From contig NC_062220.1 in NCBI RefSeq assembly GCF_902686445.1, positions 96,596,143 to 96,660,142 of the forward strand: 64,000 bases of DNA, given 5' to 3'. A model generated the notes under the pieces. It was not told the origin of the DNA and made no database searches. It was given only the letters and a program-made list of their open reading frames with translations. This document shows positions 1 to 64,000 of the stretch, one piece after another. Positions within the stretch are counted from its first letter, which is position 1. Each line of letters opens with the position of its first letter. Made by a program: the position numbers and the translations under genes. This DNA comes from Sciurus carolinensis. Lineage: Eukaryota > Chordata > Mammalia > Rodentia > Sciuridae.

Positions 1-3000
1 CTCATTCTGTCCTGATGAGGCTTTGCTGGACAGTAGATCTGAGGCAGCCCACTTTGCCTTCAAACTTCACAGTATATTCTTATGAAGTTAATAAACTCTC
101 AGAGTTTCACGGTGGTCCAAAAAAGCAATTAAAATGTCATGAACTCTGTTTGAATAAATCACCAAGCACCCCTAGGTATCAGTTCTTCCTTCCATGAACA
201 AACTTGTTTGTAGGGTTTTGGGGATGATTCCCTGGTATTCAAAACATAGAATCTCTAACACATTATGCGGCAACCAGTGGGAGGTGAATGGAGATGATGA
301 ATTCCATCCTCTTCCCTCCCAGCCCTGGGTAGTTCACCACTACTAGAAATCTGGGAAGTGTAATACTGGACATTGTCTTCTATCTGAGATAATCAGGTTA
401 TTTCAATATAGTTGTAACGTCTCTATAGATCCAAAGACAGTAGGAAAAGAAATAAAATAAGAAATCCTGGGGTACAGTTATTGACATCTCTGTGTGTCTG
501 GAGCTACAGTTGACAGCTAGTCAGACTCCCAGTTTCCTTCAGAGACATCAACTTGTGGAAGACAGGAAGGGCTGAGGTCTAGCAGGGCTCATAACTGGAC
601 AAGGCAACTCCTCCTTGGAAAAGATTGGGTCACAGACATGATAGGGGAATGTAAAAATTCATTTGCTTGACTCTAATGACATGGTACTTCCCAGGGACTA
701 TTAAACTAGGTCATCATATCATAGGTCATTTTCTTTGAATTTTACATGAAGGACCTATTTGCTTATAAATGACTTTGGACAAGGGTTTTTTTTAAAGAAG
801 GAAACATATTCTCAAAAGCCTTATTTGTGGCTTGTCAGTACCTGAGTATGTATGAAAATTCTTATTTATATACCCAACAGGGAAAGAATATGCTTCCTTT
901 CTACTATTAAAATAAATATTTATCCTTGTTTCAATTATATGTATCTAATTTCAACTAAAAGCAAATGATAGTATTTCAAAAACATCAAAATTATCAAGAA
1001 ATTAAACATTCTTTTTAAAAAATCCCTCAATCAATTTGAGAAATAGGTTAAGAAATCACCTACCAGAGTGAAGAGCAGACGAATATATGTGGCTATGACA
1101 TTTCATTTCTGCATGCCTGAAAATAAGGCTGAGGAGATAAGGAGTCAGGCCAGGGTGAGGAGGAGGCCTCCAGAGTGTCAGCAGGGAACAGGCATCTCAA
1201 ACCCGTGCTCCCAGGTCAGTCATTCCTGGAAGTCAGTAATTTATCCTCAACATGTGGAGCAATACCCATAACTATATAATGCCAAAATAAACATTCCACT
1301 TACCAGAAATAAAAGTTAAATACTTAATTATCTTATTGGCTTTTCAGATTTTGAGGGAAGATCCTTTGTTGTTATAATTATGTCATCAACATTTTTAAAT
1401 TGATTTCAGGGGGAAGTTGAATTGATTTCCAAGTAACCAAGTTGACTGCATGCCACCTGTGATCTTCAGATGAGGCAATTACTGGTCTCTGTGTGAATCA
1501 AACCCTCATGACACAGGTCAAAGCCTTCTGTGACCCTCACACAAGGCTCTGCTCTGGAGTCACGATGACTCCAGGACCTGGTGAGTTCCTTTTTGTGAGG
1601 ATGTGGGAGAGCTGACTCCCTGCCTCCTCCCTGGGAGAGGATGTTGCCAGGCAACTCCCATCAGTGCCTTATAGAGAAAGTCTGCACTATCAAGGTCCCC
1701 AGGGATTCACTGGGATCCTCTTACATCCAAGCTGGATACAACTCAAGATCCCGTGGTCAGATTTAACAATACTGTCCACTTGTTAACAAGACTTTGGAAA
1801 TGTATCTAGTCCTGGATTTCTCATTCTCTGCATGGCTGACATTTTGGACTGTATATTTCTTGTTTGTGGGGGTGGGCAGAGTGATGTTGTCATGTAAACT
1901 GTAGGATGTTTAGCAGCATCCATTGTCTCTGCCCACGAGGTGCCAGTATTGTTCCCCATGTTCTGACAACCAAAATTATCTTAGGACATTGCCAATGCCA
2001 AGAGCAGGGATTGCCCCCAAGTGAGAAGCACTGCTTTAATGCTTTTCTTTAGGAAGCAGATATGTTTTATTATAGTTGTCCTGAACCTGGGCTTCACCCA
2101 GGCTGGGGTCCAAAGGATACTCCAGCTTATTTCCCAATAAGTGAAAATTCTACTTGCTCACCAATAATAGCATTTAATTTTTGCCATCTCTTTTCTTGAG
2201 AAATAGAAGTGGAGACAACAGTAACTCCACCACTCAGCACAGAGACAGCAACTTGGTGTGAACTCTTGTCACCAGTGACTTCCATAAACTTCATGCTAAA
2301 TTCTTTTTGCTGTTTCATGGCCTATGTTTAGCAATTGTTAAATCCTTTTAGTGAATGAAGCAGAATACCTTCCCTAAAGTGAAAGTTCAATAAATATTGG
2401 GTATATTAAATAATAAGTATAGGAGATAATTCTTAATAGAGATTTTCCTGGAATGAATGAAAGATATTAAAGTAAAGCCATAATGCCTTAACTAGAAGTG
2501 TTTAAAATTTCCAAAGCACTTTTACATATGTAGGTTTGTTGTTGTTGTTGTTTAATTCAAGCAATGGTATTTTGAGCAGCAGAAGTCCCAGAGACTTTGT
2601 CTTTGGCTCAATTAGAAGAAGTGGTGATAAATTTTGTTTAACATCAAATATTACCACTCCAAAGCATACATGAGATATGTTTGTCTTTTTATTCCTCCCT
2701 GGCAGTGGTTAGATCAGGCCATGTGTGTTAAATTTAGCTTCTAGGACAATTAAAATCAGTTAATTTAATATATATTTTTACTTAATGGAAAGAGGTAGAT
2801 CAGAGGAAGATAGTGTAATGCAAATTGACTAGTACCAAAGAAGTCACAAAACATGTGTGCATATTGACCAAAAGTAAAATTAAACTAAAACTGTAGTGAG
2901 TGGGGAGGTTGGCCCAGATGAATAAATATGCATGATGTAGAAAATCTGTGAGAGAAAACAATTTTCTGAAAATGTGAGGCTGAACATTTGTATATTCTTA

Positions 3001-3056
3001 TGCAAAAAGAATAGAGCTGCTGAAAACACGTAAAATCACTACAAGACTGATTATCT

Positions 3057-3175
3057 AGGGCTGGGGTTGTGGCTCAGTGGTAGAGCGCTTGCCTTGTATG
3101 TGTGAGGCACTGGGTTTGATCCTCAGCACTGCATATAAATAAAGAAAACAAAGAGATCCATCAATAACTAAAAAA
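3057..3175 (+). mobile_element. ID SINE
   Basis: It begins GGGCTGGGGTTGTGGCTCAG, contains TAGAGCGCTTGCCT and ends in an A-rich tail with AAATAAAG. This is the tRNA-derived ID family and one of the clearer copies in the window. Confidence 0.9.
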
Positions 3176-3270
3176 CAATTAAAGAATGATTACATAGGAG
3201 ATTGTATAGAAACATGCAAGTAGAAACTGTGGTTATCCAATTCACAATAGTGAATGAAGAACCAATGAAC

Positions 3271-3309
3271 ATTTGTCAACTGAGATGGCTCTGATGTTTT
3301 GCTACTGTG
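3271..3309 (-). promoter_or_regulatory. 23-RSS of the TRGV9-like pseudogene, copy A
   Basis: The heptamer on the minus strand is CACAGTA (3303-3309; consensus CACAGTG), directly after the codons of a CAFWEV-type V end. A 23-nt spacer leads to TTGACAAAT (3271-3279), a poor nonamer. Spacing is right for a TRGV 23-RSS but the nonamer is decayed, so it is probably a weak or dead signal. Confidence 0.5.
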
Positions 3310-3766
3310 CACCTCCCAGAAAGCACAATAGGAGGGAGCTGAGTCTTGTTTCCCTGCATTAGGAATGGTGAAGGTAGATGTATCATGTCCTCCTCAGATT
3401 TGCCCAGTGTAATATCTAACAGCAGGATAACAGTGTTGTCCCATGACATGTACAGTAGGCCTGCCCAGGTCTTTCCTGACATGTATATGGACATGGCAGA
3501 AAGAGTTACCCCAGGCAAAACCTTACAGGTGTGCTATTTCTGTTGGTATTTGATTACTGGAAGTTTTTGCTTGGGGAGTTTGACTCCTTGGTTCAGTAAA
3601 GACACAAACACTGGAAAAAGCAAGGGAGATGTCACAGAAATAGAACAAAAGCATGAAATTTTTAAAAATGTAGAATTAAAGAATATCAATTAAAATGATT
3701 TGAGGAGATAACCAACACACAGGCCCCAAAGACAACAAAAGCTACTGCTGGCTGCGGAGACAGCAT
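3310..3766 (-). pseudogene. TRGV9: TRGV9-like variable segment pseudogene, copy A
   Basis: This is a T-cell receptor gamma V segment related to human TRGV9 (subgroup 2). Leader exon 3713-3766 reads MLSPQPAVAFVVFGACVL-like and ends at a GT, but the donor is GTTATC, which is non-consensus. The intron is about 102 nt and ends in a T-rich tract and CAG. V exon 3310-3610 retains recognisable pieces including a terminal YCAFWEV, the TRGV9-type end (human CALWEV). The middle needs several frame changes, contains stops, and has Met where the framework-2 Trp is expected (IYMS instead of VYWY). It is clearly non-functional. The same gene exists in copy B at 46.3 kb with different lesions. Confidence 0.82.
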
Positions 3767-6700
3767 GGCTGAGGGTTGTGCTCTCCTCTGCAGCAGCCAG
3801 AGTCACCTCTTAGGAGATCCTGTGGCTCTGTGTCTTTGCTGAGTCAAGAAGTCAGACTCCCCACTGGTCCAGGTGAAATGGGCCTTCCCAAGCAGCTCTC
3901 CTGCCTAATTGTGAAGGAGAGTCCTGAGCACCCGTTAGCCCTTCAACTCTGTGTACAAGGCCCACCACCTTAAATCTGGCCCTGGAGAGGAGATGACCAC
4001 CTCAGAACTCCAGATGACCCATTCAGCAGTCAGCTCCCACCATGTGCAAGGCATGGGGTTTAGTTCTTTGGGACTGAGACACAGTAATGTGGCACCTGAA
4101 AACAAGGAGCCATCTAAGAGAGAGATGGCATGAGTCATAAATTGGTCTAGGTCTTTTTTTTTTTTTTTCCATCTATTACCTTTCACGAAGTTAATTACTT
4201 AATAATCTCAGTAAGATGTCAGATCAGGGTGGTGGTGGTCAAGATATGCTGCACATCATTTAACCCATAGACATCTTATTTAACCTACTTGGAGACTTTG
4301 GTTCATCAGTCAGTTGACCCTGTTCAGCCACCCCAACATCCTATAGCTTGGGATCTCCTGGCCACTTTACTTGTCTGAATCCTCCATTCCTGGTGCTTGT
4401 GCCTATTTAAATTTCATCTTTATGTCTTTTTCCAGATACTTGAGCTATACACCTCTACTAAACCTTGGCCTTTACTATAGGAAGCAATTCTTCCTCTTTC
4501 AGAATTAATGAGCTTGATTTTGTCTTTTTTTTTTTTTTTAATCTAACCCAAGACCTGTAATCTGTGTTAGAATGGTTTTTCCCAACTGTTCCTCCCCAGT
4601 TTTCTTCACCCTGCTCTATTCTGCTTCTGAGGATCAAGTCCAGAGCTGCTAGGATCTGAGACCTCTATGAGGTGACACCTCCTCCCTTTCCTTCTGTCCT
4701 TAGTAACTCTCTCCCTAGAATCACATGATTCACATCTATGACTTGACTGGCAGTTTTCCTGTCTGGACTACAATATATCCCACCATTTCTGCTCATCTTT
4801 GTGCTCAGCTCAGCACTCTCTCCTCCAGGAAGCTTCTCAGCCAGGAAGTCAGGGGTGGATGTGCCTCCAATTGCTTTCTAGTGGCGCCACCTAGTGTCTA
4901 CCTCTCTTGTAGCCCTTCCTGCTCAAGCCTTGGCCTGTTTACTCATTGTTCTCTCTCATTGGACTCCTCTGGGAACCATTAGCAGGGGAGTGAGATCAGG
5001 TTTTTTTGTTTGTTTGTTTGTTTGTTTGTTTTTTCTTTTATTCCCATTTGTGGAATAGAAAAAATTAAGAAATGAGTGGAATAGTGGACATTGAAGTATT
5101 TCTCTTCATTGTGATGACCCTGAAAGATCATGATTTAAAGTATAACCTTTAAAAAAGAGCTATCAAGTAATAAGCATGTCTCAAACACTCTGCATTCATT
5201 ATTATATTGAAGTCCATGGGCCCCAGCTGAAAGCCAGGTAGGAAATGGCTCAAGGTATCACAACTTCTCATTGACAGATTTGAGATTGATTCTGTCTGAC
5301 TACAAAATCTGTGTCATTTGAATACCTCCCTCTGCTTTTTCTCATCTATCTAGTGAGAATAAGCAACTTTCTTGTGTTTGTGAGTCATAAATAAGTTAAC
5401 CCAGATAGAGGGTTTGCAACAGTGCCTGACAGGCATCGAGCCCTGAGAAACTGGTGGTGGCGTCTGTCAGACTGGATCATACTGCCTTGAATGAACAGGT
5501 CCAGGTGAGCATCAGAAGCACACAAGCCCTGCTCCTGTCACACTGAATCCCTCATTCCAGCATCAAGGCTCCCAGAATCAAGTGACAATGAGAGTAAAAG
5601 AACTTCGTACCACTACTTAGAAATAAATGCTTACAAGTCCATCAATGATTACCATAAAGCCAGGAGTCAAAAATATTTAAAATCAAACGATATTATTCAG
5701 GGAGACATCAGGTTTTAGAACTAGTGTTACCTCCTTTTTGTACATGAGAAATTAATGCCTATAGGAACAAGGACCTGGAATAAGGTCACAGAGCCCCTAA
5801 GGGTAGATGGTGAAGGTTCACAGCTTGGCTTCACTATAGGGTGCTGATGGGACTCTCCGAAGCCAGGCGTGTTTCTACTATATATCCCTAGTTAAAAAGA
5901 GAAGTTGAGAAAGAGACTGAATGAATTAAGAACATGAGGGATCACTTTTTTTCACTACCCACTCAATAATCTTTTTATATTATTGATTTTTATGAAGAAG
6001 AAGTCATATATACATTGACTCTTCAATTGAAAAACCATTTGCATTCAGTTTAGACTTCAAAGAAATTTTTATTTTAGTATTTTTCTTCCACATGTAAAGC
6101 AAGAGAAGGGCTTCCTGTTTAGTATAAGAGGAGTGATAACACAAGCTAGCTTGATTTCTTTCTTTCTTTTTCTTTGTTTCTTTCTTTTTATTTGTTTTTC
6201 AATTATGTAAGTTTAGCTATTTTATACCAACAATGTAGACCTACTGATATTTATGACTTGACTTTATTATGAAAATTTTATTTTCATGATTTAGCAAATA
6301 TTTAAGGAAACAGGATGGAGAACTAGAGTTCAGAGAAGCCTGGGTGCATCCACATCCTGTGCTGGGTGATGCTCAGGGGGCAGTGGAGGGCCAGGGGACC
6401 AACATCTCCCCCCAGGTTTAGTTTGTCACCCTGCCATGAGGACTAGCTCATATGGTCAATTCCTGCACCATCCCTCCAATGGATGAGGGTGTGGAAAGTA
6501 GGTAATATTGTTACCTAAGCTTCCATTTGCTGACTCTACTGCCATAAGAAGCATCCATGGGGCAAGAACTTGAAAGCTGGAAACAAGAGTAGTCTCTCTG
6601 TCTCAGCTATTCAATAATTTGACAATCAATCCAGAGTCTTTCATCTTTGAAATCTTTTGCAAAATATTTTATTTGTGCATTCTTTAGGGAAGGCAGTCAA

Positions 6701-7540
6701 ATTCTTAAATAATGCATCTCCAATATCACTTTTCTGTAGATATAATTATGGGTAACCAGATTAGTGACAAATTTTAAATTTTCCACTTAGTGTATTAAAA
6801 AAGTAAAAGAAACCAGTTAAAACTAGTTTTAATGTTATTGCTCTATAATCCAAATGTCCAAAATATAATCATATCAACATTCAATCAATAGAAAGTTTAT
6901 TGAGTTATTTTGCATTCAAAGTCTTATCCTTGACTTAGGGGTTCACTGATGTGGGACTTTTCTAAGAACTTGGAAGCTGGGAACAAGAGTAGCCTCTCTG
7001 TCTCAGATTTTTAACAATTTGGCAGGAAATCCAGTCTTTCATTCTTGAAATGTTTTACAAAATATTTTACTTATGCCTTCTTCAGGTGAGGCATAAAGGT
7101 TATTTGTTACTCTAAGTCTTAAAATATGGTTTGTATTTTACATCTACAGCCCATCACAGCTTGAACCATTGCAGTAGCACTGTTTAAGGGCTTACTAACC
7201 ACATGGAGTCAGAGGTACCTGGATTGATCAGTACAGTTTATTGTTCAAATAGGGCAAAACTATGAACTGAGAACCTTCAAACAGCTCCCTTCCAATAATA
7301 TGGTTCACTGAGTCTGCAGCACGATATAAACTCCTCTGTCTTTAGCCTTATCCTCTTAAGTATAGTGGAAGTAGAACATCTGGGGTATTGGGGAGATCCT
7401 ATGCTGCTAAGGGGCAGGGGAAGGGGCTTTTGAACTTCCATGCCACAGGGAAACCAAAGGGGCCAAAAGTCTGTGAATATGTCTCAGGTTTGGCCAGATC
7501 AGGTAGTAAGACACATTTTTACGCAGAGACTGGGGAATTT
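3767..7540. other. Copy A intergenic DNA without a gene
   Basis: It holds the CTCF-motif segment, a GTTT microsatellite (about 5,009-5,035), MIR-like sequence near 5,150-5,330, and poly-T runs at 4,155 and 4,530. A pair of similar blocks at about 6,570-6,670 and 6,965-7,065 both contain a GGAAACAAGAGTAG/GGGAACAAGAGTAG stretch followed by CCTCTCTGTCTCAG-like sequence, a local duplication. Open frames are short and fit no known family. Confidence 0.5.
4881..4898 (-). promoter_or_regulatory. Predicted CTCF site, copy A
   Basis: Minus-strand reading GACACTAGGTGGCGCC fits the CTCF core CCASYAGRKGGCRS at every position but the first. It lies about 1.1 kb upstream of the TRGV9-like leader and is identical in copy B (48,328-48,345), although neighbouring bases differ. 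CTCF sites near V segments help loop antigen-receptor loci; binding here is inference from the motif. Confidence 0.55.
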
Positions 7541-7553
7541 TGTGGGACTCTGC

Positions 7554-7982
7554 TGGTTCTAGGTTGCACAGTGGTAGATGCCCTCAAAACCATTCTCTAG
7601 CTTCACAACAGGGCAAGTTATGACATCCTTGGTGTTCAGGTTGCCATTTTAATCCACTTTCAGGACTGACTTTCACTGCACCTCCCTGCTGAACATGTCC
7701 AGCTGGAGGAGTCTCTGGAGGACCTGGCCCTCCTGCTGCTGGTACCAGTGGATGTAGCTGACCCTGGTGTGGACTAAGCACTAAAGAAAGACCAAGCTTC
7801 CCTTGCATGCTAGGACCTGGGCTGGCTGCTGCAGCATGAGGAGCGACTGACCGGATGTGAGGGAGAGCAGAGAGGCAAGGGTGGCCCGATTCCTGGAAAC
7901 CTCTGCAGATACCACCCTGCAAGAAGGTGGGAGCCTTACCTGGGAACAATAAGGCCCACAAGACAGTGAGGTAATCTAACAT
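7554..7982 (-). pseudogene. TRGV: TRGV pseudogene (subgroup-1-like)
   Basis: Leader exon 7940-7982 encodes MLDYLTVLWALLFPG with a good GTAAGG donor. The probable V exon starts at 7846 after GGTCAG. The V part keeps the first conserved Cys, the framework-2 motif SYIHWYQQQEGQVLQRL and a terminal ENGFEGIYHCAT, matching human TRGV2-8 (IENDFGVYYCATWDG). A TAG precedes the first Cys, further stops and frame changes lie in framework 3, and TAG stands where the Trp after CAT is expected. The sequence after the V end (CAGCAGA) is a poor heptamer. It has no evident partner in copy B. Confidence 0.82.
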
Positions 7983-8544
7983 GGCTCTGTATTCTCACCA
8001 GGAGGACAGGATCCCAGGGTGACCCTTGGTCTCAAACTGCTGCCATGAGCTGCAATTTAGTTGGTGGTTGAGGCCAGGTGAAGACCTGAGTCTATTATTG
8101 GGTACAAGCATTTAATTGGTAAGAGAAATAAGAGAGGGAAGCAGACGTTTCGGAGAGAGAGAAGATAGATACACAAATCTATCCACAAGTTGAAGGGAGG
8201 AAGGATGGATGGTTAGATTTCTGAGAAATGTTTTATGAACATTCCTAGATTAATAGCAGCAATAGTGAGAACTGCTGGTGCACTCTCACATCCCTGTTTA
8301 TGCAGGGCTTGGGCTTTGCCATTATTGGCTTATGTTCTTTTCTCTATTAGAAAAGTAGCCTAGTGGGATAAATATCAACATCCTCAGTTTAGAAACATTG
8401 AAAGCAGGCTACTATTTGAAGTAACTTGTCAGAGACTGAACACCTAGCGGGAATGGAGTTTGGGAGACAAATTAAGACTCTCTACAGTAACAGAATCATG
8501 CATGTGCTGCTTGCTTTGGGACAAGGACAAGCACTGAAAAGTAG

Positions 8545-8650
8545 TCCCTGTCCAAAATGCATACTTTGCATCTGAGCTGTTTGATCTTGGGCAAGTTATT
8601 TTGCCTCCTTTTCCCCTCTGTGAATAGGGATGCAAGGGAGTTGCTTTGGG
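8545..8650 (+). repeat. MIR SINE fragment
   Basis: It contains GATCTTGGGCAAGTTATTTT and CCTCTGTGAATAGGGATG, recognisable as the MIR core region (consensus GGGCAAGTTACTTAACCTCTC...). It is an old, decayed copy. Confidence 0.6.
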
Positions 8651-8737
8651 TGGAATACTGTAAAAAAATGCATAATATAGTCATAGATACATAGAAAACT
8701 CTCAAGAAATGTGGGATATGATTGTTAAAATGAGAAG

Positions 8738-9333
8738 TGTGATAACTGGGTCAAATGGTGCTTCCATTCCAAGTTTTCTGAGGAATCTCCGTGTGACGCA
8801 GCCACATCAGTGTTTTTAACAGCTCAACTCACAATAGCTAAATTATGGAACCAACCTAAGTGCCTTCAACAGATGAATGGATAAAGAAAACTTGGTATAT
8901 GTATATGGACTATTAATCAGCTTTAAAGAAGAATGAAATTATTGTATTTGCTGGTAAATGGATGGAGTTGGAGAATATCATGCTAAGAGAAATAAGCTAA
9001 ACCCAAAACAGCAAAGACCAAATGTTTTCTGTGATATGCAGATGAATTCACAAATAAGCGGTGTGGGTGGGGGTACTAGGGAAGAATAGCATTACTTCAA
9101 ACTAGGTCAAGGAGAGTGAAGGGACGGGAAGGGGTATAGGGTAGGAAGGATAGTAGAATGAAACAGACATTATTACCTCATATACATATATGACTGCATG
9201 ACTGATATGATTCTACAGTACATACAATCAGAAAAATGAGAAACCGTACTCCATTTATGTATGATTTATCAAAATGCATAAATGCATTCTACTGTCATGT
9301 ATAACTAATTAGAACAAATTTTAAAAAGTCAGA
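8738..9333 (+). mobile_element. L1 3' fragment with inverted 5' end
   Basis: Bases 8,791-9,333 match the plus-strand 3' end of the L1 at 61.9-62.4 kb (GTGACGCAGCCACATCA, then GGATGGAGTTGGAGAATATC, then the 3' UTR ending ATTAGAACAAATTTTAAAAAG). Bases 8,738-8,790 are L1 ORF2 in the opposite orientation (CTGGGTCAAATGGTG... is the complement of ...CACCATTTGACCCAG). This is the structure left by twin priming. Confidence 0.85.
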
Positions 9334-11934
9334 TAGGTTGCAGTAGGTGATCTCTTGGGACCAAATGTAGTGGAAATTACAGGTTATGACATGGTTTTAG
9401 TTAATCAGATGGTGTGTGTTTGTGTGTGTGTGTATAAGTGTATGTGTGTTCCAAATAGCAGAGTTTACACTGGACCAGGGCATAGGTAGGAACTAAAGGC
9501 AGAACCAGTCCACTGGGACATCAGAAATGGAGAAGACAGGTGTTGGGAACCTCAGGTCAAGGTACATGTGCAGTGATGCTTGGAGAGACAGACTTAGCCT
9601 TGATGCCAAGCAAACTGCAGGTTCATGTTCAGTTATGGTAATAGCTCCCAGGACCTTGTAAGGAGTCAGGCAGATGGCCACAGGAGAAGGCGGTGGGCAT
9701 GGCAGGAGGGGGTTTGACTCTGAAAGGATGTTGTGAGTCCTGGGGTTCTTGCAACCAGACCCAGTTCTTGAGCTCTTCTTCTGGGGTAGCACCTGAGAGT
9801 CAGTCTTGCGCATAGCAACCAAGGTTCTGTTTCCCATGTCTCCAGAGGCAGGCTTTGGGTTGTGCTGGTTTAGTGATTTGATGGTCATATATAAAGCTAA
9901 TGGAATTTTTTGATCAAAGAATATTTTGATACTACCATTTTATACCTTCTATAGACATCAAGCCCAAATGTTAAATTGACAGGTGTGCCAACATTAGCAG
10001 AGTGAAATAACCTATTTAAAGAGATATGCAATGTAGATGGTAAGCAATGGGGTGGTAAGAAAAATGGCAATCTTTTTCTTTCTATTTTTTTCTGTTTTTC
10101 AGATTTCTACCTACAAGAAAATATTTCTTTGGGGGATAAAAATCTATTGCCACCAATTGTGTCATGAAAATAAATTTTATATTTTGTTGTCAGGATTCAC
10201 AACTATATCTCTTAATTATTATTCTCACTTTTATTAATTACTTGATAAAATCTGGACCAAACCTGCAGCCACACACTCTTTTCATACACATTTTCTTTCC
10301 TTTTCTCTACTGCTCTTCCTGGTATGTCATGTCTGTGCTCTCCTCCAGATGGTGTAGGGCACAATCATCTAAATTAGACACATACTGAAAGCACTAGGAC
10401 ACCACCCTTGGGCAGGCTGTAGTCCAGGAGGAGCCAGGCTGGGCCTTCTCAGCCTTTGGCAAGGTTTGGGGGATTCTCAGCAAGACACTCATGGTTTCCA
10501 GTAAAAGAGAAACATGGGGTTGAATGAGGGAAACACACTATCTCCCAAACTGAGTCCTCCTGCTCTTGTCCCAAAGGAAACCACTCTGGTGGACCCAGAC
10601 CTCAGGCTGCTTTGGGTGGCCACGCAGAGGGTGGTAAGAGCATAAGAGGACACAAGGAACCCTATGTGAAGATCCAAAGGCTACGTGTGGAAACTTACCT
10701 CTAAATCTTGGTTCTATGAGTTTAGCTTTGCAAATTCATGCATAAGAGAACCATATACTGTTTTTATGTTCTTCTGTTTGGTTTATTTCATGTAGCCTAA
10801 TGTCTTTCAGGCTGTGTTGTGTTGTTTGCAGATGGAAGAACTTTGTTCTTTTTAAATATTGAATAACTTTTTGGAGATTCCTCTGTGTGTGTGTGTGTGT
10901 GTGTGTGTGCCTGTTTGTGTGTGAGTGCATGTGCCCATCAATCACATTGCCTTTCTCCATTCATCCATCACAGACATTTAAGTGTTTTCCATATCCTCTC
11001 TGTTGGGAAGAATTCACCAAAGAACATGGGAGAGCAGACATCTTTTTGAGAGAGTAATTTTATTTCCTTTGTTTATGTACTCACAAATGGGATTGCCACG
11101 GTTTCCAGAAGAAATTGGGTCCAGGTTCCCAGATGTTTAAGAATGAACACCTCAAATGCCAAGATAAACAAGGAAGCAGAAATTCATTAAAGAGGAGATA
11201 AATGTTGAGTGTAGAAAGTTCCCAACAGAGGCTGGCTGTGGGAGGGGCAAGAGTGCCACCAGGGTCTTTCCACATCCCCTCTTTTAAAGGCACACAACAG
11301 GAAGTTGACTGACTCCCTGTAACCTGTCCTTGAGATTTTAATTGTCCTACGTGTGCACTCAGGCTGAATGGTGAAGTTAACTTTTTTCATAAAAATGGAG
11401 ATCTTTTGTCCCTTTTGGGAAACAGATGTTGTTAGTTGTGCTGGAGCATATCAAATAGTGGAGCATACCTCAAATGGTGGTCCTGACATCCATCCTCCTT
11501 AACGACCCTCACCTGACTGCCTGTTTCCCCAATCTCACACCTACTAGAAGTTCTGCTTTTCATTTTATGAAGAACTTCCCTAACATTTTCCATAATAACT
11601 ACATCAATTTACATTACTATGAAAAATATCTAATGATTTTCTTTTCTTCACATTTTTAACAGCACTATTAGTCTTCTGATTTTTAGTCAATAGCTTTTAT
11701 AACAGATGTGAGATGAGCAACACCTTTTTAAAAAGAAAGTCATAGGTAGTGCACTATAAATTCCCACTTGGCTAAGAAGTCATCAAAGCTTAGAAACTTG
11801 AAGACAGGAGAGAGGTCTTGTTCCAGGGGCCTCTCTGCTACTCACTGTGAAGGGAAGAAAAGAAATGCAGGTGACTCCTTCAATGGCACAGGACCAGGAA
11901 CAGTTGAGGCAGGATGGGAATACCCACTCGGTTA
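9334..11934. other. Copy A intergenic DNA, ancient repeats only
   Basis: It contains TG microsatellites at about 9,412-9,445 and 10,884-10,920. An old minus-strand L1-like stretch at about 10,730-11,000 includes CATTCATCCATCACAGACATTTAAG, related to L1 3' ORF2. An open frame of about 130 codons on the minus strand (9,493-9,888) resembles no family I know and is probably chance. Confidence 0.5.
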
Positions 11935-12451
11935 TGGTAAGATATGAGGTGTCCCCCCAAATCTCATGTGTGAGACAATGCAATAATGTTTAGAGGTAAA
12001 ATGATTGGGTTATGAAAAACTTAACCTAGTCAACCTAATCTGAGTGTTAATCCCCTGATAGGGATTAACTGGGTGGTGACTGTAGACAGGTAGGGTGTGG
12101 CGGGAGGAGAGGGGTCATTGGGGGTATGTCTCTGGGATTTATATTTTGTCTGTGGTGAAGGGAGTGCCTAGGTACTCCCTCTCTCTTCCCACCTCTCTCT
12201 CTCTGCCCCTGTCCCTCCCTCCTTTCCTCCCTTTCCCTCTCTCTTTCACTCTGCTTTCTGGTGTCTTGTTCTGAACCACTTTCCTCTATCACACTTTTCT
12301 GCCATGATGTTCTGTCCTTCTTTGAACCCAGAGCAATAAAGTTGGCTGTCTGTGGACTGAGATAACTGAGCCCCCAAATATATTTTTCCTCCTCTAAAAT
12401 TATTCTTGTCATGTCTTTTGGTCACAGCAAGGAAAAAAACTGACTAAAACA
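11935..12451 (+). mobile_element. MaLR-type solo LTR
   Basis: It opens TGGTAAGATATGAGGTGTCC, followed by CCCAAATCTCATGTG, and ends near CAAGGAAAAAAACTGACTAA. This matches the pattern of MLT1/MST mammalian-apparent LTR elements, including GAGCAATAAAGTTGG (poly-A signal) and ACTGAGATAACTGAGCCCCC. A CT-rich tract lies within. No internal region is attached and it is absent at the corresponding place in copy B as far as I can align. Confidence 0.7.
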
Positions 12452-13704
12452 ACCACTATTTGTATTAGTAATCTTGAATTTTAAAATTGTTCATTTTTGT
12501 ATATGCTAGGTAACATACAAAAAACATTTTCTATTTTTGCATGTTTAAATGAAAAAGGCAAAAATGTCATGATTTGCTAATGATAATATTACAAAGTAGA
12601 AAACTTTCATATAAATAAGCCTAGTACCAAAATTCACCACAGTTTTTAATAGACTATTGACACAGAAAATAATCAGCAGCAGTTCTATATCACAGCAATA
12701 AAGAGTGAGAAGTATATAGCAAAATTTTATCATACACAAACCAGTAAGTAGTGTAAAATAGCTAGGAATAAGTCTAGCAATGCCATATTCAGGATCTTTT
12801 GAGGGTAAATGGTAGAATTTGGCTAATACATTTAAACTGAAACATGAATAAGTAACGAGGGACACAAACCCATACAAGAAGTGGTCACTGTGTGACATAC
12901 TTGAGTCTGAAACACATGCATCTTTTCCTTTGAGATGAGGGCTAAGACAAGGATGCCAGTCACTTCACTTTTATTAAATATTGGACCAGAAGTCTCAACC
13001 AGGGCATTAAGGATGCAAAATTAATAAATGTTAGGAATGTCAAATAGAAATAAAACTGCCTTTATTTGCAGGTAACATTAAAAAATTAAAGAATTTGAGA
13101 AAAATTAAAGAAGCAACGAATAAAATAAAAATTAACGAGATGATTCAGCAAGACTCTTGGGTAAAATGCACACATACACTTGCAGAATCTATTGCATGTC
13201 TCTATGCCATTAACAAATGAAATTTCAGAACATGAAATTTAAAATTTCTACAAACCTATTTCCCTTGATAATCACAGTCAAGCCCTCCAGCACTGTTCAA
13301 TCTCCTCTTATCCGGATTAACTTTACAACACTAAACATGGCTGAATAGGTAGCAATCATCCTTTCCCTGTATGACTTTTTGTTTTTAAAAATACAATATC
13401 TTGATATGATTGTTAATCAAAGAGATTGTTAATTTTAACTATTGAGAAAAATGATAATTTGATAGAAAATCTAGTTAATGGCATGTCTTTGTCAATAAAA
13501 GAGGGTAGAAGTGGATAGAAAGTTTAGCTTTGTTCTTTTAGAAGAGAATAGATTGACTGTAGGGTGAATTTCAACAGGAGGTATGTTAAACAAAATTTGT
13601 GGGAGGTTGTCTACAGAGATGGAGCTTGTGCTTGTGTACAAGGAAATTAACAGATTAACCCAAAATGGAGTCACTGTGCAAAGAATCCCTCTCGTTAAAC
13701 CTAC
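12452..13704. other. Copy A intergenic DNA without a gene
   Basis: AT-rich sequence homologous in part to copy B (12,900-13,260 versus 51,720-52,040, sharing GACAAGGATGCCAGTCAC). No coding exon, RSS or RNA gene was recognised. Confidence 0.5.
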
Positions 13705-14062
13705 ACTGTTGCCAGGCACCGAGATGCACACCTGTAATCCCAGCAGTTCAGGATGTTGAGGCAGGAGGATCATGAGTTTCCAGCCAGCCTTAGCAACTTA
13801 GTGAGACCCTAAAGCAACTCAGGAAGACCCTGTCTCTAATATATAAAATATTTTATATTTTATATGTATTAATATGTATTAATATATTATATATGTGTTA
13901 ATATGTATCAATATGTATAATGTATTAAAATGTGTTAATATATTTATATAAAATATTATTTATTTTATATATAAAACATGCATATAAAAAAACGGGGCTT
14001 GGATGTGGCTCAGTGTTTAAGCACCCCTGGATTCAGTCTCTGGTATCAAAAAGACAAAAACA
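13705..14062 (+). mobile_element. MEN (B1-dID) composite SINE with expanded AT linker
   Basis: The B1-like half (13,705-13,835: GCCAGGCACCGAGATGCACA ... GACCCTGTCTCTAA) and ID-like half (13,992-14,060: GGGGCTTGGATGTGGCTCAG ... TCTGGTATCAAAAAG) are separated by about 150 bp of TATATTAATATGTATTA-type repeat. The linker is normally short, so it has expanded as an AT microsatellite. Copy B lacks this element, so the insertion postdates the cassette duplication. Confidence 0.85.
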
Positions 14063-14379
14063 AAACAAAAGGAAAACCCTAAAACCTAAGTTGTTTAATT
14101 TTAACATTGAACCTTCTGAGAAATCAGGAAATAACCACTAAAAACTCAAACAAGCCAATTTGCAAACAATATGAAAAGAAAGAGATTAATAGGGGATTCA
14201 CATCAACCAATCACAGGGGCTCAGTCAACAGTTGCAGGCATGGTAAGGAAGTCACTAGGCCTTACACCACGCAGACAAGGAGAGAAACCTGATGTCACCA
14301 ATGTGCTCCCTGCACTGTCTTGCAATCACCAACACTTGTCACACCCATCAGAGCTCCCATTTGTGTTCCAGTGATGCCA

Positions 14380-15580
14380 CCTGGTTCATGAATCACTAAC
14401 AATAGCCAACCAGAAAGAATCACAGCCTTTGGGACAGGAGTTCCCTGTTTCTCCTTTGCTAACCTACACAATAAACCTTCTTTTTCCTTTATCACAAAAC
14501 CGTATACTCATTATCAGATTGGCATCAGGGACAAGGACCAAACTTTTTGGCAGCAAAGTTGGCATCCCAGATGGGACCCAAGAGCAGACCGATAGCAGAC
14601 CCTGACTTTCTTGGGCAGTCCTGGCTCTCCAAGGAACCCACTTCCATGCTGAGGATTCATGGTGCTGGTGAACTTGTTGAGAGTCAACTGCAGGAGAGTT
14701 AGGAGACAGGTGAGCTTGCCTCAGGTCAAACCAGAAGAGTTGTTCCTGTGAATAAAGGGAGGGACTAAGGGACCATCCCAGCAGTTGCCTAAGCTCCTTT
14801 GGCTTTGGAGCACTCCCACATTCTCTCCCTGAACAGTACAGGTTGCTCGTTCCATCATGGTACACTTTGAGAAAAAGGAAACTGATTCAGGAAAGTCATG
14901 ACAACTTTGGCTATTTGCATGATCCCTGTGTATGACTTTATATGACTTGTCCAGATACGTGCCATCTGCCACTGTGGACCTCTAGACTGCTCTGATGCTG
15001 GATGCTCTTAACTATCCACACCCCACCTGAGAAAGAACAAGGACTTTGTGTTACTTCCCCCAACTTCACCCACTTTCAGCAGGAAGCAGTTTGGAGATGT
15101 CCTGATCCATTTTTCCATAGAAATGGAAGGTGGAAATTGACAGTGGGGAACCATAACAGTGGTCCACTTTATGCTTTGAATATGGCCCTTGCTGCTCTGC
15201 CACTGCTACTTATTTTTAAAATGGACATGTTTCTTTTTCTTCTTTTCTCCCTGCTTCTCCCTAATCTTTCCCCATCCCTAAATTCAGGAGAAACAGGATT
15301 ACCTTTCTTCCCCATCCTAGGCAGATTTATGTGTCCTTGAGTACACACACACAATAGGAACAAAATAATCCAGACCTTGGGAATGATACCAGAAGATCTC
15401 AGAACTATCTCCCAAGTTAACAAGAGAATTACAACTCCAGACAGAGAACACATGGAATGTAGTCTTTGAGTCATCTCTTTAAAAGCTCCCTGTCCCTGCT
15501 GATGGGCAGAATCACACAGGAGTTCCCTGTGTCTCTCCTTTGCCAGCAAAGCAATAAACCTTCTTTTTAAACAAACAAAC
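14380..15580 (+). mobile_element. Small defective LTR retroelement (copy A only)
   Basis: Two LTR-end-like stretches share AGGAGTTCCCTGTxTCTCCTTTGC and ACAATAAACC/GCAATAAACCTTCTTTTT (14,438-14,490 and 15,518-15,570). Directly after the first comes TTTTTGGCAGCAAAGTTGGC then GGGACCC, resembling an LTR end plus tRNA primer-binding site of an ERV. About 900 bp of non-coding sequence lies between. Copy B aligns on both sides (54,120 onward) without this block. Outer borders are uncertain and the family was not determined. Confidence 0.5.
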
Positions 15581-16247
15581 AAACAAAAATGGCCAACTAG
15601 ATCTTTGCAACTCAATTTCTTGAAGTAATGTTCTCTGACATGTGGGTAGATACAAAAGTTAGCATATGTACAACAATCACTTTTTCCTCTGTTCTCACTT
15701 ATACCAGCAGTACCATGGTTGCTTATGGTGAGGGAAATATCAGTTTGTTCCAAATAATAAGAATTATGACTACCAACATGAGGTCTTCATGAAGCGCAAA
15801 TATTTCATTCTATCTTTTTCATAATTCTGAGTAATGAATCAGTCATTCCCAGACTTTATCTGTAGGTCTTGGCTGGAAAAATGACACAGTGGAACTGCAA
15901 CTTGCCTTCCACAATTCTCACCTAAATGTCACCTTTAACTGATCAACCCTAAGAGACCTTGTGTTCCTAGCCAGCAGATTGAATGTGCCTCCACCAGGCC
16001 CTACGAGACCTGAAAGAATAATGCTGTCAGCCACAATGCTTAGCCAGGACAGGAGACAGCAGTTCAGGAGTTTGGTCTTGGGGTGCAAATGGGGGCAGGG
16101 TATAACTGTTGAGAGGGGGGTGGGGTAGATAGAGGGTGGGAGTTAGGTTTGGGTTCATGGTTTCCCTTTGTTCAGAGCACAGTGAGGTCAGGGGCTGGAA
16201 ATGGAATGGGAGCTGATCTAACCGTGTACCAGGAGCAGACATAGCAA

Positions 16248-16286
16248 CATCTTGAGTACAGATAAAGGCAGGTCTGAACCACTGTG
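16248..16286 (-). promoter_or_regulatory. 23-RSS of the subgroup-1 V pseudogene, copy A
   Basis: Consensus heptamer CACAGTG (16280-16286) directly follows the V end. A 23-nt spacer begins GTTCAGACCTGCC and is followed by CTCAAGATG as the nonamer (16248-16256; consensus ACAAAAACC, poor match). The same spacer start is seen in copy B, so the RSS is inherited from the duplicated ancestor. Confidence 0.7.
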
Positions 16287-16730
16287 CTCGTCCAGTAGGC
16301 ACAGTAATACACAGCAGAGTCACTTTCTTCCACATTTCGTACTACGAATTTACATCTCCCATCTCTGACTTTATAAGCATCATATTCCTTGAACTGATTC
16401 CTGAGTCCACCACAACCTTGGAATTCAAAGTATTAAAGTAGAGAAGTCATCGTGGAACCTTCCCCTCCTTGAATTGGTACCAGTGGACATAGTTCCTTGC
16501 TTCATGTAAATCACAAGAGATTGCCACATATGTCCCAGGTGAACTTGTGATTGACATCATTCTCCCTTCCAAACTGGAAAATGTTTGACTGCCTGGAATG
16601 GTAACAACAATAAAAATTAATGAGAAAGGAGAATGTGAATTCTTTACTATGGCTTGCCAATGGGGGAAAAATACTATGCCACATGCTTACCAGGAGGCAG
16701 GACCTCTAGAAGTAGGGCTAGAATCCACAT
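16287..16730 (-). pseudogene. TRGV: TRGV subgroup-1 pseudogene, copy A
   Basis: Leader exon 16691-16730 encodes MWILALLLEVLPPG with a GTAAGC donor. The intron is 98 nt and V exon 16287-16592 follows TTCCAG. Framework landmarks are SCDLHEARNYVHWYQFKEGK and, after one frame change, EESDSAVYYCAYWTS. This is the family of human TRGV2-8 (TCDLAEGSNGYIHWYLHQEGK). Lesions are a TGA at 16447-16449 just after framework 2 and a 1-nt frameshift in framework 3 (around SSRN/YDAYK). Both canonical cysteines and Trp41 remain. It is best read as a young pseudogene of a formerly normal V segment. Confidence 0.9.
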
Positions 16731-16980
16731 GCCTTCTTCCCTAGGGCTTAGAAGGAAAAGGACCAGATGATAACAGGAGAAAAAAATCCTCTCAAAACTC
16801 AAATCCTGCTCAGAATGGAAATGATCCCTCCAACAGTGCCTTATAGCTGATCCTCCTGACTGAGTCAGAGGCAGGGGGAAGTAACTGAGGAGCTAGCTGC
16901 CTGAGAAGACAACCCAGCTGTTTACCAACAAGGAGTGGTGCTGGGAGGAGAACCTGCCTCTCTGCTTCAGCCCAGTTCTC

Positions 16981-16998
16981 TAGCGCCCCCTGTGGCTG
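16981..16998 (-). promoter_or_regulatory. Predicted strong CTCF site
   Basis: Minus-strand reading GCCACAGGGGGCGCTAG is a full match to the CTCF core CCASNAGGGGGCGC. It lies about 250 bp upstream of the copy A subgroup-1 V leader, in the same orientation as the V. The matching interval is missing from copy B, where an L1 occupies the position. Binding is inferred from the motif only. Confidence 0.65.
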
Positions 16999-17346
16999 CT
17001 GAGGGCAGGACCTCTGCAGAGGAGGAGAAACCAGGAGCCTGGAGAGCTCAGAGCTGAAGCAGGTTGAGCACACACATGGTGGGAGGCAGAGCCCTGCAGG
17101 AGAATGCGTCTTCTTGTTGAAACAGATCTCTCTGAAGTTTAGAGTTTTCAGATTGCTACTGCTGCCATGATCTTGTCCTGAGATAAGCTCCTTATTACGG
17201 CCTTGACCACCTTCATTTATATCTGTAAGTTGACTTCCCTCTTCTGATTGACTCCACACACTATTTATGTGATGGTTGAATCTGATGTCATGTTTTCTCT
17301 GAAAAGGGACTATTTGATTCTGTGTATGATATTCAATGATGCCTTT

Positions 17347-18389
17347 GAACTCAGGGCTTCAGTGTCTCTATGCTCCTGCAGCGCATTGCTGTTGCCCACA
17401 TGTACGGGTACCTATGCTAATGACTTCAGGGATATGGGTTTTTCTGCTTGGTCTATACTTAGAAAATGTTACCAAAAGATACCAGAATCCTCAAATCAAA
17501 TACCTGAGAAAAGTCAGACACTTGGTAGACTGTTAAGTATTATCTTGGAGCTTCAGTTGTCCTTCGCTCTTTCCTTCAGAACAGTGTCAGGAGGGGTGGG
17601 GATGTAGCTCAGCCATAGGGTGCAGAGAGAGTATGCTCGAGTCCTGCATTGGAACCCCAATACCACAAAAGCAAAAATGAACAAACAAACAAAAAAACAA
17701 AGAAAAAAACAGAACAGTATCAGGAGAGTGGACAGAAGGTGTGTTGTCTGAACAATCCTGAGCATGAGATTCCAACCCCTCCCACAGAGGATATAACACA
17801 CTTTGCATATCCAACCCAGAAAGCCCAGCATACCACAGCAGGAGAGAAGGTCCCATCCTTGCCTAACTGTGTAAAGGTGGATGCTTCCTTCCACTAGTTG
17901 AGGCTTTCCAAAACTGACAAAGTTGGTGGTGGTTTAACTGCCCTCAACTCTTCTTCTAACACCCCAGCTGTCCTTGCACTACCCTAACCAGAGGGGCTGG
18001 TTTGACTCCGAGCCTTTTCCAAGAATCAACCACATTTGACAGAGCACAGAAACAAAGAAGCCTGAGAAAATAAAACACCATCAGCCACACCAGTGCCCAC
18101 CCCCACCCACTCTGTGTCCCCCCCACCAGCTCTCTCCCTCCCTGCACTGCTCAAGTTCAGGGCTGCCCAGCTGCACTGGGGGAGGGAAGGGGCTCAGATT
18201 TTAAACCACAGGAGAGGCTGCCTAGTGCCCAGCCAGTGCTGTCAGCCCCACAAAGTTCTCAGTGATCTCAAAGATTCCTGCCTTTGTGTCTGCTTTCCCA
18301 GGGCAGGGAGGGTTCCCCATCTCTAAACAGAGGGACAGCATGTGGCTGAAGGAGGTGTGGTTAGTGCAGGAGCATCAAGGAGTAGATCT
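17347..18389. other. Duplicated flank upstream of the V pseudogene (copy A)
   Basis: This region is highly similar to 63,137-63,986 of copy B, for example at 17,940-18,320 versus 63,540-63,920. I find no exon in it. The stronger similarity here than elsewhere in the block may mean conservation or later gene conversion; a window alignment would separate these. Confidence 0.55.
17595..17710 (+). mobile_element. ID-like SINE
   Basis: GGGGTGGGGATGTAGCTCAG starts the element and CCCCAATACCACAAAAG leads into an A-rich tail. It sits in the duplicated upstream flank. The aligned region of copy B (after 63,350) lacks it: AGAACAGTGTCAGGAG occurs before and AGAACAGTATCAGGAGAG after it, an apparent target-site duplication of about 15 nt. 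Confidence 0.75.
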
Positions 18390-18390
18390 A

Positions 18391-19229
18391 AAGGAAACAA
18401 ATTTTTTATTTTTATTTTTTTATTTTGATTCATTGTACACATATGGGGTACAACTATAGTGTCTCTGGTTGTACATGAAGTAGAGACATGCCATTTGCAT
18501 AATCATACATGTACATGTACATACATGTACATAGGGTAATGATGTTTGCCTCATTCTATTATTTTTCCTCCCCCTGCCCGCTCTCCTCATCTTCATTTCC
18601 ATCTACACAATCCATCCTTCCTCGATTCTTCCCATACCTCACCCCACATTATTTTTCATCAACCACTTATCAGAGAAATCATTGGCCCTTTGTTTTTTTT
18701 GCGACTGGTTCATTTTACTTAGCATGATATTCTCCAACTCCATCCATCTACCTGCAAATGCCATAATTTTATTCTTCTTTATGGCTGAATAATATTCCTT
18801 TGTATATGTATACCACAGTCTCTTCATTCATTCATCTATTGGAGGGCATCTAGGCTGGTTCAACAATCTAGCTACTGTGAATTGAGCTGCTATAAACATT
18901 GATGTGGCTGTGTTACTGTAGAATGCTGATTTGAGGTCCTTCAATCAACAATGTAAAGAGAGAGCCTACAGTGTGGGAGAAAATCTTTGCCCCACACACT
19001 TCAGATAGAGCACTAATCTCCAGAATCTATAAAGAACTCAAAAAACTTTACACCAAGAATACAAATAACTCAATCAATAAATGGATTAAGGAAATGAGTA
19101 GACACTTCACAGAAGAGGATCTAAAAGCAATCAACAGATATATGAAAAAATGTTCAACATCTCTAGTAATAAGAAAAATGTAAATCGAAAATACCTTATG
19201 ATTTCATCTCACCCCAATTAGAATGTTTA
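18391..19229 (-). mobile_element. 5'-inverted (twin-primed) L1 fragment
   Basis: From 18,391 to about 18,940 the sequence is the minus-strand L1 3' end (complement of the ORF2 tail and 3' UTR). From about 18,941 to 19,229 it is plus-strand ORF2 (AGAGAGCCTACAGTGTGGGA through CACCCCAATTAGAATG). Compared with the L1 at 61.4-62.4 kb, about 195 bp between the two pieces are missing, typical of twin priming. It lies 0.5 kb beyond the TRGC stop codon. Confidence 0.85.
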
Positions 19230-19723
19230 TTATTTGTTTCTCGCAGTGGACTTTCAATTCAATTTCATCATATTGAAATATGCATGAACAAATGTAGACA
19301 TTCAAGTTTTAAAAAATATATTGTGTCTATTATGAAAAGTCTAAAATAAAGTAGCAAAGAAGCTGCTTTGGGGTGTTTAGAATGGAACACTTTAAGATGG
19401 TCTCTGCTTAAAAGGCACTAAGGGCATGACTAGAAGCAGCACTCTGTCCTCACCAAAGCTGCCATGATTTGGGCTGGCTGGAGGGGCTGTTGGGGACTGT
19501 GGAGACAAAGGAATTAGGGGCCACCATAGGTTAGTTTTTGTTGTTACAGTGAAGTTCCTGAGTACCTGAGTGAGTTTGAAACCCTCCTGCAGTAAGGACA
19601 AAGTAATACACATAAGAAATTAAGAAGCCCACGTTTAGCAAGCAAGCCCACACAGCTCCTCAGCAGACACTCTACTAGACAATAAACGAAGAACACAACA
19701 TGACCCTGTTGTTCCACTCTCTG

Positions 19724-19866
19724 TTAGGAGCTCTTCCCATGGCTACAGACAGCTGTTCTTCTTAGCAGACAATAGGTGACGATGGCCAAGTAGATCCCAC
19801 TCTTGAGGAGCAGGAGGAGGTAGGTGTAGTAGGCAGAGGTATTTGTGAGCTGCAGTCTCAGTGTAC
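19724..19866 (-). CDS. TRGC: TRGC exon 3: transmembrane and cytoplasmic part
   Basis: The exon starts after a T-rich tract plus TTTAG and is 47 codons long with the codon split at the exon 2 junction, ending in TAA at 19724-19726. The peptide has an N-glycosylation site (NTS), then a membrane segment around [17 protein letters not shown] with the central Lys used by gamma-delta TCR to pair with CD3, and a short tail [14 protein letters not shown]. The length equals the human TRGC exon 3 part and the match is close throughout. Splicing to exon 2 is in phase (A|GT, Ser), creating an additional N-S-T sequon at the junction. Confidence 0.96.
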
Positions 19867-21988
19867 CTAAAAAAAAAAAAAAATGTGCAATTCGTTTCCC
19901 CTCTTCTTTGACAGGAAAGAACCCCCTCATGGGGGAGGGTGCCACAGATGTTTATTTTTAGTGACCTGCACTGAAGTGACACCACCTACACCAAACCTCA
20001 AAAGTCAACATTTATCACCCCCACCTGAACCAACAACAGCAAGATTCAGCTTGCAAGTCAAGTCCATTAACAGCTTTTGCCATACTCAGAACCTTCTCAA
20101 TGACAAAAAGTAAGGTTCATTTTTAATGTTGAGGTCCATAGGGGTCAAACGTGTAATGATTAGGTTTTAGATTTTCTTCAACTCCAATATGTCTCAAACT
20201 AAAAATAGTAGATAATATTCACTAACTACTAACCAAATGCCAAACAGTATTCTAAGAGCTTTGCATTTAAAGATTTAGTTTTATTTAATCTTTAAAACTA
20301 GCTCTGAGAAGAAGAAAAATTATCTCCATTCCCATCTGCACACTAAAGATCTGAGGGTATGGATAAAAGTAATTTTATTGATGTCAAGCATTTATTAAGT
20401 GGCAGTCCCTGATTTTGGCCCCAGCAATCTGACTTTAAAGAAGACATTCTTATCTACTCTGCGATTCCACATTTCCAAGGGCAATAAATGACCTAGACAT
20501 CAAAAGATTAATCCTAAGTATAAATTTGAGTTGCTGATTTAGAAGCATGTGAGACATTGCAGACTATGCCTGCATGCAATGGGACCATTAGAGGGATTAA
20601 TTGGTGGAGTTTGGTGGTGTTCACAGCAGAGCAAGTGGGAGATTTTAGAGAAGAGGGCACTATGAAAAATAGAAGAAAGTAGTTATGCAAAATTTCGGGA
20701 GACAATAGGTTGCTGGGTCACAGTCACCTTTCTTATCTGAATGTCTTGTTGATGCTGTAGCATTTTGGGGTAATTATACATAATATCCTTTGAAGTTTTA
20801 CAAGTAATATGTGATTCATATAAGAACTAAAGATAATGACAGTGGGCCACAGTAGTTAATCAATGAGCCACAAGGACAGGTCTCTTCCTGTGGAAAATTC
20901 CACATACATGTTCCATCTTCATAGATCAGAACTCAAGAATCATTGACCCTGAGTGTAGAAAGAAATGTCAAGAAATGTGTCCATAACTCCCTGCTCTAGG
21001 TCAGATGTGGGTTCCAGGCTCTCCTTGCTGGTGTGGCAGCTGAGATTCAGATCCGGGACACTGGTAACAGAGGAAAGGTGAGCAGGGCTGGAACTAATGC
21101 CTCCAACCATATATGTGCGTATGAAGGGAGAAAAGGGCCAGAAACTAGAACTTATTCTCAGCTTGCTAAAGATACCCTTTGCCAGACATTCATATTCAAT
21201 GTAGGTGAGTCTGGCAAATTATTCTCTGTTGGTAGATGAGCAAAGTATTACAAAGTGAAAGTCCCTCACCCCAGTAGATACAACTGATGATTACGAGAAT
21301 GGGGGAACAGTTCAGTCTGTGGTTGCTGAGGTCCCTGCACTTCCAACCCCCACCATGTGTCCATCTTGCCTTAAGACGAAGACTCTGGAATTTCTTACTT
21401 TGAGACTATCTTAGAGGAAGAATAGAGAACTGAGTAACTCTTCATTTGAAGGCATGAGTTGAAACCCAAGGTCTGGCTGTGTGACATGTGCAAGTGATAT
21501 AATTAATTGTAGCTCATCACCTTCATCTGTAAAATGGGGGGAACTATCATACCACACGATGGGAGTATTATGAAGATTAAACAAAAAAAAATGCATGCAG
21601 AACACAGTCCAGGAACCTCTGCACAAAAAGCATTCAGCAAGTGCCACTTTACTTTATTAATACCTATCTAGAACATTTTTTTAAACCAGAAATAACTTGA
21701 AATCACCTTTTCCCAAATCATTAGAAGCAATAGAAGTATTTTTGTTGAAATGATACATAGCATGTCACTGTAACCTGTAATTGAAGTCATTTCTTCCCCA
21801 AATCTGTAGTGGACTGTGTTAATATCATGCCTAGAAATGATGCATTAATTTAATACATGACTCAATCTATTCTGTAATATCTAGTCCTTCTTGTTTTTCT
21901 GCATTAAGCCAGGAAAGTACAAAAGTTAACATATGCAAGAGAGAAAAATGCTAAAGTATGACATGATGAAAAATACACTAAAACTTAC
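19867..21988 (-). other. TRGC intron 2
   Basis: Non-coding intron with MIR-like stretches (about 20,260-20,350 minus and 21,465-21,590 plus, the latter with CATCTGTAAAATGGGG). No exon duplicate (extra connecting-peptide exon, as in human TRGC2) was recognised. Confidence 0.6.
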
Positions 21989-22027
21989 TGTTTTCATCTT
22001 TAGAGCAAGCTTCAGTCCTGGTGACAT
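21989..22027 (-). CDS. TRGC: TRGC exon 2: connecting peptide
   Basis: This 39-nt exon is flanked by CTGCCAG and GTAAGT. With the split codons it encodes DVTRTEACSKDEN plus part of Ser. Its single Cys is the residue that makes the interchain disulphide with TCR delta in TRGC1-type constant regions. The human TRGC1 exon is 48 nt, so this one is three codons shorter. It is too short for ordinary ORF finding; it was located from the CSKD motif and both splice sites. Confidence 0.93.
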
Positions 22028-22780
22028 CTGGCAGAAATGAAACAAGAACTGGTCACTTACTCATACCCAATATTTGACAGTGGAAGCAAAAGTGTTTGTG
22101 TATATACATATAGCTTTATGTGCAAGTAATAAATATATATAATCAGTTCCACAGAGAGACAGGAAGGCATTAAAAGTCTGAGCTCCATGATTACAGGCTA
22201 TAATTCAATAAGTATCATTCATATATAATTTTTCCACTCTTGAAGAAGTAGAAGTTCATTCAAGATAAGTTTTTTTTTCTTTTTTACCACAAATGCAATA
22301 TAATACCCAAGATAACCTGAAATGGAAAGCAGCCCTATTATTCCAAATCATGCATATCCCCAGGACAACTATTCGGACCTCACTTGTCGTTGCAAAACTA
22401 AGGTTGATTGGAAAATCTGGGTCTTCACATGTTCTGCTCTATTTCTTCTACTGATTTAAAAGGGATGTAGCCACTGGGATAACCCATGAACGATTGCTTT
22501 CCGTGGCCACTTTGGGGCATTTGGACACCGGTTTAACACCCAGGACTATTCTTACTTCCTAAAGTCTTCAAACCTGCAAACTCCTTTTAGCATTCTCATG
22601 TACTAAGTTGCTAGGTGTTTGCTGTGTGTTGTTTGTAGTTTTGTTTTATTTGTTTTCTTTTTTTGTTTTGTTTTGTTTGCAGCACAAACATGATGGAACC
22701 CAGGACCTCTCACATGCTTGGCAAGAGATCCATCACCAGGTTATATGGTGGCCCTGTTTTTTCCTACAAACCATTTAACA

Positions 22781-22817
<37 letters not shown>

Positions 22818-23197
22818 GAGATCTTAACATTTTGCATGACAAAACAAAGGCTGGAAAGTTTAGGAAAAATTCTTTTTTCTAGACTAAGTCATTCTAATTG
22901 GGTGAAAGAGCAGGGCATATGCTACCATTAAATGTAATGATGTTTAAGAAGAATTTATACTGTTTTACATTAATACATCATAGAAAAGGTAGGAAACATT
23001 TTTTTATCAAACAAGTTTTCCAAAGCTGGACACCTGTAGTCGCACCTACAGAGGAGGTTGAGTGAGGAAGGTGACAAGTTCAAGATGAGCCTGGGCAAAG
23101 CAGTGAGGCACAATCTCAAAATTAAGAACAAGAGAAGTTTTTGAGAAAAAGAATATTAAAATTTCTGAAGTTTATATTTACATTTAAACATGCATAC
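22028..23197 (-). other. TRGC intron 1
   Basis: It contains an ID-like SINE on the minus strand (about 22,640-22,760, with GGAACCCAGGACCTCTCACATG), an A-run of about 27 nt at 22,787-22,813, and a B1-like fragment on the plus strand (about 23,025-23,150). Confidence 0.6.
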
Positions 23198-23527
23198 CTT
23201 TCTTTATTGCAGGAAAGAGAACCTCTTGATTGCCTCCTCCTTTGTTATTCTCATGTTTGACGATACACCTGTGCTCTTTATCCATTGACTCTTCAGTCAC
23301 AGTTAGCCAGCTCATCTTCATGTATGTGTCGTTAGTCTTCATGGTATCTCCCTGCTGGGATTCCAGAATCCTATCACCACCCTTTTCTTTCCAAAATACC
23401 TTAATAACATCAGGGGAGAAGTTTTCAAGAAGACAAAGATGTGTCCCAGTCTTGTGGAGATTTATTTCAGAAACTGAAGGAAGAAAAATCGTGGGCTTGG
23501 GGGAAAGGTCTGCATCAGAGATTTTAT
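23198..23527 (-). CDS. TRGC: TRGC exon 1: constant Ig domain
   Basis: This is the T-cell receptor gamma constant region C-type Ig domain, expressed at the T-cell surface as part of the gamma-delta TCR with CD3. The exon is exactly 330 nt, as in human TRGC. It is preceded by TTTCTCCGCAG and followed by GTATGC. It begins, with the G supplied by [19 protein letters not shown]. The domain cysteines are at residues 32 (HLCLL) and 88 (HRCIV), with Trp46 in VFWKE, and one N-glycosylation site NDT is at 66. Exons 1-3 give about 170 residues with no stop or frameshift, so the gene appears functional. Upstream, on the minus strand, are a TRGJ1-like relic (28.4 kb) and the joined V-J exon (32.1 kb). Confidence 0.97.
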
Positions 23528-23821
23528 CTGCGGAGAAAAAGGAATATCAACAAAAAGAATTACTAGAGAAACAGAACTGTTACACAGGTTGAAAAAACCT
23601 AGTGCAGAGAAACAAGAAGACAAGTTGCCACTGAATTAGTGCCCACCGTGGCCTTTCATCTCCGCATACATTGCAAAGTACTTACTCTTGTCCTTATTGA
23701 AAGATGTGGAGAGAGGTTAAAGAGGTTAAGTAACTTCCCCAAATCACAGCTATGAAGTGGTAGAACCTTGAAGCAAATCTGGCCTTTGTCCTTTCTCCCC
23801 ATGCTAAGAAGGAGATGACTT

Positions 23822-24490
23822 TAAAAAAAAATGTTTTATTTGTTCTAATTAGTTATACATGACAGTAGAATTCATTTATGCATTTTGATAAATCCTACAT
23901 AAATGGAGTATAATGTCTCATTTTTCTGTAGGATCACATCGGTCATGCCGTCGTATATGTACATGAGATAATAATGTCTGTTTCACTCTACTATCCTTCC
24001 TACCCCCATACTCCTTCCCCTCCCTTCACTCCCCTCTACCTAATATAAAATTTCCCCCTAGTGCCCCACTTCACAGAACAATCAATAAATATATGAAAAA
24101 ATGTTCAACATCTCTAGCAATTAGAGAAATGCAGATCAAAACTACTCTAAGATTTCATCTCACTCCAGTCAGAATGGCAATTATCAAGAATACAAGCAAC
24201 AATAATCGTTGGCGAGGATGTGGGGGAAAAGGTACACTCATACATTACTGGTGAAACTGAAAATTGGTGCAACCATTATGGAAAGCAGTATGATGAAGAT
24301 TCCTCAGAAATCTTGGAATGGAACCACCATTTGACCCAGCTATCCCACTCCTCGGTTTATACCCAAAGGACTTAAAATCAGCATTGATGTGACACAGCCA
24401 CATCAATGTTTATAGCAGCTCAATTCACAATAGATAAACTATGGAACCAACTTAGGTGCCCTTCAACAGATGAATGGATTAAAAAAAATA
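23822..24490 (-). mobile_element. 5'-inverted (twin-primed) L1 fragment in the J-C intron
   Basis: Bases 23,822-24,065 are the complement of the L1 3' UTR (AATTAGTTATACATGACAGT is the complement of the L1 end). From about 24,066 to 24,490 the L1 is in plus orientation (ACTTCACAGAACAATC through CAACAGATGAATGGATT). This is the third such inversion structure in the window. Confidence 0.85.
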
Positions 24491-25689
24491 AAGGGATGAC
24501 TTTTAATTATTCCTAACCAAAGCTTCCAACACTCACGAACCCACTGATTTTTTTATTTCTCATGGTAGAGCATGTTTTCAAGGCAGATGACAGGGAGAAA
24601 AAGGAGACCAGGCTGCTGTAGTGATCTCTCTGTAGATGAAGCTCTGTGGTCCCTTCTAAAGTGCTTTCCTTGCCCTTCCTTTGTCACTTATGCTATCTGG
24701 CCAAGTAGCTCATGTTCTCATGCTGTGCGGTTCTGTGCATACCAGTTTTCATTCAGCTGATTCTAGCATGCAGCCCATCTATCTTATTTCTCATATGAAT
24801 AAATGTCAGGAGATAGGTTTTCTTTTTATCTTTTTTTCCCTTTTTGGTAAACAATATGCAATTATTAGTTTTAATAGGCATATACTTTCAGTCTATCAAA
24901 CTGATCTCTTAGTTTCAAAGCTAGATCCTATGCCCAGTTTTGAGGTCCCTGGAGTTCTTCTTGTTAGTGTCTTAACTATAACATTTCACTTTCACATCTG
25001 AACTACTCCAAGTTTTTGGGTTAGGCAGTATTTAAAGTTACACCTCCAAATTATTCATACTATCTTGAATTCAGAAGCAAAAGCACAACATTGACATAAC
25101 TTTTATTTAACAATTTACTATTTATTTTGAGTAATGACCTTGTGCTAGTCTTATCAACTAATGTGCTTACCTAATTTTGTTTTGCTTTAAAAAACATTCC
25201 AGGATGTTCATTTTATTTTGGGTCTTCATTTCAAGTTCAAGTGTGACTAAGAAGATGCCAAGAAAGTTTTTTCTTATGTTCTTTAATATAAATTGGGAGG
25301 GTCTATACATATCTTCATGTCCGTATGTACCTCTCAGAGTCTTTCCCAAAATTAGCATCTACTCTACAAGCTACTTAACTGTTTGAAGCTCCATTATTCT
25401 CTTTATCTTAACCTACTGAATAAGGGGAGTGTGTAATTTTTATAATGTAAAATTTGTGATTCCAGAGTTTCTTGCAAACATAATGAGAAAATATTAAATG
25501 AAGCATCATGTGTTTACAATGGTATATCATTAATGTCTAGAATGTTAATTTGTTATACAATTATTTATAACCTATTGACTGAAATGATAAATGTTGGATT
25601 TCTAATTGAAATTCAAATACTTTGCTCTTTGGACTAGTTGAAGTGAGCATAATAATTCAAAGCCATTTCTTTTCTTTCTTTCCTTTCCC
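24491..25689. other. J-C intergenic DNA without a gene
   Basis: AT-rich sequence between the L1 fragment and a SINE cluster. I looked on the minus strand for an FGxGT motif followed by a splice donor and found none. Confidence 0.45.
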
Positions 25690-26130
25690 TTCCTTCAATT
25701 TCTTTTATATTTTCAGTACCGGAGATTGAAACCAGGAGCACTCTACCACTAAGACATATCTCCAGTTTTCTTTTCCTTTTTTTTTTGGCAGGGAGCAGGG
25801 TACTGGGGCCTGAATCCAGAGGTGCTTAACCACTGAGCCACACTCTAGCCCCTTTTTAATATATTTTATTTTAAGACAGGATTTTTAAGTTGCTTAGGGT
25901 CTCACTAGGTTGCTGAGGCTGGCTTCGAACTCATGATCCTCCTGCCTCAGCCTCCTGAGCCATTGGGATTGCAGGCATGCACCACTGTGCCCAGCTCCCC
26001 AGTACTTTTTATCTTTATTTTTAGACAGGGTCTCCCTAGGTTTCCCAGGCTGACCTGGAATTTATGATCCTCTCGTCTTAGCCTCTGGAATTGCTAGAAT
26101 TAAAAGCCTGCATGGCCACGCCCAACAGGC
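25690..26130 (-). mobile_element. MEN SINE inserted into another MEN SINE
   Basis: Reading forward: an ID half in reverse (25,706-25,765, CTCTACCACTAAGACATATC), then a complete reverse MEN (25,766-25,997, ID half CCTGAATCCAGAGGTGCTTA and B1 half CTCATGATCCTCCTGCCTCA), then the B1 half of the first element (25,998-26,130, GACAGGGTCTCCCTAGG). The first element is thus split by the second in the same orientation. Another ID-like fragment follows at about 26,150-26,245. Confidence 0.8.
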
Positions 26131-26411
26131 AAATTTTATTTTTCCTTTTTTTTTTTTTTTTCCAGGACCCAGGACCAAATCCAGGGCCTTGAGCAAGATA
26201 GACAAGGGCTCTGCTGCTGAACTAAATCCCCAACCCCAGGAAATTTCTTAAAAAAATAATTGGTTTCCTCGTTTAAGAAGAAAAGACTGAAGTTCTCAAT
26301 TTTTACACAAAAGTCAGTTAGCATATAATGTCTACATTTTTGAGCATGCTATAAATATAATTGAATTATACTGTGCTTATTTTAATTTTGTACATCTTGC
26401 TGGATCTCATG

Positions 26412-26592
26412 TAATCTTGCTGGGTTCATACTGTTATCCCATTTTATGGATTAGGAAATTGAAACCAGAGAATGATCCTCCACATTCACTAAGCAGTGAG
26501 TGGTGAAGCTGGAGCCAATGAAGCTCCAGGTCTGCCTAGGAGCAAAGAACAGACTTCTCTTCCTGATTCCTGACCATAATTATAGACAACAA
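26412..26592. repeat. Dispersed 181-bp duplicate, copy 1
   Basis: This block is repeated without gaps at 27,933-28,113, exactly 1,521 bp further on. I count about 7 differences in 181 positions. It contains a MIR-like core (CCCATTTTATGGATTAGGAA). Flanks of the two copies are not alike, so this is a transposed rather than a simple tandem duplication. Confidence 0.9.
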
Positions 26593-27932
26593 GTGCTCAT
26601 AGTAAGATACTGTATACTTCTCCATCACATGCTTTATTTTTAATTCAAAAAGCATATTATAAAAGATAAGATTAGTTTTTCAAATCTGTATTATAGTTGT
26701 ATAGTTTGAGTCACTAGTCCATATATCAACAAATCTAATTTTTATTTTAAGAATATGTTTCTTCATGGGAATACATCCGATTCATTATAATACAAAAATT
26801 GAAACTCAAATGTTAAACTTGAAAATTTTCTTCACAGCAACCCACCATGCATTGTCTCCTTCTTTAGCTAAACTTGTTTCATTCTTTTGAAGATAAAATG
26901 GATCTCAAACATCTCTGACATCCTCAATGTAACAGTTAATTGGGCATTAAATAGCGTATTTGATTGTAATGGAAAGTAAATTTTTTCTGCTTTGAAAGAC
27001 AAAGTTCTTTAAAACTTCACTTTTAAATGTACTTATTAAGAGTGTTTTTCATGGTCAAATTTTTTCATAAAGCATAAAATGCAGCCACTCTATTTAATTT
27101 GAATAATGAATAGAAGAGTTACCTTGTATTTAATTCATTTTTAAAAATGACAGAACCTGTTCAATTCATTTATGTATATTAATTTGCAAAATCATAATAC
27201 ATCATGAGTTCAGTTGCCTAGCTTATTTGTATTTTAAGATTTGCAGGATGAATTCCATATAAATTTATCAAATATCATCTGCATTTTCTGTTGAAAGTAA
27301 GATATTTGAATTTTCCTGTAAGAATTTAAGTATTTTCTACTTTGTTTTTCACGCTTCAAATCCAGAGCTATAGATATTTCACTTTTAATATATATTTCAG
27401 ATTTTTGATAAGTTTCAGACTATTTAACTGATTTATGTAGACCATTTTCTGTATGAACTTATTTCTGTATGAACCTTATTTGTCAGGATAAAGTTCTGTA
27501 TGAATTTTTTCCTGACAAATATGAGCAAAAATCTTTTTATGTTGACAATAAATTAGAGGATAAATATTGATGTTAGTTATTATTAGTTAAGATAAAGTAT
27601 TAAAATTCAAAACACATAAAACAACAACAAAAATTTTAAGAAACATTTTAGTATAGTTTTTCTTGCCAAGTGATAAAAAAGTCTGCTAAAGATAAACAAG
27701 AATCTCTAGATTCAATTTTATTGTGAGTAAATGTTAAGATAACCTTCTATATAAGCAGTTAGAAGTACCCCTGAGTCCTTGGCAGAATTTCTGCTCTGTA
27801 GTAAATGTTTTTGGCTAAAAACAACTTACCATAGTAGAGAAGTTTCTCTCTTTCTATTTGGATCAGAAAACTTATTATGGTTTGAACAATATGCCAACAA
27901 CTCTATTCATATTATCTCCTTCAATTCCCATA

Positions 27933-28113
27933 TAATCTTGCTGGGTTCATACTGTTATCCCATTTTATGGATTAGGAAACTGAAGCCAGAGAATGATCCT
28001 CCACATTCACTAAGCAGTGAGTGGTGAAGCTGGAGCCAATGAAGCTCCAGGTCAGTCTAGGAGCAAAGAATAGACTTCTCTGCCTGATTCCTGACCATGA
28101 TTATAGACAACAA
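27933..28113. repeat. Dispersed 181-bp duplicate, copy 2
   Basis: This is the partner of 26,412-26,592. Here the MIR similarity seems to continue beyond the upstream edge (CAACAACTCTATTCATATTA precedes it), so this is the likelier source and the other the derived copy. Confidence 0.85.
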
Positions 28114-28446
28114 CGTCTCCACTCTACTGAGTCCATCTCAGGCTAATCTGTAATAATACACAAGGCCTCAAGGTCAAACTCTTCAAGGTTGTTATTGTCT
28201 ACATTATATATGAGTGTTTCATAGAAGTCTGCATGTATACAAAGCCAAATCTTATCACAGTCTTTGCACAATGTTTTCCCTGTACTCCTTTAATATAAAA
28301 CTTTCTATTAAAAATATCTTGTAAAGTTACTACAGAAACTCCATCTCATTCCTTTCTTTTTCTAAACATTCTTACTTTTATTCCAGTTTAATCATTCCTT
28401 GCCTATCCTCTATTACCATGGAAGTATTGTGTCCTCCAATACTTAC

Positions 28447-28477
28447 CTGTGACAATGAGATTTTCCTACCATAATCC
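28447..28477 (-). pseudogene. TRGJ1: TRGJ1-like joining segment lacking the F-G-x-G core
   Basis: After a consensus heptamer the minus strand reads GGATTATGGTAGGAAA and ends ATCTCATTGTCACAG followed by the donor GTAAGTATTGG. Both ends fit human TRGJ1 (starts GAATTATTATAAGAAA, ends GTTGTCACAG, donor GTAAGTAT), but the segment is 31 nt rather than 50. About 19 nt of the middle, including codons for the Phe-Gly-x-Gly bulge, are missing. The donor phase fits TRGC exon 1. A chain joined to it would lack the J bulge, so I class it as a pseudogene, although its RSS looks usable. Confidence 0.78.
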
Positions 28478-28505
28478 CACAGTGATTTGTCTCACATCAA
28501 AAATG
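28478..28505 (-). promoter_or_regulatory. 12-RSS of the TRGJ1-like segment
   Basis: Minus strand: nonamer CATTTTTGA (28497-28505; consensus GGTTTTTGT), 12-nt spacer TGTGAGACAAAT, and consensus heptamer CACTGTG (28478-28484) abutting the J segment. Spacing is exact for a TRGJ 12-RSS. It is the best-preserved unrearranged J signal in the window. Confidence 0.8.
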
Positions 28506-28853
28506 TTGAATTAGTTTAGTGTCTTGTGTTCTTCAAATTCTAGTGGCAACATGATGACCTGGAATTTCTAAGAAGCCAGGGACCAGGATTCTGGTCCTTG
28601 TTCATATTGCTCATACCTAGTTCTGTGACTGAGTGAGTTGACCACCTTCAGGGTTTTTGGTTACTTATCCATAAACAATGATGAGAGTGTAAAGTAATTC
28701 AACATTACTACTAGTACCAAAGTGAGACTAAAATGGAACAAGATATAAAAAAATGATTGGATTAAAAATACCATAGAAACACAGAAAGTTTTAATCATTA
28801 TCAACTTCATTGTTAATAGTAGCCATAAGACAACTATGACTGTGTTCCACAAG

Positions 28854-28890
28854 ATGATATTGTAATTTCCAAGGACCAAACCTTGCCCTT
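28854..28890 (-). pseudogene. Possible TRGJP relic
   Basis: The minus strand reads CAAGGTTTGGTCCTTGGAA and then TATCATC. Human TRGJP contains CAAGGTATTTGGTCCCGGAA and TTATCATTACAG. Position is as expected, between the TRGJ1-like relic and the joined JP1-type J. There is no clear heptamer and no splice donor, and the frame is broken. This is weak evidence and could be chance. Confidence 0.25.
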
Positions 28891-29071
28891 ACCAATAAAA
28901 ATTCAGCATTTGAGGTTGCAATTAGATTCAAGGATATTAAGGGGAAGGGTCATTCCTCTGTCCTCAATTTGCAGTCTACTTTGCTCCAATATGCCTGGAA
29001 CTTCCAAGGCAATCATCATAGGAAATGTGTATCTTTCACTCATCTGTGGTTTTTTGTTGTTGTTGTTGTTT

Positions 29072-29162
29072 TTGTTTTTGTTTTGGCGGTGCTGGGGATT
29101 GAACCCAGGGACTTGTGCTTGCAACACAAGCACTCTACCGACTGAGCTATCCCCCCAGCCCA
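29072..29162 (-). mobile_element. ID SINE (reverse)
   Basis: GTGCTGGGGATTGAACCCAG through ACTGAGCTATCCCCCCAGCC is the complement of an ID element; its A-rich tail appears forward as a GTT-rich tract (29,050-29,080). Confidence 0.9.
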
Positions 29163-29591
29163 CTCATCTGTTTTATCTGCCCCATTAAGACAATCTAAGT
29201 GAGCCCTGGCTCAAACCAGATGTGCAGTAAGTGAGTAGAAACTCTTCCCTTGTGCTGTCCAAAATACTGGCTCTCTTCTCAACCAGCAGCACAACACATT
29301 GTGAATTCTAAGTTTTCCCCAGAATGTTTAACCTCAAACAGTCTTCCTTCAAGCACATGCCAAAGTGTGACTTGGAATTGCTGACTGGGTCTTTCAAGGA
29401 AAAAGAATGATCAGAGACATGGCAGGAGGCCTGGTCCTCAAAACCATTTTAGGTCACTGTGTGCTACCTGCCTGATCTATCTGCTGAGGGAACCTATCTA
29501 TACATAACATTAGATGTCATGAGCCCCACGACACTGAAACAGTGGTGCTGTATAAGGGAATTGTTTCCTGTTTCTCAGAATAAATGTTGAG

Positions 29592-29806
29592 CCAGGCATT
29601 GTGGTACTTGCCTATTATCCCAGCGACTTGGGAGGCTGAGGCAGGAGGATCACAAGTCCAAGGCATGTCTTAGCAACTTAGCAAGTCTCTAAGCAGCTTA
29701 GTGAGAACCTGTCTCTAAATAAAAAATTTAAAAAGCGTTGAGGATGCAGCTTAATGTTAAAAGTGCCTCTGAGTTCAATCTCCCATATCAAAAAGAAAAA
29801 AAAAAA
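29592..29806 (+). mobile_element. MEN (B1-dID) SINE
   Basis: The B1 half (GAGCCAGGCATTGTGGTACT ... GAACCTGTCTCTAAATAAA) is joined to a decayed ID half (GTTGAGGATGCAGCTTAATG ... CCCATATCAAAAAG) with an A-rich tail. Confidence 0.85.
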
Positions 29807-32141
29807 GGAACATGGAAACCCACATACATTAAATTTTTCACATTTCTTCTGAAGGTCTGAAACATTGATGTCCTTTTCTAATTTTATAATGAAAAGCATC
29901 ATATTTGAAAATTTGGTATGTGCTTTTTTTTTCCAGTTACAAAATAGTATGTATTCTACTATACTTTTATTCTACCTTTCTGCATAATTTCTCCATCCCT
30001 CAGGGATCCATAACACTTTAAATTCCTTGTTCATATCTCTCATGCCAGATCAGGGAAGATACTGCCTCTGAGGAATTAGAACAAGTCACCTGACTTCTCT
30101 GGAGATCCCACTGTGATGAGTGATCACACCTGGAGCAATTCCAGGAATTTTGTGCCAGAATCTGTCCTGCAACCAATATTTTGACAGTATTTATATAAAT
30201 AGATAAAAATTGGCCCAACTTACACCAAAGACAAAGCTCTAATAAAATCATATTCTATTAGACTGGGATCAGGATTTTAAGAACTCAACCCACTCTGCCT
30301 GGGCAGGTTGGGTTATGCCTGTTCTCGAATATCACATATGTTGTGAAGTCCGATTTTATCATTTGTTAGGATTTGCCAGAAATCTCCTTCCTTAAAGGAT
30401 TTCATGAATAAATCAGTTCTGGGTCTATAGTACAATTAAGTTAATTAATATTTCTTTAACTTTCAAAGAGAAACAATAGTAATTGCATTGGAACATTTAA
30501 AATGTATATTTGATGTGATTTATAGGGATTTTGTGATTCATATGAATGGAAGAATGGGTATCTGGATTATTATAATGTAAATTCTTTTTGGAATATAATT
30601 CCCATTGATAATAGACTTGATTTCTTCCAGAATGTGAATACTTACTGATGATTCTTAAGATTTTCTTAGTAGAAAAAGACTTGAATATTCCCTTGTGGTT
30701 TCTGGAGCATTAAATATTAACCCTGTGCTGCTCATCAGAAAAGCCTAACCAGCATTTCTGTAGCTGTCCCATCATGAGTGACCAGGCAGCTCTGAGTTAT
30801 GCAACTGAGGAAGGAAAGTCAGTACAGCTGCCAAGCTCTTACCAGTTTCAGTATTCTAGCAAATGTGACAGAAATAAAATTTAATGAAATGATGTCAGAA
30901 CAGCTTGTCATTCTGTACAAATACCCTGAGAATCATATCTTGAAGGTTTAATAAATGCATATTCAATAGAATGTCTATGATGTTTTTGGCAGAAAAAAGG
31001 TGTTTCAGTACAATGATTAGAGACAGAAGCATGAATAAATACAAATTATGAACAACTACTAATTAGTCAATGAAACGGTTCAAGTAAAAAGTCAGGCTAC
31101 AGAATAAATATTTGGAACATTAAAAATGTAACTTAAAAATGGTAAAATCCATAATGGTCCAAGTAGAGCTTTGACTACAGTTGCAGTTACTAGTCCTGCA
31201 ACTATGAAAGCAAATGACCACATGCCTCAGTGTCTTCATCTATGAAATACGAATAATCTTGTACTGGACTGTTGAGCAAGGAGGGAAGTCCTGAAACTCT
31301 TTAAAGTTATGGTATTGGGACATTTCATCAAATTCTTCCACCAGGCACAATACAGTTTGTGTATTCATCATTCAAAATGCTTGGGACCAGAAATGTCATC
31401 TTCAGAGGTTTTTGGATTTCAGAGTTTTAGATTAGGGATACTCAGTTTGTATGTAAAATCCCCACACCTTGGACAGAAATGGCTTATGGAACTTGCAGAT
31501 TCCAGTAAACAGGATCTTCTCCAGGCAGTATAACCAGACTCACTGCTCCATAAACTGTGACTGTTCTTAGCCTACCTTCTAAAGAATTAGAGAAATAAGA
31601 AAATGGAATCATTTATATTCCATAGTAATGTACTATAAGAATTATTATTTTTTTACTGTTCTCAGGTGTGAGATCAAATTAAGAATATAGATTTTGCAGA
31701 TTATTTAGAGATAGCTGTACTGTGTTATATTTCATAATATATAGAAGAAGAAATCAAAATCCATTTTAAAGATTCACTTTGAAGACCTTCTACCAAAAAA
31801 AACTCTCTTGAAGCAACAATATTTACACTAATAGTCTACAGACATGGTCCTCAAAACATTTTAATTTCTAGCCTTAGGCTATCATTTCTGCGTTTGTGCA
31901 TTCCAAATGTACAATTTCAATCTGCTTCCTTACAGGGAGGGGAAGAAATCATGTACAAACTAATTTTGTTTCAATATCCAATACCCAAAACTGCAAAATT
32001 GCTTTTCCTGTCCTGAGGCCAAGAAATTGGTAGAGTCAGGAAAGGTTGATTATTATTGTTTTTTTTGTTGTTGTTGTTGTTTTGATTTTTTCTGAAAAGC
32101 ATCTATTTTTCATTGCTAGAGTAAAAATGGGGAGAAACGTT
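29807..32141. other. DNA between SINE and joined V-J exon, no gene seen
   Basis: It includes a MIR-like fragment at about 31,190-31,270 (CCTCAGTGTCTTCATCTATG) and a GTT repeat at about 32,060-32,085. No further J segment or RSS was recognised on the minus strand. Confidence 0.45.
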
Positions 32142-32147
32142 ACTTAC

Positions 32148-32668
32148 CGGAGGGAGAAACTATGAGCTTTGTACCTTCTCCAAATATCTTCATCCAGTCT
32201 TGGCTATATTACCACCCTGCACAGTAGTACATGGCTGCATCTTCTTTTTGTATGGAATATATGGTAAGAACTGAAGACAGAGTTTGAGAATACTTTTTTG
32301 CCTCAATTTTATTGTTCATCCCATTCAAGGGACCTCGAGCTGCGGATTTTGTTGAGGTAACTTGAATCAGATGCTCAAAAGTCTTATTCGTTTCTTCCAG
32401 TACCAGTGAATGACTTCAGTTTCAAAATTGTGTGCTGGATATCTTGCAATTTATGTTAACACTTTTCTTTATTTCTGCAGAAACAGATACATCAGACTGC
32501 TCCAATTTTGACAATCCAATTCCAACTGTGAGTTCAAAAGGAGAAAATAAAAATATGAGAAGAAAACATGGAAGAATTACTGCAGTCACTCATCAAGAAA
32601 GAATGAAATGGTCAGACTGACTTACCAGTCCAGAAGGAGAGGAAGCTGACAGCTTGCAGCAGTGACAT
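32148..32668 (-). pseudogene. TRGV10: Joined TRGV10-TRGJ gene (V and J fused in the assembled DNA)
   Basis: Leader exon 32626-32668 encodes MSLLQAVSFLSFWTG (human TRGV10 MSLLEAFAFSSWALG) with a GTAAGT donor. The 100-nt intron ends CTCACAG. The second exon (32148-32525) begins GIGLSKLEQSDVSVSAEIKK, has NCKISS (first Cys), and ends EDAAMYYCAGW (second Cys at 32221-32223). The next codon is TAA (32209-32211) and then, in the same frame, YSQDWMKIFGEGTKLIVSPS, a full-length JP1/JP2-type J (human JP1 ...WFKIFAEGTKLIVTSP). It ends G|GTAAGT at 32148, in phase with TRGC exon 1. No heptamer or nonamer lies between V and J. A one-T insertion in framework 1/CDR1 (TTTTGAAACTG) makes a TGA, and a 1-nt loss in framework 2 restores frame. 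It cannot encode a chain as written. Confidence 0.9.
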
Positions 32669-34021
32669 GTGACTGCCAGGCTATGTCCTTAAGAAATGGG
32701 GACTTGGTGGTCTGGGTGACTCAGGTCATTGTCAGGAGGGCGTGGTCTGAAGTGAGGAGAGGGAAGGAAGAGGTGGGTTAGATGATCCTTGGTCCCTTCA
32801 GTGCTGGCTGAGACTCAGCACTGTACTCATGATAGGGTTCTTTGCATGAATGTGAGACCAAGAAGGTGCCCTAGCTTTTGTGAACATGCCCAGGAGCTAT
32901 TTTATGAATTCTTTTTCTCAGCCTCCTATTTTGCATGTTACATTGTTTAATAAATACTTTCATAATCACAAATATGCAATGAACATTTTCTACTTACTAT
33001 GCATACCTTCTTTTTTCAAAATGTTCTCCTCATTTTTAACCTCAACTGTGTTCACACAGCGTGAATACTTGTAGTTGCACTTTATAATTGAGAATACTGA
33101 GGTACAGAGAATAGAAGTGGCTTCACAAATTCATGCAGTTGTTAAGTAGAACATGCTGGCGAAGATACTCATGATGAAACATAGAGAAACAGGCTAAAAA
33201 TGAAAACAAAACCATCAATGATTACATAACCAAGACCAACAACTATCATTGGTATGGTGTGTTAACTTCCAGATTTTCTTTGTAGGTATATGGATATGAA
33301 TATAATTCTGTGGCTGTAAATATTTATATACATATAGGATTTTGTATTATTCTGTCAGTATGACAATATCACTGAAGTATTTTCAGTGTCTACATTTATT
33401 AACTTTATCACTTCAGAACTTCCTGACTGGTGCAAATTTCTTCACCTCATTGTGTCTGGATTGCTTCATCTAAAAAGAGTTGCAATAATCACATCTCTAT
33501 CAAAATTTTATGCATATTGAATAACATATCTAGTACAGTTTCTAATATATAGTCTATTTTAGTTTTATTATTACTGCTACTACATTTTAAAATTTAGCTT
33601 CCCCTTCCAGTCAACCACTTCATTTTCTTTCTTAAAATGCTCTGGTGATTATTTGAAGCAATGACCTGTGTAAGTCAAGGAAAATCATCAAACATTTTTA
33701 GTATTTCTTTTTGCCCATCAGTGAGCCTCCATTTGCTATGTTCTTTTCTTCAACTGAGCCTTGTCACTCTCATTTGAGATTTCCATGTGGTTTCTTCTGA
33801 AATTTGGGTGTATGAAAACTCTTTTTGCTCTGGATGCTGGTTATCCCTGACCTTTTTTGCAGGTCTGTCAAGTCCCATGTGTGGTATATATGAACTCAGC
33901 CTCCACAGGGCCTCCAGAGAAGAAAGGAAAAGAACCAGTTGGCTCAGATGGCTGCATTTTCCCTCCCAGGTAGCTGCCCCATGTCCCTCTTTTCCACTAA
34001 ATGTCATTTCTGAGGTGCTCA
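32669..34021. other. Upstream flank of the joined gene, no other gene seen
   Basis: AT-rich sequence with a MIR-like minus fragment near 33,055-33,125. The first 100 bp upstream of the leader start would hold the V promoter; I recognised no clear TATA box or octamer. Confidence 0.45.
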
Positions 34022-34025
34022 ACAC

Positions 34026-34471
34026 TGTTATGAGCCAAACTATATTTGCCTTGACCAGACAAACTCCATTTTACCCTGAGACTCTATTTCATGTAAGAAA
34101 CGTTTCTCCCATGTGAAAACCCTGCCTATGTAACCCACCTCCTGTTAATCGTACTCTGTTTGGCAATGCATAATGGCTAAAAAATGTTTGCTATTCTTAT
34201 ACAATCTAAGACATTCTCTTTTGAATTCCCATTTTTCTTGGGCAGTGTTCTGCACCCTAACCTGGGTTATTCTGACCCACTTCCTACATTGCTTTGGTTT
34301 TGACTTACTGGTAGCTTGTGGTTTGGGGCTATAAAAGAGATACCCTACCTTCTACAAGAGGTCAAGGTGTGCAGAGACAACTTGGTCACTTCTCCTTGGC
34401 TCACCAGTGCATAAAATTTCATGTCCTGCTTCGAGACTGATCAAGTGATTTATTTCAAATGTGCCACAACA
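34026..34471 (+). mobile_element. Solo ERV LTR with 4-bp target duplication
   Basis: It starts TGTTATGAGCC and ends CCACAACA (TG...CA), with the same 4 bp, ACAC, on each side (34022-34025 and 34472-34475). It has a TATA-like GCTATAAAAGAG near 34,330 with a transcript-leader-like region after it. A 4-bp duplication suits ERV1-type elements. No internal viral sequence is attached. Confidence 0.7.
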
Positions 34472-34475
34472 ACAC

Positions 34476-37080
34476 TGGAAGCTGAGTATGAAAGGAAGAA
34501 GTCACTAAGCCAGAAGGCCCATGGGCTACCATTAAAAGGACGCATGCTACTGTCACATAAGTATTTGCTCTGACTATGAAAAAGATGGTAGAGAGGGACA
34601 CCAATGGAGGCTGTTTCCTGGGTTGGTCTGCAGGCATTGGTGTGAGGTTGTGGGTACTGCTAACACAGGGCTGGCCATGGCCACCCTGGAACCCATTAGG
34701 TCCCCGGTATGGTCAGAGTTGTCAGACAGGTCTTCCAGATCCTGCAATCCAGTGACTGTGTGCCTGTGCTCTGTGTTTGCAGAAGGAAAGTTTGTGGATG
34801 CTGTGGGGAGTGTGTCTAACTGGAGGAGCTCACACCATCTCCCTGACACCTAAAATGATGATGATTAGAATATACTTGATGTTTTTCTTTTCTATCCTAG
34901 GGGAGAAATTCATTCTTCACACCAAGAATCATAAGGCAAGAAGCTCCATAAATGCAAGAGTGCATTACTAAGAGGGACAAATAGCTATTTCAGATATATC
35001 TTTTGTTCTTTATGAATTGTATGAAATGAAGATTTGAACAAAGGAGACTATTTTTACTTGTTATTATAAACCCTGTAAGAAAAGGTATTTCAATTTTTAT
35101 GGTGTATAATTCTCTAATCATTAATGGTTTGCATTCATTTTGAACATTCCTTGGTGCAGACCCTTGCTGCAAACACTTTTGTCTATTATATATTGAATTG
35201 GCACTACTATTATTTTCCCATTTTTCAAATGGGTAAATAGAGGCTTTGACAGAACAAGCATTTTGTTTCAGATCAGACAGGAATAAGTGTCAGAATAGTA
35301 CTTTGCACCAGAATATTTAACTCCAGAACTTGTTCTTCTGTACCTCCTTTCTATTGTATATCTCACACTTTTCTTTTCAAGGCTCTTGATCGCATATTCT
35401 AATAGTTATTATAGTAAATAGTCTACTTGTGCCTCCTCAATGTGCCTTCCAAGGACTCATTTATTTTTTAAAAATTATTTTTAGTTGTAGATGGACACAA
35501 TACCTTTATTTTTATTTTTTATGTGGTGCTAAGGATCGAACCCAGTGCTTCACATGTGCAAGGCAAGTGCTCTACCACTGAACCAGAACCCCAGCCTCCA
35601 AAGACTCATTTATTACAGTAAATATTCATCAAGGATCTGCCAAAATCCAGACAACATGCAGAAACTGTCAATGTCTCAGGAACCACAGAGCTCCCTGCTC
35701 TGTGATACTTGTATTCCAGCAGCACTTCCTTTATTCTTAACACATTTGCTGCAAGACCTGGACCTGAGAGTCACACTTTCAATCACCAGGAGTGCCTTCT
35801 CTTCATTGATTCAATCAGTGTCATCCATATCTCCTGGAGATCTTAGGATAAAGGAATGATGGTCTCTGATTCATTCATACTGTTTCCACAGTCTTGACAG
35901 AAACCTTGATCAGGAAGACATCGGCACAAGTGGCATTTGGAATATTTCCCACGGGAGAAGAATATGAGTCCTTATAGTCATCTTCCTGCTACTTGCTGAG
36001 TCCTCAACATCTTCCAGCAGTTTGCTCTCTGGCATCTGGGATTTGCACACCTCTGAATGGGCTGGTGCACTCATTGACCTGAACTCACCACTGTTGACTC
36101 CACACCATGCCCTCGGGAAGCAAAGCTCCCACCTGCAGTTTGTCACCCTAATCTCTTGCACTGTGTTCCCTGACACTCTCAGCACCTCTGTACCCTGCTG
36201 GAGACCCTGAGAGGCATTTAGGTCTCCTCCGCATACTCCTGGGCTAAAAGTAGTGCTGGGTTGGGCTCATACTTGTTTACACCTTCCACTGTTGGTGAAG
36301 TTCTACTCTGGTGGTATTGGAGAAGCTCAACATCAACTGATGCTCTCAGATTCTCCTGGGTTCTATCTTGGGTTCTGTTGGAGTTTTTATCTCTTCTGGG
36401 CTAGGGCACTCAGGTGATAGGAAACAGGAATGGCCTTCACTCAATTCATTGCCTCTCTAACTCTCCCCATCATGTCACAGCACTTCCCAGCCACCCTTCT
36501 CTCTGGGTGAATGCTGATTTCATACCCCAAGTTTACCCTACCTAGTACCTTTAGTAAAAATTTATATTCTTAGTTTTCTAGCCTTGTTTTTTGACTTACA
36601 AATGGAGATTCGGAACTTTTAAAAAAAATTATTTTCTTTTAACATCACCTGAGTTTGAAACCTGCTATCACTCAACTAACTGAAAAAGGGGGTTTGGTCT
36701 GGTCATATCTACCCTCTCCTTCCAGGGCTCTTAAAAGTCAAGGTTTAACCTTAATAGCAAAAGGGCTACAGGAGACATGACTTATAGGAGACAGTAAAAT
36801 TATGAGAACTTTGTATTTCTAACACATGACCCTCATTTCACATCTAGAACACTAGTTTAAGTTCAGGCTATCAGGTTTTAATCCCTCTTCATCTGTCCTG
36901 TTCATGACTTCTCCTAAAGGAAGTTCACAAGAACAGAGAAGATACATGATTTTCATAGTCATTTTTCCTTCAGTAAAGAGAAGGTCCCTAAGGCAGAAAT
37001 TCCAGAAAGAAAACTCTTCCAGTTATGTGCCTGAGGTGACCCTTGGCCATGACTTCTTAAGCAACTGTTCATTCTGTTTT
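34476..37080. other. DNA between the LTR and copy B
   Basis: It contains a reverse ID SINE at about 35,515-35,600 (GATCGAACCCAGTGCTTCAC, CTCTACCACTGAACCAGAAC) and a MIR-like minus fragment near 35,215-35,300. Frames of 60-105 codons exist but have no recognisable domains or splice context. Confidence 0.5.
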
Positions 37081-37984
37081 AGCTAGACTCTGCTGAGCTT
37101 GGGCAGTAGGTCTGGACCAGCCCAAACTTCCTTCAAATGCCACAGTATATTCTTATAAATTTAACAAATTTAAGGGTATTCAGCCTGGCCCAAGAGTACT
37201 ATATTATGAACTGTATTTGAACAGGTCATTGACCCTCTGTAGACATCAGTTCTTTCTTCTATCAATAGGTTTATTTTAGAGATTTTGTGATGGTCCCCTG
37301 AGGTTCTGAACACATAGAACATCTAGCACAACATGAGGTTGAATGGATATGAATTTTTCCTGTTCCTTTCCAGCACCTTTTCTAATATTTCATCATCACT
37401 GGAAATCTCAGGGAAATGGAGTAGTGGAGTTTGCCTGCTCTCCAAGATGGTCAGGCAGTTCCAGCATACTCAGCGTCTACATATGAACCTGATTCAACAG
37501 GAAATGATGCCAAACCAGACATTGGGGGCACAGTTGCCAGCTTCTGGGGGTACAGTTGATAGTCATCAGACTCCCTTTCCTGTTTCCTCTGATAGGGAGA
37601 CCTCAACCTGAGGAAGACAGGAAGTGCTGCAGGCTGGGGCTGAGACCTGGCAGAGCTCAAGGCTGGAGGAGGAAGCTCCATGTTGAGGAGGATCTAGTCA
37701 CAGACATGTTGAGAGCTGGGTGTCCTCATTATCTTTTCTTTAATGACGTGGTATGTTCTTAGGGCCACTATAGTAGATAATTTGTTTTCTCTTTATATGA
37801 ATTTCATATTAAGTATCAAAGGGAGGCAGACAGAATTATATACTTCATAGGTAGAATTATTTGCCTGTAACTGACCCTGTATTTTATTTTTTGTTCCTCC
37901 CTAAATACACATCAGATCCTCAAAAGTCTGACTTGGGGTTTGTCAGTACCTAAGTCTGTATGAAAAGTTGTACCTGACTTTGAA

Positions 37985-38195
37985 TAACACAGAAGAGAGT
38001 GAAGGGAGAGAAGGGGTAGGAAAGATAGTAGAATGAATAAGGCATCATTACCCTATGTGCATATATACTACATGACCAGTGTGATTCTACGTCATGTACA
38101 ACCAGAAGAATGCAAGTTATACTCCATTTACGTATGATGTGTCAAAATGCATTCTACTGTCATGTCTAACTAATTAGAACAAATAAAAAAGAAGT
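37985..38195 (+). mobile_element. L1 3' UTR fragment
   Basis: GAGAGAAGGGGTAGGAAAGATA through CTGTCATGTCTAACTAATTA and AGAACAAATAAAAAAG match the 3' ends of the other L1s here. It is strongly 5'-truncated. Copy A lacks it at the matching site (about 840-870). Confidence 0.8.
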
Positions 38196-38687
38196 TATAC
38201 CTGGATACCCTGCAGTGAAAACATGTACTTCCTTTCTAATACTGAAATAAATGTTTGCACTTGCTCCATTGTATTTATCCAATATTTACTAGAAACAAAA
38301 GAATAGCATTTTCAATAAAACCATAATGTTCCAGAAACAAAAGCAGCATTTAAAAAAAAATCCCTCAACTAATTTGAGAAATAGAGGAATAAATTCACAT
38401 TCCCAGAGTGAAGAGCAGATGAATATTCATAACCATAATATCCCATCTTTCATGTTCTGTGCCCAGGAAAAATGTCGCAGAGTTGGGGAAGTGGATCAGG
38501 AGGTGCCAGGCCAGGATTAGATGTCAGAACTCCTACGGTGTCAGCAGACAATATTGGTGTCTCAGGGCCCCATGCCCAGATCCCTCATTCCTGATGTTGC
38601 TAATTGGTCAGCAACACATGGGGTATTATCCATAGCATATGAAAGCAAAATAATCAATTCATTTGCCAAAGTAAAAAGTTACATACT

Positions 38688-38898
38688 GCCAGGCATGGTG
38701 GTGCATACCTGTAATCCCAGTGACTCAGAAGCCTGAGGCATCACAAGTTCAAAGCCAGCCTCAGCAATGGAGAGGTGCTAAGCAATTCAGTGAGACCCTG
38801 TCTCTAAATGAAATACAAAATAGATTTTGGAATGTGTCTTAGTGGTTGAGTGCCCCTGAGTTCAATTCCTGGTACCAAAAGGAAAAAAAAAAAAAAAG
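38688..38898 (+). mobile_element. MEN SINE with target-site duplication and empty site in copy A
   Basis: The B1 half starts GCCAGGCATGGTGGTGCATA; the ID half ends GGTACCAAAAGG plus a long A tail. It is flanked by AAGTTACATACT (38676-38687) and AAGTTATATACT (38899-38910). Copy A has the unoccupied site near 1,313-1,326 (AAAAGTTAAATACTTA). Confidence 0.9.
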
Positions 38899-39745
38899 AA
38901 GTTATATACTTAGTTATCATATTGGTTCTTAGAAACTTGAGATTCTTTTTTGCTATTGTTATTTCATCAGGATTATTTAATTGATTCCCTAGAGAAATTG
39001 ACCTAAATTACCAAATCTCTTATGACTACATGCCACCTGTGGACTTCTCCAGGTGAGGCCACCACTGGTCTTTATGCCCACCAGACCTTCACAATACAGG
39101 TCAAATCCTTCCATCCCCTACAACAGGGCTCTGCTCTGGGCCCATGTTGGCCCCAGTATGTGGGGAGACCACATGGTATGGATGTGGGAGGGCTGACTCC
39201 CTACCTCTTCCTTAGAAGAGGAGGATGTTGTCATGGCACTCCCAATGTTGCTCTCTAGAGAAAGTCTGCAAAATTATTGCCCTGGGGATTCTATAGGTTC
39301 CCCTTGTATGCAAATTGGACATAGCTTATGAGTCAAAGTTTGCACTTAACAATTTTGTTGACCTCTTAGCAAGTCTATGAACTGTGCATCTAGTCCAGGT
39401 TTTCTCAGCCTCTACATTGTTGATTTGGAACTATACAATACTTGGTCATGATGGTGAAGGAGGGATGCTGTCCGGTGGGATATTTGTCAGCATCCATAGC
39501 CTCTATCACTAGATGTCAGTGCTGCTCCCACCCCTCTGTGACAACCTTGCAATATCCCCTGGCTGGGGAAATGCTTGCAGTTCAGAACTACAAATTCAAC
39601 CACTTTTTTAGGAAGCCAGTAAGACTGACTACCTTTGTGTCTTAGTAAAAATGGGAACAAAACAAAACACCAGCTAAATATCCAGCATATAAATTTCCTA
39701 ATCGCTCAACAGCAATACCGTTTAATCTTCTTTGCCACCATTTTT

Positions 39746-39947
39746 TTTATTGGGGGCGAAAGAACTAGGAATTGAATCCAAGGGCACTCTACCACTGAGT
39801 TACATCCCCAGTCATGCCCCTTTATTTTAATTTTATTTTGAGACAGGGTCTCACTAAGTTACCCAGGTTCAAATGTGAGATCTTCCTGTCTCCGCTTCCT
39901 TAATTCTCTGAGACTACAGCCATGTGCTATGACCAACACCCAGCTAC
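39746..39947 (-). mobile_element. MEN SINE (reverse)
   Basis: ATTGGGGGCGAAAGAACTAG and CTCTACCACTGAGTTACATC are the ID half; GACAGGGTCTCACTAAGTTA onward is the B1 half. Copy A lacks it at the matching place (about 2,180). Confidence 0.8.
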
Positions 39948-40299
39948 CATCTTTTTTCTTGAGAAATAGAAGTGGACACACAATAACTCAGTTACATATA
40001 GTACTGCTGCCTTGCTTGGTCAGTTGTTACCTGTTGTTTTCATATATGCAATCCTAAATTCCTTTTGCTACACCAGGATTTGTTTGAGTGATTGCTATAT
40101 CCTTTTAGAGAATCAATTAGAATTCTTTCTAGAGAGAACCCCATAATATGGCTGTCATTAAGAGATAATTCTTATTAGAGATCTTACTGGGATGAATGAA
40201 AAAATATTAAAATAAAAGTGAAATTCCTTGCTTTGATGCATGTTCACAATTTCCAAAACACTTTTATATACACTGGCTCACTCTACCTAATCCAGAGGG

Positions 40300-43200
40300 A
40301 GAGTCCCAGAGGGAATGAACTGGAGCTCTATTCCATTACTTCACACCAAGTCTACAGTTCATTCCTGCTTTTCATTTCCAATTCTGCCAATTATTAGCTT
40401 GACTTGGTGCTCTCTGACACTTGATGCCCTCAGCTATGAAAATGACATAAACACACCCACCTCCCAGCATAAGTTTAAGGAAGGGGCTGGACACAGCACA
40501 TGGCATACCAATGGCACTCGCTGGATTCTGCACAGTGTACCACTGTCCTTGGTCCTCTGCCTCCTTGTTGAAGCAGGTTCAGCACAGGTTGAATTTTGGA
40601 TTGGGAATATGCACATTATTTGGCAAAACATTTACTTGAATCTTGTGGCTCCATGAAGCCTTCCCAATGATCCACTCATTTCTCTCTTCTTGGGGCAATT
40701 ACATACATAACAAAGAGTACATAATCAAAGAATCATTGTTAAATTCTTTATTTCCTTTCAGGTACATAGTGAATAGCATAGCACTGTTCCTACCATTATT
40801 TAATTAAATAACCCAGGCTGTGTGATTATTCAAGTTAGGTTTTAGTCAAAAAGTTGGAATTCTGTTTCAACACTTTTCATTAAAGAACCAAATTCCCTAT
40901 TTGGGGTATATTGGTAGAAATGCACTCTGCATCTTCATGAATTTACAGAGAAGTCTGACCCCCACCTCTTCTCTTTGTCCTTTATTCCAGTTATTTCTGG
41001 GTCAGTGTGGTGTGGTGGGAAAAAGGTAAGTTTTAATGACAAACTTGGCTTTAAATTCCTTCTCTGCTACTACTAACAAAGCCTGCTTGACCTTGCAGGT
41101 TGCAGTCTCCCTGAATTCCAAGTTCCTCATCAAATAGCAGAGATGATAGTATGTAACTCAGAAAAACACATAAAGTTCAGGATCTGACACCTGCTTGATC
41201 CTCAGCCCATGTCAAGATCTCCCTGGGCAGATACACAGGAAGCAGAGCAAGGCTGCCATTTGGGTAAGTCCTAAACTTTCTTTTCTATCCACCTTGGATA
41301 ACATTGTCTGTGCTCCATAGCAGGTTGAGCATCAGAGCTGATGGTCAGGGGGCGTATTTTTGTGTTCCATATTGATGCTTTTCTGTTTGCTCAATAGCAT
41401 AGTTTTTGTTATGTTCTTTTTTCATTGTAAAACAAAACAAAACAAAAAACCTCCTCATAACCCAGAGGTAGAAAAAATGGATTGCATAACAACATTTTTC
41501 TGGATACTGTTTCTAAGTAAACAACTCAATTCAAGCATAAATTTGAATGACTTCCTGTGACTCTGAAGAATTATTGAGCCCAAGGCTGCAGGTAGAGAAA
41601 TGAACATCAAGTAGACAGCAAAATTCTGTTTCCCCTGAAATGTCTCCTCAGAAAAATTTTGCACTGTTTTGTTTTGCTGATCTCTCTGAGATCAGGACAA
41701 TGGAGTTTGAAATCACACAGAACTGGGTTCAGATGCCTTTTATCAGCCAGGTGTGGTGGCGTCACACTACTGTGATTCCAGCAATATGGAGGCTGAAGCA
41801 AGAGGATCACAAGGTCGAGGCCAGCCTGGGCAGCTTAGCAAGAACTTCAGCAACTTAGTGAGATCCTGTCTAGAAATAAAAGAAATCAAAAGGACTGGGA
41901 ATGTACCTTAGTGGTAAATTACCCCTGGATTCAATTCTCCATATCAAAAAAGAAAAAGAAAAAAGAAAGAAAGAAGGAAAAAGGAAAAGAAGCTATCAAT
42001 TTATCAAATTCTTAATTCTCTACCTATAGAACATCTATAAAATTGAGATAATAATAATACTAAAGCTATCTTCCATGTTTTTAAGTTAGAATAAAAGGAC
42101 ATAAACTATATGAAATGCTTACAACAGTTTTTAGCATGTAAAATACCAATAATTAATAGCTAGTATTACTATATTATTGAGAACATTATTATATTATTTT
42201 CCTACAGAATTTGGGTCCTTGAAAGATTACTTAGTATATTAAACTCTATACAAACAAATTAACTTTTCTCAGTTTTCCTTGTTGCTGATGGTTTGTTTTT
42301 TGTTTTTTGGGGTTTTTTTTTTTTGGTTTTTTTTTTTTTGTTTTTTTGGTGTGTGTGACGAGGGGCGGGGAGCAGCTAAGCAGAGAGAATAAAGATAGTC
42401 AAAGTAATCTACTGAACTAAGGCACATAGACTGAAAATTTGGATTGTTTTCATTTTTAGAATATAAGTATGGATTTTTGGTAAATACTCTATAACTAGAA
42501 GTTAAAAAAAGAAAAAAACTCAATAGAACTACAGTAGAATACTAATGATCAGCACACAATTGAAACAGTGAAAAGGTGATTCAAAAGTGTTAAAAAGTAG
42601 ATGATGACTACAGAAGAGACAATCAACCAGAGCAGTTGCACTAGGGATGAATTTTAGATGGTATAAATATGGCAGACTTTTCTCTATTCTCAATAGCTAA
42701 ATAAGACTTGAGATTGTTACGCTACTCTGCACTTGTTTGTTATTTTAAAGAACATCCAGACTGGGGATGTAGTTCAGTGGTAAATCCCTTGCTTGCCTAC
42801 CACAGCATGAGGCCCTGGGTTAGCTCCCCAGCACTGAAAATCAGAAAAAAAAAAAAAAAAAAAAGAACATCAAGAACACAGAATTGAATTTGTCATAATA
42901 TTGGTTCACAAAGCATGATCATCATTTATCAACATATAGATCTTTTTATGTTATTGATTTTATTCTACTTATGTTAGTGATTTATTAGTTATTCCACAAA
43001 TTCTAAATCTATTCCTTAACACTGGAAAAAAAAATCATTACAAATACTCTATATGTTTCTCCCTATTAAATAATCAAGAGAAATTAACAGAATTTAATGA
43101 TATTGCCTCAAGACTTGCCCAAGTCCTTCTGTGTCACTGAAGGGACAGCCACACATCCTGTCATATTAGAGATTTGATCTCAGTGACTTTGTGGAAAGTG

Positions 43201-45700
43201 AAACGAACACAACTGGATAAATTTGTCTTCCTGCTCTCAGGGTGCTGTGCTCACTGGGAGATAAGCGTAGCCTACTTCTTTGGCATCTGCTTTGTGTCTT
43301 CTCTGCTCCTCCAGATCCACTCTCGCCTCTCTCTACCCTCCCCACTCCTTAAGGGTCTGACTCATGGGCTGCATTAGTGGTTCCTTGTTGTCCAGGTGAT
43401 GTTTGGGAGGAGCCCAAACAGGAGGCATCAGCAGGAGGCTAAGATCAATGCCAAGGCTCCCTTCCTGGCAGGTGGCCTTGAATTGACTGTATCCTCCTCA
43501 GTGACTGACATACAGGGCCATCCACTCCATGGCCAGAAGCTTCATGTCCAGGATCCAAAAGGTAGAGCTGGAAATGACCATTCTCTTTCAGACCAGTGAC
43601 CCACTGGAGAATCAATTATTTCCCCCCACCAGGACAGTGAACCCACAGTCTTGAAATCCCAGGTCCCAAGGAAGATGCACTAGCTCACTAAGCTATCCTG
43701 AGCACTCAAAGCATCAGTATTGTCTCTAACTTGGCAGACTATATCAGCAGGAATCAGGAGAAAAAGCATGATTTATTTACAAGAAGTATACATTGTTAAG
43801 GAGAAAGAAAGAAAACATGACCCAGCTGAGCCTGCTACAGAGTTTCTAAATAACAACTTTCAGATGTTAGCTCTAAGTGCTCAATAATAGGCAAAGAGCT
43901 TCATCATGATGCATATGAATTATTTTAAAAAGTAAATTTTAAAATAATATTAAAAAATAAATATTACATAATTTGGAAACTGCAAAAATGACTTGGAAAA
44001 TAGAGTCAATTTCTGGAGATGATCAGTCCCAGTCAGTATTCATTCCTGTATCTTCATTTACAGAACTGAAAAAATAAAATTTTTAAAAATAAAAAAGAGC
44101 ACTAAGGATAAGCAGTGAGCATGAGTTTCCAAGGGAGTCTAGCAATTTCTAGAATGATGATTTCCACAAGATGACTCTTGGTAATAAATATCACTTTTCC
44201 CACATGAGTAGGTTGTGTGGGGCATTAAATAATAGATGAAATGGTGTAAGAACATATTGATTTTGAAGGTTTTCTTAGGTTTAATTTGGCCTTAGTTAGA
44301 TAATATAATGATGGTTCTATTATTCAGAGTAGTTTGTCTCACCCACCTCAGGTGTGAAAGAAAATAAGTAAAACCAAAATCATCAGGATATTTAAAGCAT
44401 CCATCACCACAGGGTTCACAAATATGAGGTAATACAAGCAATTAAAAATAATCATATCACCTATTTCAATTCAATAAGCATTAATGTAGTCCCTACTATA
44501 TTCAATCCTATGCATTCTAGTAAGATGCTTTCAGTGATTCATGGAAACTGAAATTTAAATAGCAATTTAATTGGCAAATGTTTTCTTAAGACAGAAGTGC
44601 GTTTGTCTGGCTGTTATACTTTTGGTGTGGCCACTAATCTTAGGTGACACTCATGTGGCCCACAGGAAAAGGGCAGGAAGAGTGAATAATTCAAAACCTG
44701 GGCTGTTTCCCCTATAATGGTTGTTTGTTCCATGCAAACTGTCTTCCCTCACTGGGTGTAAGTCAAATGCCCTGTGGAATCATGACTGAAAGCATTAAAT
44801 TAATTCAGAGTGACTTCCTTTGAGAGTTCCTGCATATATACATATTCTCTCTATAAACTGTACTGGTCAACCCTACTAGGACAGAAGTGGTGGTAAGTTC
44901 TGGATATACAAGTCTCTCTGTGTGTATATGTGCTTGTGTGTGTTTTACTGTAAAGACAGATGACAGAAGATAGCTAGAAGTGTGTGAGATTATTGTTATA
45001 TTGTTTCTTTTCTTGAGTTTTTAAAATTCAACTAACCCTTACTGGGCTCTCACAGTATGCTAGGCACTGGGTCAAGCCCTTTATATGTTTCTTCCAAGGA
45101 GGACTCACAACAATCCATGAGGTAACTACAGAAGTTGGTTTTACAGGTGAGCAGATGGGGCTATAGCAGCTCCAAACACTATGCCTTACCACACAGCCCA
45201 GAGGTGGGAGAGTCCACGTCAGCCCCGGGTGTCTCTGTGAGAGGCCAAGGATTTCACCACTTTATCCACCATATGGATAACCAAATCAGTACTGAGGTGT
45301 TGAAGAATCAGAATAAGAGCTATTTGAAAAGATAAGACAAAGAATCATTCATACCTTGATTCTTTCACCAGCACAAATCTACTTTTGCATGTTTTATGAA
45401 TGTAAGATCATATTTCAAGAAAGGGTGTCATGAAAAAAAATTAAAGCAATTACCACAAATGGTAAATTACGAGCTGAGCTATTTGTAACCAGAATTCATG
45501 GAGTTTTGTAATTATGAGATAGCTTTGAGTTGAGTGTTGTCATTTCAATGGCAAATGGCAACCCAGAAGCAAACAGTGGTTCAACAGGAGCAACCTCTAG
45601 CCTTGACAGAGCAAAACAGACTTGTAATTTCTGCTGTGCTCAATGTCTGGCTCAGTGACATTGAGCACAAATGAATCGTCAAAGAAGTAGAATATGAGGT
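40300..45700. other. Copy B-specific DNA without a host gene
   Basis: Not alignable by eye to copy A, where homology jumps from about 2.55 to 2.6 kb. It contains a MEN SINE on the plus strand (about 41,745-41,990, CCAGGTGTGGTGGCGTCACA), an ID SINE (about 42,758-42,868), T- and G-rich low-complexity sequence at about 42,293-42,350, and MIR-like pieces near 41,070 and 45,040-45,150. Frames up to about 115 codons show no known domain. Confidence 0.5.
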
Positions 45701-46312
45701 CAGAAATGAACTATTGCACAAGCCCATTCCAAAATAGACTTGGACTTGGACTTCTTTAGAAGTGATTAAAAGTTTTGTGTGAAATTAAATATCACCACCC
45801 AAAGGCATGCATGAGAAATGTCTGTCTTCACAGTCAGCCCTGACTGTGTTTAGATCATGCAGTGTCTGCCACATTTTAGCCTTTAGAAAAATGAATCTTA
45901 TTAAATCTAATACACTGTTTTAAATTGCTCCAGATAGGTGGATCAGAGATACTTAATGTAATGTAAATTTACTAGTACAATGAAGTTGCAAAAAATGTTT
46001 GTATATTTTAACAGAAAAAAAAAAATCACAAGTGGGGAGTTTGGCCCAGATAAATAAACATGCATGACCTAGAAAATATGTGGAGAAAGAAAATGTGTGA
46101 AGGGATGAGGTTGAGCACTTGTACAATGTTACACAAAATCTCCTCTTTGAGAAAATATAGGTGGTAGCAACTCTGCATAAATTTACCACATGAGCTACCA
46201 CCTAGAAGCCTGTATAAAATCACAATCATCCTAACTATGGTTTCCCAAATCATAATAATAAATGAAAAATAAAGATCGCTTATTGACTGAGATATCTCTG
46301 TCTGGTACTTTG

Positions 46313-46613
46313 CACCTCCTAGCAAGCACAATAGTAGGTAGATGAGTCATGTTTCTCTGCATTATGAATGGTGAGGGTAGACATAGAAGTCTCAGGTTTC
46401 TTGTCTACTTCAAGTATGCCAAATGCAATGCCTGATTTTACGTTCTTGGTATTGTCATGTACATCAGGAGCTGCGTGGTGTGGCTAGGTCTATCCTGATA
46501 CCAGTGTAGGGACATTGCAACAATGGTTACCCAAGACATCTTACATTCCAGACATGCTATTTTAGGCAGAGATTTAGTAAAAGAACATTGATATTGCTTT
46601 AGGTGATGTGCAC
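46313..46613 (-). pseudogene. TRGV9: TRGV9-like variable segment pseudogene, copy B
   Basis: The V exon has recognisable TRGV9 order: TKSLPKIACLECKMSW (human TKTLSKTARLECVVSG), LHWYQDRPS, a frameshift, then [18 protein letters not shown] and [20 protein letters not shown]. The codon after this is TAG where TRGV9 has Trp, followed by EV. The heptamer is CAAAGTA (46306-46312), a decayed form. The 5' end is interrupted by an A-run on the plus strand (46,615-46,640), and I could not find an intact leader; only a faint trace lies near 46,715-46,735. Non-functional. Confidence 0.85.
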
Positions 46614-46640
46614 CAAAAAAAAAAAAAAAAAAAAAAAAAA
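46614..46640. repeat. A-homopolymer at the 5' edge of the V9-like exon
   Basis: An uninterrupted A-run of about 26 nt (T-run in gene orientation) sits directly upstream of the codons AHHLKQYQ of the pseudogene, where copy A has the CAG acceptor region. It may be an expanded polypyrimidine tract or the remnant of an inserted tail. Confidence 0.7.
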
Positions 46641-48327
46641 GTGCCAGTAGATGGGAAAAAAACCCTGCAACTTTGAAAGAATTTCAAAATGAAAGAATAT
46701 CAACCTAAAAGTTAGTGGATGAAGACAACAACCTATAGGTCTGAAAGACTGCCAGAGACATTTCTGATTGATGGACTGAGGTCCCCTCCAGAGAATCCTG
46801 AGTCACTGCTGAGAAGAGGTTCAGATTGGCTGAAATGACAAGTCAAACTCCCCATGAGTGTGGGTGAAACCTGACCTCCCCACACAACTCTCCTGCCTAG
46901 CTGTGAATGGGGTCCCCACCACCTGTGACCACGTCCACTCTGTGTGGACTGCTATACCCTGTCCTCCAACTTACATTAGACCATGGAGTACAGGAAGCAT
47001 CTCAGAACTATGAGATGACCCATGCGCACCATCAGTACTCAGGAAGGTCCATGATGGGCCAGGCATGGTCCCTAGTTGTTTGAGATGCAGGTGCAGTGAA
47101 GTGGCTCCTGACCACAGAGAACTGTCCAATTGAGAAAGTATGACTTACATCTGTGGTCTTGTTCTTTTCTTGTTTTATCTGTTACCTTTCATAGAGTAAG
47201 TCCTCCATAAATTACCGGTGAGCTGGAGTGGTGGATGGTCAGGCTGTGCTGTGCATCATTTGGTCCACAGAGAGCTTGTCTTCACCCAGCTGGAGACTTT
47301 GGTTCATCAGTTAGCTGACCCCTGTTCAGCTACTCCCACACTACAGCATGGGGTCACCTGGCCATTCCTGGGGGCTGGCTTCTGTTTAAGTGTGAGGTTC
47401 ATGTCCCCTCCCAGTTACCTTAACTACACATCTCTACTAAACACCGGTCTCCCCAATAGGAAGCAGTGTTCCCTCTATGGATTACTGAATTTTCTTTCTC
47501 TGTTTTTCTTTTAAGACATGTAAGCTATGCAGGAATGTTTTTATAAAATACTTTTTTTCAATCACCCCCTTAAAATTCGTTGTATAGATTTCTGTTCTCA
47601 CTTTACCTATTCTGCCTGAGTGGTGGCTCCCCCATTGGTGACTTTAATTATCCTGTAGAGGAGGAGAGAAGAGATGATGGGACATTACTCATCCATCTCC
47701 AGTCCACTCCTGTTTCCTGGGCTCCATGTGCACATCTCCAGCTCAGACAGCTACAAGTTTCTCTACACAGGACCTCAAAGTGAAAGTGAACAGAGACAAT
47801 GAACTCACCCCCTAAGGCAAAACAGCTCCCTAACCCAGGGATCACCACTGCTCACTCCAGGGACCTGAGTGTCAGCCTCAATTCTCTCTGATTTTTCATA
47901 CTTCAATTGCTGTGGATTCTGCTACCTAAACATTCCCTGGCTCACCCTGCCTTCAACCACTCTTTGCCTTGTGACCAACTTGGTCCCTCCCTCCCAACTT
48001 GCCCACCACCTGGGGACTGAGCTCACCTAGTCACTTCCCTGCTTAGGTTTCTTCACCCTGCTCAACTCTGCTTCTGAGATTCAAGTTCAGAGCTGTTAAG
48101 ACCTGAGGCCTCTATGAGGTGACACCTCCTCCCTTCCCTTCTGTCTTCAGCCACTCTCTCCCCAGAATCACATGATCCAAATCTATGGCTTGACTGGCAG
48201 TTTTCCTGTCTGGACTACTGTATATCCCACCCTTCCTGCTCATCTTGAGACAGAGCTCAGCACTGTCTCCTCTAGGAAGCTTCTCAGCCAGGAAGTCAGG
48301 GGTGGATGTGCCTCCAATTGCTTTCTA

Positions 48328-48345
48328 GTGGCGCCACCTAGTGTC
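48328..48345 (-). promoter_or_regulatory. Predicted CTCF site, copy B
   Basis: Same 18 bases as 4,881-4,898 in copy A. It lies about 1.7 kb upstream of the TRGV9-like V exon. The conserved stretch extends over CTCCAATTGCTTTCTAGTGG, while bases further out differ. Confidence 0.55.
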
Positions 48346-48439
48346 TCCCTCTCTCATAGCCCTTCCTGCCCAAGTCTTGGCCTGTTTACTCATTTTTCTC
48401 TCATTAGACTCATCTGGGAACCATTAGCAGGGGAGTGAG

Positions 48440-51400
48440 ACTATGTTTTATATTTCCTTTATTCCCAGTTGTTTGGAATAGAAGAAAAAGTGAAGCAGTC
48501 CAATCCGTGGAATACTGGACATTGAAATATTTCTCTTCATTCTGATTTCAGGAAAAAATCATCAGTTGAAACACAATTTTTAAAGAGTGTTACCAAGTAA
48601 TGAACACTTAATGAATGCTTTCAGTGTGCCAACACTTTGTAACTATTATCATTATTGATCTCCATAAATTTACTATAATCTCCAGGAGATCCTCTGGAAG
48701 CAAGTATGGAAATGGTTCAAGGTTTAGCACATTCTCGCTGACAAATTTCCAATTAGTTGTGCCTGTCTGAAAAAGCTGTATCCTTTAAATACCTCTATCT
48801 GTTTGTTTTCTCAGCTCTCCAATCAGAATGAAATCAGGGCTAAACTTATCAAATACTTGCAAATAATATATATGGCAGACACCAGGCAGAATATTTAGGG
48901 CAGTGGTTGAAACACGGCAAAACCTTAAAGCCTGATGGTGTTTACTGACATACTGTGTCATGCTGCTGTCAGTAAACATGACCGTGCCACAAGGAGAAAC
49001 ACACCCGCCATGCTTTTGTTCTGTTGGATGCCCCAAGCGGAAACAGTCCTGCAGAAAGGCATCCCAAATCAAGGGACAATGAGAGAGAGTTGGAGGCTAT
49101 TTCTTAGAAATAAAAAGTTTGTCTCATAACTATTACCAAGAAGGTAGGTTCACTCAAGAAAGATATAATCCAGGTTTGTAAATATATCACAGAGGAATTT
49201 TTTATCAAGAAGGATAAGTAGGAATTTACAAAATGTAAACTATATGCTAAATCCATTAAGATACAAAGTAAGGCACAAACATGCAAATTGTGATATTTGA
49301 AATATACCAAGTAGGATTGAATGGAAATCAAGAATTTCCATTGAGTTTAACAGTTTAGAATAAAATTATATGAAACAATAATTTTTAAATTTCAAGGAGA
49401 AATTCACAAATATGCTATTCAAATAAGGAAGTTACAGAAGATTAGATAAACATAATCAACAAATTAGAAAATTAAATAGAAATCAAAACCGATTTCGAGT
49501 AAATAAGGATTCTTTTAAACTTATGAGTAAGTTATTAAATTAACAATAGCTTCAGAAAAAAAGGGAAAGAAAAGAAAGGAAAGGAAAAAGAGAAAACAAA
49601 GAAAATAAAAAGAGAAAACCCTCTAAAATAGAAGAAAAAATTAAAACTGGTTTATCAGAGTAGATATTCAAAACTGAACCAAAAAAACAAAGCTGGAACA
49701 AAAAAATGCACTTTCATGACTTTTTATGTGGTAAAATAATAATTTTAATGGTGGTTACAAAAAAATAAACCTACTCATTTCAAAACTTGTATTATGGAGT
49801 TGAAGGATTTCTTAGAAGGATATTTATAGATGCGAATAACTGAATTAGAGAGAAAAAAGTCAGAAAATTAGTTATCCAACATCCAACCCAAAAAGTTAAA
49901 AATGGAAATACAGAGTAACAAAAACAAGAAGGAAGGAACACTGAGACCAGAAATTAATCAAACAGAAATTAAATAAACAATCAAATGCTGGTTCTTTAGA
50001 AAAAATAACATAGTAGACGAATAACTTCATGCTAATTTTAGTGAAGACAAATTTCTACCTCCCTCTCATAGTGTCTTGGCTGGACCTGAAAAATAAATTG
50101 ACATAAGACAGATTAACAGGAGAAAAGCATGGAAATTTACCGAATTAGTTATCCAATAATGAACCCCAAAAGTTAAAAACAGAAATACTGTATAACCAAA
50201 GAATGGGTGTAGGGGTGGGGGCAGTGTGGGGGGCATCTTAAGAAAACCTGAAAAAAGCAGCGAGAACCAACTATGTCTAGGCTGAATTGGATGAAGATCA
50301 GAGTCTGACTTGTGAAGAGAAGAAAGGTGGGGTCTAGAGTAATTAGATGAAGAAGTGAGGAGGAGGATCAAAGTCAGTTTAACAAAGTTCTTAGAGATTC
50401 TCTGAGTTTTAACTTTCCATCCTTGATGGAAAAATGGTGTTCTCTAGAGGGGGTCCTTCATCTGGATGCTTTGTCTCAGGCTCCTGAGTGGCAGCACACA
50501 GGTCAGAGATCTTCTTGCTGCTCTGTTTTGTTGCATGCCTTTAACCCAGCACAGTCCATACATCGGAGTGGTGACTTTTAGGGTGACATATTCCCAACAC
50601 CTTCATTTAAGAACATTGGAAATTTGAAATATTATAGGAAAATGCAAATGATAAAATTTACTCAAGAAGAGAAAATCCCATAACAACTAAGTAAATGCAA
50701 TCACATCTGAAACATTTCCTAACAAACACACAAAAACATCACCAGGGCATGACTCCTTTTTTATAGTACAGTTCTATGAAAATTTCAAGGTACAAATGAC
50801 CACAATCTTCAACAAATGGTACTAGATAACAGAAAACAGAAAAATTTCTAGGATCATTTTTCTTTCTATAATAGGCAAAGACAAAAATAAATAAATAAAT
50901 AAATAGGAAAATTGTGGCCCATCTCACTTAACCATATATGGAAAATCTTTACATTTTCCCCAACCTTGCTCAAAACAATATGACCAGGTATGGACAATCT
51001 TAGAAATGCAGTGATAGCCTGGCACTGGATAATTGATACATTGTAAAAAAAAATTTCAATTAGAGCAAAAAAATCCAAATGAAGTCCTGCAACCATGATT
51101 CATGATTTTTAAAAGATACTAATGAGCCCAAAATGGGACTGAAAATACAAATTTAAGAAAGGGTATTTTTCCCAAAAACCTCCAGCAACCATGATGAAAA
51201 TTAGATATATTTCTACTAAACTTAGGAATATTAAAGAGATGTTTATGATCTCAACTGACTTTTACATAGTCTAGAGAGACTGAAGATTTTGTATTTTGAA
51301 ATAACATGAGAAAAAATCAGCATATAGAAAAAAATTTTTAAATGCCATAATTTGTTGGTGTTACTTTTTTTTTTACTATTATAATTTCTAAAACCTCCAT

Positions 51401-52900
51401 AAAAATATTCTGATTAGGAAATTTGATACATTTCTTTAATAGAACATCAACATAAAGAAGTATGTAGTATTTCCACATAATGGCAGTAAACAGTAAGAAA
51501 AGTAATAAATTTTATCATAGACATTATTGACAAAATGTGTAAAATCTCTAGGAATTAAGTCTTAGCAAAAACGTTTGACATTTTTAGGTAAAAGTTTAAA
51601 AAAAAAAAAACTTTGCTAAGAAACATAGAGTAAAATCTGGATAGATAACAAGGAACACACACACGGAGGGATGAGATCCTGTGGTTAACACTCTCTGGAT
51701 GCAATCATGGAGTGTCCCCTTCCAGGGTTCCCTGCAAGCTAGGGACTCAGACAAGGATGCCAGTCACCTTCACATTCACTAAATATCATACCTGAAGTGT
51801 TAACCAAAGCATTAAGGATACAAGAGGAAAAAGTTGGAAGGATATAAAGGAAGAAAAAATTCCAGCCTTTGTTTATGGTATTAAATTATGTACAGAAAAT
51901 TTAAAAATACCTAAATACAATTAGAATCAATGAGAGAACTGGGTAAGATTGTTGGATATAACACACACACATCTTCACAGAATCAGTGCATTTCTCTATA
52001 CCATTAACAAATGAAATTTAATTTTTCTGTAAGCCTATTTTCCCCTCCTACTCATGGTCAGGTTCTCCCCCACTCCACCCCCACCAAATCTCTCCCTTTT
52101 CAGACTAATTTTACTGGATTTATTTTCCAACCTCAAACATGGCCTCATGTGGTAGCACCTACATTTTCCCTGAATGACTTTTCAAATTAAATATATACCA
52201 CTCATTATGTGATTGTTCACTCAAGTTCCTTAGTTTTAATTATTGACAACAAAATAATGATCTGATAGACACCCCAGTTTGTGAGAAACCATTCTTATTT
52301 AGCAGAATCTGACTAGGTTGAGCCATGGGACACAGAGACCTGGTTTCTAGGAAATGCCAGAAAGGATAAGACTCTGTGTGGGAGTGGTTCCCTGTCTCCT
52401 TCTCAAATTTTCCCCCTAAGAGAATGGCTTCCCTAACTCCACCCTATCCTGTCCATCACAGAAGAAGCTCCTCCCAGTCCTTGCCCCCTTTACCTGTGTG
52501 TCTATAAATAAAAGAGAGTTGGGCCAGTTGTTTGTAAAGAGGTGAGAGCAGGTATGACCAGACCTGTCATGCCACCTCTCATAAAAAGGTAATAGATAGA
52601 AAAACCACCAACATCCTCCTCTGGCAGTTAACCCTTTCCTCCTCCACACGGGACATGGCAGAGAGGACCCCCACACCAGTTAATGGGTTGGTGTGTCAAT
52701 ACAAGAAAGTCGGGGTAGAAAGGAGCTTTAGCTTTATTCATTTAAAAGAGAACAGTTCAGACTGTGGGCTGTATTTCAATAGAAAGTGTGTCAAATAAGA
52801 TTTATGGGAGGTTACTGACTGAGACAGAGCTTTTACACCAAAAGCCCAACAGATTAAGCCAAAATGGAGTCAGTCAGGCTTTCAAGTCATGGAAGTAAAC
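48440..52900. other. Copy B intergenic DNA with ancient L1 remains
   Basis: About 49,850-50,040 resembles old L1 ORF2 (GAAATTAATCAAACAGAAAT and GCTGGTTCTTTAGAAAA). About 50,046-50,640 looks like an ancient retroelement I cannot assign. An AAAT microsatellite lies at 50,887-50,905 and A/G-rich sequence at 49,555-49,625. No V segment corresponding to the 7.6-kb pseudogene was found. Confidence 0.45.
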
Positions 52901-53070
52901 CTAAGCAGTTTACTTAAAAGATCTGACCTTCCAAGAAATCAGGAGAGAGATGGTGGTCAGAGACCTAAATAGGTCAGTTTATAAGCACTGTTCAAAGAAA
53001 CAAACAGGAGATTCATAGCAACGGATCACCAGTGGCCAGTCAAGTTTTCCTGGTATAGTAAGGAAGTCCC

Positions 53071-53900
53071 TGCAGGGGTCCAGCCCTAGCAGGAGTCCAT
53101 GGGTTCCACTCAGGTAACTGGGCGTGGGGAGACAGCGTCAGCGATAGATGGAGAATGAAAGACACAGACTCTAGTTCTGGTGCAATCACTCCCACTTTAT
53201 TCTGGGGAAGGCTGGGTTTATATACATTTTTCTTCAGGCTATAATGGCAGTCGTGTGGTTAATATTAAAGAAGTTTCCAAAGCATAGGCAGAAAACAGCA
53301 ACCTTACAGATTATCCTTACCTAATCACAATTGTTTTAAGAATATCTAACTACGTCAATGAGCTAATACAATGTTTATTTCCTTAATATCTAAACTCTAT
53401 GTGATCTAAGACTATTCTTATTATTCTCACGGTTAAAGCAATAGACAAGTAATCTCATGTGACCATCTCTACTAGGTTAATATCTAAATTGCTGAGTTAA
53501 GGGCTACAGGAGGGCAGCGGTCCCAGTGGTTATTGTGTACCAACGTTTATTGTAGGAAGGAAGGGATGTTGTGAAACCTTATTCTCTTACCTCACCACCA
53601 CACATAAACAAAACCATCGTTAGAATTTAACCAGCCTGTTGGAGACAAAGGTAGATCTATAACTATTTTCCCCAGAGGCTTTCAGGGACTCATTGCATGG
53701 TTGCAAAATTATTTTTTACTTTGTTAGTGGTAAAGACCCATTGTTTTTCAGATTGTAGGTAATATTTTCTGGAATTTTTGTTGTATTCCCCTTGTCCCCT
53801 TAAGCAATCCATTCAGACTGAAATGAGTAATATATTATCAGAAAAACACAGCAGAAAAAACACCATACTCCAGAGCAAAACATTCGGCAATTCCTTTTAG
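53071..53900 (-). mobile_element. ERV LTR, minus strand (copy B only)
   Basis: In reverse orientation it has a TATA-like TATATAAACCCAGCC, a poly-A signal within CCAGAATAAAGTGGGAGTG, and an end reading AGGGCTGGACCCCTGCA. The layout (TATA, AATAAA, short R/U5) fits a retroviral LTR; I suspect an ERV2/ERVK-type element but did not confirm the family. It interrupts sequence that is continuous in copy A (about 14,250-14,280). The outer (5') border is uncertain. Confidence 0.55.
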
Positions 53901-54810
53901 GATGAGCCTCTGCAAACATCGTCCAGAGGATCTTTGTCAAGCACTGGATGGAATTCCAGACGCCCCCGCAAGTCCCTCTGCTTGTCACCTGATGCCACCA
54001 ATCTGCTCTTTGCACTGTGCTGCATCCTTGTTCTGCTCAGACTGCCATGCAATCACAAAAGTTGTCACACCCAGCAGAACTTGGATATGTTTTGATAGAC
54101 TGGATGCCACCATGTTCGTCAACCACAAACAAAAGGCAATTCATTTCGCACTAGAGGAAGTTTTATTCTTTTTCTGGTGTAATTAGTTACAATAGTATCT
54201 TACTCACATATGTAAGTAGATACAATGGTTGGCAAATCTATAGCAAGCTCTTTTTTCTTGTGTTCTCATTCATTGAGCCAGTAGCATGGTAGGTTAGAGT
54301 GAATGAAAAATCGGTTTATTCAAAAGATAATAAACACAACTCTCAGCATGAGGTCTTCATGAAAACCAAATCTTTCTCTCCACCAATTCTCATCACCCTG
54401 AATAATGAATAAGCATCATTCCCAGATATTATCTCTAAATCATAATTGAATGATTTAATACAAACAACCTTCAGCAATGCTCACCTAATGGTCACCTGTA
54501 ACTGATCAACTCTAAGTGAACTTGTGTGTCCTAGGCGATAGATTAAATGGGATTCCCCCAACCCCTAGGAGAGCTGCAAGAATAATGCAGTCAGACAGGC
54601 AGCTTGGCCAAATTCTGGAGATGAAGGCTCAGTTTTAAGAAAAGTACTAAGTTACTGTTGGAGGCAGAGGACAGTTGTTGAGAGGGATAGATATAGGGCC
54701 AGAGTTAGACTTTGAGCTTATGGTTTCCCTTTGTTCTGAGTACAGTGAGGTCAGGGGAGGAAGTGAGATGGGAGATGATCTAGCCTGTGTACCAGGAGCA
54801 GACTAAGCAA

Positions 54811-54849
54811 CATTTTGAGTATAGATGAGGGCAGGTCTGAACCACTGTG
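54811..54849 (-). promoter_or_regulatory. 23-RSS of the subgroup-1 V pseudogene, copy B
   Basis: Heptamer CACAGTG (54843-54849), 23-nt spacer starting GTTCAGACCTGCC, nonamer-position CTCAAAATG (54811-54819). This is the same architecture as copy A with a slightly more A-rich nonamer. Confidence 0.72.
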
Positions 54850-55280
54850 CCTCTCCAGGAGACACGGTAATACACAGCAGAGTCACTTTCTTCCAGATGT
54901 TGAACTACAAAATTACAGATCATCTCTGAGTTTAGCTAAGTATGGTATTTTCCTGGAGAGAACCTTGAATCCACCACAACTCTGAATTGGAAGAAGTAAT
55001 AGAGAAGGCATCCTGGGACCTTCCTCTCCATGGATTGATACCAGTGGATATAGTTCCTTTCTTCATGCAAATCACAAGTGGTTACCACCATAGACCCAGT
55101 TGGCCTGGTGATTGACATTCTCCTGTCCAAGATAGAAGATGTTTGACTGCCTGAAGTGGTAACAACGACAGCAGTGACCAAGCACTTGCAGCTGTGTGGC
55201 CGGCCTGCAGCTCTCAATGCCTGGTCCTGATCTGCCCGATACAGAAGAGCTTTCCATAACAGGAGCACAGGTCCTAGCAT
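54850..55280 (-). pseudogene. TRGV: TRGV subgroup-1 pseudogene, copy B
   Basis: The leader begins MLGPVLLLWKALL at 55280 but I see no clean splice donor where copy A has GTAAGC. V exon 54850-55150 follows CCACTTCAG. It reads SILDRRMSITRPTGS, TTCDLHEERNYIHWYQSMERK and VVVDSRFSPGKYHT, then TAG at 54936-54938, then VVQHLEESDSAVYYRVSWRG. This is clearly a human TRGV2-8-type domain in one frame apart from the stop. The second conserved Cys is replaced by Arg (CGT at 54864-54866), a change that alone would prevent folding. The frame through the leader intron is open only by chance. Confidence 0.92.
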
Positions 55281-55329
55281 ACAGCCCTCATGACCTCCAG
55301 AGAGAGAGGTTCCTGATTGGGAAGTTGAC

Positions 55330-58300
55330 AGGGTAGGGGGCAGGAGAGATACAATTTAAAGACTAAATTAAGAGACCAGGAATTGTAAGTCCACAGATGA
55401 TAAAAGGGGCTAAGACCAGGCGCCTACATCACATGAGTGGACCAAAAAGGAGACTCCTGGGGTGCAGTCTTCCAGCTGGGGCTGGCAAATGTTATGCCCC
55501 ACCTCCAGGAGTTCTACCTCCAAGACTAACCCTACCACCCCAGTAACCTTCACCATCCTGAGGGTGGAGACACCAGCAAACTCCAGACAACCCCGCCTAT
55601 CAGATGAGAAGGGGAGCAGAGAAGATATTGAACTCCAACAGAAGCAATTGTTCAGTTTTCCTTTGAGTTTTTTTCTTTTTCTTTCTTTTCCCAATCTCAC
55701 ATCCCCAACATTTTTGAAACAAGTACTTTTCATGCATCAGGCTACTGAGACTGGGATGTCTGGATAGTATGTTACAGTTTTACTGTATAATCTTTTTTTT
55801 TTAAACTCTCTCTCTATATATTTTTTCCTCTCACTTATCTGTTTCCCTGGAGTCTCCTTCTCTCTTTTCTCCTATTAACAGTCAACTTCTTTTGATTCCT
55901 CTTTCACTTCTCCTATGATCTAATACCTCTATATTCTCACCTCCTACCTCATAAACATCATATCCTACCCATACCCCCACCTAGTTCTCTCTTTGGTCAC
56001 CACTAGAAACTATAGACCCTTTTGCAAATCTACTATTTATATTGTAGATAATAACTAAACACACCATTTCTGTTTATTGTGACAAAACTGTAAATGCCTT
56101 AATAGGAGCTATTTGATTTAAGGCTGCATATTGTTTTCATTGGGTGCTATTAATATTGATATTCTCCTTAAAGTTGAGGTATTGGAAATCTGCAGGGACA
56201 CTAAAAGTTCATAGGGTAAAAACTGTAATAACTCATATCCACACTGCTAGCGGGAAAGACACATGAACAACATGAAAAAACAAGGGAAGAAAGCACCCCA
56301 AATAAGCCAAGATGCTACAACAATGGAATCCATTGACAGCACAGTAGAAGAAATGTCAGAGAAGGCGTTGAGCATGTTAAAATGATCTACAAAGTAAAGG
56401 ATGATGTAAGAGAGCAAGTGCAGGCAACACAAGATCACTTCAATAAAGAGACAGAGATTCTGGAAAATAACTATACAGAAATTCTTGAAATGAAGGAAAC
56501 AATAAACCAAGTTTAAAATTCAATAGAAAGCATCATCAACAGACTAGATCACTTGGAAGACAGAACCTCACGCAATGAAGACAAAATATATAATCTTGAA
56601 AATAAAGTTGACCACACAGAGAGGATGGTAAGAAACTGTGAACAGAACATCCAAGAATTATGGGTAATATGGAAAGACCAAACTTAAAGATTTATTGGGA
56701 TAGAGGAAGGTACATAGATACAAACCAAAGGAATGCACAAACTTTTCAATGAAATAATATCAAAAAATTTCCCCCACTTGAAGAATGAAATGGAAAATCA
56801 AATACAAGAGGCTTATAGGACACCAAATGTACAAAATTACAACAGATACACACCTAGACCCATTTTAAGGAAAATGCGTAGCATAGAGAATAAGGATAGA
56901 ATTTTTAAGGCTGTAAGAGAAAAGTATCAGGTTATATACAGGGGGAAACAAATTCAGATATCAGCAGATTTCTCATCCGAGACCCTTAAAGCTAGGAGGT
57001 CCTGGAACAATTTATACCAAACTCTGAAAGAAAATGATGCCAACCAAGAATCTTACAGCCAGCAGAATTAAGCTTCAATGATGATGAAATAAAAACTTTC
57101 CATGATAAACAAAGTTAAAAGATTTTACAACTAGAAAGCCTGAACTACAGAACATCCTCAGCAAAATACTCCATGAGGAGTAAATGAAAAACAACAATGA
57201 AAATCAGCAAAGGGAGGAACTAACTTAAGGGAAAAGCCAATCAAAGGAGATACCATGTTAAGTTAAAACCAAAAATGAACCAAAATGACCAGGAATACAA
57301 GTCATATCTCAATAATAACCCTGAATATTAATAGCCTAAATTCATGAATCAAAAGACATAGACTGGTAGATTGGATTTTTAAATAAGACCCAACAATATA
57401 CTGCCTTCAAGAGACTGATCTCATACGAAAAGACATAAAGGTGAAAGGATGGGGAAAAAACATGTCACTCACTTGAACTGTTTAAACAAGTAGGGATTTC
57501 CATCCTCATATCAGATAAAGTGGACTTCAAGCCAAAGTTGGTCAGAAGGGATAAAGAAGGACATTTCATACTGCTTAAGGGAATCATAAATCAGGAAGAC
57601 ATAACAATCGTAAATATTGAGGCCCCAAACAATGGTGCACCCATGTGCATCAAACAAATCCTTCTCAATTCCAGGAATCAAATAGACCATAACACAATAA
57701 CACTTGATGACTTTAACACACCTCTCTCACCATTGGATACATCTTCCAAACAAAAACTAAGAAAAGAAACTATAGAACTCAATAATACAATCAACAATTT
57801 AGACTTAACAGACATATATAGAATATTTCATCCATCATTAAGCGAATGCACTTTCTTCTCAGAAGTGTGCATTCATGTCTAAAATAGACTATTTCTTATG
57901 CCACATAGCCACTCTTAGCAAATACAAAAAATAGAGACAATACCCTGCATTCTATCAGATCATAATGGAATGAAATCATAAATCAATGATAAAATAAAAA
58001 ATAGAAGCTTACAACACCTGGAGAGTAAATATGCTATTGAATGACAATGGATAGCAGGAGACATCACAGAGGAGATAAAAAAATATTCTTAGAGGTAAAT
58101 GAGAATACTGATACAACATGCTAAAATCTGTGGGACACTATGAAGACAGTGCTAAGAGCTCTGAGAGCTCTAAGAGCATTGAGCTCATTTATTAAATAAG
58201 TAAAAAGTCAGCAAATAAATGACCTAACATTACATCTCAAAGCTCTAGAAAAAGAACAAATCAACACCCAAAGTAGTAGAAGATAGGAAATAATTAAAAT

Positions 58301-58447
58301 CAGAGCTAAAATCAAAATTGAAACGAATGAAACAATTCAAAAAATTGACAAAATGAAAAGTTGGGTTTTCAGGTGGGGATATGCCTCACTGGAAAAGCAC
58401 TTGCCTAGCATGTGTGAGGCACTGGGCTTGATCCTCACCACTGCATA

Positions 58448-58482
<35 letters not shown>

Positions 58483-60567
58483 AATAAAGTTGCATCCACA
58501 ATTAAAAAAAAAGAGAGAGAAAAATTGGTTCTTTGAAAAACTAAATAAAATTGATAAAACCTTAGGGACACTAAAAAAAAGGAGAGAGAAAATTCAAATT
58601 ACTAAAATTCATGATGAAAAAGGAAATATCATGTCAGACACTACTGAAATACTGAAAATAATTAGGAACTATTTTGGAAATTTATACTCCAATAAAACAG
58701 AAAATCTCGAAGACATCAACAAATTTCTAGAAACACATGCTCTACCCAAACTGAATCAGGAGGACATACACAATTTAAACAGATCAATTTCAATGAAATA
58801 GAAGATGTCATCAAAAGTCTACCAACCAAGAAAATCCCAGGAATAGATGCATTCTCAGCTGAGTTCTATAATACCTTCAAAGAAGAACTAATACCAATAT
58901 TTCTCAAATTATTCCATGAAATAGAAAAGGAGGGAACCCTTCCAAACTCATTCTATGAGGCTCATATCACCCTGATACCAAAACCAGCAAAGACATATCA
59001 AGGAAAGAAAAATTCAGACCAATATCCCGGATGAACATAGATGAAAAAATTATCAATAAAATTCTGGCAAATCATATACAAAAACATATTTAAAAATAGT
59101 GCACCATGATCAAGTGGGGTTCATCCCAGGGATATAAGTTTGGTTCAACATATGGAAAACAATAAATGTAATTCATCACATCAATACACTTAACAATAAT
59201 CATATGATCATCTTAATAAATACAGAAAAAGAATTTAACAAAATACAGCACCCCTTCATGTTCAAAACACTAGAAAAACTAGGGATAGTAGAAACATACC
59301 TTAACATGGTAAAAACTATGTATGCTAAACCTCAGGCCAACATCATTCTAAATGGAAAAAATTGAAAGCATTCCCTCTAAAACTGGAAGAAGGCAGAGAT
59401 GCCCTCTTTCACCTCTTCTATTCAACATAGTCCTTGAAACTCTAGTCAGACCAATTAGATAGATGTCTTACTTAAGAAATTAAAGGGATACAAATAGGAA
59501 AAGAACTCAAACTACCACTATTTGCCAATGATATGATTCTATATTTGTGAAGATCAAAAAAGTTCCACCAAATCTTCTAGAACTAATAAATGAATTCAGC
59601 AAGGTAACAGAATATAAAATCAACACTCATAAATCAAATGCATTTCTATATATCAGTGTTGAATCCTCCAAAAGAGAAATTAGGAAAACTACTCCAGTCA
59701 CAATAGCCTCAAAAAAAAAAAAATACTTGGGACTCAGTGTAACTAAAGAGGTGAAAGACCTCAAAGTGAAAACCACAGAACAGTAAATAAAGAAATTGAA
59801 GAAGACCTTGGAAAATGGAAAGATCTCCCATGCTCCTGGCAGAATTAATATTGTCAAAATGACCATGCTACCAACAGTGTTAGGCAGATTTAATGCAATT
59901 CCAACTAAAATCCCAACAACTTTCCTCATAAAACTAGAAAAGAAATCATGAAATTCAGTTGGAAAAATAAGAGACCCAGAATAGTCAATGCAATTCTTAG
60001 CAAGAAGTGTGAAGCAGGAGGTATCACAATACCAGAACTTAAACTGTACTACAGTAACAAAAACATCATGGTATTGGCACCAAAATAGACAGGTAGACCA
60101 ATGATACCGAATAGAAGACAGAGACAAACCCACATAAATACAGTTATCTCACACTAGACAAAAGTGCCAAAAACATACATTGGAGAAAAGATAGCATCTT
60201 TAACAAATGGTGCTGGGAAAACTGGAAATCCATATGTAGCAAAATGAAATTAAACCCCTATCTCTCACCCTGTACAAAACTCAACTTAAAATGGATCAAG
60301 GACCTAGGAGCTAGACCAGAGACCCTGTACCAAATAGAAAAAAAGTAGGCCCAAATTTTCATCATGTTCGCTTAGTACCTGACTTTCTTTACAACTCCTA
60401 AAGCACAAGAAATAAAATCAAGAATCAATAAATGGGATGAATTCAAACTAAAAAGCTTCTTCTCAAAGGAAACAATAACATGAAGAGAGAGCCTACAGAA
60501 TGGGAGAAAATTTTCACCATTTGCACATCAGATAGAGCACTAATCTCCAGGACATATAAAGAACTCA
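55330..60567 (+). mobile_element. Older L1, 5' part (interrupted by a second L1)
   Basis: A non-LTR retrotransposon. A 5' UTR-like region runs to about 56,260. An ORF1-type sequence follows (about 56,270-57,070, broken; includes ISADFSSETLKARRSW, the conserved ORF1 motif). ORF2 shows an endonuclease part (57,490-57,880, with VDFKPKLVRRDKEGHFI and DDFNTPLSPLD) and a reverse-transcriptase part (58,800-59,790). The RT active site reads FANDMIL instead of FADDM, and there are several stops, so it is inactive. An ID SINE is inserted at 58,372-58,515. The 5' border is not precise. Confidence 0.85.
58372..58515 (+). mobile_element. ID SINE inside the L1
   Basis: GGTGGGGATATGCCTCACTG through TGATCCTCACCACTGCATA plus an AAAT microsatellite tail (about 58,447-58,485). 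It breaks ORF2 between GAAAAGTTGGGTTTT and AAAAATTGGTTCTTTG, the L1 'SWF' region; part of the target sequence is repeated on both sides. Confidence 0.88.
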
Positions 60568-62393
60568 CTGATGAATCTTCAGAAAGAGAAGTTAGGAAAA
60601 CTACCCCATTCACAATAGCTTCGAAAAAAATAAAATACGTGGGAATCAATCTAACAAAAGAGGTGAAAGATCTCTACAATGAGAACTACAGAACACTAAA
60701 GAAAGAAATTAAAGAAAACCTTAGAAGATGGAAAGATCTCCCATGTTCTTGGATAGGCAGAATTAATATTGTCAAAATGGCCATACTACCAAAAGTGCTA
60801 TACAGATTCAATGCAATTCCAATTAAAATCCCAATGACATACCTTACAGAAATAGAGCAAGCAATTATGAAATTCATCTGGAAGAATAAGAAACCCAGAA
60901 TAGCTAAAGCAATCTTTAGCAGAAAGAGCGAAGCAGGGGGTATCGCAATACCAGATCTTCAACTCTACTACAAAGCAATAGTAACAAAAACCGCATGGTA
61001 TTGGCACAAAAATAGGTAGATCAATGGTACACAATAGAGGACATGGACACAAACCCAAATAAATACAATTTTCTCGTACTAGAAAAAAGTGCCAAAAATA
61101 TGCAATGGAGAAAAGATAGCCTCTTCAACAAATGGCGCTGGGAAAACTGGAAATCCATATGCAACAGAAAGAAACTAAACCCCTATCTCTCACCCTGCAC
61201 AAAAATCAACTCAAAATGGATAAAGGACCTTGAAATCAGACCAGAGACCCTGCACCTTATAGAAGAAAAAGTAGGTCCAAATCTTCAACTTGTTGGTTTA
61301 GGATCAGACTTCCTTAACAGGAGTCCCATAGCACAAGAAATAAAAGCAAGAATCAATAACTGGGACAGATTCAAACTAAATAGCTTTCTCTCAGCAAAGG
61401 AAACTATCAGCAATGCAAAGAGAGAGCCTACAGAGTGGGAGAAAATCTTGGCCACTCATACTTCAGATAGAGCACTAATTTCCAGAATATATAAAGATTT
61501 CAAAAAACTCCACACCAAGAATACAAATAACCCTATCAACAAATGGGCTAAGGAAATGAACAGACACTTCACAGAAGATCTACAAGCAATCAACAAACAT
61601 ATGAAAAAATGTTCAACATCTTTAGTAATAAGAGAAATTCAAATTAAAACTACCCTAAGATTCCATCTCACCCCAATTAGAATAGCAATTATCAAGAACA
61701 CAAGCAACAATAGGTGTTGGAGAGGATGTAGGGGAAAAGGTACACTCATACATTGCTGGTGGGGTTGCAAATTAGTGCAGCCACTCTGGTATGCAGTGTG
61801 GAGATTCCTTAGAAAACTTGGAATGGGAACCACCATTTGACCCAGCTATCCCACTCCTTGGCCTATACCGAAAGGACTTAAAATCAGCATACTACAGAGA
61901 TACAGCCACAACAATGTTCACAGCTGCTCAATTCGCAATAGCCAGATTGTGGAACCAACCTAGATGCCCCTCAATTGATGAATGGATAAAGGAACCGTGG
62001 CATATATATATATATATATATACACTATGGAATATTACTCAGCCATAAAGAATAATAAAATTATGGCATTTGCAGGCAAATGGATGCAGTTGGAGAATAT
62101 CATGCTAAGTGAGATAAGCCAATCTCAAAAAACCAAAGGACGAATGATCTCACTGATAAGCGAATGATGACACATATAGGGGGTGGGAAGCGGGCAGGAA
62201 TGGAGGAAGGAGGGACTGTGTAGAGGGATAAGAGGGGTGGGAGGGGTGGGGGGGAGGAAAAAAATAACAGAATGAATCAAAAACTATTACCCTAGGTAAA
62301 TGTATGATTACACAAATGGTATGCCTCTACTTCATGTACAAACAGAGAAACAAGATATATCCCATTTGTTTACAATAAAAATGAATTTAAGAA
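60568..62393 (+). mobile_element. Younger 5'-truncated L1 nested in the older L1
   Basis: This 1.83-kb copy covers the end of the RT and the C-terminal part of ORF2 and the 3' UTR. It is flanked by the 10-bp duplication AAAGAACTCA (60558-60567 and 62394-62403), after which the host L1 resumes. Long open stretches remain (to 61,019 and 61,043-61,840: [30 protein letters not shown], split here as a known L1 ORF2 motif by [15 protein letters not shown] and [14 protein letters not shown]; later [19 protein letters not shown], the ORF2 zinc-knuckle-like Cys motif). It contains an AT dinucleotide run at 61,964-61,983. Confidence 0.93.
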
Positions 62394-63115
62394 AAAGAAC
62401 TCAAAAATCTTAACACCAAAACAATAAATAACCCAATCAATAAATGGCCTAAGGAACTGAGACACTTCACAGAAGAAGAAATACAATCAATCAACAAATA
62501 TATGAAAAAATGTTCAACATCTCTATTAATTAGAGAAATGCAAATCAAAAGTACTCTAAGATTTTATTTCACTCCAGTCAGAATGGCAATTATCAACACA
62601 AGCAATAATAAATGTTGGTGAGGATGTGGGGGAAAAGGTACACTAATACACTGCTGGTGGGGTTGCAAATTGGTGCAACAAATCTGGAAAGCAGTATGGA
62701 GATTCCTTAGAAAACTTGGAATGGAACCATCATTTGACCCAGCTATCCCACTCCTTGGTTTATACCCAAAGAATTTAAAATCAGCACACTACAGTGATAC
62801 AGCCACATCAATGTTTATAGAAGCTCTATTCACAATAGCTAAACTGTGGAACCAACCTACATGCCCTTCAATAGATGAATGGGTAAAGAAAAAGAGGTAT
62901 ATATACACAATGGAATATTACCCAGCCTTAAAGAAGAATGAAATCATAACATTTATAGGTAAATGGATGGAGTTGGAGAATATCATACTAAGTGAAATAA
63001 GCCAAAGGCCACATGTTTTCTCTGATTATGTGGATGTTGATCCATAATGGGGAGGGAGGCACAAAGGAAGCATGGAGGAACTTTGGATTAGGCAGAGGAA
63101 AGTGTATCCAGTGTA
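62394..63115 (+). mobile_element. Older L1, 3' part
   Basis: This continues the host L1 from AAAGAACTCAAAAATC through GCAAATTGGTGCAACAAATCTGG and the ORF2 end (MEYYPALKKNEI, FIGKWMELENIILSEIS). It lacks a normal 3' UTR end and poly-A; copy A-type flank resumes near 63,125, so a deletion removed the tail. Confidence 0.85.
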
Positions 63116-63136
63116 CAACATTCATTTGTACAGCTG

Positions 63137-64000
63137 AACTCAGGGCTTCTGTATCTCTGAGTTCCTGAAGCTCATTGCTGTTGCCCACATCTTTGTGTAC
63201 TTATGCCAAAGACTTCATGAACACTTGGGTCACTATCTTTACACCAAGAAATCAGCATCCAAAAATCTGGGAAAGCAGACACTTGGTGGAATGTTGGGGG
63301 TTACTTTGGGGCTGCAGACCACCTTCTTTGCTCCTTCCTTCAGGGGAGTGTCAAGAGAGCGGACAGAAGGTACAGTATCTGAACCTTCTGTCATTAGATT
63401 CCTAATGCCCAGGGCAGCTGAGGCGCTTCCCCTGTCAGAGCAGGGAGAGCAGGTACCATCCCTGTCTCACCTGTGTGAAAGCGGATGCTTCCTTCCAGGA
63501 GCTGTGGCTTTTCAAAAGTGACAAAGTTGGTGGTGGTTTAACTGCCCTCAACTTTTCTTCTAGCACCCCAGCCGCCCCTGCACTGCCCTAACCAGAGGGG
63601 CTGGTTTGACTCTGAGCCTTTTCCAAGAATCAACCACATTTGACAGAGCACAGAAACAAAAGGAGCCTGAGAAAATAAAACACCATCAGCCACACCAGTG
63701 CCCACTCTGTGTCCCCCACCACCAGCTCTCTCCCTCCCTGCACTGCTCAAGTTCAGGCCTGCCCAGTTGCACTGGGGGAGGAAGGGGCTCAGATTTTAAA
63801 CCACAGGAGAGGCTGCCTAGTGCCCAGCCAGAGTGATGTCAGCCCCACAAAGTTCTCAGTGATCTCAAAGATTCCTGCCTTTGTGTCTGCTTTCCCAGGG
63901 CAGGGAGGGTTCCCCATCTCTAAACAGAGGGAGGCAAATGGTCAAAGGAGGGTTGATGGATGCAGGACAATCAAGGAGTAGATCTAAATTAATCTTTCTT
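63137..64000. other. Duplicated flank upstream of the V pseudogene (copy B)
   Basis: It matches 17,347-18,389 of copy A closely. No exon was recognised; open frames are short and are shared with copy A only because the DNA is shared. Confidence 0.55.

Follow-up and report, generated by a model that had tools for sequence, protein, structure and literature searches.

In the assembled genome of the grey squirrel (Sciurus carolinensis), a TRGV10-type V exon and a TRGJ segment form a single exon, which raises the question of whether this joint is carried in the germline or was made in the T cells of the sequenced animal. The window, that is, the whole stretch of 64,000 nucleotides analysed here (C8:96,596,143-96,660,142), was considered within a locus of 264 kb (C8:96,486,143-96,750,142) that has no N gaps, and related sequences were sought in the primary assembly (2,815,392,149 bases in 752 contigs). 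The assembled DNA does contain a genuine coding joint of the V(D)J type, and we put at about one half the probability that it is carried in the germline DNA of the animal. Positions are those of the window unless preceded by C8 or given in a C8 list.

The joined V10-J exon

On the minus strand, from 32525 to 32148, the V exon passes without an intervening RSS into a TRGJ of 60 bases, which is followed by the J splice donor. The sequence thus bears out the earlier note, which had described V10 and J as one exon running from the V acceptor to the J donor. The following features can be read directly from it:

32626..32668, minus strand: leader exon (ATG...ACTG), with the ATG at 32668 and the donor GTAAGT at 32625-32620
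32212..32525, minus strand: TRGV10-type V exon, with the acceptor CTCACAG before 32525, ending in TGTGCAGGGTGG at 32212 and containing two one-base frame changes
32211-32208, minus strand: junction bases TAAT, which create the stop TAA
32207-32148, minus strand: full-length TRGJ of 60 bases (ATAGCC...CCCTCCG), of the JP1/JP2 type, with the donor GTAAGT at 32147-32142

The leader matches that of a Marmota monax V10 protein model (P0001) at 12 of 13 residues by tblastn, and the V exon matches the same model at 74% over 105 amino acids and is 89% identical to the unjoined V10 of a neighbouring cassette (cassette 1, see below). The V10 name is based on P0001 and on primate V10 proteins; more generally, the V1-type, V9, V10 and V11 names follow resemblance to human genes, and the name of the JP1/JP2 type follows human J segments. 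V and J lie in a single frame that is broken by the TAA at the joint and by the two one-base changes inside V, which with respect to the unjoined paralogue are an extra A (CACACAATTTT) and a missing base (AAAC-GAATAAG), so that the joined exon is non-productive. The two frame changes may be homopolymer consensus errors, although the cassette 1 paralogue places one of them differently. When translated with X at the stops, the exon aligns from V through J with the solved mouse gamma chain 1ypz_F (E 1.5e-16).

Neither a V-type nor a J-type RSS scored above background at the joint, the best score being 7/16 on each side as compared with 3000 random places each, using the RSS consensus; the claim that heptamer, spacer and nonamer are missing between V and J is therefore upheld. 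From its first base, the J can be aligned with its counterpart in cassette 1 (78.6% over 56 bases) and also with the J regions of cassettes 3 and 4; a chance J-like motif is ruled out because the alignment extends to three sister cassettes. The proposal that a JP1/JP2-type J was joined at the coding ends is supported. A processed retrocopy, already dismissed in the earlier note, is ruled out as well, since the leader intron (GTAAGT, CTCACAG) and the J donor are kept; the colinearity of the DNA upstream of the joined V10 with cassette 1 also counts against it. Scans of the window for J motifs, strict on both strands and looser on the minus strand, turned up no second J.

Four tandem cassettes and a missing V-J stretch

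Gamma V, J and C genes of the right kind and in the right order were found in the 264 kb around the window, where four C genes define four tandem TRG V-J-C cassettes, all on the minus strand (C8 coordinates):

Cassette 1, minus strand: V10 at 96,709.5-96,709.8 kb, V11 at about 96,704 kb, J at 96,681,346, a second J at 96,678.4 kb, C at 96,673.9 kb
Cassette 2, in the window, minus strand: joined V10-J at 96,628.3-96,628.7 kb, C at 96,619.6 kb
Cassette 3, minus strand: V11 at about 96,591.4 kb, J with a lost donor at about 96,581.3 kb, C exon 1 without an open frame
Cassette 4, minus strand: V11 at 96,520.9 kb, J at 96,500.5 kb, C at 96,489.8 kb

V10 and J are 28 kb apart in cassette 1; the distance between V11 and J is about 10 kb in cassette 3 and about 20 kb in cassette 4. 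Matches to V10 in cassettes 3 and 4 yielded nothing beyond a V11, and the sole unjoined V10 found is that of cassette 1. Cassette 3 appears dead, given its lost J donor and the state of its C exon 1; a 30-base sequence with 87% similarity to the J core is located at C8:96572189-96572161, about 220 bases upstream of that exon.

Besides the joined exon, the window contains the following elements:

19727..19867, minus strand: TRGC transmembrane exon of cassette 2, intact
23198..23527, minus strand: TRGC exon 1 of cassette 2, intact, with canonical splice sites (Pfam C1-set, 5.6e-10; 1ypz_F, E 2.8e-55)
46300..46660, minus strand: unjoined V pseudogene of cassette 2, upstream of the joint, of the V9 type by resemblance, with a degenerate heptamer CAAAGTA
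54735..55153, minus strand: unjoined V1-type V pseudogene of cassette 2, with a perfect heptamer CACAGTG
16172..16600, minus strand: unjoined V1-type V of the next cassette, with a perfect heptamer CACAGTG at 16286
7520-7800, minus strand: badly decayed, unjoined V-like remnant (IHWYQQQEGQVLQRLL ... IYHCA) of cassette 3

C exons of the window match a Sciurus carolinensis protein at 49/49 and 47/47 residues, the latter being the identity of the transmembrane exon to P0101. Thirteen of the 14 V genes inventoried in the locus, a count that excludes the decayed remnant as a fifteenth, are unjoined, their heptamers being CACAGTG in seven cases, CACAGTA in three and degenerate in three (CACCATA, CAAAGTA, CATAGTG). 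A heptamer at 16184 was rejected as the RSS of the V at 16.3 kb, which has its own at 16286. The J-C intron carries a 188-base direct repeat, 95% identical, at 26405-26592 and 27926-28113.

Comparison of the cassettes shows that cassette 2 lacks the V-J stretch, with V11, around its joint. Among the matches listed, the V11-J stretches of cassettes 1, 3 and 4 match one another in order over long pieces, and the flanks of the joint are colinear with the sister cassettes, upstream of V10 with cassette 1 and downstream of J with cassettes 1, 3 and 4. Across the locus, the V-J stretches of cassettes 1, 3 and 4 gave 183, 67 and 57 matches, their own places included; within 4 kb of the joint there were only 3, 2 and 0, respectively, and none of these exceeds 127 bases. 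In cassette 2, the stretches of cassettes 1 and 4 have their longest matches (up to 2776 bases) in a repeat-rich part of the window at 55.7-63 kb, far upstream. Homology to V10 stops at about TGG before the junction, and homology to J begins at ATAG, which is the J start of cassettes 3 and 4; in cassette 1, the J is preceded by GATTTTTGT, 12 bases and CAGGGTG. Judging from these bases, the AT before ATAGCC can be P nucleotides of an untrimmed J, and the remaining junction bases can be V end or N nucleotides. Since a stretch of some 10-28 kb is bounded by breakpoints at the V and J coding ends, V(D)J cutting is indicated.

The unjoined arrangement, proposed as a check, is present in the paralogous cassette of the same genome and, by protein model, in Marmota monax. 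The V10 of cassette 1 is unjoined and decayed, with stops and the heptamer CACCATA, while the Marmota monax gene model, known from its protein alone, reads YYCAGW-STVLELLRQPTQDP, which could encode a CACAGTG heptamer after V. Among named squirrels, Marmota monax was the only one to provide V10 relatives in the protein searches. The P0001 model seems to read past the V10 end into a possible RSS and is probably a misannotated unjoined V. As a separate observation, the V10 genes of cassettes 1 and 2 (window 32214-33000; C8:96709500-96710300) have a binned identity of 0.83-0.91 across the exon, the intron and the adjoining flank, which then falls to about 0.7; this pattern looks like a gene-conversion tract.

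An inherited or a somatic joint

According to the germline reading, cassette 2 would have been cut next to V10 at its 23-RSS and next to J at its 12-RSS; the intervening DNA, which spans 28 kb in cassette 1, would have been deleted together with V11 and both RSSs, leaving the V end fused to an untrimmed J across about four extra bases. This reading supposes that RAG was the maker, that a V11 was formerly present in cassette 2 and that the joint is heritable. With slightly less assurance than that given above to germline carriage itself, we propose that a TRG cassette of grey squirrels contains a V-J joint that was made by RAG and is inherited, which would show that direct deletion, and not retrotransposition, can bring V(D)J products into the mammalian germ line. 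Germline carriage is favoured by the searches of the primary assembly. All three candidates scored for the joined exon were the exon itself, the V10 of cassette 1 and a V11-type V, with no unjoined V10 of cassette 2. V11 with its flank gave 41 matches (from the best 40 of 742 candidates), of which three are long, in cassettes 1, 3 and 4, and none is in cassette 2; one of the other 38 is a short piece in cassette 3, and 37 lie elsewhere and cover only the last 91 query bases or part of them. The finding that 13 of the 14 inventoried V genes are unjoined points the same way.

It can also be the case that a V10-J rearrangement of spleen T cells was taken into the primary assembly, the cassette 2 of the animal's germline being unjoined like the others; we consider this tentatively, as a real possibility, though a somewhat less likely one. 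The sequenced DNA probably came from spleen, the tissue used for the published grey squirrel assembly, which was built from PacBio CLR and 10X reads and processed with purge_dups (PMC7653645, available part), and the T-cell alternative that the earlier note had raised gains weight accordingly. The spleen source counts against germline carriage, as do the lymphocyte-like features of the joint, namely its clean coding junction, untrimmed J and possible P or N bases. An ordinary somatic TRGV10-J joint would have the same anatomy, with a V end, a full J, few junction bases and the intervening stretch deleted. Moreover, human TRGV10 and TRGV11 are rearranged and transcribed though not expressible (PMC7349638, available part), and the mixing of germline and recombined haplotypes at the IG loci of lymphoblastoid lines and of assemblies derived from them is described as a known problem in the part of PMC12146632 available. 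The J and C of cassette 2 and their splice sites are intact though no free J was found in the cassette, which would be odd in one long dead. A somatic joint, however, would presumably have to outcompete the germline allele of all non-T cells, which would need an expanded clone or an odd choice in assembly. It would be expected as a minority allele, in a minority of reads with many different junctions, and the squirrel joint is the assembled reference, which counts for the germline reading. No unjoined V10 or V11 of cassette 2 was found in the purged primary assembly, from which purge_dups may have removed an unjoined haplotype. Nor was any other captured joint found, either among the other 13 inventoried TRG V genes or among the scored IGK, IGL and IGH matches.

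The spleen is rich in B cells, and the immunoglobulin loci provide a control in favour of germline carriage, although a weak one, because each V is rearranged in few cells and only the best candidates were scored. The IGK query gave 150 matches (best 150 of 837 candidates), none extending beyond residue 104 of 107 and seven reaching 103 or 104; the IGL query gave 150 (best 150 of 746), four of them reaching residue 105-108 of 110 and many being IGK genes again; and the IGH query gave 109 (best 150 of 248), one of which went beyond residue 100 of 118. Twelve places were read, including all seven IGK-query matches reaching at least residue 103, all four IGL-query matches reaching at least 105 (one shared) and two shorter ones, with the IGH overrun among the twelve. 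All 12 carry V-type RSS-like sequence, ten with CACAGTG (the V cysteine not being displayed in two) and two with near heptamers (CACATTG, CAAAGTG), and the overruns past V are due to nonamers that translate as TKT or GTKT.

This last property is a trap for automatic joint finding, as nonamers such as ACAAAAACC in the IGK V genes (L028, L032 and others) read as TKT or GTKT and mimic a J. The immunoglobulin loci seem fragmented in this assembly (contigs C91, C119, C152, C156 and C162): matches to IGH V fall mainly on C91, and many of those to IGK V fall on small contigs in addition to C13.

Explanations other than a germline-carried V(D)J joint or a somatic rearrangement are, taken together, unlikely. 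One would be a germline deletion without RAG through short homology, since the V10 end has GCAGGGTG and the same GCAGGGTG occurs in the J heptamer region of cassette 1. Such an 8-base word, common to the V10 end of cassette 2 and the J RSS of cassette 1, is matched by at least 8 shared bases in 81 of 5000 random pairs, but it is seen in the J of cassette 1 and not in that of cassette 2, whose RSS is gone; besides, a repeat-mediated deletion should leave no extra bases, and GTAAT stands between the word and the J start. We consider this very unlikely. Least credible of all is a misassembly that accidentally united V10 and J, for although the V-J stretch is repeat-rich in the other cassettes, a joint inside repeats is ruled out by the position of the breakpoints at the V and J coding ends, and the 264 kb are free of N gaps.

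If germline carriage is accepted, the joint is probably recent or polymorphic. The earlier note took the frameshifts of V as a sign of long inactivity, which our comparisons do not support. In gap-free blocks, the joined V10 has no stops and differs from the V10 of cassette 1 with a dN/dS of 0.88 (6 synonymous changes, 18 other); residue changes polarised by marmot number 5 in the joined and 9 in the unjoined V10, with 3 undecided (p 0.42), so that relaxed constraint on the pair is likely. Exon 1 of the cassette 2 C has a dN/dS of 0.40 with respect to that of cassette 1, and changes polarised by cassette 4 amount to 7 replacement and 4 silent in the former and 4 and 3 in the latter; such counts give no sign of decay and would be compatible with a short one. 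A motif scan found no other J between the joint and the C of cassette 2, so this C would be unusable in a normal gamma chain from the joined allele, and an inherited allele with intact J and C would therefore be young or polymorphic.

Known joined receptor genes and implications

To our knowledge, no germline-joined TRG gene has been described before, and an inherited joint would be the first germline-joined TCR of a placental mammal. For the germline-joined immunoglobulin genes of sharks, the mechanism usually proposed is the action of RAG in germ cells; as in the squirrel, receptor segments are fused in the genome, but the shark genes encode immunoglobulins whereas the squirrel case is one TRG cassette in one individual. 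A literature search, with subscription journals mostly outside its coverage, found no eutherian case of a germline-joined TRG gene and no paper on squirrel TRG, and nothing on TRG was found in the available parts of PMC13320880 and PMC12090573.

Cartilaginous fish, the only group named in the earlier note, do not complete the list of germline-joined V(D)J genes, since the accessible text of PMC7615758 also names opossum and chicken for immunoglobulins, and marsupial TCR mu has a germline-joined Vj exon (PMC7615758, PMC2275272, available parts). TCR mu resembles the squirrel case in having a TCR V exon joined in the genome, but it belongs to another locus and clade, is used and is invariant between T-cell clones, whereas the squirrel joint is in TRG, keeps its leader intron and J donor, is non-productive and has a putative germline state. 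As for the origin of TCR mu, the 2008 paper weighed both RAG in the germ line and retrotransposition (PMC2275272), and the 2023 paper favours retrotransposition (PMC7615758), as far as the accessible text of each goes. The human TRG locus (TRGV9-V10-V11; PMC7349638, available part) shares with that of the squirrel the V9, V10 and V11 types upstream of J and C; unlike it, the squirrel has four tandem V-J-C cassettes, with V10 and V11 not present in each and with cassette 2 lacking the V10-J stretch.

If the joint is somatic, a spleen-based reference can show a T-cell rearrangement as germline and miss a V gene together with its RSSs, a point of importance when TCR genes are annotated from such assemblies. 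If it is inherited, it would document V(D)J recombination in the mammalian germ line under natural conditions, with three unjoined sister cassettes as controls, and the old proposal that germline-joined receptor genes are made by RAG in germ cells would become directly testable.
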